42,428 bases of DNA from Rhodocyclaceae bacterium UBA2346 (lineage in GTDB: Bacteria; Pseudomonadota; Gammaproteobacteria; Burkholderiales; Rhodocyclaceae), in assembly GCA_002344625.1 (NCBI GenBank), contig DDUE01000087.1, forward strand, positions 1-42,428, read 5' to 3'. Under the pieces are notes generated by a model that saw only the letters and a program-made list of their open reading frames with translations, was not told where the DNA came from and did no database searches. The translations under genes and the position numbers were made by a program. The first letter of the stretch is position 1. The number at the start of each line of letters is the position of its first letter. Positions 1 through 42,428 of the stretch are shown piece after piece.

Positions 1-781
1 GATGGCGGCCGAGCACCGGCAGGCGCAGCAGCCAGGCGTCCCACGCGCGCCGGAACGCGATGCCCTTCAACGCGGCGTGGAGCGCGATGCCGCCGGCGCC
101 GACGCCCACCAGCAGCAGCCAGCCCCAGCCGCGCAGGAAATCCGACATGAAGATCATGCTGCGGGTGAGGAAGGGCAATGCCTGCTTGCCTTGCTGGAAC
201 ACGGTCACGACCTGGGGCACGACGTAGGTCATCAGCCCGATTACGACCAGGGCCGCGACCACCGCGACGATGACCGGGTAGAGCAGGGCCTGGAGGGTCT
301 TCTGGCGCAGCGCGCTGCGCTGCTCGAGGTAGTCGCACAGCTGGTTCATGACCCGGCCGAGTTCGCCCGACTTTTCGCCGGCCGCGACCGAGGCGCGGTA
401 GATGGCCGGAAACGCCGCGGGGTAGCGGTCGAGCGCGGCGCGCAGGCTGTGGCCGGCGAGAATCTCGGAGCGGATGCCGGCCAGTAGCTGGCGGGTGGCT
501 TCGCCCTCGGCCTGCTCGGTGAGCGCCGACAGGGCTTGTTCGACCGTGAGCCCCGACGACAGCAGTGTCGCCCACTGGCGCGACAGCAGCACCAGTTCCG
601 ATTCGCGCAGCTTGCGGGTGCGCTTGCCGGCGTCGGTCCGCCCGGACACGCTCGAGACTTCGACCGGAAACAGGCCGCGCTCGCGCAACAGTGTGCGCGC
701 GGCACGGCTGGTGTCGGCTTCGAGCACGCCGGCGCTTTCCTGTCCCTGGTTGTCGACGGCGCGGAAACGGAACGCGGTCAT
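1..781 (-). CDS. gspF: Type II secretion inner-membrane protein GspF (3' end outside window)
   Basis: GspF is the polytopic inner-membrane platform protein of the type II secretion system and contacts the GspE ATPase. Reading leftward from the ATG at 781, the frame stays open to the window edge for about 260 codons. It begins MTAFRFRAVDNQGQE, the usual GspF N-terminus, then LSRQWATLLSSGLTVEQAL at the start of the first T2SF domain, and AAGEKSGELG further on. Hydrophobic stretches near residues 170-190 and 225-240 fit the membrane segments. It lies 6 bp after gspE in the same operon. About a third of the usual roughly 400-residue protein is missing because of the window edge, not because of mutation. 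Confidence 0.93.
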   Translation of the reverse strand, partial: MTAFRFRAVDNQGQESAGVLEADTSRAARTLLRERGLFPVEVSSVSGRTDAGKRTRKLRESELVLLSRQWATLLSSGLTVEQALSALTEQAEGEATRQLLAGIRSEILAGHSLRAALDRYPAAFPAIYRASVAAGEKSGELGRVMNQLCDYLEQRSALRQKTLQALLYPVIVAVVAALVVIGLMTYVVPQVVTVFQQGKQALPFLTRSMIFMSDFLRGWGWLLLVGVGAGGIALHAALKGIAFRRAWDAWLLRLPVLGRH

Positions 782-787
782 CGTCGC

Positions 788-2257
788 TCAGTCCCGGGTC
801 GCGCGCAGCAACTCTTCGGCCGAGGTGAGTCCGGCCGCGAGATGGCGCAGGCCGTCATCGCGCAGGCTGCGCGACTGGTGGGCGCGCACATGCGCCCGCA
901 GCCGCGCTTCGTCGGCGCCGTCGTGAATGAGCCGGGCCAGCGTTTCGTCGGTATTGATGAGTTCGTAGATGCCGCTGCGCCCGGCGTAAGCGGTATGGCC
1001 GCAGCTGGCGCAGCCCGTGGCCGTCCACAGTTCGGCGGGGCAGTGCTCGCCGAACAGCGCGTGATCGGCCGCGGCGGCCGGACGCGCGACGCGACAGGCG
1101 CCGCACAGGCGCCGCACCAGTCTTTGCGCCAGCACGCCGCGCAGGGTGGAGGCGAGGAGAAACGGTTCGACCCCCATGTCGACCAGCCGGGTGACCGCCG
1201 ACGGCGCATCGTTGGTATGCAGGGTCGCCAGCACCAGGTGGCCGGTGAGGCTGGCCTGGACCGCGATCTGCGCGGTCTCGAGATCGCGGATCTCGCCGAT
1301 CATGATCACGTCGGGATCCTGCCGCAGAATGGCGCGCAAGGCCTTCGCGAAGCTCAGCCCGATGCGCGCGTTGGCCTGGATCTGGCCGACGCCGGGCAGA
1401 TCGAACTCGACCGGGTCCTCGACCGTGACGATGTTGAGCCGGCCCGCGTCCATCGTCTGGAGGGCCGCGTAGAGGGTCGTGCTCTTGCCCGAACCGGTCG
1501 GTCCGGTGACCAGCACGATGCCATGCGGCTGGCGCAGCAGGCCGGCGAAGCGTTCGCGGGTGTCGTCCGCCATGCCCAGGGTGTCGAGCCCGATGCGGGC
1601 GGCGGCCTTGTCGAGCACCCGCAGCACCAGGCGCTCGCCGTGGGTGGTGGGCAGCGTCGATACCCGCACGTCGACGGCGCGTCCCGCCAGGCGCAGGCCG
1701 ATGCGGCCATCCTGGGGCAGGCGCTTCTCGGCGATGTCGAGGCTGGCCATGATCTTGATGCGCGATGCCATGGCCGCGTGCAGGCCGCGATGGGGCTGGG
1801 CGATGTCGCGCAGCACGCCGTCGCGGCGCAGCCGCACCACCGACTTGGTTTCGTAGGGCTCGATATGGATGTCGGACGCCCCTTCGCGCACCGCCTGGGT
1901 CAGCAGCGCATTGATCATGCGGATGATCGGTGCGTCGTCCTGGCTTTCGAGCAGGTCGGCGACCGCCGGCATGTCGGTCATCAACTGGCCGAGGTCGATG
2001 TCCTGCCCGACATCGGCGAGCACGTCGGCGGCGGTGTTGTCGTCGCCGCCGTAGCATTCCGCCAGGTGCGCCTCGAACGCCTGTGCCGAGACGCGCACGA
2101 TGTTCATCGCCATCGCGAATTCGCGCCGCACCTCGGCCAGCGCCCCCGGGCTGGCGTCTTCGCGCAGGATGAGCTCGGCGCCCTCGTCGGCGCGTGCCCG
2201 CACGAGGATACCCTGCTTGCGGGCGAAGCCGTAGGGCAGGCCGCGATCCGGGCTCAT
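788..2257 (-). CDS. gspE: Type II secretion ATPase GspE
   Basis: This is the cytoplasmic hexameric ATPase that powers pseudopilus assembly in type II secretion. The 489-residue product has an N-terminal GspL-binding region, the Walker A motif GPTGSGKST at residues 252-260, a Walker B region [12 protein letters not shown], and a C-terminal zinc-binding pair (CGAC ... CASC) typical of GspE and PilB proteins. Length is normal for the family. Its ATG overlaps the gspD stop by 4 bp, so translation is probably coupled. The order C-D-E-F and the Asp-box and His-box segments separate it from a type IV pilus PilB, although PilB/GspE assignment always rests partly on context. Confidence 0.96.
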
Positions 2258-4398
2258 TGCAGCCGCGAGCCGCCGTTGACCGGCACGATGGTCGCCTCGA
2301 CGACCGGTGCCGGCGCCTGGGTGGCGGGGTCGCCCGAACGGTCGAACGCGGGCAGCGTCGGTGCCGCCGGTTCATTGCGCATCAGGCGCACCTGATCGGT
2401 GATCTCGCGCTGCTGTCCGATCACGTAGTCGTAGCGCGATTGGGTGAGGTCGGTGTAGCTGTCCTGGTCGCGCATGATGACCGGGCGCAGGAACACGACC
2501 AGGTTGGTCTTGGTGCGCTTGCGGCTGTCGTAGCGGAACAGCGCACCGGCATACGGCAGGTCGCCGAGGAAAGGCACTTTCTCCTCGCCGGACGAGAAGC
2601 TGTCCTCGACCAGGCCGCCGAGTGCGATGATCGCGCCATCGTCGACCAGCACGGTGGACTTGATCGAGCGGGTATTGGTGACCGGACCGAGCGAGACGTC
2701 GACCGTCGGCACCACCGACGAGGCTTCCTGGTAGATCTCCAGCTTGATCGAGCCGCCCTCGGAGATTTGCGGCCGCACCTCGAGGGTGAGCCCGACATCG
2801 CGCCGTTCGATCGTCTGGAACGGATTCTCGACCCCGGAGCCGCTGCCGGTGCTGGTGTATTGGCCGGTCACGAACGGCAGGTTGCGGCCGACGACGATCT
2901 TGGCCGCCTCGTTGTCGAGGGTGACCAGCGTCGGCGTCGACAGGATGTTGGTGCGGCTGTCGGTTTCCAGAAAACGCGCGAGCAGGCCCAGGTTGAAGAT
3001 CTCGACCATCTCGCCGCCGATCGGGATCGATACCGTTCCGGCGCCGATGAGGAGGTTCATGCCCTTGCCCACCGAGCCCGGGTTCGCCGCGGCGCCGAAA
3101 ATGTTCTGGCCCGCGCCGCCGAAGTTGGTGCCGCCGAAGGCGCCCGAGCCGGAGCTGCCGTCGGGAATGTTGGTGCTTTGCCACTGGATGCCGATCTCGG
3201 TGGCACGGTCGGAGGAAATCTCGGCGATCAGCGCTTCGATATACACCTGGGCGCGGCGGCGGTCGAGCTTGTCGATCACGTTGCGCAGGTTGCGATACAC
3301 GGCGTCGGGCGCCACGATGATCAGGGCGTTGTTGATCGGGTCGGCCTGCACCATGCCCGAGGTGGCGGTGGTCGTGGTATCGGATGCCGTGCTGAGGCCG
3401 CTGACGCTGCGGCCGTCCTGGCCGCCGGTGTTGCCGGCCAAGGTGGTCGTGGTGCTTGCGGGCGTCAGCGCCGCGCTGGTCTGGGTGAGGCTCGTGCTGC
3501 TGCCGTCGCCCGAAAGCGCGCTGTTCAAAGTCTGGGCGACCTTGGTCGCCTCGGCGTTCTTGAGATAGACCACGTGGATGTTGCCGCCCGCGCCCGGTTT
3601 GTCGAGCGAGGCCACCAGCTGGCGCACGCCGCGGATGCGGGCCGGGTTGTCGGACTGCACCAGCAGGCTGTTGGTGTGGGGTTCGGCGATGATGTTGACC
3701 CGCTGGGTCGGGTCGGCGAGGCCGGGCTGGGCGCTGGCGCCGCGGCCGTCGCCCAGCAGGCGATTGAGCGTGCCCGCGAGGTCGACCGCCACCGCGTTTT
3801 CGAGCTGGATCACCGTGACGTCGCCCTGGGGGACGTCGATCGATTCGATGATGCGCGCGATCCGGTTGATGTTCTCGGCATAGTCGGTGACCACCAGCAC
3901 GTTGTTCGACGGAAACGCGGTCACGGTATTGTTGGGCGACACCAGCGGCCGGACCACGGCCAGCATCTGCGCCGCCGATTCATGGCGCATCGCGAACACC
4001 TGGGTGACCAGGTTGTCGCCGTTCGAGGCGCGGTTGCCGCGGCCGACCGGCACGCCGTGCAGCTTGGCATCGGCTTCGGGCACGATCTTGACCACCCCCG
4101 GGCCTTCCACCGCGGTGAAGCCCTGCAGCCGGAGCGCCGACAGCAGGATTTGGTACGAGAGATCGCGTGAAACCGGGGTGTTGGTCACGATGTTGAGCGT
4201 GCCCTTGACGCGCGGATCGACAAGGAAGTTCTTGCCCGAGATCTTGCCGATTGCATCGATCACCGAGGCGATCTCGGCATTGGCAAAGTTCAGCGACACC
4301 GTCTGGTCGCTCGACACGTCGGCTGCCATGGCCTTGATCGGAAGGAACAATACGACACTGGCGATCAGGGCACGACCGACGCGGACAAATGAATTCAT
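2254..4398 (-). CDS. gspD: Type II secretion outer-membrane secretin GspD
   Basis: GspD forms the multimeric outer-membrane channel through which folded exoproteins leave the cell. The 714-residue protein starts with a signal peptide (hydrophobic residues 10-24, likely cleavage after AMA at about 25). N0-N3 domains follow, then the secretin domain with the conserved [14 protein letters not shown] near the C-terminus. A Ser/Thr/Gly-rich insertion inside the N3 region (about residues 295-345) is a known variable loop. It lies 7 bp downstream of gspC and overlaps gspE by 4 bp. Confidence 0.96.
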
Positions 4399-4405
4399 GC
4401 GGTGA

Positions 4406-4933
4406 TTATCTCAGATTGGCCGGGTCCGGCAGGGCGGGATTGCCTGGGTTGATGACGACCGGCGCGACGCCGCCCGCAAGCGGCGTGCGCTGCAGTTGCA
4501 CGATCTCGCGCACGCCGGCGCGCTCGATATCGACGTGCGAAGCATGCAGCGCCGCCAGGACGACGCCGGGAACGATCTGCTCACCGATCACGAAAGCGCC
4601 AACCTTGCCGCCGGTCGGCTTGATCAGGGCGAATCCCTGGTCGGTGCCGAATCCGGTTGCGACGCCGACCAACTCGAAGCCCTCGCTCACCCAGATTGCC
4701 GACTGCGGCGCCTGGCGCTCACTGTGGCTGCTGGCGATCGGCGCGCGGGTGGCGAGCCGCTGGGCCGCGACGCGCGGGTCGGTGACCGACTGGAAGTCGG
4801 CCGCGAGCCCTTGGGGCTGGGTGAGACGAAGCATCAACTCGGCGGCGATCCAGGCGGTGAATGCAATCGACAGCAGCCACGCGATCGCGACCAGAGCGCG
4901 GGTCGAACGACCGGACAGACGATGCTTGATCAT
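4406..4933 (-). CDS. gspC: Type II secretion protein GspC
   Basis: GspC links the inner-membrane platform to the GspD secretin across the periplasm. I chose the ATG at 4933, which gives a 175-residue protein starting MIKHRLSGRSTRALVAIAWL. The upstream in-frame extension is Arg/Pro-rich and reads like non-coding sequence. There is one N-terminal membrane segment (residues 13-36), then a periplasmic HR-domain-like region with GFGTDQGFALIKPTGGK. It is short, with no PDZ domain after the HR region, which fits the minimal GspC type. It is the first gene of the operon. No good Shine-Dalgarno sequence precedes the start. Confidence 0.85.
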   Translation of the reverse strand: MIKHRLSGRSTRALVAIAWLLSIAFTAWIAAELMLRLTQPQGLAADFQSVTDPRVAAQRLATRAPIASSHSERQAPQSAIWVSEGFELVGVATGFGTDQGFALIKPTGGKVGAFVIGEQIVPGVVLAALHASHVDIERAGVREIVQLQRTPLAGGVAPVVINPGNPALPDPANLR

Positions 4934-5041
4934 GGAATACGTGTTGGCCGACACAGAAGGCGGAATAGTACTACGCCGCCCGGTATCGATCGGGGTTTCT
5001 TTCCCGTGCGGCGGGCTGGCGCGCGAACCGCGCGTTCGATG

Positions 5042-5070
5042 AAAAACCGGCCGGGGCGGACCCCGGCCGG
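5042..5070 (-). terminator. Rho-independent terminator downstream of the PhoX gene
   Basis: Read on the minus strand, a GC-rich hairpin (stem CCGGCCGGG / CCCGGCCGG) is followed at once by TTTTT. It lies about 40 bp beyond the phosphatase stop codon and before gspC, so it separates the two transcription units. Confidence 0.8.
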
Positions 5071-5108
5071 GAAGCACGACCGCGGCGCATCCGCGGCCTT
5101 TCGCGCGC

Positions 5109-7070
5109 TCAGCTGCCGATCACGCCACCGTCATCCTTGGTGATGACGACGGTCGCCGAACGCGGCAACGCGTTGCCGCCTTCCGGCCAGTGGCTGTCGC
5201 CGGCCTCGCCGGGGTGCTGGATGTTGATGAACATGGTCTTGCCGTCCGGCGTGAAGGTCAGACCGGTGACCTCGCATTCCTTGGGCCCGACGAAGAAGCG
5301 GCGGATTTCCTTGCTGACCGGGTCGGCGCACAGCATCTGGTTGTTGCCCTGGCCTTCGTATTCGCCGGCATTGCTGTAGTTGCCGTCGGTTTGGATCCAC
5401 AGCCTGCCGAAGGCGTCGAAGCCGAGGCCGTCCGGGCTGTTGAAGGTGTTGTCGGCGGTGATGTTGGCCGAACCCGACTTGAGGTCGCTGCGGTCGGTGT
5501 ATCTGACCGGGTTGCCGGCCAGCACGAAGATGTCCCATTCGAACGTGGTCGCCGCGGCATTGCCGCCGGTTTCGCGCCAGCGCACGATCTGTCCGTAGCG
5601 GTTGGCGGCGCGCGGGTTGGCGTCGTCGGTCGTGCTGCGCCCGGAGTTGTTGGTGAGGGTCACATACACTTCGCCCGAGCTCGGGTGCACGGTCACCCAT
5701 TCCGGGCGGTCCATCTTGGTGGCGCCCACCGCGTCGGCGGCCAGGCGGGTGAGGATCAGCACCTCGGCCTGGTTGGCGAAGCGGCTGTCGGCCGCCAGCA
5801 CCGGGTTGGCGGCCTTGTCGAGCAGGATCCACTCGCCGTCGCCCATGAAGTCGCCGCTGGCGGCACCATCCTTGAACTTCGCCACGTAGAGCTTGCCGCT
5901 GTCGAGCAGGGTGGCGTTGTCTCCGCCTTCGCGATAGACGCCATCCGACACGAACTTGTAGACGTAGTCGTTGGCCTGGTCGTCACCGGTATAGACGACG
6001 ATGCGCTTGTCGGCGGTCAGCGCGTAGGCGGCGTTCTCGTGTTTGATCCGGCCCAGCGCGGTACGCTTTTTCGGGGTCGAGCCGGGGTTGAAGGGGTCGA
6101 TCTCGACGATCCAGCCGAAGCGGTTGGATTCGTTGGGTTCCTTCACGTAGTCGAAGCGGTCGACGACCTGTTCCCAGCCGTAGAACGTGCTCGTGCCGGA
6201 CAGGCCATAGCGCTTCTGCGCGTCGTTGCGGCTGTCGGCGCCGGAGGTGGTGCCGAAGTAGTTGTTGAAGTTCTCCTCACAGGTGAGGTAGGTGTTCCAC
6301 GGTGTCCAGCCATTGCCGCAGTTGTTGAAGGTGCCGAGCACCTGCCGGCCGCTGGGGTCGGCGCTGGTCTTGAGCAGGTCGGCGCCGGCGGCCGGGCCGG
6401 TGAGCTCCATCGGGGTCGCGGCGGTGATGCGGCGGTTGTAGGCCGAGTCGAGCACGATCTCCCACTTGCCGGCGGTGTTGCGGCGGATGTGGATGACGGA
6501 CACGCCGTGCGCATTGATGGCCTTTTCGGCGCGTTCGGTGGTCATCGGGCCGGCGTCGTTGGCGCCGAACAGCCAGGCGTAGATGCCTGCGTCGGTCGTG
6601 GTGGTGTACTCGTGGTTCATCACCAGCAGGCCTTCGGTGTTGCTGTTGGCGAGCGGGAAGTAATGGATGCCGTCATGGTTGTCACCCACCTGGCGGGCCT
6701 GGGCCGCGGCGCTGTCGCTGCCGTCGCCGGCCCAGCTCGAACCGGGGCCGGCGGTGAACAGCGGCGCACCCCAGGGGGCCAGCACGGCGGCGGTGTAACC
6801 GGCGGCGATCGCCACGGTGTCCGCGGTCGAAATCGGAATCGCGGTGAATCCGAGCAGCGACGCGGGCGGAGTCGGTCCGCCGTCGTCCTTGCTCGAACTG
6901 CCGCCACAGGCCGCGAGCGGCCCGGCGAGGAATACAGCGGCGGACAGGCCGAGACCGGATTTCAGGAATCCGCGCCGGTTTACCGCCTTGTCGACCACCG
7001 CCTGGAAATGCTCGTTGGCCGAAGTATTGGTCGGGAGATCATCGGGGTCGATCTGATGAGACGCTTTCAT
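5109..7070 (-). CDS. PhoX family alkaline phosphatase (DUF839), Tat-exported
   Basis: This is a PhoX-type phosphatase; the family hydrolyses phosphomonoesters in the periplasm or at the cell surface and uses iron and calcium. The 653-residue protein has a Tat signal (NRRGFLK at 31-37 followed by a hydrophobic stretch). The signal ends in LAACG, so Cys55 could also be lipidated. Family blocks are visible: NHEYTTT, NNCGNGWTPWNTYLTCEEN, DRPEWVTVHPSSGEVY and NSPDGLGFDAFGRLW near the C-terminus. Length matches the family. It is monocistronic, with its own terminator. Substrate range and phosphate regulation cannot be read here; I saw no clear Pho box. Confidence 0.9.
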   Translation of the reverse strand: MKASHQIDPDDLPTNTSANEHFQAVVDKAVNRRGFLKSGLGLSAAVFLAGPLAACGGSSSKDDGGPTPPASLLGFTAIPISTADTVAIAAGYTAAVLAPWGAPLFTAGPGSSWAGDGSDSAAAQARQVGDNHDGIHYFPLANSNTEGLLVMNHEYTTTTDAGIYAWLFGANDAGPMTTERAEKAINAHGVSVIHIRRNTAGKWEIVLDSAYNRRITAATPMELTGPAAGADLLKTSADPSGRQVLGTFNNCGNGWTPWNTYLTCEENFNNYFGTTSGADSRNDAQKRYGLSGTSTFYGWEQVVDRFDYVKEPNESNRFGWIVEIDPFNPGSTPKKRTALGRIKHENAAYALTADKRIVVYTGDDQANDYVYKFVSDGVYREGGDNATLLDSGKLYVAKFKDGAASGDFMGDGEWILLDKAANPVLAADSRFANQAEVLILTRLAADAVGATKMDRPEWVTVHPSSGEVYVTLTNNSGRSTTDDANPRAANRYGQIVRWRETGGNAAATTFEWDIFVLAGNPVRYTDRSDLKSGSANITADNTFNSPDGLGFDAFGRLWIQTDGNYSNAGEYEGQGNNQMLCADPVSKEIRRFFVGPKECEVTGLTFTPDGKTMFINIQHPGEAGDSHWPEGGNALPRSATVVITKDDGGVIGS

Positions 7071-7174
7071 GCTGTGGCTCCGCTTCAGGGGTAAAGAAGA
7101 AAGAGCCGAAGTCTATGGAACCCTTGTTGCAGCAACGTGACCTTGGCGCGGCCGCGTCACGCGGCGGGCGCGGG

Positions 7175-7996
7175 CTAGCCCTGGCGCATGACGACTTCGC
7201 GCTGCGGGAAGGGGACGGTCAGGGCTTCTGTGTCGAACGCGAGCCTGATGCGCTCGAGCAGGTCGGCGCGCACGGGCCAGAAGTCCTCGGTCCGGACCCA
7301 GGGGCGAACGTTGATCGCGACGCAATGCTCGGCGAGCTCGGCAACCGTGACGACCGGCGCCGGTTCGGCGAGGATCCGCGGGTCTTCGCGCATCACCCGC
7401 CCGAGAACCCTCTTGGCATGGAGGAGATCGTCGGCATAGCTCACGTTGATCACGAGGTCGATGCGGCGGGTCGGCAGCGCGTTGAAGTTGATGATCCGGT
7501 CGTTGGCGATGTTGCCGTTCGGCACGATGATCACGCGATTGTCGGGGGTGCGGATGACGGTCGAGAAGATCCGGATTTCTTCCGGCACACCGGATACGCC
7601 GCCGGCTTCGATGAAATCGCCGACCTTGAAGGGCCGGAACAGGATCAGCATGATCCCCGATGCGAAGTTCGCGAGCGAATCACGCAGGGCGAGGCCGACC
7701 GCCAGACCGGCCGCGCCGAACACCGCGAGCATCGAGGTCGTGGGCACGCCGAGGTGGTCGAGGCCGGCGAGCACCACGACCGCAAGCAGGATCGCGTGAA
7801 TGATGTTGCCGAGAAAATGCACCAGCAAGGTGTCGACTTTGGCACGGGTAAGCACCATGCGGAACATGCGGGTGATGCGCCCGGCGATCCATTTGCCGAT
7901 GAACCAGATCGCGGCGGCGGTAAGAATTCGCAGCGTCCAGGGAATCACGATGAGATCGAAGAAGCCGGGCTCGGCGATGACCTTGAGGGAATCCAT
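7175..7996 (-). CDS. MscS-family mechanosensitive ion channel
   Basis: This is a small-conductance mechanosensitive channel that releases solutes on hypo-osmotic shock. The 273-residue product has three membrane segments at about residues 12-38, 58-80 and 88-110. The third is the Gly/Ala-rich pore helix (SMLAVFGAAGLAVGLALRDS). The MscS beta domain follows (FRPFKVGDFIEAGG, VIVPNGNIANDRIINF). Length is close to E. coli MscS (286 residues). It is transcribed alone. Confidence 0.93.
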   Translation of the reverse strand: MDSLKVIAEPGFFDLIVIPWTLRILTAAAIWFIGKWIAGRITRMFRMVLTRAKVDTLLVHFLGNIIHAILLAVVVLAGLDHLGVPTTSMLAVFGAAGLAVGLALRDSLANFASGIMLILFRPFKVGDFIEAGGVSGVPEEIRIFSTVIRTPDNRVIIVPNGNIANDRIINFNALPTRRIDLVINVSYADDLLHAKRVLGRVMREDPRILAEPAPVVTVAELAEHCVAINVRPWVRTEDFWPVRADLLERIRLAFDTEALTVPFPQREVVMRQG

Positions 7997-8117
7997 CCGT
8001 TTTCTCTAAAAAAAGGTGCAGGCAGGCACGCCCCGCCGTGCTGCGGCGAGGGGGTGTCGAGGCGGGGGGCAGGGTGTTCCCGCGCCCCTGCTGCAGGCGG
8101 GGGCGCGGAAGGGTCGA

Positions 8118-9791
8118 TCAGGGACAGGCGGTCTTGCCCGATCCGAGCGCGCGGTGCTTGGCCAGGGCCGCCGCCACCCGGCGATCGTGGCCGTAGATGT
8201 CGCGCCTGAAGCCCACACGGCCTTCATCCGTGACGCTGGCGGTCCAGTACCCGATCAGGATCGGAATCGGGCGATCGAGGTTCACCCGGCGGGTCCGTCC
8301 GCTGGCGAGCATTTCCTGAAACCGCTCGGGGCCGATTTCGCTCCGGTCGGCCAGCAGTTGCTCGACCAGGCTCACGGCTCCTTCGACCCGCACGCAACCC
8401 GAGCTGAATGCGCGACTGTCGCGCGCGAACAGGCCGCGGCTCGGCGTGTCGTGCAGGTACACCGAGAACGGGTTGGGAAAGCGGACGACCACTTGGCCGA
8501 GGGCATTGCCCGGCCCCGCGTCCTGACGCAGGTTGATCGCGCCGGGATGGTTCCAGTCGATCTCCTCGGGCGGGATCTGGATGCCCGACGCATCCAGCAC
8601 GCGGAAGCGGTTGCGTTCGAGATAGCCGATGTCGGCCTGGATCGCCGGCAGCTTGTCCTCGCGCAAAATGGTCGGCGGCACCGTCCAGGTCGGATTCAGC
8701 GTGAAATGGGTGATCTCCGAGCGCAGCAGCGGCGTGGGGCGCGAAGGTCGGCCAACCTGGGTGCGCGCGCTCCACACCGATTCGCCGTCGCGGAAGTAGC
8801 TGATGCGCGCACCGGCGACATCGACCAGCACGAAGTCCGAAACCGCCCGTCGGGCGAACCAGCGGGTGCGTTCGAGATTGACCTTGAGCTGTTCGACGCG
8901 CGCGGCCAGCGGGACGTTCAGCGCGTTCAGCGTCGCGCGCCCGACCACGCCGTCGGGTTCCAGTCCGTGGTCGCGCTGAAACCGCATGACGGCGTCGACG
9001 AGCTGCGGGTCGAAGACGGCCGCATCGGCGCTTTCGGGCGCCTCCGTCCGGCCGTAGCCGCCGAGACCGAGGCGCTGGCGCAGTGCGGGAACACGCTCGG
9101 ACGTCTCGCCCGCACGCAGCGACGGTCCGCCCGGAACTTCCGGCCAGCCCGACTCCGCCGTCTTGTCACGCAGGGTCACGAACGCCTTGCGCAACGCCGC
9201 ATACTGCGCGAGTTCGGGCCTGGCCTGCTCGAAAGCCGTGCCCAGATCGGCGATGTGCTCGAGCGCGAGCTTGCCGATGGCGGCAACGTCCGGATTCGTC
9301 CGCGCGCCGTCGAACTGCCAGTACGGCTCGACGCCTTCGGGGTCGAGCTTGCCGTAGCGAAGATGGGTGAGCGCCTGCAGGTAGGCGTGCGTCGCCAGGA
9401 TCTCTTCGCAGCTACGCGCCGGATCGGGCTCCTCGTCGGGATCTGCGGCGGATTCGCGCGCAGGGTTCGCCAGGATCTTGAGCAGGGGCTCGACCGCGTA
9501 GTCGTCGGGCTGCAGGCCGTCGTCGGCGATCAGTTCGAGTTCGGTGATGAGGGCCGAGAGCCGGCCACTCTCGTTCCAGAGCGGTTCGAATCCGGCTTGC
9601 TCGTAGAAAGCTTGCAGGTCTTGCGCCGAAACCTGGTTGCGCGGCCTGGGCGCGCCGGCCTCGGCCGCCGCCATCCGCTCGAGCTGATCGCGAATCTGGA
9701 CGGAACCGGGGGCGGGGGTCGGGACTTGCGCAAACGCCGTCGTGATCGGCAGCAGCAGGCATGAAAAAAGAGCGAATCTTATTGGTGACAA
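8118..9791 (-). CDS. L,D-transpeptidase of the YcbB (LdtD) family
   Basis: YcbB-type enzymes make 3-3 cross-links in peptidoglycan in the periplasm. The 557-residue protein has a signal peptide (cleavage after about residue 21, TAFA), a scaffold domain, a peptidoglycan-binding-like domain around residues 235-280 and a YkuD catalytic domain. The catalytic signature is present as HDTPSRGLFARDSRAFSSGC, with the nucleophile at about Cys466 and the following VRVEG. The other flank is a divergently transcribed second L,D-transpeptidase family gene. Length and architecture are normal for YcbB, so I expect an active enzyme. Confidence 0.93.
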   Translation of the reverse strand: MSPIRFALFSCLLLPITTAFAQVPTPAPGSVQIRDQLERMAAAEAGAPRPRNQVSAQDLQAFYEQAGFEPLWNESGRLSALITELELIADDGLQPDDYAVEPLLKILANPARESAADPDEEPDPARSCEEILATHAYLQALTHLRYGKLDPEGVEPYWQFDGARTNPDVAAIGKLALEHIADLGTAFEQARPELAQYAALRKAFVTLRDKTAESGWPEVPGGPSLRAGETSERVPALRQRLGLGGYGRTEAPESADAAVFDPQLVDAVMRFQRDHGLEPDGVVGRATLNALNVPLAARVEQLKVNLERTRWFARRAVSDFVLVDVAGARISYFRDGESVWSARTQVGRPSRPTPLLRSEITHFTLNPTWTVPPTILREDKLPAIQADIGYLERNRFRVLDASGIQIPPEEIDWNHPGAINLRQDAGPGNALGQVVVRFPNPFSVYLHDTPSRGLFARDSRAFSSGCVRVEGAVSLVEQLLADRSEIGPERFQEMLASGRTRRVNLDRPIPILIGYWTASVTDEGRVGFRRDIYGHDRRVAAALAKHRALGSGKTACP

Positions 9792-9966
9792 TGGTTTTCT
9801 CAGTTCGTTGCGCTGCTAGAATACTGACACTTCAAAACGCCCCGTGTCTAGGCAAGGGTTCGCGCTCATGCCGATTCGGGGCGGTCGATGTTGGGTGAAC
9901 CGCACGAAAACATCGCCTTTCAAGGCGGGCGTCCGGTTCAGGTCGTTTCAGGGGAGATCATAGCGC

Positions 9967-10683
9967 ATGACGTATACGTTCCGTCGGCTGATGCTGGCCT
10001 TGGGGGTTTGTGTCGCTTTTTCGTCTCATGCCCTTGGTGCTTCGCCCGCCGCGACGCCGCTGGTCGACAAGCTCGCCCGCGTCGCGCCCAAGCTCGATCG
10101 CAAGGTGCTCGCCAAGGCGGTGTCCGCGATGGAATGTGCAACCAGCAGCGGCATGTCGCCGGCGCAACGCCTGGCGGTGATCGATTTTTCGCTGCCCTCG
10201 TCGGTGCCGCGACTCTGGATCTTCGATCTCAAGCGCCGCAAGCTGGTGCTGGAAGACCTGGTTGCGCATGGCCAGAATTCGGGCGAAGACCAGGCCACCA
10301 GCTTTTCGAACGTCATCGGCAGCAACCAGTCCAGCATCGGGTTGTTTCGCACCAGCGAGAGTTACATCGGGCGGCACGGCTACTCGCTGCGCATGGACGG
10401 GCTCGAGCCGGGCGTGAATGACAATGCCCGCGATCGCGCCATCGTGATCCACGCGGCGGACTACGTGGATCCGTCGTGGATCGATCGCCAGGGGCGCATC
10501 GGCCGCAGCCAGGGTTGCCCGGCGGTGCGGCCGCAGGTGGCGCAGAAGGTGGTGGATAGCCTCAAGGGCGGGCAGTTCATGTTCTCGTACTACCCCGATC
10601 CGCGCTGGCTCGCGTCGTCGCCCTATCTGAAGTGCGAGCCGCGCCGCGTCGCGGCGATCATCGCGCCGCGACGCGGTTCCTAG
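9967..10683 (+). CDS. Murein L,D-transpeptidase catalytic-domain family protein (YkuD_2-like)
   Basis: This is a 238-residue exported protein of the YkuD_2 type, predicted to act on peptidoglycan or a related substrate in the periplasm. A signal peptide covers residues 1-24 (cleavage near SHALG). The catalytic core is IVIHAADYVDPSWI followed by GRIGRSQGCPAVRP, with the nucleophile at about Cys184. The ATG is preceded by GGGGA at suitable spacing (CAGGGGAGATCATAGCGC). It is divergent from the YcbB gene and convergent with the transglycosylase gene 25 bp downstream. The family's exact reaction is less established than that of YcbB. Confidence 0.9.
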   Translation: MTYTFRRLMLALGVCVAFSSHALGASPAATPLVDKLARVAPKLDRKVLAKAVSAMECATSSGMSPAQRLAVIDFSLPSSVPRLWIFDLKRRKLVLEDLVAHGQNSGEDQATSFSNVIGSNQSSIGLFRTSESYIGRHGYSLRMDGLEPGVNDNARDRAIVIHAADYVDPSWIDRQGRIGRSQGCPAVRPQVAQKVVDSLKGGQFMFSYYPDPRWLASSPYLKCEPRRVAAIIAPRRGS

Positions 10684-10708
10684 CGCGCACTGCCGCGGGG
10701 CGCGGGTT

Positions 10709-12031
10709 TCAGCGGGACGTCTTGCGCAGGAAGGTCAGCAGCTTCATGCCGGCGCGTCCGTCAACCGCCAGGCCGGCCTGCCTCTGGACGTCTTCGATCG
10801 CGGCGCGCGAGGCGCTGCCGATGATTCCGTCGGCTTCGCCGATCTCGTAACCCAGGGCGAGCAGGTGGCGCTGTACTTCGCGTCGTTCCGAACGCCCCAG
10901 TCCCGGATCGTCGGTGGGCCAGGCGGTCACGAAGCGGCCGCCGCCGCGCAGGCGATCCGAGAGATGCGCGATCGCCAGGGCGTAGCTTTCCGCTGCGTTG
11001 TAGGCATAGATCGCGTCGAAGTTCCTGAACACCAGAAACGCCGGTCCGCCCGGTCCGGCCGGTAGCAGCAGGCCCGCCTGTGCTGGGCCGGCGAGCGGTT
11101 GACCGTCCGCCCGGACGATGCCGCGCTTGATCCACTCCGCCAGCGGGCGCTTGTTTTTCCTGCCCGCGCCGCTGCTGTCGAATCCCGCCGGCAGGACGAC
11201 TTCGAAGCCCCACGGCTCGTCGCTGCGCCAGCCGGCGAGCTTCAGATAGTTGGCCGTGGACGCGAGCGCATCCGGGATGTTGCCGATCAGGTCGCGGCGG
11301 CCGTCGCCGTCGAAGTCGACGGCGACCCGCATGAAGGTCGACGGCATGAACTGGGTATGGCCGAACGCGCCGGCCCATGAGCCGACCAGGGATTCGGGTG
11401 CGACGTGGCCTTCGTCGAGGATCTTGAGCGTGGTCATGAATTCGCTGCGAAAGAAGGCTTGCCGCCGACCGAAACATGACAGGGTCGCCAGCGAAGTGAC
11501 GAGCGGGCGTTTGCCGAAAGTCTGGCCGTAGTTGCTTTCCACGCCCCACACCGCGACGACCGTGTACGGGGCGACGCCGAATCGTGCCTCCACCGCCTGC
11601 AAGGTGGTTCGCCATTGCTCGAGGCGGTCGTGGCCGTCCGCGATGCGTTCGTCGTCGACCAGTCCTGCAAGATAGTCCCAGATCGGGGTCTTGAATTCGG
11701 GCTGATGGTCGAGCAGCGGCAGGATCGTCATGTCCGGCGCGACCCCTTGTGTGAATCGATCGAAACTCGTCGTCGGCACACCCTTGCCGGGCGCGCCGCT
11801 GCGTAGCTCGCGCATGCATGCGGCGAACTCGGCGTCGTTGGCCGAGGCGGGCGGCAAGGCTAGCGTCAGCAGCAGCGTCGCGGCGCATGCGCCCACTTGT
11901 CGTCCCGCAGTTGTGTGGGTACGCGTTGGCGTCGTGGCAGTGTTGGGTGACGACGGGCGAGCGCCCGCGCCCGGAGCACCGAGCGCGCCCCGGCGGTTAA
12001 AAAATTCCATAGCTGAATCAGTGAGTTTCAT
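10709..12031 (-). CDS. MltB-like lytic murein transglycosylase with C-terminal peptidoglycan-binding domain
   Basis: The enzyme cleaves the glycan strand of peptidoglycan to form 1,6-anhydro ends. The 440-residue protein has an SLT_2 catalytic domain with the glutamate in VWGVESNYG (Glu155), then GSWAGAFGHTQFMPSTF and a DFDGDGRRD loop. A C-terminal peptidoglycan-binding domain (about 375-435) contains ALGYEIGEADGIIGSASR. The export signal (ACAATLLLTLALPPASA) only starts near residue 48, so the true start may lie downstream of the ATG at 12031; the next in-frame ATG is at 12010. Neither has a good ribosome-binding site. Confidence 0.9.
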   Translation of the reverse strand: MKLTDSAMEFFNRRGALGAPGAGARPSSPNTATTPTRTHTTAGRQVGACAATLLLTLALPPASANDAEFAACMRELRSGAPGKGVPTTSFDRFTQGVAPDMTILPLLDHQPEFKTPIWDYLAGLVDDERIADGHDRLEQWRTTLQAVEARFGVAPYTVVAVWGVESNYGQTFGKRPLVTSLATLSCFGRRQAFFRSEFMTTLKILDEGHVAPESLVGSWAGAFGHTQFMPSTFMRVAVDFDGDGRRDLIGNIPDALASTANYLKLAGWRSDEPWGFEVVLPAGFDSSGAGRKNKRPLAEWIKRGIVRADGQPLAGPAQAGLLLPAGPGGPAFLVFRNFDAIYAYNAAESYALAIAHLSDRLRGGGRFVTAWPTDDPGLGRSERREVQRHLLALGYEIGEADGIIGSASRAAIEDVQRQAGLAVDGRAGMKLLTFLRKTSR

Positions 12032-12144
12032 TGGCTTAGACCAGGATGTGCATGAATGATGGAAAGGTGAAATTTTGAGTCTCTGACACCAAAAACCGGC
12101 TTTCTAAATAGAATCGGGACACTTCCCAAGCCGAGTGAGGCACC

Positions 12145-12894
12145 GTGGCCATGATCGAAGTAACGTTGGCGGATCAGTCCAAGTCCGGACGCGACACCAT
12201 AAGTGCTCGTGGTGATTCATCGCAAGCCTCGGCGGATTTTAGTGGATTGGGTTCGGGCCTTGCCAAGAGCCGTAGCGCGTCGGCGCCGGCCGAAAGCGTC
12301 GCGAAGGAGTACTGCAGCACCAAGGAGGCGGCACATCGGCTCGGGCTTTCGCTGGGTACGGTTCAGCAAATGGTCGAAAGCGGGGTGCTCGAAGGCTGGA
12401 AGACCGCCGGCGGCCACCGGCGCATTCGCGTCGCCTCGGTTGACCGCTTCGTGGTCAATTCGGTGACCGGGCCCGCCACCGGCATGCGGCGCTCGGGCGG
12501 CGCGCTGTCGGTGATCGTCGTCGAAGACGACGAGGGGGCGCTGGCGCGCTACCGTGATGCCTTTGCCGCGTGGAGGCTCCCGGTCGATTTGCGCGTGTTC
12601 GCGAGCGGATTCGATGTATTGCTCGAAATCGGGCACAATCCCCCCGACCTTCTGATCGCCGACCTGAACATGTCGGGCATGGATGGCGTCGAGATGATCC
12701 GCCGGATTCGCGAAAGCCGCGTTGCCAACGAAACGGATATCGTTGCAGTTTCGGCGATGTCGGAAGACGAGGTCGAGGACAGAGGGGGACTGCCCGGCGA
12801 TGTGACCTGCTATGCCAAGCCGCTTCCGGGCGGTGAGTTGCGCGGCTACATGCAGGCCCTGATTGCACGCAAGACCCGGTTGCGACTGCTCTGA
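12145..12894 (+). CDS. Response regulator: N-terminal MerR/excisionase-type HTH plus C-terminal receiver
   Basis: This 249-residue protein joins a DNA-binding HTH (about 57-105, with KEAAHRLGLSLGTVQQMVESG) to a receiver domain (about 121-245). The receiver has the acidic pocket VVEDDE (127-129), the phospho-acceptor Asp173 in LLIADLNMSGMDG, Ser203, and Lys225 in CYAKPLP, so it should be phosphorylatable. The order HTH then receiver is the reverse of the usual one. The first 50 residues are Ser/Ala-rich and probably disordered. A GTG at 12145 and an ATG at 12151 share the same GTGAGG ribosome-binding site. An Hpt gene follows, so the two may form a phosphorelay. Confidence 0.85.
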   Translation: MAMIEVTLADQSKSGRDTISARGDSSQASADFSGLGSGLAKSRSASAPAESVAKEYCSTKEAAHRLGLSLGTVQQMVESGVLEGWKTAGGHRRIRVASVDRFVVNSVTGPATGMRRSGGALSVIVVEDDEGALARYRDAFAAWRLPVDLRVFASGFDVLLEIGHNPPDLLIADLNMSGMDGVEMIRRIRESRVANETDIVAVSAMSEDEVEDRGGLPGDVTCYAKPLPGGELRGYMQALIARKTRLRLL

Positions 12895-13010
12895 CGTCCT
12901 TCCCGTGCGAGCCGGATTCGGGGCCGACCGCTCGAGGCCCGGCCACGCAATCCGCGCTGGCACGCCGGTCGATCGACCGGGGCTGCGTCCGCAAGAGTCC
13001 ACGAGAGCGT

Positions 13011-13364
13011 ATGACGCATTACCTTCTGAACGTCCCGTTGCTGCAGGAGTTGCGCGCAATGCTTGGTGACGAGCTTGGCGACGTCACCGGGTTGTTCATC
13101 GAGCAACTCGGCGGCCAGATTGGCGATATCGTTGCCTGCCATGGGCGGGGTGATCTGCCGAATCTGTCGGCGCTCGCGCATGGGTTGAAGGGGAGTGCCG
13201 CAAACATGGGCGCGGTGGCGCTTTCGCAGTCGGCCGGGTCAATCGAGAAGCAGGCCCTCGTGGCAGACAGCGCCGCACTGGCGCCGCTCGTGGCGGCTTT
13301 GCCGGCACTCGCTGCCCAGACCATCGCCGAACTGCGTGGTTCGGGGTTCGCCCCGGTGGCGTAA
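13011..13364 (+). CDS. Stand-alone Hpt (histidine phosphotransfer) domain protein
   Basis: This 117-residue cytoplasmic helical protein carries the Hpt signature AHGLKGSAANMGA, with phospho-accepting His57. Hpt proteins relay phosphate from a hybrid kinase to a response regulator. It lies 116 bp downstream of the HTH-receiver gene on the same strand, so that regulator is the likely partner. No kinase is present in the window, so the donor must be encoded elsewhere. Confidence 0.87.
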   Translation: MTHYLLNVPLLQELRAMLGDELGDVTGLFIEQLGGQIGDIVACHGRGDLPNLSALAHGLKGSAANMGAVALSQSAGSIEKQALVADSAALAPLVAALPALAAQTIAELRGSGFAPVA

Positions 13365-13379
13365 TGGTACTCGGTGGTC

Positions 13380-13408
13380 TTCCATATTGGCGTGTGCGTG
13401 ACTATAAT
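13380..13408 (+). promoter_or_regulatory. Promoter of the truncated tRNA-Ala
   Basis: A perfect TATAAT at 13403-13408 lies 17 bp after a weak -35, TTCCAT (13380-13385). The tRNA begins 10 nt downstream. It is probably still active and now transcribes into the mobile DNA. Confidence 0.6.
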
Positions 13409-13417
13409 GCGCGCTTC

Positions 13418-13803
<386 letters not shown>

Positions 13804-14106
13804 ATGCGGCCGTTGCTCACAGTCGATGAGCTAGCATCGTATATTCATAAATCCGTCGCGAGTATCCGCAGCGACGTCACGCGCAATCCTGCTTCACTGC
13901 CGCCGATCTGTCGGCTGCCAGGAACAAAGCGGCTCCTTTGGCGCATTGAGGATGTGGAGAGCTGGCTTGCCCTGCACGTCCGTGGTGAAGCCGCCTCCAT
14001 CGCAGTTCCACCAGCCACCGATACCGCAAAACCGAAACGCGGGCGGCCAACCAAGGCCGAGCAGGTAGCACGGCAGCGCCAGGCCGCAGCTTCCGCAGGG
14101 GCTTGA
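13804..14106 (+). CDS. AlpA/excisionase-like HTH protein upstream of repA
   Basis: This 100-residue DNA-binding protein begins MRPLLTVDELASYIHKSVASIRSDV, an HTH of the AlpA/excisionase type, and LLWRIEDVESWL completes the fold. The C-terminal tail holds KPKRGRPTKAE, an AT-hook-like basic patch. A strong ribosome-binding site (GGAGAGG, 8 nt before the ATG) supports the start. It ends 3 bp before repA, so it is probably co-transcribed and may regulate replication or copy number. It is probably not an excisionase for this element, because no tyrosine integrase is adjacent. Confidence 0.75.
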   Translation: MRPLLTVDELASYIHKSVASIRSDVTRNPASLPPICRLPGTKRLLWRIEDVESWLALHVRGEAASIAVPPATDTAKPKRGRPTKAEQVARQRQAAASAGA

Positions 14107-14109
14107 GCG

Positions 14110-15459
14110 ATGGAAGCACTTGCACCATGCGCTCAGGCACGACCTGAGATCGAGAAGCAAGAGGCGTCCCTACGGTTTGACGAATCAGCTCACCGATCCG
14201 CTACACCATTCGATGAGGCCGCCTATCGTGACGAGCTAATCGTCGTCGGCCTATCACCCGAGGACGCCACCAACGTGGCGGCCAAGACGGCCAATGCCCG
14301 CCGCGATGCGCTAAATGAAGGTACGTACCGCGCCAAGCTAATTGAATCTGGCATCGGCCAAGATGAGGCGAGCATGATCGCGGCGGCAGCACGGCGCTTT
14401 CACGGCGCGCCAGAGGCTACCGCACCCAAGCACCCCAGGCCAAACAGCGGCAGCTTCGTGTCCATCGGGGCCGCCATCGGCGCGAGCATGCCGCCGGCAG
14501 TGAAGCAGGCCGCCAAGCGCGTTGAGCAGGCCCAGGAAGAGGTCGTGCAGGCCAAGAAGGCACACGCGCCGCGTGCCGCCGTGCTGACGGCCCAAGAACA
14601 CAAGCTGATGAACATGGCGACCGACATTGCCATGACACCGCCGAGCGGCGAGGACATGGCTTTTACCCATGCTGTGTTTTGTCAAGTCGGTTTGCCCCGC
14701 ACGAAGGTCGAGGGCCGCGAGTTCATGCGCCAGTCCGGTGCGGCCTGGGTGAATGTGCAGGCCGGCTATCTGGACGAGGGCAAGGGGCCAGTGCAACAGC
14801 CTATCCCCTATGGCGTGATGCCGCGCCTTGCCCTGGCCTGGGTTTCAACCTACGCCGTGCGCCACGGAGCGCGGGAAATCCCCATCGGTGACAGTGCGGC
14901 CGAGTTCCTACGCCTGATGCTCGGGGCCGATACCGTCAGTCAGGGCGCGCGCTATACGACCTTGCGCAAGCAGATGCATGCTTTGGCCGCGTGCCGTTTA
15001 CAGCTCGGTTTCCGGGGCCGCACGTTCAACGGCCAGCCCGTCGAGCAGTTCGACGCCTGGGTGTCCAACCGCGACAGTAGCCAGCGCCCGCTATGGCCGG
15101 GCGTGATGACGCTTTCCGGCCACTATTTCAACGAGCTGCGGGATAGCGCCGTGCCGCTGGATAACCGCGCCCTACACGCGCTGAAAGGCTCCGCGCTGGC
15201 CCTGGACGTGTATGCGTGGCTGGCCCATCGCCTGCACCGTATCGAGGGCAAGGGCGTTGTGCTGCATTGGAAGTCGCTGCGCGAGCAGTTCGCCCAAGAA
15301 TACAAGGGCAAAGACCCCGACAAGGATTTCAAGAAGGAGTTTTTGCCGGTGCTGCGCAGGGTGCAGGCCGTCTATCCGAGCGCGAACGTCAAGCAGGTGA
15401 CGGGCGGGCTTCTGTTGCTTGGCTCGCCGCCGCCGATTCCCAAGAAGCTCACGAAGTAG
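14110..15459 (+). CDS. repA: Plasmid replication initiator, RepA_C family
   Basis: This 449-residue protein resembles theta-type plasmid initiators of the RepA_C family, which bind iterons at oriV and recruit host replication proteins. The recognisable core runs from about residue 160 to the end: IPYGVMPRLALAWVSTYAV, AARFLRLMLGA-like AEFLRLMLGADTVSQGARYT, VMTLSGHYFNEL, and the winged-helix end SALALDVYAWLAHRLHRI. The N-terminal 140 residues are Ala/Lys-rich and less conserved. AGGGG precedes the ATG by about 8 nt. Iteron-like repeats and DnaA boxes follow directly downstream, as expected for its cognate origin. The gene looks intact. Confidence 0.88.
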   Translation: MEALAPCAQARPEIEKQEASLRFDESAHRSATPFDEAAYRDELIVVGLSPEDATNVAAKTANARRDALNEGTYRAKLIESGIGQDEASMIAAAARRFHGAPEATAPKHPRPNSGSFVSIGAAIGASMPPAVKQAAKRVEQAQEEVVQAKKAHAPRAAVLTAQEHKLMNMATDIAMTPPSGEDMAFTHAVFCQVGLPRTKVEGREFMRQSGAAWVNVQAGYLDEGKGPVQQPIPYGVMPRLALAWVSTYAVRHGAREIPIGDSAAEFLRLMLGADTVSQGARYTTLRKQMHALAACRLQLGFRGRTFNGQPVEQFDAWVSNRDSSQRPLWPGVMTLSGHYFNELRDSAVPLDNRALHALKGSALALDVYAWLAHRLHRIEGKGVVLHWKSLREQFAQEYKGKDPDKDFKKEFLPVLRRVQAVYPSANVKQVTGGLLLLGSPPPIPKKLTK

Positions 15460-15635
15460 GCTCACCCTGGCGATGCCAGGGCCGGGCTATCGTGCTGCGC
15501 ATCGAGCCGGCCGGCGCTGCCGATAGTCTCGCCCCTACGGGCTTCCATCCCTTTTGTTCCGCCGTCCCGGCGGCCGTGGTGACACCGCATCAAGCTGGCC
15601 AGCTCGGCCGCGTCACCATCACCAGCCTGAACGCG

Positions 15636-15865
15636 CGATAAATCACCCCCCCCCTTGCCCCCGAGCGAGCGGGGTTCAGATGGCGACAGATCGACACAAC
15701 CAGGCGCGCACTTTGTCACCATCCCAAACGGTGGAAAAACCCTGTGGATAGTGCAACTTATCCACGATAAATCGCACCCCCCTAGTGCGATAAACCGCCC
15801 CCCCCAAGGCCACTTATCCACGATAGATCGCACCCCCCCGGCGCGATAAATTCCACCCCCCCAAA
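15636..15865 (+). repeat. Iteron-like direct repeats of the origin
   Basis: The repeats share CGATA(A/G)A followed by a short variable step and a run of six to eight C. The two best copies (about 15755-15783 and 15811-15839) are nearly identical and each is fused to a TTATCCACG box. The others are more diverged. All are on the same strand. Confidence 0.7.
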
Positions 15866-16070
15866 ACCGGTACGGTTCTGCCTTTAAAGAATCTCCTATA
15901 AATTTTTGCTGGTAGTTGGAGCGGCCCGCGCGGTGGATAACTCAACCGGCGAGCAGCCACCCGACCAAGCCGGACTGACAGCAGCCCCTCCATGAACGCA
16001 CTCGCCCCACAACGCTTGCTGACGATCGCTCCAACGTGGCCAATCAGAGCGTTGCAATGTGATGCAGTGC

Positions 16071-16099
16071 TTTTCATACGGAGGCGGGCACGGTACAAT
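16071..16099 (+). promoter_or_regulatory. Promoter of the complete tRNA-Ala
   Basis: TTTTCA (16071-16076), a 17-bp spacer and TACAAT (16094-16099) lie 11 nt upstream of the tRNA 5' end. Confidence 0.6.
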
Positions 16100-16110
16100 G
16101 CTCAGCTGTT

Positions 16111-16186
16111 GGGGGCATAGCTCAGCTGGGAGAGCGTCTGGTTCGCAATCAGAAGGTCGGGAGTTCGATCCTCCCTGTCTCCACCA
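16111..16186 (+). tRNA. tRNA-Ala(CGC), complete with encoded CCA
   Basis: This is a full 76-nt cloverleaf. Acceptor GGGGGCA/TGTCTCC includes the G3-U70 wobble pair that marks alanine tRNAs. D arm is GCTC/GAGC, anticodon stem TCTGG/TCAGA, loop TTCGCAA (anticodon CGC, reading GCG), and T arm GGGAG TTCGATC CTCCC, with CCA encoded. It has the same anticodon as the truncated tRNA at 13418 but different stems, so it is not a displaced half of that gene. It lies between the plasmid origin and the serine-recombinase genes and has its own promoter and terminator. Confidence 0.95.
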
Positions 16187-16193
16187 CTCATCA

Positions 16194-16224
16194 AAGGCCA
16201 ACTTCTGCTGGGTTGGCCTTTTTC
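16194..16224 (+). terminator. Rho-independent terminator of tRNA-Ala
   Basis: Stem AAGGCCAAC (16194-16202) / GTTGGCCTT (16212-16220) is followed by a T run, 8 nt after the tRNA 3' end. Confidence 0.85.
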
Positions 16225-16375
16225 TTTGCAGAATCCCCAGTGTTCGCGGGGTTCCGGCGCGGGATGCTGTGGGTAGGGGTGTCCCGAACCACCCCGATTT
16301 CCGGCGTTTTCAGTTCAACCCCTGCTCACTTGCTCAAATATGCTGTGGCTAGGGTGCGCATCCCGTCCTTGCACG

Positions 16376-16840
16376 TCAAGGACTTACGCGCGGCATTTCG
16401 TTCGGCACCATGCCCACCGATGCAGCATCGAACCCGCCGAACAACACCTCCTGCTCGTCCCACGCCCACGGCAGTTCGTGGTTCTTCAGCCAGATCAGGC
16501 TGAGGGTGCGCGGCTGCTGCCCGGCGAGGATGGCCTGCACCACGGACGGCGCAAGCCGCGTGAGCCGCAGCAACTCGTTCACCGTGGTGGCGTGCAGACC
16601 TTCGCGTCGAGCGATTTCCGCGCCGCTTTCCACCGTGCCGTCGTCCAGCAGCCGCTGCCAATGAAACGCCCGCGCCAGCGCCGCCAAGATCGGCGCTTCG
16701 TATTGCGGTTCTTCGTCCACCACCACGCTACTGTTCGCGGGCAGCACCACCTTGCGAATGCCGCGTTTCAGAAACTTGATGGGGATGACCGTCGTCAGTT
16801 CCGACCCGCGCACCGGCGCGCCCGTCTGCTGGATGCTCAT
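16376..16840 (-). CDS. HTH protein encoded with the serine recombinase (ParB/KorB-like HTH)
   Basis: This 154-residue protein has a helix-turn-helix in the middle (ESGAEIARREGLHATTVNEL, about 84-103), followed by TRLAPSVVQAIL, as in ParB/KorB DNA-binding domains. No nuclease or ATPase motif is seen. Its ATG overlaps the recombinase stop by 4 bp, so it is made with the recombinase. Relatives next to such recombinases are often labelled resolvase-associated. A role as directionality or accessory DNA-binding factor is inference. A small perfect inverted repeat, GTCCTTG/CAAGGAC (16366-16384), lies across its 3' end. Confidence 0.7.
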   Translation of the reverse strand: MSIQQTGAPVRGSELTTVIPIKFLKRGIRKVVLPANSSVVVDEEPQYEAPILAALARAFHWQRLLDDGTVESGAEIARREGLHATTVNELLRLTRLAPSVVQAILAGQQPRTLSLIWLKNHELPWAWDEQEVLFGGFDAASVGMVPNEMPRVSP

Positions 16841-18195
16841 GCCGCTTCCTCCAGTTCCCGCAGTTCCGCCCCAATGCTGCCGGGTTTCAGTTCGCGCGCC
16901 AGTTCCGCCCAGCCCACGTCATGCCAGACGATGGACACCGCTTCAGCGCCGACGACCACCTTGCGGATCAGCAGTTGCGCGATGCGTCGTTGCTCTGCCG
17001 GATACAGCGCCTGCCACACTGCGCCGAGGTTGCGCAGCAGGGCCAGTACGACTTCGGGTTCATCGAGCTTCTCGCCCGATGTCCGCACCGAATCCCAGAC
17101 GGCCTGCACCATCTCCGGCGTCTTGAGCGCAGCGTGGATTTGCGCCAGCACCACGTCATCCAGTTGCCCCGCAGGAATCAGCCCGAGGGCGTGACGCTCG
17201 CCGAAGGCCTGCGTGCGCCGTGGCACGTAGTAGGCGTAATGCCTGCCGTCCGGCTTCCGCGTGAACGTGGTGTGCAGCTTCTCACCCTGATCCGTTTCGA
17301 CCAGTCCCGTCAGCAGAAACTCCGGCCCATTCCGATGTCGCGTGGCCGTTCCGTGGGCACGCTGGTTGTCCGCGAACACGGCCTGCACCGCGTTCCACAG
17401 TTCCGGTGCAATCAGGGCTTCGTGCTGACCCGGATACACCTTGCCCTTGTTCTTGTGCGCGATCTCGCCCCGATACATCGGATTGTTGAGCAGCTTGACC
17501 AGCGCGTTGCGGGTGAAAGCACAACCCTTGCGGCTGGTGATGCCTTCGCGCCGCAGCCAACGCACCACTTCCGTGGTGGAACGCAGTTCGGCAAACTTCT
17601 CGAAGATGCACCGGACGGTTTTGGCTTCGTCAGGTTCAATCCGCAGCTGCCGGTTTTCGACGCGGTAGCCCAAAGGCACGACGCCACCCATCCACAGGCC
17701 CTTGGCCTTCGACGCCGCGAACTTGTCGCGGATGCGTTCGCCCGTAACTTCGCGCTCGAATTGCGCGAAGGACAGCAGAATGTTCAGCGTCAATCGCCCC
17801 ATCGAAGTGGTGGTGTTGAACTGCTGCGTGACCGACACGAACGAAACGCCGTGGCGGTCGAACACGTCCACCATCCGCGCGAAGTCGGCGAGACTGCGTG
17901 ATAGACGGTCGATCTTGTAGACCACGACCACATCGACGCGCCCGGCCTCGATGTCCGCCAGTAATCGCCGCAATGCCGGACGTTCCATATTGCCGCCGGA
18001 GTAGCCGCCGTCCTCGTAGCCGTCGCCGACCGCGATCCAGCCTTCATTGCGCTGGCTGACGATGAAAGCGTGGCCTGCATCGCGCTGTGCGTCGATGGAG
18101 TTGAATTCCTGATCGAGCCGTTCGTCCGAGGACACGCGGCAATAGACGGCGCAGCGTTTGGGTGCAATCAGTGGCGTTGTGGCTTGCTTCCTCAT
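16837..18195 (-). CDS. Large serine recombinase (site-specific integrase)
   Basis: This protein is probably the integrase/excisionase of the island. I chose the ATG at 18195, which overlaps the stop of the DUF2924 gene, giving 452 residues (MRKQATTPLI...). The resolvase domain has the catalytic serine in YCRVSSDE (Ser22), VVVYKIDRLSRSLADF, and SMGRLTLNILLSFAQFERE. The recombinase domain follows (LWMGGVVPLGYRV, MYRGEIAHKNKGKVYPGQH). The zinc ribbon usually present in large serine integrases has no cysteine pairs here: the matching stretch reads LLTGLVETDQGEKLHTTF. That is a feature of this DUF2924-associated subgroup as far as I recall, and need not mean inactivity. Confidence 0.92.
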   Translation of the reverse strand: MRKQATTPLIAPKRCAVYCRVSSDERLDQEFNSIDAQRDAGHAFIVSQRNEGWIAVGDGYEDGGYSGGNMERPALRRLLADIEAGRVDVVVVYKIDRLSRSLADFARMVDVFDRHGVSFVSVTQQFNTTTSMGRLTLNILLSFAQFEREVTGERIRDKFAASKAKGLWMGGVVPLGYRVENRQLRIEPDEAKTVRCIFEKFAELRSTTEVVRWLRREGITSRKGCAFTRNALVKLLNNPMYRGEIAHKNKGKVYPGQHEALIAPELWNAVQAVFADNQRAHGTATRHRNGPEFLLTGLVETDQGEKLHTTFTRKPDGRHYAYYVPRRTQAFGERHALGLIPAGQLDDVVLAQIHAALKTPEMVQAVWDSVRTSGEKLDEPEVVLALLRNLGAVWQALYPAEQRRIAQLLIRKVVVGAEAVSIVWHDVGWAELARELKPGSIGAELRELEEAA

Positions 18196-18653
18196 CGGCC
18201 ACCGCCTTCCAGCCCGAAGAACCTCGGCCCCGACCAGTTCGTTCCCGTGATGCTGCGCGCCACGCCGGACAGGCTCTTGAAGCGTTCGCCGTTCAAGAGG
18301 TAGAAGCCGTCCGGCGCGACCGTGACGCGGTATTCCTGCCCATCCCATTCGCGCACCAGTGTGGTGCCGGGCATCATCCGTTGGCCGAGACTGCGCTTGA
18401 CCTTGCGGTCAGGCGCGCGTCCGACCTTGATCCTGGAATGCTGCTCGCCCACGTCGGCAAGGTGATCCTTGATCTTCTGCGGCAGGCCGCCCAGCGCCAC
18501 TTCCTGCAAGCGGTGGGCGAGGCGCGCTTCGAGGGTGCGGCGCGTGACCTTCTGCGGGCGGCGTGGGAAATGCTCATCCCACAGCCGCCACAGCGTATCG
18601 AGCGGCATCGTCGGCAAGGCCGCAAGGCGCGCCGTGATGGTTGAGTTCGTCAT
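18192..18653 (-). CDS. DUF2924 family protein
   Basis: The 153-residue product starts MTNSTITARLAALPTMPLDTLWRLWDEHF and contains RRTLEARLAHRLQEVALGG and LVREWDGQEYRVTV, as in DUF2924 proteins found beside serine recombinases of this type. The ATG at 18653 has GGAAG 8 nt upstream and is better than the upstream in-frame ATG at 18683. The C-terminal part (DGFYLLNGERFKSLSGVARS) resembles a small DNA-associated fold. Biochemical role is unknown; gene coupling points to recombination. Confidence 0.85.
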   Translation of the reverse strand: MTNSTITARLAALPTMPLDTLWRLWDEHFPRRPQKVTRRTLEARLAHRLQEVALGGLPQKIKDHLADVGEQHSRIKVGRAPDRKVKRSLGQRMMPGTTLVREWDGQEYRVTVAPDGFYLLNGERFKSLSGVARSITGTNWSGPRFFGLEGGGR

Positions 18654-18711
18654 CGTGATCTTCCGCTGTTGAGGGATGAGCATTCAGGCGCTGTGGCGGG
18701 CAGAAGCCAAG

Positions 18712-19113
18712 TCAAACCGTGCTGTGCGCCACGGGCGGTGGCGTGAAGCCAACGGCGGATTCCGTATCAGTGCGGTAGCTGATGGTCTGGCCGGTGACCG
18801 GATGCCGCAGCGCGCCGAATACCACGTCGCCGCCCACGCGCATGGCCACGACGAGGGTGTCGTCCAGATGCGCGGGGAACAACCAGCCCTTCACGCCGTT
18901 GGGCAGGCGTGCCAGTTCGGCGATGCTTTCCAGCAAGTAAGGTTTGCCGAGCGCATCGGCTTCGGCGCGTGCTTGTGCAATGGCATCATCCCCATCGCCG
19001 ACCTCGACGATGGGAATCCACAGCACGTCGTGGCCAGCGGCGAACCAACTGGCGACCATCAGTTCCATTGCCGAGGTGTCGGCATTGATCGGGAGAATGG
19101 CGACGGGCATCAT
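18712..19113 (-). CDS. Hypothetical protein of the recombinase operon
   Basis: I do not recognise this 133-residue protein. It is acidic, predicted cytoplasmic and mixed alpha/beta (VAILPINADTSAMELMVASW, DVLWIPIVEVGDGDDAIAQA), with no cysteine, signal peptide or membrane segment. It overlaps the coiled-coil gene upstream by 4 bp and ends 59 bp before the DUF2924 start, so it belongs to the same leftward operon. Confidence 0.65.
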   Translation of the reverse strand: MMPVAILPINADTSAMELMVASWFAAGHDVLWIPIVEVGDGDDAIAQARAEADALGKPYLLESIAELARLPNGVKGWLFPAHLDDTLVVAMRVGGDVVFGALRHPVTGQTISYRTDTESAVGFTPPPVAHSTV

Positions 19114-19964
19114 TGCGCTCCCGTGTAGCCGGGCATCTCGGCGGCCAACTTGGCGCGGGCGGCCTCGATGTGATCGTGCGGAATCTCGATCTCGTATTTG
19201 TATTCGTTGCGGCTGCGGTAGCCGCAGGCATGGTCGGCGACCGAAGCACGCGCCAAGAGGTCGTAGAGGTTGGGCAACTGCTCGTTGAGATCGATCTCGG
19301 CGACCGTGGCTTGGGCGTGCTCGAACGTGCGCTCGGCCTGCCGAAGCTGTTCGGGGATGGATTTGATCTCCTCGTCCAAGGTCTGCACCTTGCTGGCGAG
19401 GTTGGTGCGCGTGGTGTGCGCCACACGCAACTCGACATCGAGCCGCGTCAAGGTTTCCGGCAAGGCGAATTCACTTTCGGCGGCGGCCATCGCTTCACTG
19501 GCCGATTGCGTTTCGGCGGCGATGCGCTGTTCCAGTTCGCCGATGCGTTTGTCGATCTTGGCGATGAGCTTCTCCGACTGCGCGCGCTCTGCTTGAAGAT
19601 TGCCGCGCCGGTGGCGCAGGTCGATGATCGCGGCACGGGACTGCTCCAGTTTGTCCGGCCCTTCGATGATGTGGCGCAATTCATTGGTCTTGCGCTGCTG
19701 CTCGAACACCTTGCTGCGAAGTTCCTCGGCACGCTGATATGCCTCATCGCGCATACGGCGTGCCGCGCTTTCGGCATCACTGAGGTAAGGCTTGCCGCTG
19801 TTGCGCCGTTCGAGATCGGCGCTGGCCTGCGCCTTGGCTTCGTAGTCGGCTTGCGCTTCGGTGACTTCAGTATTCAGAGCATCGAGCTTGCGCTGCTCCT
19901 CGGCGTGCTCGGCCTTGATGCGCGCGTAGTAGCCGGATTTCTTGCTGAAGGGATTGAGTTTCAT
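19110..19964 (-). CDS. Coiled-coil hypothetical protein
   Basis: The 284-residue protein begins MKLNPFSKKSGYYARIKAEHAEEQ and is almost entirely charged heptad-like helix from residue 15 to 230, rich in Glu, Lys, Arg and Ala. A short globular tail (SRNEYKYEIEIPHDHIEAARA) follows. There is no ATPase motif, so it is not an SMC protein. A structural or scaffolding role is inferred from composition only. A ribosome-binding site is visible (GGAAACC before the ATG). Confidence 0.7.
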   Translation of the reverse strand: MKLNPFSKKSGYYARIKAEHAEEQRKLDALNTEVTEAQADYEAKAQASADLERRNSGKPYLSDAESAARRMRDEAYQRAEELRSKVFEQQRKTNELRHIIEGPDKLEQSRAAIIDLRHRRGNLQAERAQSEKLIAKIDKRIGELEQRIAAETQSASEAMAAAESEFALPETLTRLDVELRVAHTTRTNLASKVQTLDEEIKSIPEQLRQAERTFEHAQATVAEIDLNEQLPNLYDLLARASVADHACGYRSRNEYKYEIEIPHDHIEAARAKLAAEMPGYTGAQ

Positions 19965-20008
19965 GGTGATGGTTTCCTTGTGGTGGTTTCAGAAGTAAAA
20001 AGTGATGC

Positions 20009-20146
20009 TCAGAACTTGGATGGCATCGGCGGTGCGCGCGCCTTCGGATTCGCAGGTTTCTCATCGCCTGCGAATCGCGCATGCCCAGTGCTGACGCGGG
20101 GTTTCGCGTGATTCGCAGACCAGTGGCGTGAAGTGCGGTTTTTCAT
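20009..20146 (-). CDS. Small basic hypothetical ORF coupled to the DUF3987 gene
   Basis: The ATG overlaps the stop of the DUF3987 gene (TGATGA). The 45-residue product (MKNRTSRHWSANHAK...) is basic and Pro-rich with no known domain. The DNA also contains TTCGCA-type repeats like those at 22.8-23.3 kb, so the frame may be incidental. Coupled start is the only support. Confidence 0.3.
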   Translation of the reverse strand: MKNRTSRHWSANHAKPRVSTGHARFAGDEKPANPKARAPPMPSKF

Positions 20147-21609
20147 CACACGGCCACCAGTTGGAACGCTTCGCACGCCGTGGGATGCTTGGCGACCTCG
20201 ACCCAGCCGTGCTGCACCAGCACCTGCAAGACCTTGCGCGCGGCGCTGGCGCTGCGGATGGCCGACGGCCCCAAGCGGTAGATGTCCGCTATCGGGATGA
20301 CGCGACCCGGCCCCATCTTTTCGCGCAGCCAGTGCAGGACTTCCTGCGCCAGCTTCAATTCGGCGGATACTTGACCCGCGCCCCATAGCCGCAAGGCTTC
20401 GTCGAGGTAGTGGCGCATCAGCGCGGCGGCGCGGACGATGTGGTCTTCACCGATCTGCCCGTCGCCGTCGAACACCGCGAAGGTGCCCGCCAGCCGGGCA
20501 ACGTGCTCCGGCGCCTTCGAGGCCAACGCGCGCACGGGAGCCAGACGACCTTCCGCGCCGAGGTTGCGCTCGATGTCGTTGTAGAGGGCGACCCACGCGG
20601 TCTTGGCCGAGGGGCTGAGGACGATGGTGGGCGGGTCGAGTTCGTTGTCCGCTGTCAGCGGCCACGGCTGGTCGAGCAAGGCCGTGACGCGCTGGGCGTA
20701 GCGGCGGTAGTCTGGGTTCTGGTTCAGGTCTTGCCCGGCGTAGCGACGCTGGCCTGCCGTCGAGCGCGGGAAGCTGACGAGGCAACGGGCGAGGAATCCC
20801 TGCTCGCGCGCCAGCGGGTCGGCCAGCAACATTGCCGCCACCACCGGCTGCGCCATCAGGTGCAAGGACAGACGGCGACCGTAGTAGCTGCCGGAGCCGT
20901 CGCCCACGCGCACGCGGTCGAACTCGCCGCGATCCCACAAACGCGACAGCGTCGTGAGCGTGCCAAGCTTCTTCTCGCTGGACATCGCAAACCCGCCCAG
21001 CAATTGCCCGGCTTCGTCGTTGACCAGCCCGATGGAGGGCAAGCCGTGCGCCAGTTGCCGCTGCAATGCCTCGGAGGTCGGCTCCGAGACGACGTACAGT
21101 GGCATCACCGGCGCTTTGGGTTTGTCGAGTTCGGCGAGCCGGGCTTTGCGGCCTTCGGGCGAGAGCTTCTTGTCGCCGATGACGCGCTTGGCGCTGGCTT
21201 CGTACACGAGCGCGGCCTGTTCGTATTCGTCGCGTTCCGCCCGGTACTTCGTCATCAGCGTGCGCTGGCGTTCGCGCACCTGCGCCAAGGCCCACGCATC
21301 CACCGCCGATTTGCGCTCGCCGGATTCGCCCAAGGTGAGGAAGAAGTCCGACAGCGGCGACACGCGCCCGTCGATGATCACGTTGGCGTAGGGCTGCGCC
21401 ACCTGATTCATCGCCGCCAGAATGGACTGGCCGATCAGCGCCAGCGGAGCCTGAATGACCTCGTGCATGGCCTTGACCACCGCCGCGCCGATGTCGCCCA
21501 GCGCCTCGACCGGAAACGGCGTTGGCGGCTCCAGTTCGCGGGTCAGCGGCAGCGGCTCATGGGGTTGCGCCCATGCCGGAACCTTGTCGGCGGGAATGCC
21601 CACGGTCAT
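20146..21609 (-). CDS. DUF3987 (YfjI-like) protein with modified P-loop
   Basis: The 487-residue protein matches the DUF3987/YfjI family found on islands and prophages, usually considered primase/helicase-like. The start at 21609 (MTVGIPADKVPAW) overlaps the stop of the AlpA-like gene by 4 bp. Residues 94-101 read GESGERKS, the characteristic altered Walker A of the family (Arg in place of Gly before Lys). GLVNDEAGQLLGGFAMS and SLHLMAQPVVAAMLLADP follow. The C-terminal 120 residues (LAQEVLHWLREKMGPGRV...) are helical and winged-helix-like. A role in island replication is inference from family and location. Confidence 0.85.
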   Translation of the reverse strand: MTVGIPADKVPAWAQPHEPLPLTRELEPPTPFPVEALGDIGAAVVKAMHEVIQAPLALIGQSILAAMNQVAQPYANVIIDGRVSPLSDFFLTLGESGERKSAVDAWALAQVRERQRTLMTKYRAERDEYEQAALVYEASAKRVIGDKKLSPEGRKARLAELDKPKAPVMPLYVVSEPTSEALQRQLAHGLPSIGLVNDEAGQLLGGFAMSSEKKLGTLTTLSRLWDRGEFDRVRVGDGSGSYYGRRLSLHLMAQPVVAAMLLADPLAREQGFLARCLVSFPRSTAGQRRYAGQDLNQNPDYRRYAQRVTALLDQPWPLTADNELDPPTIVLSPSAKTAWVALYNDIERNLGAEGRLAPVRALASKAPEHVARLAGTFAVFDGDGQIGEDHIVRAAALMRHYLDEALRLWGAGQVSAELKLAQEVLHWLREKMGPGRVIPIADIYRLGPSAIRSASAARKVLQVLVQHGWVEVAKHPTACEAFQLVAV

Positions 21610-21839
21610 GCCCGTGCCTTGCCGGTGGAGCGGCGGACATGGCTGGCGATGAAGGCGGCGATGTCCTGCGGGCGGTAGCGCACGCAGCGACCCACGCGCA
21701 CGAAGGGTAGATCGGGATGGCCGCGCAGACGCCACGCCGTCAGCGTGGACGGCTGCACCTTCAGCCGCGCGGCGGCTTCCTCCTCGGTCAGCAGCGTGCT
21801 GGCCGCAGCATTTACAACGTCATCGGATTTCGGTTCCAT
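21606..21839 (-). CDS. AlpA-like HTH regulator
   Basis: This 77-residue excisionase/AlpA-type DNA-binding protein has LLTEEEAAARLKVQPSTLTA, then WRLRGHPDLPFVRVGRCVRY and PQDIAAFIASH. These proteins bind DNA near element ends or promoters and often activate or direct excision. It is translationally coupled to the DUF3987 gene. It is the likely regulator or recombination directionality factor of the island, not shown. Confidence 0.85.
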   Translation of the reverse strand: MEPKSDDVVNAAASTLLTEEEAAARLKVQPSTLTAWRLRGHPDLPFVRVGRCVRYRPQDIAAFIASHVRRSTGKARA

Positions 21840-21917
21840 CTGCCTCGCCCTTCATCGCCCGACACTGGTTCAATGTCGTGGTGAGTAAGGCTAGACAGGG
21901 GCAATGCATGGATACCG

Positions 21918-22805
21918 CTATTTGGCAGGCAGGCGGCCCAAGGCGCGGCGCAGGTTCGCCATCTTGATCTGGTGCTCGCGCCCCGTGGCGACATCCTGAT
22001 ACCAGACGAAGTCGTCTCTGTACTCTTGAAACTGGATGCCTTCGATGGGGTCGCCGTAAACAGCCTTCTCGATCAGCGGCATCACGGCATCGAAGTCGGT
22101 GCTGCCTGCACGCTGCGCCAAGTGCATCAGGGCGCGTGTGAACTTGTTGACCGCGCCCTTGGGCTTGCCGCCGTGGAATTTATCGACAGTCGCCGACAGT
22201 TCAACGATCCGCTGCTCGGCCTGTTGGAGCGCATCGGGAGGTGGAGATGACGCGGTGAGTTGCGCCAGCAGCAGGAACCGTTCCGCTGATTCCCGCATGG
22301 CATCCGACCAGCGCCACTGTTCCCGTTCCCATTGCGCGAGTTCACCACGCAGCCAGCGGATTTCAACGGCTTCATCGTGGCCGATGGCGTTGTTCTCCAG
22401 TTCTTCCTCGATGCCGGTGGCGAGTTCGCAGTAGCCTTCCGCCGAGGTGCGGGCTTCGGCGATGGCCAGCAGCGCGTATATCTGGGCATCGGTCAGCGTG
22501 GGTTCGCTGGACGGAATCGCCGCCGTCCACAAATGGCGCGCGGCGGTGGCGAAACTGCCGTAGCGGTCGGCGTATTGATGGATGACGATGGTCGAGCGCC
22601 AGATGCCGATGGCCACGTTGCTGGCCCAGTCCGCAACCGTGGGCTGGTGTAGCGGCTGCAGCAGTTCCCCGGCACGACCGACCAGGTCATCGAGTGCCTT
22701 CATCTCGACTTCGACCTCGCCCCACAGCCAGCAGCCACGGCTGCGCTCGATCAGCTCATCGATGCCTTCGGTCAGCGGGTTGAAGGGCGGGTCGTGCGCG
22801 GCCAT
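21918..22805 (-). CDS. Hypothetical protein upstream of alpA-like gene
   Basis: I do not recognise this 295-residue protein. It is helical and acidic, with many Trp residues in the first half (GCWLWGEVEVEMKALDDLVG, GIWRSTIVIHQYADRYGSF, EREQWRWSDAMRESAERFLL) and a basic KFHGGKPKGAVNKFTRALMH segment. No signal or membrane segment. It lies 78 bp before the AlpA-like gene on the same strand and immediately follows the repeat-rich non-coding region, so it is probably the first gene of the leftward operon. Confidence 0.65.
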   Translation of the reverse strand: MAAHDPPFNPLTEGIDELIERSRGCWLWGEVEVEMKALDDLVGRAGELLQPLHQPTVADWASNVAIGIWRSTIVIHQYADRYGSFATAARHLWTAAIPSSEPTLTDAQIYALLAIAEARTSAEGYCELATGIEEELENNAIGHDEAVEIRWLRGELAQWEREQWRWSDAMRESAERFLLLAQLTASSPPPDALQQAEQRIVELSATVDKFHGGKPKGAVNKFTRALMHLAQRAGSTDFDAVMPLIEKAVYGDPIEGIQFQEYRDDFVWYQDVATGREHQIKMANLRRALGRLPAK

Positions 22806-23395
22806 TGCGAGTTCTTGTTCCTGCCCTTGCGAATCGTGCGAATGCCGCGAAAGTCCTTGCAGGACAAGGCTTACCGCTTGCGGACACCATGCGAAAGCTG
22901 CGAAACGCGCGGCGACCGATTCGCAGGCTTCGCACGCGCTGCGAATCGCAAAACACCAATGATGACAAGGGGTTTCGCAGGTTTCGCAGGTTTCGCAAGC
23001 GAGGATGGGATTTTATCGAAGGGGCGCGACGCGGGCGACCGCGACGATGGGGTCGCGATTCGCTACCTCATCGGTGCCGGTGGGGTCACAGTTCGTTACC
23101 CCATCGCCGATGACCTCCAGTTGCCGGAGGCCACCACCGCAAGGGGGGTAGCGAATCGTTATCCCCTTTGGAGGCAAAACGGGTCCTTCCTGCGCAAATA
23201 GCAATACGGGGGGCGCGAGCGCAGGGCTTCGCTACCGTGCGAACCTGAAATGAGGTTCGCAGGGTTCGCGGTTCGCACTCCGGCAGGTTCGCGGCCTGCG
23301 CACCCACAGGGAGTGAATTGAATTCACACCCTTGGGCCAGCGCCGAAAGGGTATCCAGAATCTGGACACCCTTCGCCTCCCCGCGAATATTCGCG
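22806..23395. other. Non-coding region dense in TTCGCA/TGCGAA motifs
   Basis: I see no convincing gene in these 590 bp. They hold well over a dozen TTCGCA or TGCGAA hexamers and close variants on both strands, including three tandem TTTCGCAGG-like units at about 22973-22998. Also present are the inverted pair GATTCGCTACC (23057-23067) / GGTAGCGAATC (23147-23157), the palindrome GTGAATTGAATTCAC (23313-23327) and a terminator. The region lies between the leftward operon and the DUF3489 gene. It could be an origin, operator cluster or centromere-like site. Confidence 0.55.
23345..23371 (-). terminator. Terminator-like hairpin after the DUF3489 gene
   Basis: Read leftward, GGGTGTCCAGA and TCTGGATACCC pair (one mismatch) and are followed by TTTCGG. 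The T run is short, so efficiency is uncertain. It lies 25 bp beyond the DUF3489 stop. Confidence 0.45.
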
Positions 23396-23959
23396 TCAGG
23401 CCACGCGGTACACCCGTTCGCCGCCGCGCTGCTTGTCGGACACCAACGTCAGGCCGAGCTTCTTTTTGAACGCCCCGGCGAACGCGCCGCGCACCGTGTG
23501 CGCCTGCCAGCCGGTGGCCTCGCAAATCTGCCGGACGGTCGCGCCTTCTGGTCGTTGCAGCATCCGCACGACCTCGGCCTGCTTGCTGTTTACCCGCGTT
23601 CGTGGCTTGGCCCACATCGCTTCGGCGGCGGTGACGGCGGCTTCCAATTCCGCGTCGTTCGGCGCGGACGGCACACCTTCGGCATTGACGATGATCTGGT
23701 CGAGCTTGGCCTCGAACTGGCCGATACGCTTCTTGCTAGTGTCGGGACGTGGGATGCCGAGAGCGTCGTAGCCTGCGGCGGCGACCCGCCACCGCTTGCC
23801 GACCTGCCGGATGAGATTGCGTTTTGCGAGGCCATCCAGCACCTTCTGGCGCGCGCCGCCGTTGATGTTGGGCGGAAACCATTCGATGCGCCCTTCGGCG
23901 TGGCCGATGGCATGGGCGAGGATGGCGTGCTGGGCCGGAGTCAGGGGAATGCTGCTCAT
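23396..23959 (-). CDS. DUF3489 family protein
   Basis: The 187-residue protein begins MSSIPLTPAQHAILAHAIGH and ends with a winged-helix-like DUF3489 domain: KQAEVVRMLQRPEGATVRQI, CEATGWQAHTVRGAFAGAFK and KKLGLTLVSDKQRGGERVYR. The ATG at 23959 has a strong AAGGAG six nt upstream; the longer in-frame extension overlaps the divergent gene's promoter. The family is common on mobile elements and is presumed DNA-binding. It is divergent from the HTH/hsd operon, so it may regulate it. Confidence 0.85.
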   Translation of the reverse strand: MSSIPLTPAQHAILAHAIGHAEGRIEWFPPNINGGARQKVLDGLAKRNLIRQVGKRWRVAAAGYDALGIPRPDTSKKRIGQFEAKLDQIIVNAEGVPSAPNDAELEAAVTAAEAMWAKPRTRVNSKQAEVVRMLQRPEGATVRQICEATGWQAHTVRGAFAGAFKKKLGLTLVSDKQRGGERVYRVA

Positions 23960-24107
23960 GGTGTGCTCCTTCAGGGAGGGTGATTGGGGGCACGATGAAC
24001 GCGCTTCCGCGCCCTGAAGCCAAGCAAAAATGATTCGGGAAAACGCCCACAACTGTATGCCGGACTGATAAAATAAAGGCCATCTTCCACCCGTCCGTCC
24101 ACCCGCG

Positions 24108-24431
24108 ATGAAACGCTGCGTCGTAGGCATCCGCCGCCCTGAAGACCGGAGTCGTCCCGACACCGGAAGAAGCCAGCCTTCGGTCTGGTTTCCCTCGATG
24201 GCAACGATGGCCGCCGTGCTGTCCGAGGACAACCGCGCGCTGCTGCGCCTGATCCGCGAACGCAAGCCGAAGTCTCTGACGGCGCTGGCTGAACTGACCG
24301 GGCGGCATGTGCCCAACCTGTCCCGCTCGTTGCGGACGATGGAAGGCTACGGTCTGGTCAAGCTCGAACGCGAAGGTCACGGTATCGCGCCCGTTGCGTT
24401 GGCCACCGAATTCCTCGTTGTTTTGCGCTGA
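24108..24431 (+). CDS. Winged-helix HTH regulator at the head of the hsd operon
   Basis: The 107-residue protein has a MarR-like winged helix: MAAVLSEDNRALLRLIRERK, ALAELTGRHVPNLSRSLRTM, EGYGLVKLEREGHGIAPVAL. The WFPSM motif before it matches related regulators, so the frame begins upstream of the ATG at 24198. The first 25 residues differ from the usual N-terminus, and the true start is uncertain. Relatives are often antitoxin-like and sit beside a toxin gene; none is adjacent here. It ends 27 bp before hsdM and may control the operon. Confidence 0.75.
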   Translation: MKRCVVGIRRPEDRSRPDTGRSQPSVWFPSMATMAAVLSEDNRALLRLIRERKPKSLTALAELTGRHVPNLSRSLRTMEGYGLVKLEREGHGIAPVALATEFLVVLR

Positions 24432-24458
24432 CGTTCACTGCTTTGGAACCCTGACTCG

Positions 24459-27044
24459 ATGCCATCCGCCAAGCTCACTCTCAGTCGTCTCGAAAGCCTG
24501 CTGTTCACGGCCTGCGACGACTTGCGCGGCAACATGGACGCCAGCGAATACAAGGAATACATCTTCGGCATGTTGTTCCTGAAACGCGCCAGCGACCTGT
24601 TCGACCAGCGCCGCGAGGAAATCCGGCGCGAGGGCGAAGCCGCTGGCTTGTCCGCTGCCGACATCGCGCTCAACCTCGAAGACCCCGATCAGTATTCCGG
24701 CAAATACTTCTACGTGCCGCCGCGCGCCCGCTGGAACGAGCCGTGGACGGACGACGCGGGCAAGCAACAACCCGCGCTCAAGCACGTCAAGGAAAACGTC
24801 GGCTCCTTGCTCAACAAGGCATTGGCCGCGCTGGAAGAAGCCAACCCCGATGCGCTGGAAGATGTGCTGAAGGACACCATCAACTTCAACCGCAAGATCG
24901 GCCAGCACACGCTGGACGACGACACGCTGGCGGACTTCATCCAGAATTTCGAGAAGATTCCGCTGAAAGACGGCGACTTCGAGTTCCCCGATCTGCTCGG
25001 CGCGGCCTACGAATGGCTCATCAAATACTTCGCCGATTCCGCTGGCAAGAAGGCCGGCGAGTTCTACACGCCCGCCGAAGTAGTGCGCGTTTGCGTGGAA
25101 ATCTGCGACCCGCGCGAAGGCATGAGCCTGTACGACCCTGCCGTCGGTTCCGGCGGCATGTTGATCCAGGCGCGCGACTACGTGCGCGAACGCGGCGGCG
25201 ACTCCGGCGAACTGTCCCTCAACGGGCAGGAAAAAATGGGCACGACGTGGTCGATCTGCAAGATGAACATGCTGCTGCACGGCATCTCGCACGCCGACAT
25301 CCGCAATGCCGACACGCTGGCCGACCCGCGCCACATGGACGACCACGGCGAACTGCGCCGCTTCGACCGCGTGCTGGCCAATCCGCCGTTCAGCCAGAAC
25401 TACGCCAAGACCAAATCCAAGGACGACGGCAGCGGCGCGAAGAAGAAGGAACCCATCGCCTTCCCCGGCCGCTTCGCGGTGTGGATGCCGGAGAAAGGCA
25501 AGAAGGCCGACCTGATGTTCGTGCAGCACATGCTGGCCGTGCTCAAGGCCGATGGGCGACTGGCCACGGTGATGCCGCACGGCGTGCTGTTCCGTGGCGG
25601 CGAGGAACGTGAAGCGCGCCAGCACTTCATCGACAAGGGCTATCTGGAAGCCGTGATCGGCCTGCCCGCCAACCTGTTCTACGGCACCGGCATTCCGGCC
25701 TGCATCCTCGTGTTGAACAAGGCCGGCGCACACGAACGCCGCGACGTGCTGTTCATCAACGCCGACCGCGAATACCGCGAAGGCAAGGCACAAAACCACC
25801 TGCGCGCCGAGGACGTGGACAAGATCGTTCACGCTTACCGCGAAGGCCGCGACATTCCCGCCTACGCGCGTCGTGTGCCGGTGAGTGAAATCAAGGCTGA
25901 GGACTACAACTGCAACATCCGCCGCTACGTGGACAACGCGCCGCCGCCAGAGCCGCAGGACGTGCGCGCGCATCTGCATGGCGGTGTGCCGGTGACGGAA
26001 ATCGACGCGCTGCGCCGTATCTGGCATAACTACACGGGCCTGCGCGATGCCTGCTTCGTTGCCCGCAACGACGGCAGCGCCTACGCCGACCTCACGCCCG
26101 CGCTGGCCGACAACCGCGAGGGCAAACGCACCATCGCCGAAACCGTGAACCAGCACCCTGGCGTGCAGCAGGCGCAGGCCGCCGTGCTGCAAACGCTGGA
26201 AACGTGGTGGCAGCAACACCTGCCGCTGATCGAGGCCCTTGCGCCGGATGCCGATAACCAGCACGCCCGCCGCAGCAACGTCTATGAACTGCGCGCCACG
26301 CTGCTGGAAGGCATCGAGCGCACCTTCGCGCAGCACGCCTTGTTGTCGCGCTATCAAGTGCGCGGTGCCTTCGCCAACTACTACAAGCTGCTTGCGTCGG
26401 ACTTCAAATCCATCGCCGCCAGCGGCTGGGGGCCGGAACTGATTCCGGACGACGACATCCTGCAAAGCCAGTTCCCCGACATCCTCGCCACGCTGGAAAC
26501 CCAGCACGCGCGGCTGGCGGAGTTGCAGGCCTTGTTCGCCGCCGCGGGCGAAGAAGACTTCGAGGACACGGACGACACCGGCGTGCTGCCCGGTGATGAG
26601 GTGAAAACGCTCAAGGCCAGCCTGAAAGAGGCGAAAGGCAACGCCAAGGCCGCGAAGAAAGACCCGGCGCTCGGCGATGCGGAAAGCTTCCAGCGCGAAG
26701 CCGCGCGCATCGAGGCGCAACTGGCGCGGCACAAGCGGCTGGAAGACGAGGCCAAGAAGCTCAAGGCCGACATCCGCGCCACCGAAAAAAGCCGCGACGA
26801 CTTGGTGGAGAAGGCGCGCGAGAAGATCAGCCGCGATGAAGCGCGCAGCATCATCGTCGAGCGCCTGCGCAAGCTCTTGATCGACAGCTACCGCCAGTAC
26901 CTGCGCGCCGACCAGCGCGCGGCGGTGGCGGCGATTGAAAACCTGTGGGACAAGTACGCGGTGACGGCGAAGCAGATCGAGGCCGGGCGTGATGCGGCAT
27001 CCGCGAAGTTGCGAGAGTTCTTGGTGGAGTTGGGGTATGAGTGA
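24459..27044 (+). CDS. hsdM: Type I restriction-modification methyltransferase subunit HsdM, long form
   Basis: HsdM methylates adenine at the site chosen by HsdS and is part of the restriction complex. The N-terminal helical domain ([20 protein letters not shown]) is followed by the methyltransferase domain with SAM-binding motif DPAVGSGG (226-233) and catalytic NPPF (308-311). At 861 residues it is much longer than classical HsdM (about 530). The extra C-terminal 300 residues include a charged coiled-coil (about 705-800). The same long form occurs in some type I subfamilies. Its last codons overlap the hsdS start. Confidence 0.95.
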
Positions 27045-28368
27045 GTGGGCGACATTCTCACTGTCTCAAATCGCAACGATGCGGAAAGGGATCAGCTACA
27101 CATCCAGTGACTACGGGGTTGAAGATTCCGGGCATCCATTCATCACGATCAAATGCTTCGTCAAGGGCGGTGGCTACGAACCGACCGGAATCAAGTTCTA
27201 CGACGGCTTTTCGATTAAGACCGACCAACTTTCAGCAGGCGATGTCCTTTTTGCCGCAACCGACCTGACTCGTGCGGGTGACATTGTCGGCAGCCCGTTG
27301 CGTGTACCGGCTTTTAGCTCCCCCAAATCCGCGCTTGCATCAATGGACTGCGTACGCATCGAGCCGCTTCCAGAGAAATGCGACAAGGCATTTCTCTATC
27401 ACACGCTGATGCTGCCGAGCGTTCGGCGTCAGATGGTGGCGCTCTCCGCAGGCTCGACCGTCCTGCACTTGGATACCAAGAAAGTTCCGAACATCCGTGT
27501 CCGTATTCCGCTGGCCGTTGATGCGCAGCAAAAAATCGCCGCCATCCTCTCCAGCATCGACGACGCCATCGAACGCACCGAAGCCTTGATCGCCAAATAC
27601 CGGCAGATCAAGGCCGGGCTGATGCACGATCTGTTCACGCGCGGCGTGCTGCCCACCGGCCAACTCCGCCCGCCGCGCGAACAAGCCCCCGACCTCTACC
27701 GCGAAACGGCGATCGGGTGGATTCCGAAGGAGTGGGAAGTCAGAAAGCTCGGCACGATGGCAAAGATCGTTTCCGGCGTGACCTTGAGCAGCAAGGAAAC
27801 ACCGCCGAACTGGGTGACTGTGCCCTATCTTCGCGTTGCCAATGTGCAGGATGGCTACCTCGACCTTTCCGAGATTAAAACCATTGCCGTTCCGAGAGCC
27901 GAACTTGAGTTTCTGCGCTTGCTTCCCGGTGATGTGCTGATGAATGAGGGCGGCGACTTCGACAAGCTCGGTCGCGGCACGGTGTGGGCGGGCGAAATCG
28001 AAGATTGCATCCACCAGAACCATGTGTTCCGGGTTCGTCCAGAGCAAACGGCGCTGTTGCCGTGGTATCTGGCTTTCTATTCGGAATCGTCGTTCGGCAA
28101 AAAGTATTTCCTGCTGAGTTCCAAGCAGTCCACGAACCTGGCCTCCATCAACTCCACGCAGTTGAACGCCTACCCGATTGCACTGCCCGATTCGATGGAA
28201 CAGGCCCGCATCGTCGAACGGCTGCAAAAGATGAACAACCGGATTGAAAGCCTCAAAATCGATGCATCCAAACTGTCGCGGAAAAAACTCGGCCTGATGC
28301 AAGACCTGCTCACCGGCAAGGTGCCGGTGAAAACCGAACAACCCGAACTCGTGGAAACCGCCGCATGA
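27037..28368 (+). CDS. hsdS: Type I specificity subunit HsdS
   Basis: HsdS recognises the split DNA target. The ATG at 27037 overlaps hsdM by 8 bp and gives 443 residues beginning [18 protein letters not shown]. There are two target-recognition domains (about 1-150 and 225-380). Each is followed by a conserved helix: [20 protein letters not shown] with MHDLFTRGV, and [20 protein letters not shown] with MQDLLTGKV. Both halves look complete. The target sequence cannot be predicted from the protein alone. Confidence 0.93.
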
Positions 28369-28934
28369 CCACTGTTGCCATCCCCGCTTGGAATCCGCAG
28401 GGCTTGCTGCCGCCCATCGACGTGCTGAACCCGACCAGCGTCGAGCGTTCGCCGTATCGCGTGGCGCTGACGGATGTGATGGTGCGCTTCGCCACATCAA
28501 AGGAGCGCAGGCAAATCCTGCGCGGCTGGCTGGGCTACCGCGCCGCCCTGCATGGCATGGGCCTGACCGATGGTTTCCAGTGGCTCGACGGCAGTTTTCT
28601 GGAACAGGTGGAAACGCTGGAAAACCGCGCGCCGCAGGACATGGACGTGGTGACATTCCTGAATCCGCCCGCCGGTTTTGCACCATCGCAGCCGCAGATG
28701 GCCGTGCTGGACAATGGCGCGGCAAAACAGGCTTTCCGCGTGGACAGCTACCTCGTTGATCTGAACTTGCCTGCCGATGACCTGATCGAACGCTGCACTT
28801 ATTGGTACAGCATGTGGTCGCACCGCCGCAATCAGACTTGGAAGGGTTATCTTGAGGTCGATCTGAATCCGGCGCACGACCCGCAGGCACTCGATTATCT
28901 GAATCAACAAGACGCTTCTGGAGCGCAGCCATGA
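28365..28934 (+). CDS. DUF6932-like protein with nucleotidyltransferase-type motif
   Basis: The 189-residue protein opens with IPAWNPQGLLPPIDV, typical of DUF6932 proteins. It contains a pattern close to the nucleotidyltransferase signature: LDGSFLE (Gly76-Ser77) and, after 14 residues, DMDVVTF (Asp92, Asp94). A later acidic strand, YLEVDL, could supply the third carboxylate. Related folds include MNT antitoxins and other nucleotide-adding enzymes. The start overlaps the hsdS stop by 4 bp and its end overlaps the next gene by 4 bp, so it is built into the hsd operon. Enzymatic activity and substrate are unknown. Confidence 0.72.
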   Translation: MTTVAIPAWNPQGLLPPIDVLNPTSVERSPYRVALTDVMVRFATSKERRQILRGWLGYRAALHGMGLTDGFQWLDGSFLEQVETLENRAPQDMDVVTFLNPPAGFAPSQPQMAVLDNGAAKQAFRVDSYLVDLNLPADDLIERCTYWYSMWSHRRNQTWKGYLEVDLNPAHDPQALDYLNQQDASGAQP

Positions 28935-29860
28935 GCATCACACAACGCCATTTTCTGTTGGCCGAACGCACCGCCGTCAAGCGGATGCTGGACAAGTTGC
29001 CTGCCACGGCGATCCTGACCCGCATGAGCGACGAAGCGCGGCTGCGTGAAATCGAAGCCGAACTGGCGGCCTTGCCTGCGGACGAGCGCGCCCCTGCGCG
29101 CGCGCGCCTGACCTTCAACGGCATGCCGGTGATCGGCAGCCACGGCATCTTCGCAGACTTTGGCATGAAGGCGGTGAGCAGCTTCACCGACGCAGTGGCG
29201 ACCGTGGCGGCGTCCCTGTCCGCGCCGTTGGCGGCGATGGGGCCGATCCCGAACCGCGACCAGAACCAGTTGCTCATCACCAATACCGCCGTGGGTTCGT
29301 TCGGTTTCGAATTGGAGGAATACCGCGCGCAGGAACTTCTGGACGACGAAAGCGCGGTAGCGGTGGCGCTGGATCGCACCCAGAGCCTGTTGCAGGCCAC
29401 GCTGGGGCAAGACGACGAACTGGCCGACATCGCTTCGGAAACCGACCCGCGCGCGCTGGAGAAGGTGCGCGGCTTCCTGCGCGTGCTGGCGGACGCCGAG
29501 GCCATCTGCACGCTGCAATACGGCGACAAGGCCATGCGCTTTGCCGACCCCGGTCAGGTGCGCCGCAGTCTGGATCGGCTGGCCGCCGATAACCTGCGTG
29601 AGAGTCAGGAAACTCTGGAAGGTGAATTCGTCGGCGTGCTGCCGGTGGCGCGCAGCTTCGAGTTCAAGCTGACGGGCAGCGACGAGATCGTGCGCGGCAA
29701 GATTTTGCCGACGCTCGGCAACGTTGAAACACTCAATGATCACCTGCATCAGCGGGTGCGCGTCGAGGCGATGCGGACGCAAGTCGGCAATGGCCGTCCG
29801 CGCTTCCTGCTGACGCAGTTGCCGCAGTGGGCTGCCGACGCCGCGCCTGCGGGCGGTTGA
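28931..29860 (+). CDS. Unrecognised protein coupled to the DUF6932-like gene
   Basis: I do not recognise this 309-residue protein. The first third is helical and charged (LLAERTAVKRMLDKLPATAI, ARLREIEAELAAL). The middle holds TFNGMPVIGSHGIFADFGMK and the helical SFGFELEEYRAQELLDDESA. The last third looks beta-rich (LEGEFVGVLPVARSFEFKLT, VRGKILPTLG). No signal peptide, membrane segment, nuclease or ATPase motif. It overlaps the DUF6932-like gene by 4 bp and sits 25 bp before hsdR. I infer a two-gene module inserted between hsdS and hsdR. Confidence 0.7.
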   Translation: MSITQRHFLLAERTAVKRMLDKLPATAILTRMSDEARLREIEAELAALPADERAPARARLTFNGMPVIGSHGIFADFGMKAVSSFTDAVATVAASLSAPLAAMGPIPNRDQNQLLITNTAVGSFGFELEEYRAQELLDDESAVAVALDRTQSLLQATLGQDDELADIASETDPRALEKVRGFLRVLADAEAICTLQYGDKAMRFADPGQVRRSLDRLAADNLRESQETLEGEFVGVLPVARSFEFKLTGSDEIVRGKILPTLGNVETLNDHLHQRVRVEAMRTQVGNGRPRFLLTQLPQWAADAAPAGG

Positions 29861-29885
29861 GGTCGGATTTGGCGAGGGCGCAGGC

Positions 29886-32800
29886 GTGAGCGAATACACC
29901 GAAGTCGAGCGCCCGTTTCTCGACCAGCTTGCCGCGCAGGGCTGGACGGTGATCGACCAGGGCGGCGGTGTGCCGCAGGAAGCCGCGTCGAGCCTGCGCG
30001 GGCATTTCCGCGAATGGTTGCTGCCGGACGTGTTCGACGAGGCGGTGCGCGCCATCAATCGCACCGACGACGGGCGAGAGTGGCTCACGCCGCGCCAGTT
30101 GGAAGACCTGCGCGCGCAACTGCTGCGCCAGCCCAACCGTTCGCTGCTGGAAGCCAATGAAGCGGTGCAAAGCCTGCTGTTCAAGGCGCAGACCGATACC
30201 AACGAACTGACCGGCGAAGCCGACCCGGTGGTGAAGCTGATCGACTTCCATCACCCGGAAAACAACCGCTTCCACGCCATCAACCAGTTCCGCATCGACA
30301 CGCCGGGCAGCGTCAAGAATTTCATCATCCCCGACATCGTGCTGTTCGTGAACGGCATTCCGCTGGTGGTGGTGGAGTGCAAGAAAGGTTCGGCCACCTG
30401 CGCCAACCCGATGGCCGAAGCCTTCGAGCAGTTGCAACGCTACATGCGCCGCCGCAAGGCCACGGAGGATGCTGGCCTGAAGGAAGGCGAGCCGCGCCTG
30501 TTCCATCCCAATCTGTTCGTGGTGCGTAGCTGCGGCATCGAGGCCGACTACGGCACCATCACATCGGGCGAGGAGCATTTCTACGCTTGGAAAACCCTGC
30601 ATCCGCAAGACGATGCGGCGCTGGCCGGAATGAACGCGCAGCAGCAGCTCGTGGCCGGGATGCTGGACAAGGCCAATCTGCTGCAAATCCTGCGCACGTC
30701 CAGCGTGTTCATGGACACCGACAGCGGCCCGCGCGTGAAAGTGGTGTGCCGTTACCAGCAGTTCCGCGCGGCGGGCCGCATCGTGCAGCGGCTGCGCAGC
30801 GGCCAGACGCCTACCGAACGCAGCGGCGTGGTGTGGCACACGCAGGGTTCCGGCAAATCGCTGACGATGGTGTTTCTGGCGCGAATGCTGCGAGCCAGCC
30901 GCGACTTGGCTGACTTCAAGATCGTGCTGGTGAACGACCGGCAGGACCTGGAGGAACAGCTTGGCGACACCGCCACCCTGATCGGCGGGCGCGTGAACGT
31001 GATCGAAAGCCGCGCGGGGCTGCGTCAGCATCTGGCGACGGACAGTTCGGACATCAACATGGTGATGATCCACAAGTTTCAGGAGCAGAAGCAGACGCTG
31101 CCCAACCATGTGGCCGAAGCCTTGGGGACGTATCGCGCGCTGCCTGCGGGCAAGACCTTTGGTGAGGTGAATGCGTCTGATCGCATCCTGCTGATGATCG
31201 ACGAGGCGCACCGCACGCAAGGTTCGGACTTGGGCGACAACCTGTTCGAGGCCTTCCCGAACGCCACGCGCATCGCCTTTACCGGCACGCCGCTGATTAC
31301 CGAACGCCACGGGGAGCGCAAGACGCACCGGCGCTTCGGCGACTACATCGACACCTACCGCCTGATGGACGCGGTGAACGACGGCGCGACGCTGCAAATC
31401 CTCTACGAGGGCAAGACCGCCGACAGCGCCTTGAACGAGAAGGCGGCATTCGATATCGCCTTCGAGGACTTGTTCAGGGAGCGCAGCGAAGAAGAACTGC
31501 TGGCGATCAAGAAGAAATACGGCGCAACCGGCGACATTCTGGAGGCCGAGCAGCGCATCGAGGCCATCGCCCGCGATCTGGTGAACCACTACATTGACAA
31601 CATCCTGCCCAACGGCTTCAAGGCGCAGGTGGTGTGCCATTCCAAGCTGGCCTGCATCCGCTACCGCAACGGCATCGAGAAGGCGCTGGCCGCGCGCATC
31701 GAACGCGAGGCGGTGCGCGACACGCCGGATGCGGAACTTCTCCAGCGTTTGCGTTTCCTCAAGGCCGTGGTGGTGATTTCCAGCGACGGCACCAATGAGG
31801 CGGCCTACGTCACCCACGCGCGCAAGCAGGCGCAGCGCATGAACGCGGTGGAAAACTTCTGCCGCAACTTCGACTTGGACGACCCGGATGCCGAAAACAC
31901 CGGCATCGCCTTTTTGATCGTCTGCGACATGCTGCTGACCGGCTTCGATGCGCCCATCGAGCAGGTGATGTACATCGACAAGAAGCTGCGCGAGCACACG
32001 CTGTTACAGGCCATCGCCCGCACTAACCGGGTGAAGAAGGGCAAGCAGCGCGGCTACATCGTGGACTACATCGGCCTTGCCAATCACTTGACCGAAGCCT
32101 TGAGCCTGTACGCCGCCAGCGACGAATTGCAGGAGTTACAGGACGGGATGAAGATCATCACGTCCGAACTGCCGGTGCTAGAGGAACGTTATCGCCGCCT
32201 GCTGCAACACTTCGCGGCGCTGGGCGTGAAGGACATCGAAGCCTTCGCCGAAGGCAAACTGGCGGGCGTGGAAGCCGATGCCGCCGTCGCACACGCCGCT
32301 GTCACGGCTTTGAAGGATGAGAAGAAGCGCGCCGACTTCGAGGTGTATCTCAAGAAGTTCCTGTCCAGCCTCGACATCGTGTTGCCGAACGCGGCGGCGC
32401 AGCCGTACCGGATTCCGGCCAAACGCTTCGGCTTCATCCTGCAAGTTGCGCGCGAACGCTACAAGGATGAAAGCCTGAACCTCGGCAGCGCGGGCGAGAA
32501 GGTGAAGGCGCTCATCAACGAGCACTTGGTGAGCCTGGGCATCAACCCGAAGATTCCGCCCATCGAACTGTTCGCGCCTGATTTCCTCGACAAACTGGCC
32601 GCGCACGCGGGCGGCAACGACGAAGCCAAGGCCAGCGAGATGGAGCACGCCATCCGCAAGCACTGCACCGTCCACCACGACGAAGACCCGGCCTTCTATG
32701 CCAGCCTGTCGAAGAAGGTGGACGAACTGATCGCGCGCCACGGCAAGGAATGGGATTTGCTGGCCGAGAAACTCACGGAACTGCGGCAGGAAGCCGTCGC

Positions 32801-33146
32801 CGGACGGCGGCACGGCGAGGACGGCATGAGCCGCGAAGCAACGACCTTCCATGATTTCGTTACGCAGGTTGGCTTCGCCAGCGGTAAGGTCGATGATGCC
32901 GACAAACCTGCTTTCAAGGCACTGATGACCAAGACCGTGGACATCCTGCAAGGCACCATCGCCAGCATCGACTTCTGGCAGAACCCCGACAAGCAGAAGC
33001 GCGTGCGCAGTCTGCTCAAGACCGAGATCGCCAAGAGTGACATCGAGGAACTGAAAGCCAACCGCGAGCGCGTGGCCATCGAAATCATGCGGCTGGCCAA
33101 GAATCGGCACGATGAGCTGACCCGTGTCGGGCGGGAGGGCGGCTGA
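29886..33146 (+). CDS. hsdR: Type I restriction endonuclease/translocase HsdR
   Basis: HsdR cleaves unmethylated DNA after ATP-driven translocation. The start is GTG at 29886. The 1086-residue protein has the PD-(D/E)xK nuclease site PDIVLFVNGIPLVVVECK (Asp150, Glu164, Lys166). The SF2 motor has TQGSGKS (319-325), DEAH (439-442), AFTGTP, and QAIARTNRVKKGKQRGYIVD in motif VI. A helical C-terminal domain follows. All key residues are present, so it should be active. It is separated from hsdS by the DUF6932-like pair, which is unusual. Confidence 0.96.
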   Translation: MSEYTEVERPFLDQLAAQGWTVIDQGGGVPQEAASSLRGHFREWLLPDVFDEAVRAINRTDDGREWLTPRQLEDLRAQLLRQPNRSLLEANEAVQSLLFKAQTDTNELTGEADPVVKLIDFHHPENNRFHAINQFRIDTPGSVKNFIIPDIVLFVNGIPLVVVECKKGSATCANPMAEAFEQLQRYMRRRKATEDAGLKEGEPRLFHPNLFVVRSCGIEADYGTITSGEEHFYAWKTLHPQDDAALAGMNAQQQLVAGMLDKANLLQILRTSSVFMDTDSGPRVKVVCRYQQFRAAGRIVQRLRSGQTPTERSGVVWHTQGSGKSLTMVFLARMLRASRDLADFKIVLVNDRQDLEEQLGDTATLIGGRVNVIESRAGLRQHLATDSSDINMVMIHKFQEQKQTLPNHVAEALGTYRALPAGKTFGEVNASDRILLMIDEAHRTQGSDLGDNLFEAFPNATRIAFTGTPLITERHGERKTHRRFGDYIDTYRLMDAVNDGATLQILYEGKTADSALNEKAAFDIAFEDLFRERSEEELLAIKKKYGATGDILEAEQRIEAIARDLVNHYIDNILPNGFKAQVVCHSKLACIRYRNGIEKALAARIEREAVRDTPDAELLQRLRFLKAVVVISSDGTNEAAYVTHARKQAQRMNAVENFCRNFDLDDPDAENTGIAFLIVCDMLLTGFDAPIEQVMYIDKKLREHTLLQAIARTNRVKKGKQRGYIVDYIGLANHLTEALSLYAASDELQELQDGMKIITSELPVLEERYRRLLQHFAALGVKDIEAFAEGKLAGVEADAAVAHAAVTALKDEKKRADFEVYLKKFLSSLDIVLPNAAAQPYRIPAKRFGFILQVARERYKDESLNLGSAGEKVKALINEHLVSLGINPKIPPIELFAPDFLDKLAAHAGGNDEAKASEMEHAIRKHCTVHHDEDPAFYASLSKKVDELIARHGKEWDLLAEKLTELRQEAVAGRRHGEDGMSREATTFHDFVTQVGFASGKVDDADKPAFKALMTKTVDILQGTIASIDFWQNPDKQKRVRSLLKTEIAKSDIEELKANRERVAIEIMRLAKNRHDELTRVGREGG

Positions 33147-33868
33147 TGGAAGTGCGTCAGGCCAATTTTCGTCAAGTGGGCGACATCGAATACCACTTGC
33201 TGCCGGGGGCGGATCGCAAGACCACCGACATCGTGATCGAACGCGATGGCGCGATCTGCGTGCGCGCGCCGCGCCAGATGACACCGGAACAGGTGGACGA
33301 CACCGTTTTCAGCAAGCGGATGTGGATTTACCGCAATCTGGCCGAATGGCGTGATCTGAATGCCGCTCGTGTAGCACGCGAATGGGTCAGCGGCGAATCC
33401 TTCCTTTACCTGGGCCGCCACTACCGGCTTGATCTGGTGCGGGAGCAGGATGAACCGCTGAAGTTGAAGGATGGCCGCTTCACCCTGCTGCGCGCCGTGG
33501 TGGAAAGTAGCGGCCAAGCAGCCGCGCAAGGCGCGTTCGAGGCGTTCTACCGCAGCAAGGGACTGCCCCGGCTGCGGGAGCGCGTGGCGCACTACGCGCC
33601 CAAGGCGGGCGTGCAGGCCGGGGCGGTCGAGGTCAAGGAACTGGGCTACCGCTGGGCATCCTGCCTGAAGAACGGCGAACTTCACTTCCACTGGAAGTGC
33701 CTGATGGCTCCGCCGACCATCATCGACTACATCGTCGTCCACGAACTGTGCCACCTGCGCCACCGCGACCACACCGAAGCATTCTGGAACGAGGTGGACA
33801 AGGTGCTGCCCGATTACCGGGAGCGCAAGGAATGGCTGCGGATTCGGGGCGTGGGTCTGAATCTGTGA
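33146..33868 (+). CDS. YgjP-like (DUF45) zinc metallopeptidase
   Basis: The 240-residue protein has the zinc motif VHELCHLRHRDHTEAFW: His189, Glu190 and His193, with His199 as the likely third ligand. These match YgjP/SprT-like metallopeptidases of the DUF45 type. Its ATG overlaps the hsdR stop by one base. The family is often found directly downstream of hsdR, where its role is not established; turnover of HsdR or another partner is a possibility. No signal peptide, so it is cytoplasmic. Confidence 0.9.
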   Translation: MEVRQANFRQVGDIEYHLLPGADRKTTDIVIERDGAICVRAPRQMTPEQVDDTVFSKRMWIYRNLAEWRDLNAARVAREWVSGESFLYLGRHYRLDLVREQDEPLKLKDGRFTLLRAVVESSGQAAAQGAFEAFYRSKGLPRLRERVAHYAPKAGVQAGAVEVKELGYRWASCLKNGELHFHWKCLMAPPTIIDYIVVHELCHLRHRDHTEAFWNEVDKVLPDYRERKEWLRIRGVGLNL

Positions 33869-33885
33869 AGCCGGATGTGATCTCG

Positions 33886-34698
33886 ATGTCTGACCTTACA
33901 GGCAGTGACCGCCGGAAACTTGAAAAGCTGCTTGGGATGAGCGGTGGGTACGTGCTCAACTTCTCCGACCGCACGTTCGGCGAATTCTTCGACGAGTATC
34001 GCGTCGAGATCGACGCCGATCAATACCGGACGCGCGGCACATCCAAGGCCAATCGCTTGCGCACGCATTGGGAGTTGGATGCAAACCATGTGGTTGGGCG
34101 CGTCATCGGCGGCCTGATCGACTACGCGGGCGAGGAGCAGTGTTTCGGCGACAGCAACCCCGTGCTGGTCGATGACTGCCGCAAGATTGCCCAGCGCCTG
34201 CTCAGCGACCAGCCCGTCGCCGAATTGGATGCACTGGCCGCGACTGCCGACGAACGCGACTTCGAGGTGGTGGCCGAACATGTGCGCGAGGCCATCGAGA
34301 AGAACCAGCCAGAGGGGGCGCTGGATCGACTGCACACCTTCGTCATCAAGTTTGTTCGTATTGCCTGCGAGCCTCATGGCATCGAGATCAACCGCGACAA
34401 GCCACTGCACAGTGTATTCGGCGAGTACGTCCGCACCCTGCGCGATGGCGGGCACCTTGAATCGGTAATGACAGAGCGCATCCTCAAATCCAGCATCTCG
34501 GTTTTGGAGGCGTTCAACGATGTCCGCAACAACAAGAGCCTCGCACACGACAACCCCATCCTCAACTACGAGGAAAGCCTGCTGATCTTCAACCACGTTG
34601 CCGCCTCGATCCGGTTCATCAAGGCGCTGGAGGTGAAGATCAAGGCACAGGCCATAACGAAGGCGTCCGGCTTGGAATCAGACGACATCCCGTTTTAG
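33886..34698 (+). CDS. Abortive-infection-type protein with HEPN motif
   Basis: I chose the ATG at 33886 (MSDLTGSDRRKLEKLLGMSG), giving 270 residues; an in-frame GTG lies at 33877. The N-terminal block GYVLNFSDRTFGEFF is conserved in several abortive-infection proteins. The C-terminal part (about 185-250) resembles the Abi_C domain: ERILKSSISVLEAFNDVRNN followed by KSLAHD. The R-x6-H arrangement (Arg214, His221) is a HEPN ribonuclease motif, so RNA cleavage on phage infection is plausible. It is the last gene of the operon, 17 bp after the metallopeptidase. Confidence 0.78.
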   Translation: MSDLTGSDRRKLEKLLGMSGGYVLNFSDRTFGEFFDEYRVEIDADQYRTRGTSKANRLRTHWELDANHVVGRVIGGLIDYAGEEQCFGDSNPVLVDDCRKIAQRLLSDQPVAELDALAATADERDFEVVAEHVREAIEKNQPEGALDRLHTFVIKFVRIACEPHGIEINRDKPLHSVFGEYVRTLRDGGHLESVMTERILKSSISVLEAFNDVRNNKSLAHDNPILNYEESLLIFNHVAASIRFIKALEVKIKAQAITKASGLESDDIPF

Positions 34699-35179
34699 AC
34701 GCCTTCACCCACACGGCGTCGTCGGTAGCCTGACCCCTTGCAACCCCGCCCACGCCCGCCCCATTGCCATTTGCTACAATACGCGTCTATTTGGTGGCGG
34801 CGCTGTCCACCACCATCACCAATCATCCCAGTTCGCGGGGGCGTCCGCCCCCCTGTCAGCCGCTTCGCGGCTCGAACTCGACCCCCCTGTGAGAGGGCAA
34901 GCCCTCTCCCCACCGCCTCCGGCGGCGGCTCCCCTCTCCCGCGCCTTCGGCGCAGCCATCAAGAAGGCGGGAGGGGCTTCAAGCTCCCGTCTCGTGTCGA
35001 CAACCCGGCCAGGACTGCCGTAGCGGCCCGCCAAGACGTTTTCAGGGCACGGGGAAGGCCAAGGGCCGCCAACAGCACCAAGCCGCGTTGTAGCGCGTTC
35101 TCGCAAGATCAGCGTGACAGATGACCTAGGCCGCTTGAGCGGATGGCATGTCAAGGGCGCGCAGCGGCCCCGGCTGGCT

Positions 35180-35562
35180 GGCGCGGCCCGCAGCGAAGCG
35201 AGGACACGGGCCAGGCGGGGCGAACCCTTGACGTGACAGGAGCGGCAATAGCCTGGCGCAGTGGGGGCAGGGACGAAGGGCGTAGCCCGCCACCCCTGCC
35301 CCCCGAGCCTCACGGCGGCGAGTGCGGGGCTTGGGGCAGCGCCCCAAGTGAAGGCAGCGACATAGCCCGCACAGCGGGCCAGGAAGGCAAGAAAACCGCC
35401 GCTCGCCGCTGGGCAGTGCCGGGGGATGTATGCGCCTTCGGCTTTCCTTCCCCCGGCACTGCCGGGAGCGTGGCGGGGCTGCGCCCCACGGCTTGAGCGT
35501 CAAGGGCCGGGCTTCGCCCTCTCCATCCCGGCCCGTGTCCTCGCTTCGCTGCGGGCCGCGCC
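35180..35562. repeat. Perfect 33-bp inverted repeat with nested hairpins
   Basis: Bases 35180-35212 (starting GGCGCGGCCCGCAGCG) and 35530-35562 (ending CGCTGCGGGCCGCGCC) are exact reverse complements. Weaker pairing continues inward through CCCTTGACG. Inside lie CTTGGGGCAGCGCCCCAAG (about 35329-35347), GCCCGCACAGCGGGC and a 15-bp perfect stem GGCAGTGCCGGGGGA (35412-35426) / TCCCCCGGCACTGCC (35449-35463). The size and symmetry suggest a plasmid cis-acting site or a recombination relic. Confidence 0.75.
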
Positions 35563-35716
35563 ATGCCGGGATTCCGACCCTTGACCCTCAATCCTCCCCT
35601 GGCACCCCACCGCGCTCGCTGGAACGGCAGATTCGTAAAGTAACGTATTACGTAATTACGCTACGCCACGAAAAGGCAGCACAGCAGGGGTGCGGCGCAG
35701 GCTCATCGAGCAGGCG

Positions 35717-35742
35717 AAAAAAAGCCCGCCGACGTGGCGGGC
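35717..35742 (-). terminator. Rho-independent terminator of the VirB6/VirB5-like operon
   Basis: On the minus strand, GCCCGCC ACGTC GGCGGGC is followed by seven T. It lies about 40 bp beyond the stop of the VirB5-like gene. Confidence 0.85.
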
Positions 35743-35748
35743 AAGGAA

Positions 35749-35768
35749 ATTTTCGCGGACGCGAAAAT
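35749..35768. repeat. Palindromic site TTTCGCGGACGCGAAA, copy 1
   Basis: The core TTTCGCGGACGCGAAA spans 35751-35766, flanked by one more pair on each side. The same 16 bases occur in reverse complement at 38103-38118, so the two copies bracket the VirB-like genes. Possible binding site of a plasmid regulator. Confidence 0.55.
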
Positions 35769-35783
35769 GACGGTCGTGCGTTC

Positions 35784-36461
35784 TCAGAAGCGGGGCGGAC
35801 TGCCTCGCAGCGCCTTCATGCCGATTTCTCGTGCTTGCTGATTCTGCAAGTCCTTCTGCGCCGAGGCCAGTTGAGCCAGCATTTGCAGCTTGTTCGCCTC
35901 GTTCTGCATCATCACCTGCTCAGCCTGGATGCGGCCTTGCAGGTCGGCAATGTCCTTGGCGTCCGGTGCTGCATTCACCTTGTCCAACAACACCTGAATG
36001 TCGTTGAACCGCTGGCTGGCGGTCTTGTAGGCTTCTTCCGCACCGGCCCGGTTGATGGCCGCCTGCTTGGCGACCTGCTCAAACGCTTTGGCAGCATCGC
36101 TGCTTGCACTCAGGCTGCTGGCCGCCATATCGAACTTCTTGGCCGCGTTGCGTATCGCCTCCCACTGGCCCACGCCATTGCTCAGGATTTCTTGGTACTC
36201 ATCGGGCAGGTACTGCCGGGCGAGCGGGTTATTCACCAGATCGCCCATGTTTCGGATGCCGCTCAGGTTGTTGTATGCCTTCTGCATCTCCTGAATCTGC
36301 TCGACCATCTGCTGATACTGCTCTGCCCAGGCCACCACTTGCTGGATGGCTTGAGCCAGGTTGGCCCCGTCGATGACGGGAATACCGGCATGCGCCGGAC
36401 TCCCGCCCGCGAGGCCGAGCGCCAGGGCAACGGCCCCGAAGAACTTCTTCAATGCTTTCAT
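35784..36461 (-). CDS. VirB5/TrbJ-like conjugal transfer protein
   Basis: The 225-residue protein has a signal peptide (cleavage after SPAHA, about residue 26), then a helical body with QAIQQVVAWAEQYQQMVEQI and NNLSGIRNMGDLVNNPLARQ, as in TrbJ/VirB5 minor pilus components. VirB5 sits at the pilus tip and helps contact recipient cells. Upstream and in the same orientation is a VirB6/TrbL-like gene. The order VirB6 then VirB5 differs from RP4 (trbJ-trbK-trbL). No other mating-pair genes are in the window, so the transfer system is incomplete here. Confidence 0.85.
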   Translation of the reverse strand: MKALKKFFGAVALALGLAGGSPAHAGIPVIDGANLAQAIQQVVAWAEQYQQMVEQIQEMQKAYNNLSGIRNMGDLVNNPLARQYLPDEYQEILSNGVGQWEAIRNAAKKFDMAASSLSASSDAAKAFEQVAKQAAINRAGAEEAYKTASQRFNDIQVLLDKVNAAPDAKDIADLQGRIQAEQVMMQNEANKLQMLAQLASAQKDLQNQQAREIGMKALRGSPPRF

Positions 36462-36497
36462 GCTGAATGCTCCATGTAGTGAAGTAAAGAATAGGCG

Positions 36498-37562
36498 TCA
36501 GGCAGCGCGGCGAATTCGATTGCCGCCCGTGATCTTTCGATAGACCGCCATCGGTGCGCCTGCGACTGCGGTAGCGGCATTCTTCGCAATGCGAACATCC
36601 GAACGCGCTTTGTTCATCGCCCGCCGCATGTTGGTCGGACGTGCTGCCGACAGCGCACCAGAAGCACCGCCTGTTGCCTTCGCATATGTCCAGCGAACCG
36701 CGCCCAACGAGGACACCGCAACGCCGCCGCCCAAGGCTGACGCTACGGAAGGCATTTGCACGAGAGCCAGGCCACCAATGGCGCAGAGAGCAATCATCGG
36801 AAATATCTGGCTATAGCTGGGATCAGCGCCGCCCGTTGCAGCGTGTGCGCCAAAAACCGCATCAAGGTACAAGCTGATGATCGTGAATAGCAGTTTGATC
36901 CCGGCAGCGGTCAGCATGACCAAGAAGACGTAGTTCAGCACCTGGCCAAGCCAGGCATCGAACAGCCGCTTGGATGGCTCGAATATCAGGCACAGGATGA
37001 AGATCGGTCCGACGCCAAGCGCCACGGCCAATACGATCTTGGATAGCACCAACAAAAAGGCGGCATAGCCTGTTGCTACAATGCCGACAAACCAAACCAG
37101 CCAAGCGGCAATAATCATTCCGTAATCCGGTAACCAGCCTGGGGAGGCATATCCTTTGTCGTAATAGGCTTGGCCAAGGTCATAGATTTTGCCGAACAAC
37201 GTATCCAGGAAATTCGCGTTCGTCGTGCTGTCGCTGTAGCCGCTGGCAACCAGGCCCGCAAGTGCATCCGGTGTGCTCCACAAAAAATCAGAGATGTAGC
37301 CGTTATACAGACCGACATTCGTAGCCAGGCCAACGATGATTGCCAAGCGGACAATTCTGCTTACGCCATCCGTAGTCGGCTCAGTGATAACGCCCCGCAT
37401 CATCGACCATCCCCACAGCATCACGTAGATCGTGACAAGAGTTATGGCCGCTCCGGAAAAGCCGCCCACGATCGCTGACGACAAATCGCTGACATAGGTA
37501 TCCAGACTTGCGGATACGCGGTTGAACGTGTCCGTGTAGAAGTGAAAGTCAGCCATGATCAC
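36498..37562 (-). CDS. VirB6/TrbL-like inner-membrane conjugal transfer protein
   Basis: The 354-residue polytopic protein has several hydrophobic segments: AAITLVTIYVMLWGWSMMRG (about 35-55), IIAAWLVWFVGIVATGYAAF, VLAVALGVGPIFILCLIFEP and FLVMLTAAGIKLLFTIISLY. The central GPIF and FEPSKRLFDAWLGQVLNYVF regions are typical of TrbL/VirB6, which lines the inner-membrane part of a type IV secretion channel. The C-terminal 70 residues are basic and cytoplasmic. It overlaps the small upstream membrane gene. Confidence 0.87.
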   Translation of the reverse strand: MIMADFHFYTDTFNRVSASLDTYVSDLSSAIVGGFSGAAITLVTIYVMLWGWSMMRGVITEPTTDGVSRIVRLAIIVGLATNVGLYNGYISDFLWSTPDALAGLVASGYSDSTTNANFLDTLFGKIYDLGQAYYDKGYASPGWLPDYGMIIAAWLVWFVGIVATGYAAFLLVLSKIVLAVALGVGPIFILCLIFEPSKRLFDAWLGQVLNYVFLVMLTAAGIKLLFTIISLYLDAVFGAHAATGGADPSYSQIFPMIALCAIGGLALVQMPSVASALGGGVAVSSLGAVRWTYAKATGGASGALSAARPTNMRRAMNKARSDVRIAKNAATAVAGAPMAVYRKITGGNRIRRAA

Positions 37563-37863
37563 CCCTCGTCACGGTCGGGGCCAGGCTGGGCTTGGTCTTG
37601 AACAAGCACATTGCGAATAGCCCACCAAACAGCGCCCCATAGCCCGCCATCATTTCGTCGGGGCGCGAGTGCAGCAAGACGCTTGCGCCTTCCCGCATGA
37701 GCATCGCCCAACTGAACAACAAGCAGACATGCAGCAGCGTTTCATTTGCGCGTGTGGTGAAAAGGGATGACGCGCCATCACGCCTTGCGACTCCCACAAG
37801 CCGCCAGGTCATACCCGCGGCCGCTGCGGTCGCCCCGACAAGTGCTGAAATTTCCAGAATCAT
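37549..37863 (-). CDS. Small membrane protein upstream of the VirB6-like gene
   Basis: I chose the ATG at 37863, with AGAGGG eight nt upstream, giving 104 residues. Two or three hydrophobic segments are visible: ILEISALVGATAAAAGMTW, TLLHVCLLFSWAMLM and GYGALFGGLFAMCLF. It overlaps the VirB6-like start by 14 bp. I do not recognise a family; it could be a plasmid accessory or exclusion-type membrane protein, but that is inference from location. Confidence 0.65.
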   Translation of the reverse strand: MILEISALVGATAAAAGMTWRLVGVARRDGASSLFTTRANETLLHVCLLFSWAMLMREGASVLLHSRPDEMMAGYGALFGGLFAMCLFKTKPSLAPTVTRGDHG

Positions 37864-38290
37864 GATAATGCCCTCTCGGTCAATTTTGACAAGCAAAAAT
37901 ACTTGACAAATGCATATAAATACACGTGCAACTATAGGGCATTTTTATATATTTTGCGGCACTTTATTCAGAGCCATCGCGAGCTTATTTTTCAAGAACA
38001 CGGCGACAGGAAGCTGCGGAAAATCTTTCTGATTTGCCGTCATTTGGATATTTTTGTACTGCAACCGTCCCAAAAGCGTACCGACCATGTCCCGTCATTA
38101 ATTTTCGCGTCCGCGAAATGTATTAGAAGTGTCTTGCAGATGTACGGATGTTGTATTTGCTCTGTCCCGCTTTTGTCCCGTAAAGGCATATGGAAAGGGA
38201 GGGGGTGAAATCTAGGGCAGGATAGGCTTTCAAGCCGCTATCTGGTACAAATTCCGCGAACTTGTCCAGACCTACCCCTCCCCTCCCTCT
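37864..38290. promoter_or_regulatory. AT-rich divergent region between the VirB-like operon and mobC
   Basis: No gene is seen in this 427 bp. It is clearly richer in A/T than its surroundings. Two direct TTGACAA units (near 37887 and 37903) lie just upstream of the small membrane gene and may be promoter or operator elements. The second copy of the TTTCGCGTCCGCGAAA palindrome is at 38103-38118. It is likely to hold the promoters of both divergent units. Confidence 0.5.
38103..38118. repeat. Palindromic site TTTCGCGTCCGCGAAA, copy 2
   Basis: Exact reverse complement of the core at 35751-35766. It lies in the divergent promoter region, where a repressor site would be expected. Confidence 0.55.
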
Positions 38291-38827
38291 ATGCCTGTAT
38301 TGAAAACGCTTGTCGAACCAGGAACCAAAACGCGCTTTCGCAGCATGGCGAAGGCGCGGGGGCTGTCCGAATCCGAGCTTCTTCGAGCCGTCATCCTGGC
38401 CGTCACCGGCGAGGATGGCGACGCCGACCAGCCCATAGAACCGGATGTGGAGAGGGCCGACACCACGCGCATGACCGTGCGGATGCCGCGCTTCCTGATG
38501 GAAGCGGCCACCGCCCGAGGCAAGGTCAAAGGCATGGCACCAAGCCGCTGGGTTGCAGCCTTGGTGCAATCGAACCTCACCCGCCAACCCGTCATGACAG
38601 ATGACGAGCTGGCGGGGCTGCACGCGGCGAACCGCGAGCTTGCAGCGGTCGGCCGCAACATCAACCAGATCGCACGGATCTTGAACGAGGCGTTCCACGA
38701 AGCAGAGCGCATCAAGATTGAGCACCTGGCTCAACTGCGCAACACCATCGCCGAGCAACGAGCCGCCGTGCGCGCCTTGGTGCAGGCAAGCCAAAAATCT
38801 TGGGTAGTCGGCGATGGCACTGATTGA
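38291..38827 (+). CDS. MobC-like relaxosome accessory protein
   Basis: The 178-residue protein has a ribbon-helix-helix-like N-terminal half (MAKARGLSESELLRAVILAV, RMTVRMPRFLMEAATA) and the MobC hallmark AVGRNINQIARILNEAFHEA in the C-terminal half. MobC proteins bind oriT and help the relaxase open it. A relaxase gene would be expected to overlap its end. Here an ATG at 38814 opens a frame that stops after six codons (MALIEN), so the relaxase is missing or was deleted. No clear ribosome-binding site precedes the ATG at 38291. Confidence 0.82.
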   Translation: MPVLKTLVEPGTKTRFRSMAKARGLSESELLRAVILAVTGEDGDADQPIEPDVERADTTRMTVRMPRFLMEAATARGKVKGMAPSRWVAALVQSNLTRQPVMTDDELAGLHAANRELAAVGRNINQIARILNEAFHEAERIKIEHLAQLRNTIAEQRAAVRALVQASQKSWVVGDGTD

Positions 38828-38885
38828 AAATTGAAGGTACTGATAGGCCATGCACATGACCTAAGCAGGGTTGATCGGGAAAAAT

Positions 38886-38914
38886 TTCTCGAAAATACGG
38901 CAATAACGTATAAT
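38886..38914 (+). promoter_or_regulatory. Probable promoter of the small-gene cluster
   Basis: A perfect TATAAT (38909-38914) lies 17 bp after a poor -35, TTCTCG (38886-38891). The first small gene starts at 38971. A TTTGC/GCAAA inverted repeat just downstream could be an operator. Confidence 0.45.
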
Positions 38915-38970
38915 TTGCATCCGCAAAATAACATAAATTGCGGTTGCTTTTATCTCTTGGATTACGCACA

Positions 38971-39246
38971 ATGAAGCTGACGCAGAAAAGCCTGGCCCAA
39001 GCCGCCGCAACACAGTCCATCGAGCAGACCGATATCCACGCGACAGCAGATGGCTTCACAGTGACGGCCAAGTTACGCAGGCAGAAGCCCGGAAAGCTCT
39101 ATACCGACCGTGGGGAAGTCAGAGCTTTCAAGTCTTGGAATACATGCATGCGCTATCTGCGTTCAATAGGTATCACCTCCGTAACCGTTGATATGACCGA
39201 TTGGGAGCCGGAAATGCCTTCCGTCAAAAAGCATAGTGAGGAATGA
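38971..39246 (+). CDS. Small plasmid-type hypothetical protein
   Basis: I prefer the ATG at 38971 to the TTG at 38938. The 91-residue product (MKLTQKSLAQAAATQS...) has an alpha/beta look: HATADGFTVTAKLRRQKPGK, FKSWNTCMRYLRSIGITSVT. It is basic and cytoplasmic, with no recognised domain. It ends 3 bp before the lipoprotein gene, so the two are co-transcribed. Confidence 0.6.
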   Translation: MKLTQKSLAQAAATQSIEQTDIHATADGFTVTAKLRRQKPGKLYTDRGEVRAFKSWNTCMRYLRSIGITSVTVDMTDWEPEMPSVKKHSEE

Positions 39247-39249
39247 AAA

Positions 39250-39834
39250 ATGCGGAGATTGGCAATTTTGGCCATAGGTCTTGCTCTTGCGGCGTGCGGT
39301 GAAAAACAGCCGACAGAATCAGACTTCAAAGCAGCACTGAATCAAGGATTCGAGAAAGCCGGGCGCGTGTGCGTACCGCTCAACAAAGGTTTCCCGGTCA
39401 CACTGAATCAGATGGAGCAGGAGCACGGCATTGGCCGTGCCCTGTCGGCCCTTGAGGGCGCAGGACTGTTTACGTCGGCGGCAGATGGCAAGGGTAGGCG
39501 CTACGAAGTCACCGACCAAGGACAGAAGTTCTACACAGAGCGCGAAGGCCAGTCTATCGGGCTGACAGTGCAGAAGGTCAAGCACGGTTTCATCTGCTTC
39601 GCAGAAATGCGCGTAGAGAAGGTGACTCGCTGGGACGTGCGGCCAGACCAGAGCTTTGCCGTGTCATATACGTACCGGCTTGAAAACATCGCCCCTTGGG
39701 CGACGGCTCCGAGCGTCATCCAGGCCATGCCCAAGCTATCCCTTTGGATCAACGGCGCACAGAAGGCAGAGCGCAAGACCATCGTCAAGAAGACCAGCAA
39801 CGGCCTTGACGCCGTAGCAGACAAAGACTTGTGA
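39250..39834 (+). CDS. Putative lipoprotein
   Basis: The 194-residue protein starts MRRLAILAIGLALAACGEKQ, a short signal ending in a good lipobox (LALAAC, Cys16). The mature part has a winged-helix-like stretch (NQMEQEHGIGRALSALEGAG, RRYEVTDQGQKFYTE) and a beta-rich C-terminus. A GAGGAA ribosome-binding site precedes it. Similar lipoproteins sit on plasmids and islands; surface exclusion or membrane protection is possible but not shown. Confidence 0.75.
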   Translation: MRRLAILAIGLALAACGEKQPTESDFKAALNQGFEKAGRVCVPLNKGFPVTLNQMEQEHGIGRALSALEGAGLFTSAADGKGRRYEVTDQGQKFYTEREGQSIGLTVQKVKHGFICFAEMRVEKVTRWDVRPDQSFAVSYTYRLENIAPWATAPSVIQAMPKLSLWINGAQKAERKTIVKKTSNGLDAVADKDL

Positions 39835-39867
39835 TCCACGCGGCACGTAAGTTAGACAGGGAAGACC

Positions 39868-40137
39868 ATGAAGACAATCAGCCTGCATCAACTCTCATCG
39901 CTGGGCGACCAGACCCCAACCCCAATAACGTCCCATGTGATCGCGGACAACCAAGCTGGGTACGCCTTGGCACTTGACGTTGAAGGCGAACGCTACGAGG
40001 TCGTCAGCGAAACCGGCGAACGGCTGCGCTTTCGTACTATTGAGCACTTGCTAGACGTACTAGTCGATGCGCCTGAAGTCGCGCACGTCGCACGGCTGGA
40101 CTTCAGCCGCTGGCATCCCTCACCTGAATACGCTTGA
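39868..40137 (+). CDS. Hypothetical protein (89 residues)
   Basis: I do not recognise this protein. It is acidic and mixed alpha/beta (YALALDVEGERYEVVSETGE, LDVLVDAPEVAHVARLDF). It is the first of three consecutive genes whose starts overlap the preceding stops, typical of small plasmid operons. Confidence 0.6.
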   Translation: MKTISLHQLSSLGDQTPTPITSHVIADNQAGYALALDVEGERYEVVSETGERLRFRTIEHLLDVLVDAPEVAHVARLDFSRWHPSPEYA

Positions 40138-40385
40138 ACCGTTTCGAGATCGCGCAGGAAACCATCGGGTTCATGATGGCCATGCGTACCGAGGCCATCC
40201 ACGATGAGGAAAAGAAAGCAGCGCCGAACACGGCCAAAATCGCGCAGTGGAACACGGAGTTCGAGCGGCTTGACGACGAACTGTATGGCTTGCGCCTGCA
40301 CGACGACGAGGCCATCCAGCGCGTGCTGGATGAATACTGCCCCATCGTGAAAGCCGAGTACGAACGCTCCCGAGCAGTGGCATGA
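40134..40385 (+). CDS. Hypothetical helical protein, TTG start
   Basis: The TTG at 40134 overlaps the previous stop (TTGA), giving 83 residues: MNRFEIAQETIGFMMAMRTE, then AKIAQWNTEFERLDDELYGL. It is helical and charged with no known domain. Translation probably depends on coupling to the gene upstream. Confidence 0.55.
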   Translation: MNRFEIAQETIGFMMAMRTEAIHDEEKKAAPNTAKIAQWNTEFERLDDELYGLRLHDDEAIQRVLDEYCPIVKAEYERSRAVA

Positions 40386-40402
40386 GCGCAGGAGGACACA
40401 TC

Positions 40403-40975
40403 ATGCAGAAATGGACACAGACCGAGGCGATAGCCTTCGAGTGCGCCCGCGAGGTCATTACCGACCTTCGGGCCATCCTCACCGGCGAGCGATACCACGA
40501 GAACCCGACACCCGAGCGCTTGGCCGAGATCGAGGCCGAATTTTCCCGGCTTGGAGCCGAGCGCCGCATGCTGCGGGTCAAAGATCATGCCGAGATTGCC
40601 CGAATCCGCCGCGACTACGGACGCCGCATCCGCTACCACCGGATGAACGAAACACAGGCCCGCGCGCATCTTGATACCTTGGGCCTGTCATTCGCTGTTG
40701 AGGGCGTGCAGATCGACTGCGCAGACACTTGGCGCGAGCTTGGCCGCCTGGCCTTTGAGGCGGTCGAATGCGTGACCTTCGACCGCCCGGCCAACGATGG
40801 TGCATGGCTTCTGATTGGCGAGCATATTGGCCAACCAAATGCGGCGGGATGGATGGCGCAGATTGCCGTTCAGCGGCCTTACTGGATACGCAAAGCCGAT
40901 TTGGCACGGTTGCAAGAGATTGAGTCCTACCTGGCCGCGCAGGCCGAGTATCAAGCAGCATCGGCCGAGGATTGA
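40403..40975 (+). CDS. Hypothetical protein of the small plasmid operon
   Basis: The ATG at 40403 has an ideal AGGAGG seven nt upstream, better than the overlapping ATG at 40382. The 190-residue product is mostly helical at its N-terminus (AIAFECAREVITDLRAILTG, PERLAEIEAEFSRL) with a mixed C-terminal part (VTFDRPANDGAWLLIGEHIG). No recognised family, membrane segment or enzyme motif. Confidence 0.65.
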   Translation: MQKWTQTEAIAFECAREVITDLRAILTGERYHENPTPERLAEIEAEFSRLGAERRMLRVKDHAEIARIRRDYGRRIRYHRMNETQARAHLDTLGLSFAVEGVQIDCADTWRELGRLAFEAVECVTFDRPANDGAWLLIGEHIGQPNAAGWMAQIAVQRPYWIRKADLARLQEIESYLAAQAEYQAASAED

Positions 40976-40977
40976 AC

Positions 40978-41313
40978 ATGGACAAGCCGACACCTGACGA
41001 ACTCGCTGGCATGGACTGGTGGAACGCACTACCTAGCGAGGAAAGGGCGTGCTGGATGCTCTTGGCCGGTGATACAGGCCGCGTTTTCGACGCTTGGGCC
41101 ACGTTCAAGCAGACGGAGCTACAGCAGTTAGGGGAGGCGTTACAGGCGGAGCGGAGGGAAACACCGCCAAGTGACCTCAAACACTGGATTGCCGCCTTTG
41201 ATGATGATGCGCAGCGGCCTTACTGGTTGCCTCGCAACCTAAGTAACCAATGGCACCGACTGCGCCTCGCTGCTGCATTGCGTTTGAAGATGCGGCGCAT
41301 CGCCCCCCTTTAA
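40978..41313 (+). CDS. Hypothetical protein (111 residues)
   Basis: The ATG at 40978 has GAGGAT upstream; a TTG at 40972 overlapping the previous stop is the alternative. The protein is acidic at the N-terminus (TPDELAGMDWWNALPSEERA) with a basic end (LRLAAALRLKMRRIA). Trp-rich, cytoplasmic, unrecognised. It closes the small operon. Confidence 0.6.
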   Translation: MDKPTPDELAGMDWWNALPSEERACWMLLAGDTGRVFDAWATFKQTELQQLGEALQAERRETPPSDLKHWIAAFDDDAQRPYWLPRNLSNQWHRLRLAAALRLKMRRIAPL

Positions 41314-41336
41314 CACGTTAGACATCTGGAAAGAAA

Positions 41337-42188
41337 ATGGAATATTTTCTCAGCATCTTATCTGGTGTGGTTAGTAGCGCAGTCTTAGTATGGCTTTTCA
41401 AAGGATGGATTTCAGAGAGACTGAGGCAGTCCATTCAGCACGAGTACGCTGAAAAATTGGAAAGCTACAAGACTGAATTAAATTCCAAGATCGAGGGAAT
41501 TAGGCACGACAACCAGGTCGCGCAACTTCGTACCTCATTGTTTTTCGATCATCAGCGAGAAGCCTATGCATCAATAATGGCAAAAATAGCGCAAATTAAT
41601 ACAGAATGGATGACCCATTACGATCCTGACGAAGGTTTATATGAACCCGCCCCTTCAAATGGCCGCAGAGAATTTGAAAGTTTATTTTATCAGCATCAGT
41701 TGTTTTTAGATGAAGAGTGCTTAATGGCCCTGTTTTTGGTGATGGGGGCTTACTCTCGCTCTCTTCCATATGATGACGGAATCAGCGCCCCGCCACATCA
41801 AAATGAATCTAGTCAGCACGTTTCTTATATTGAATATCTACAGCCACGAATCGCTTCGATATTTCGCCAAAAAATTGGTATAGCATCTGATCCTCAGCAT
41901 TTGATAGATGTGGCGGTTTTATCTGCAATTGAGCTTGTGAATAACTACTACTTCCCCGAAGTGGGAATCCCCCCGAAAGAGACGTTGTCCGCCAAAAGGA
42001 TTAAAAATGCTGCCGATAAAGTGGCGCTTGGATTGAGCAATATTTGCGAGCTAACCGCATTGCTTAGAAATTTTGATAATTATTTGAGTCGTGATGGTGG
42101 ATGGATTCACGAAGCTCAGCTAAAAGTAAAGCAAACTCTTAATATTCTAGAAAAATCCCTAGCAAATCAAAAAGCTCAGACGCGGTGA
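41337..42188 (+). CDS. Membrane-anchored coiled-coil hypothetical protein, AT-rich cargo
   Basis: The 283-residue protein has one N-terminal membrane segment (LSILSGVVSSAVLVWLFKGW, residues 5-24), a coiled-coil (RQSIQHEYAEKLESYKTELN, about 31-60), and a globular helical domain with LRTSLFFDHQREAYASIMAK. Similar membrane-anchored proteins are scattered on mobile elements and defence islands as hypotheticals. Its DNA is visibly more AT-rich than the genes before it, with AT-ending codons, so it came from a different source. Function is unknown. Confidence 0.75.
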   Translation: MEYFLSILSGVVSSAVLVWLFKGWISERLRQSIQHEYAEKLESYKTELNSKIEGIRHDNQVAQLRTSLFFDHQREAYASIMAKIAQINTEWMTHYDPDEGLYEPAPSNGRREFESLFYQHQLFLDEECLMALFLVMGAYSRSLPYDDGISAPPHQNESSQHVSYIEYLQPRIASIFRQKIGIASDPQHLIDVAVLSAIELVNNYYFPEVGIPPKETLSAKRIKNAADKVALGLSNICELTALLRNFDNYLSRDGGWIHEAQLKVKQTLNILEKSLANQKAQTR

Positions 42189-42428
42189 AGCTGCATAGGT
42201 CTTTGAGGTAGTAGCTTCATCAAGCATCAAGGGACGTTGGAGCACAGCTTCTCTTTGCGTCCAACGGTGCCTCTTGGCCGATAACTGTCCCCTACCGATC
42301 ACGCTAGCCGCTTCGCCAAGTCTTCCGCGTGCGAGTCGGAGCGCGTCAAGATAGTTGTCGCCTGATTCATGCAATCAACCGCTTTTTGTCTTCAGCATGG
42401 AGGTGGTCGCGAATGACGGCGTTGCGCT
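42189..42428. other. Right edge, no confident gene
   Basis: On the minus strand a frame enters from the right edge and ends at 42369 with RNAVIRDHLHAEDKKRLIA. It looks like the C-terminus of a real protein and overlaps the start of another short frame. There is too little sequence to name either. Confidence 0.25.

Follow-up and report, generated by a model that had tools for sequence, protein, structure and literature searches.

Two genes sit between hsdS and hsdR in a type I restriction operon of Rhodocyclaceae bacterium UBA2346, and their position raises the question of whether they serve the restriction system or are housed within it as a unit of their own. The preliminary description of the locus had left both options standing: a controller of HsdR, acting by modification of HsdR or of an RNA, or a separate defence or toxin-antitoxin unit. 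Here, the whole stretch of DNA analysed (42,428 nucleotides of contig DDUE01000087.1) is called the window, the first protein NT, for its nucleotidyltransferase-like character, and the second PART, the partner. The explanation that best accounts for the material as a whole, at a probability of about 0.5, is that the pair is mobile cargo of a toxin-antitoxin or abortive-like kind in which NT would be an effector restrained by PART.

The operon and its two inserted genes

All genes of the operon lie on the forward strand. A small helix-turn-helix (HTH) regulator (24108-24431; PF25212, E 1.1e-19) is found 5' of hsdM (24459-27044; Pfam N6_Mtase and HsdM_N), followed by hsdS (26989-28368; Methylase_S, E 1.4e-25), which is given as the listed open reading frame and whose real start is probably more internal. 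NT (28365-28934, 189 residues) and PART (28931-29860, 309 residues) both begin with ATG, and hsdR (29886-33146) begins with GTG; its product contains HSDR_N, SWI2_SNF2 and T1R_D3-like domains and scores above the cut-off for TIGR00348. The order is completed by a YgjP-like metallopeptidase (33146-33868; PF01863, E 9.3e-60) and a protein with an abortive infection C-terminus (Abi_C; listed frame 33697-34698, scanned from 33736 on; PF14355, E 3.9e-12). The reading frames, their sizes and their junctions are exactly as described earlier: hsdS ends at 28368 and overlaps the NT start at 28365 by the 4 bp ATGA, NT ends at 28934 and overlaps the PART start at 28931 in the same way, and 25 bp separate the end of PART at 29860 from the hsdR start at 29886. 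Pfam likewise confirms the HsdM, HsdS and HsdR neighbours. A scan of the sequence for promoters and terminators gave signals no higher than those of shuffled sequence. The window also contains a type IV secretion system (T4SS) gene.

NT belongs to Pfam DUF6932 (PF22014), with 106.4 bits against a gathering cut-off of 27 (E 2.2e-30), and the DUF6932-like label it had been given is therefore correct; the name was found in no paper in our literature search. Nucleotidyltransferases of this superfamily share the motif hG[GS]...D-x-[DE] together with a third carboxylate. In NT, Gly76-Ser77 (codons 28590-28595) opens a GS-x14-DxD segment that closes with Asp92-Met-Asp94 (28638-28646), and Asp127 (28743-28745) is the candidate third carboxylate. 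Two rows of the 50-row alignment are gapped at Gly76, Ser77, Asp92 and Asp94; these four residues are identical in all 48 rows with letters, and Asp127 is present in 50/50, so that NT carries the full superfamily signature and its active site is, as judged from the alignment, intact. A Foldseek search with NT returned HI0073 in rows 1-2 and MNT/HEPN complexes in rows 3-5, all at E above 0.02, a predicted fold match to nucleotidyltransferases that is coherent, yet weak. It is the motif that upholds the earlier nucleotidyltransferase reading. Compared by hhalign with 7 sequences of AbiEii and 13 of Polbeta, NT gave no signal; as the positive control of AbiEii against Polbeta gave none either, this comparison is uninformative. 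A sequence search of the PDB gave marginal, unrelated-looking rows (best E 0.93).

PART, which the preliminary description could not assign, indeed matches no family in Pfam or NCBIfam. Its AlphaFold2 model (pLDDT 82.6) predicts a helical N-terminal region and a C-terminal domain with an OB-like fold at about residues 222-300 (29594-29830). SilF and CusF are among the structures listed for this end. Barrels of this type can have metals or proteins as ligands, so nucleic-acid sensing by PART is a guess. The PDB sequence search gave marginal, unrelated-looking rows (best E 0.021), and no relative was found among 50,697 phage records at E 1e-5.

A pair that travels together

We collected 51 relatives of PART, from 28 genome-contig loci, 4 plasmids, 8 IMG/VR contigs and 11 further genome loci, making 52 loci with the window. 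The set includes two pairs of identical rows and a few more that are almost identical; fragments G188 and G235 were left out, G052, G251 and G333 duplicate L003, L009 and L010, and L035 is on the same contig as L003. NT lies directly upstream of PART in 49/50 assessable loci, the sole exception being L010; L019 begins at a contig edge. Approached from the other side, DUF6932 occurs in 11 of 249 sampled genomes, 8 of which have PART; its partner is PDC-M63B in G322 and a protein of 485-486 residues in G309 and G317, that of G309 with HTH and M78 domains. PART is rare and scattered, present in 6/200 relatives and 12/398 phylum-sample genomes, with the genome of the window and one fragment counted each time. 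The closest relatives are 92-94% identical in PART and 89-90% in NT. Between the window and L002, dN/dS is about 0.1 for both genes (NT 0.060/0.506, PART 0.054/0.533), which indicates purifying selection on both proteins between these two contexts; comparisons with L005, L006 and L007 are saturated and that with L029 is not computable. The high identities and low dN/dS argue that the pair is not a chance pair of reading frames.

The surroundings of the pair vary. Type I operons are recognisable at 7/52 loci, with hsdS upstream in the window, L007, L024, L025, L026, L029 and L060, and hsdR downstream in six of the seven (the L024 contig stops shortly after PART). L025 and L029 share the 4-bp overlap of NT with hsdS, and the operons fall into at least two HsdR families. 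The figure of seven is a minimum because recognition relied on profiles made from these same loci and varies with the length of the contig; among the 45 loci not recognisable as type I in the visible DNA, several are short contigs, L023 has hsdR downstream with hsdS not seen, and L016 has a piece of hsdM upstream. The survey proposed in the preliminary description, on which its module reading hung, had thus a divided outcome: adjacency of the two genes is nearly universal, but they stand mostly outside type I loci as far as these can be seen. Restriction genes of other kinds also occur near the pair, namely those for a type ISP enzyme (L005), MmeI (L015) and mod/res pairs (L008-L010), and further loci have AbiEi (L002, and L003 by a custom profile), Cas9 (L056) or a TIR protein (L064). 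Plasmid or prophage-type genes, IMG/VR contigs and conjugative plasmids complete the range of contexts. At many loci of the pair, no gene in the vicinity was identified as a defence gene.

In the tree of PART sequences, five changes of the type I label are needed, every one forced by strongly supported branches, compared with a mean of 6.7 for shuffled labels (13/500 shuffles as low as five). The label is somewhat clustered, so some co-inheritance with type I operons exists. Relabelling L023 as type I leaves the number at five, and relabelling L016 as well raises it to six. The closest kin, L002 and L003, align with window positions 28285-29886 at 86.5-86.7% nucleotide identity. This includes the 3' tail of hsdS (28285-28368), where the last 33 HsdS residues are still recognisable at 64-70% identity, whereas neither locus has a match to hsdM or hsdR. 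It looks as though the cassette departed from a type I operon and took a scrap of hsdS along.

The reverse comparison, of related operons with different contents, leads to the same place. Against two operons whose HsdR is 83% identical, the blastn match of the window spans hsdM and the conserved parts of hsdS and then breaks, ending at 28331 and restarting at 29874 in one (L133), and ending at 28332 and restarting at 29892 in the other (L134), which delimits an unshared slot at 28332-29892. The best 7 non-self HsdR matches in 200 relatives (127 of which had some match) all have cargo in this gap: two DarT-family genes and a macrodomain gene (G111, HsdR 83%), a Zeta_toxin-family gene with a scrap of DarT seen by eye (G019, 83%), a trypsin-like protein with a 129-residue frame (G165, 66%), a phosphoesterase-STAND protein (G093, 49%), a DUF1016/YhcG nuclease (G177, 41%), a relative of that nuclease identified by eye (G119, 41%), and an Abi_C gene with an Mrr-type nuclease (G183, 32%). 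No toxin-antitoxin family is represented in four of these seven, which carry nucleases, proteases or phosphoesterases instead.

Plasmid relatives numbered 21 records at E 1e-100, of which 17 were judged, four Synechocystis records being counted as one (one was read) and one unannotated record excluded. The slot is empty in 10/17 and filled in 7/17. Toxin, antitoxin or Fic annotations occur in six of the seven cargoes, and the seventh is a hypothetical protein. Among them are HigB with a regulator and Fic, a short DarT-family gene, AbrB with death-on-curing, Fic with two hypothetical genes, AbiEi/AbiEii with Fic in Vibrio casei, and a nucleotidyltransferase with DUF86, which we take to be HEPN, and PIN in Synechococcus PCC 7502. 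The pair was seen in none of these 24 gaps (7 chromosomal, 17 plasmid), and a plasmid search with PART found four records outside this plasmid set. These comparisons identify an exchangeable cargo slot between hsdS and hsdR in this operon family, and the pair very probably is mobile cargo.

Likeness to catalogued systems

The PDC entries of PADLOC reportedly originate in a preprint about defences nested inside immune systems. The abbreviation means Phage Defense Candidate (PMC12429752), and two papers in the literature searched mention PDC-M63 or PDC-M32. The NT side is closest to PDC-M63, in which a DUF6932-type nucleotidyltransferase, the A gene, lies directly 5' of a partner that is also 309 residues long (L093). 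The PDC-M63A profile matches window NT at E 4.9e-9 and, within an E limit of 0.01, 25/25 NT rows, and hhalign of NT against the L093-L095 NT proteins gives 97% (E 3e-11), although window NT is longer (189 residues versus 152 in L093). PDC-M63B, however, does not match window PART and reaches only 1/32 PART rows (E 0.0056). Direct comparison of PART with two PDC-M63B sequences by hhalign was co-linear over 162 columns at E 0.12, which is not significant, and hmmsearch --max against 13 sequences gave a weak E 0.0066. The PDC-M63B family was found in none of 143 genomes searched, an uninformative result since 14 controls likewise gave none, and a viral scan with the L093 partner found no relative.

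The PART side faintly recalls PDC-M32. The match of the PDC-M32A profile to window PART (E 3e-6) is confined to residues 113-257 of 309, and the profile matches 20/32 PART rows; three of four fetched PDC-M32A loci (L096-L098, not L099) are within type I operons. Unlike PART, PDC-M32A has about 380 residues and is located between hsdM and hsdS. PDC-M32B is not matched by the NT profile, NT matching PDC-M63A profiles only, and hhalign of PART against three PDC-M32A sequences was not significant (E 0.07). Full membership of either PDC-M63 or PDC-M32 is ruled out by the profiles, as the other half of each fails; going by sequence profiles, these are nevertheless the closest catalogued kinds.

The likeness to HEPN/MNT (MntA-HepT) modules consists in a small nucleotidyltransferase beside a partner, a similar pair being the one in the Synechococcus PCC 7502 slot. 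HEPN partners are defined by a conserved R-x4-6-H. This motif occurs somewhere in 43/52 PART sequences, but no histidine column is aligned at 95% (the best has His in 31/52 rows); Arg65 and His71 occur jointly in 11/52 rows, window PART not among them, and Pfam gives no HEPN match. On aligned motif and profile, we reject a HEPN identity for PART. AbiEi/AbiEii, a type IV toxin-antitoxin system, is also a nucleotidyltransferase module and occupies the Vibrio casei slot, but window NT and PART show no hit to either family in Pfam up to E 1; among relatives, PADLOC weakly touches AbiEii in 1/25 NT rows (0.0028) and AbiEi in 1/32 PART rows (0.0057).

In gene order, the window resembles the RptR-RMS-DarTG-M48 (RRDM) island of EPEC, which runs regulator, hsdM, hsdS, two-gene cargo, hsdR and metallopeptidase (PMC12255303). 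The window has the order from hsdM to the metallopeptidase. An RptR-family regulator with TAGCTA sites is a further trait of RRDM-like islands; the window regulator has an HTH family match. The cargo of RRDM is DarTG2, and DarTG2 in the hsdS-hsdR slot is part of a phage-protective island (PMC12255303).

Roles of the two proteins

The travel of the pair as a unit, its changing contexts and the swapping of the slot make it very probably cargo, and do not support a device for controlling HsdR. It is probably a toxin-antitoxin or abortive type of module, given its position in the slot, though the slot also accepts nucleases, a protease and a phosphoesterase. The option of a separate defence or toxin-antitoxin unit inside the operon is thereby strengthened, by this movement across contexts and by the toxin and defence genes in related slots. 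Tentatively, and at less than even odds, we favour NT as the effector and PART as the restraint, because NT is the only likely enzyme and the sole protein with a conserved catalytic site. In this reading, an independently mobile two-gene module occupies the exchangeable slot. NT would transfer a nucleotide onto an RNA (tRNA-like) or a protein target, while PART would keep NT inactive and either sense infection or present the target. Translational coupling to hsdS would keep the pair expressed with the restriction operon, providing a second line if restriction fails. NT is shortened or split beside an entire PART in L003, L023 and L026 and missing in L010, as expected if PART alone is harmless; the observation is biased because loci were gathered through PART, and assembly errors could mimic it. 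NT is also cut by contig edges in L004, where the frame additionally stops early, and in L022, and its profile match begins only at position 33 in L027 and 14 in L063.

The main rival reverses these roles in the manner of HEPN/MNT, with PART as the toxin and NT as the antitoxin that inactivates it by nucleotide attachment. The HI0073 and MNT/HEPN rows of the Foldseek search, the nucleotidyltransferase-DUF86 pair in the same slot, the smaller size of NT and the frequent R-x4-6-H in PART all fit such an arrangement. We consider it unlikely, as the Foldseek rows lie above E 0.02, PART has neither an aligned His nor a HEPN family match, and PART persists beside damaged or missing NT in L003, L010, L023 and L026.

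The pair could instead stabilise mobile elements by addiction, with no phage defence. Plasmids (two typed as conjugative) and IMG/VR contigs carry it, an integrase gene has it as a neighbour, and a T4SS gene lies within the window. In one study, deletion of PDC-M63AB in E. coli NILS69 made no change for 10 phages (PMC12409345); this agrees with addiction and counts against a broad defence role, although the system deleted is another variant and the phages were few. The presence of the pair beside several unrelated restriction systems points to defence and makes pure addiction improbable, and the two roles are compatible. Production by NT of a nucleotide signal, or modification of PART as one, in a CBASS-like circuit is very doubtful considering that NT has only 189 residues, no recognised effector domain lies alongside and PART belongs to no known ligand-binding or effector family. 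Regulation of restriction through modification of HsdR or an RNA, which the tight hsdS coupling and nearby hsdR of the window, the overlaps in L025 and L029 and the nesting in operons of several HsdR families might suggest, is the least plausible, as operons with an 83% identical HsdR lack the pair, 10 plasmid relatives lack any cargo and no HsdR is seen at most pair loci; this half of the original alternative is not supported.

More specifically, and with still less assurance than the assignment of roles to NT and PART, the pair may represent a new nucleotidyltransferase class of toxin-antitoxin or abortive systems. The DUF6932 enzyme would act on an RNA target, tRNA or other, chosen by an OB-fold partner that also restrains its activity; this partner would be anciently related to PDC-M63B and PDC-M32A, and the class would have spread by insertion into defence operons.

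An unexplained pair in a restriction operon has become a testable module. The slot itself is already reported for other cargo; the cassette swaps with fixed borders extend the DarTG2 report by showing that, in this operon family, varied cargo, often toxin-like, docks in the hsdS-hsdR gap. If the proposed mechanism is true, DUF6932 would gain a function and the PDC-M63 and PDC-M32 candidates a common logic.

Contents of the hsdS-hsdR slot

The cargo slot, an exchangeable gap between hsdS and hsdR, holds in the window the pair formed by the DUF6932 nucleotidyltransferase-like gene (NT, 189 residues) and its 309-residue partner (PART). In a related type I operon (L136; 7079-10141, coordinates outside the window being those of each locus), it contains a 1020-residue calcineurin-like phosphoesterase with a STAND NTPase. 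Locus L023 (5736-9736) carries only a 3' piece of NT, followed by PART, a gene for 343 residues, an AbiEii-like gene and hsdR; the AbiEii-like match (E = 0.00018) falls slightly below the Pfam cut-off. Apparently, a single slot here holds two stacked modules. The position of the Abi_C gene also differs, as in L060 (7022-7789) it lies between PART and hsdR, whereas in the window it follows the metallopeptidase.

The pair outside recognisable type I operons

In L002 and L003, an orphan 3' tail of hsdS is kept upstream of the pair (7337-7435 and 2141-2239, respectively) with an AbiEi_4 gene beside them, and neither locus gave an hsdM or hsdR match. The pair of L056 (3043-10017), a close relative of the type I copy in L060, is found near Cas9 and adjoins a second small nucleotidyltransferase gene. 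That of L012, on a contig labelled Candidatus Methanoperedens (an archaeon), neighbours a NOV_C helicase, a DUF4062-containing protein and a sacsin-like protein. In L094 (4367-6291) and L095 (130-2038), a partner of 485-486 residues stands beside the DUF6932 gene in place of PART, and that of L094 comprises HTH and M78 peptidase domains.

Possible mobile-element genes and the hsdM-hsdS gap

A type IV secretion gene (PF07996; 35784-36461, minus strand) near the window's restriction island suggests a conjugative element. On the same strand, the start of an ORF at 16837-18348 resembles, by eye, a serine recombinase, making it a candidate.

In a type I family other than the window's, the PADLOC Phage Defense Candidate (PDC) genes PDC-M32A of L096-L098 are located between hsdM and hsdS. 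PDC-M32B was identified in L096, where a TIR-like PDC-S35 gene is also found directly 3' of hsdS. A second cargo slot seems to lie between hsdM and hsdS.
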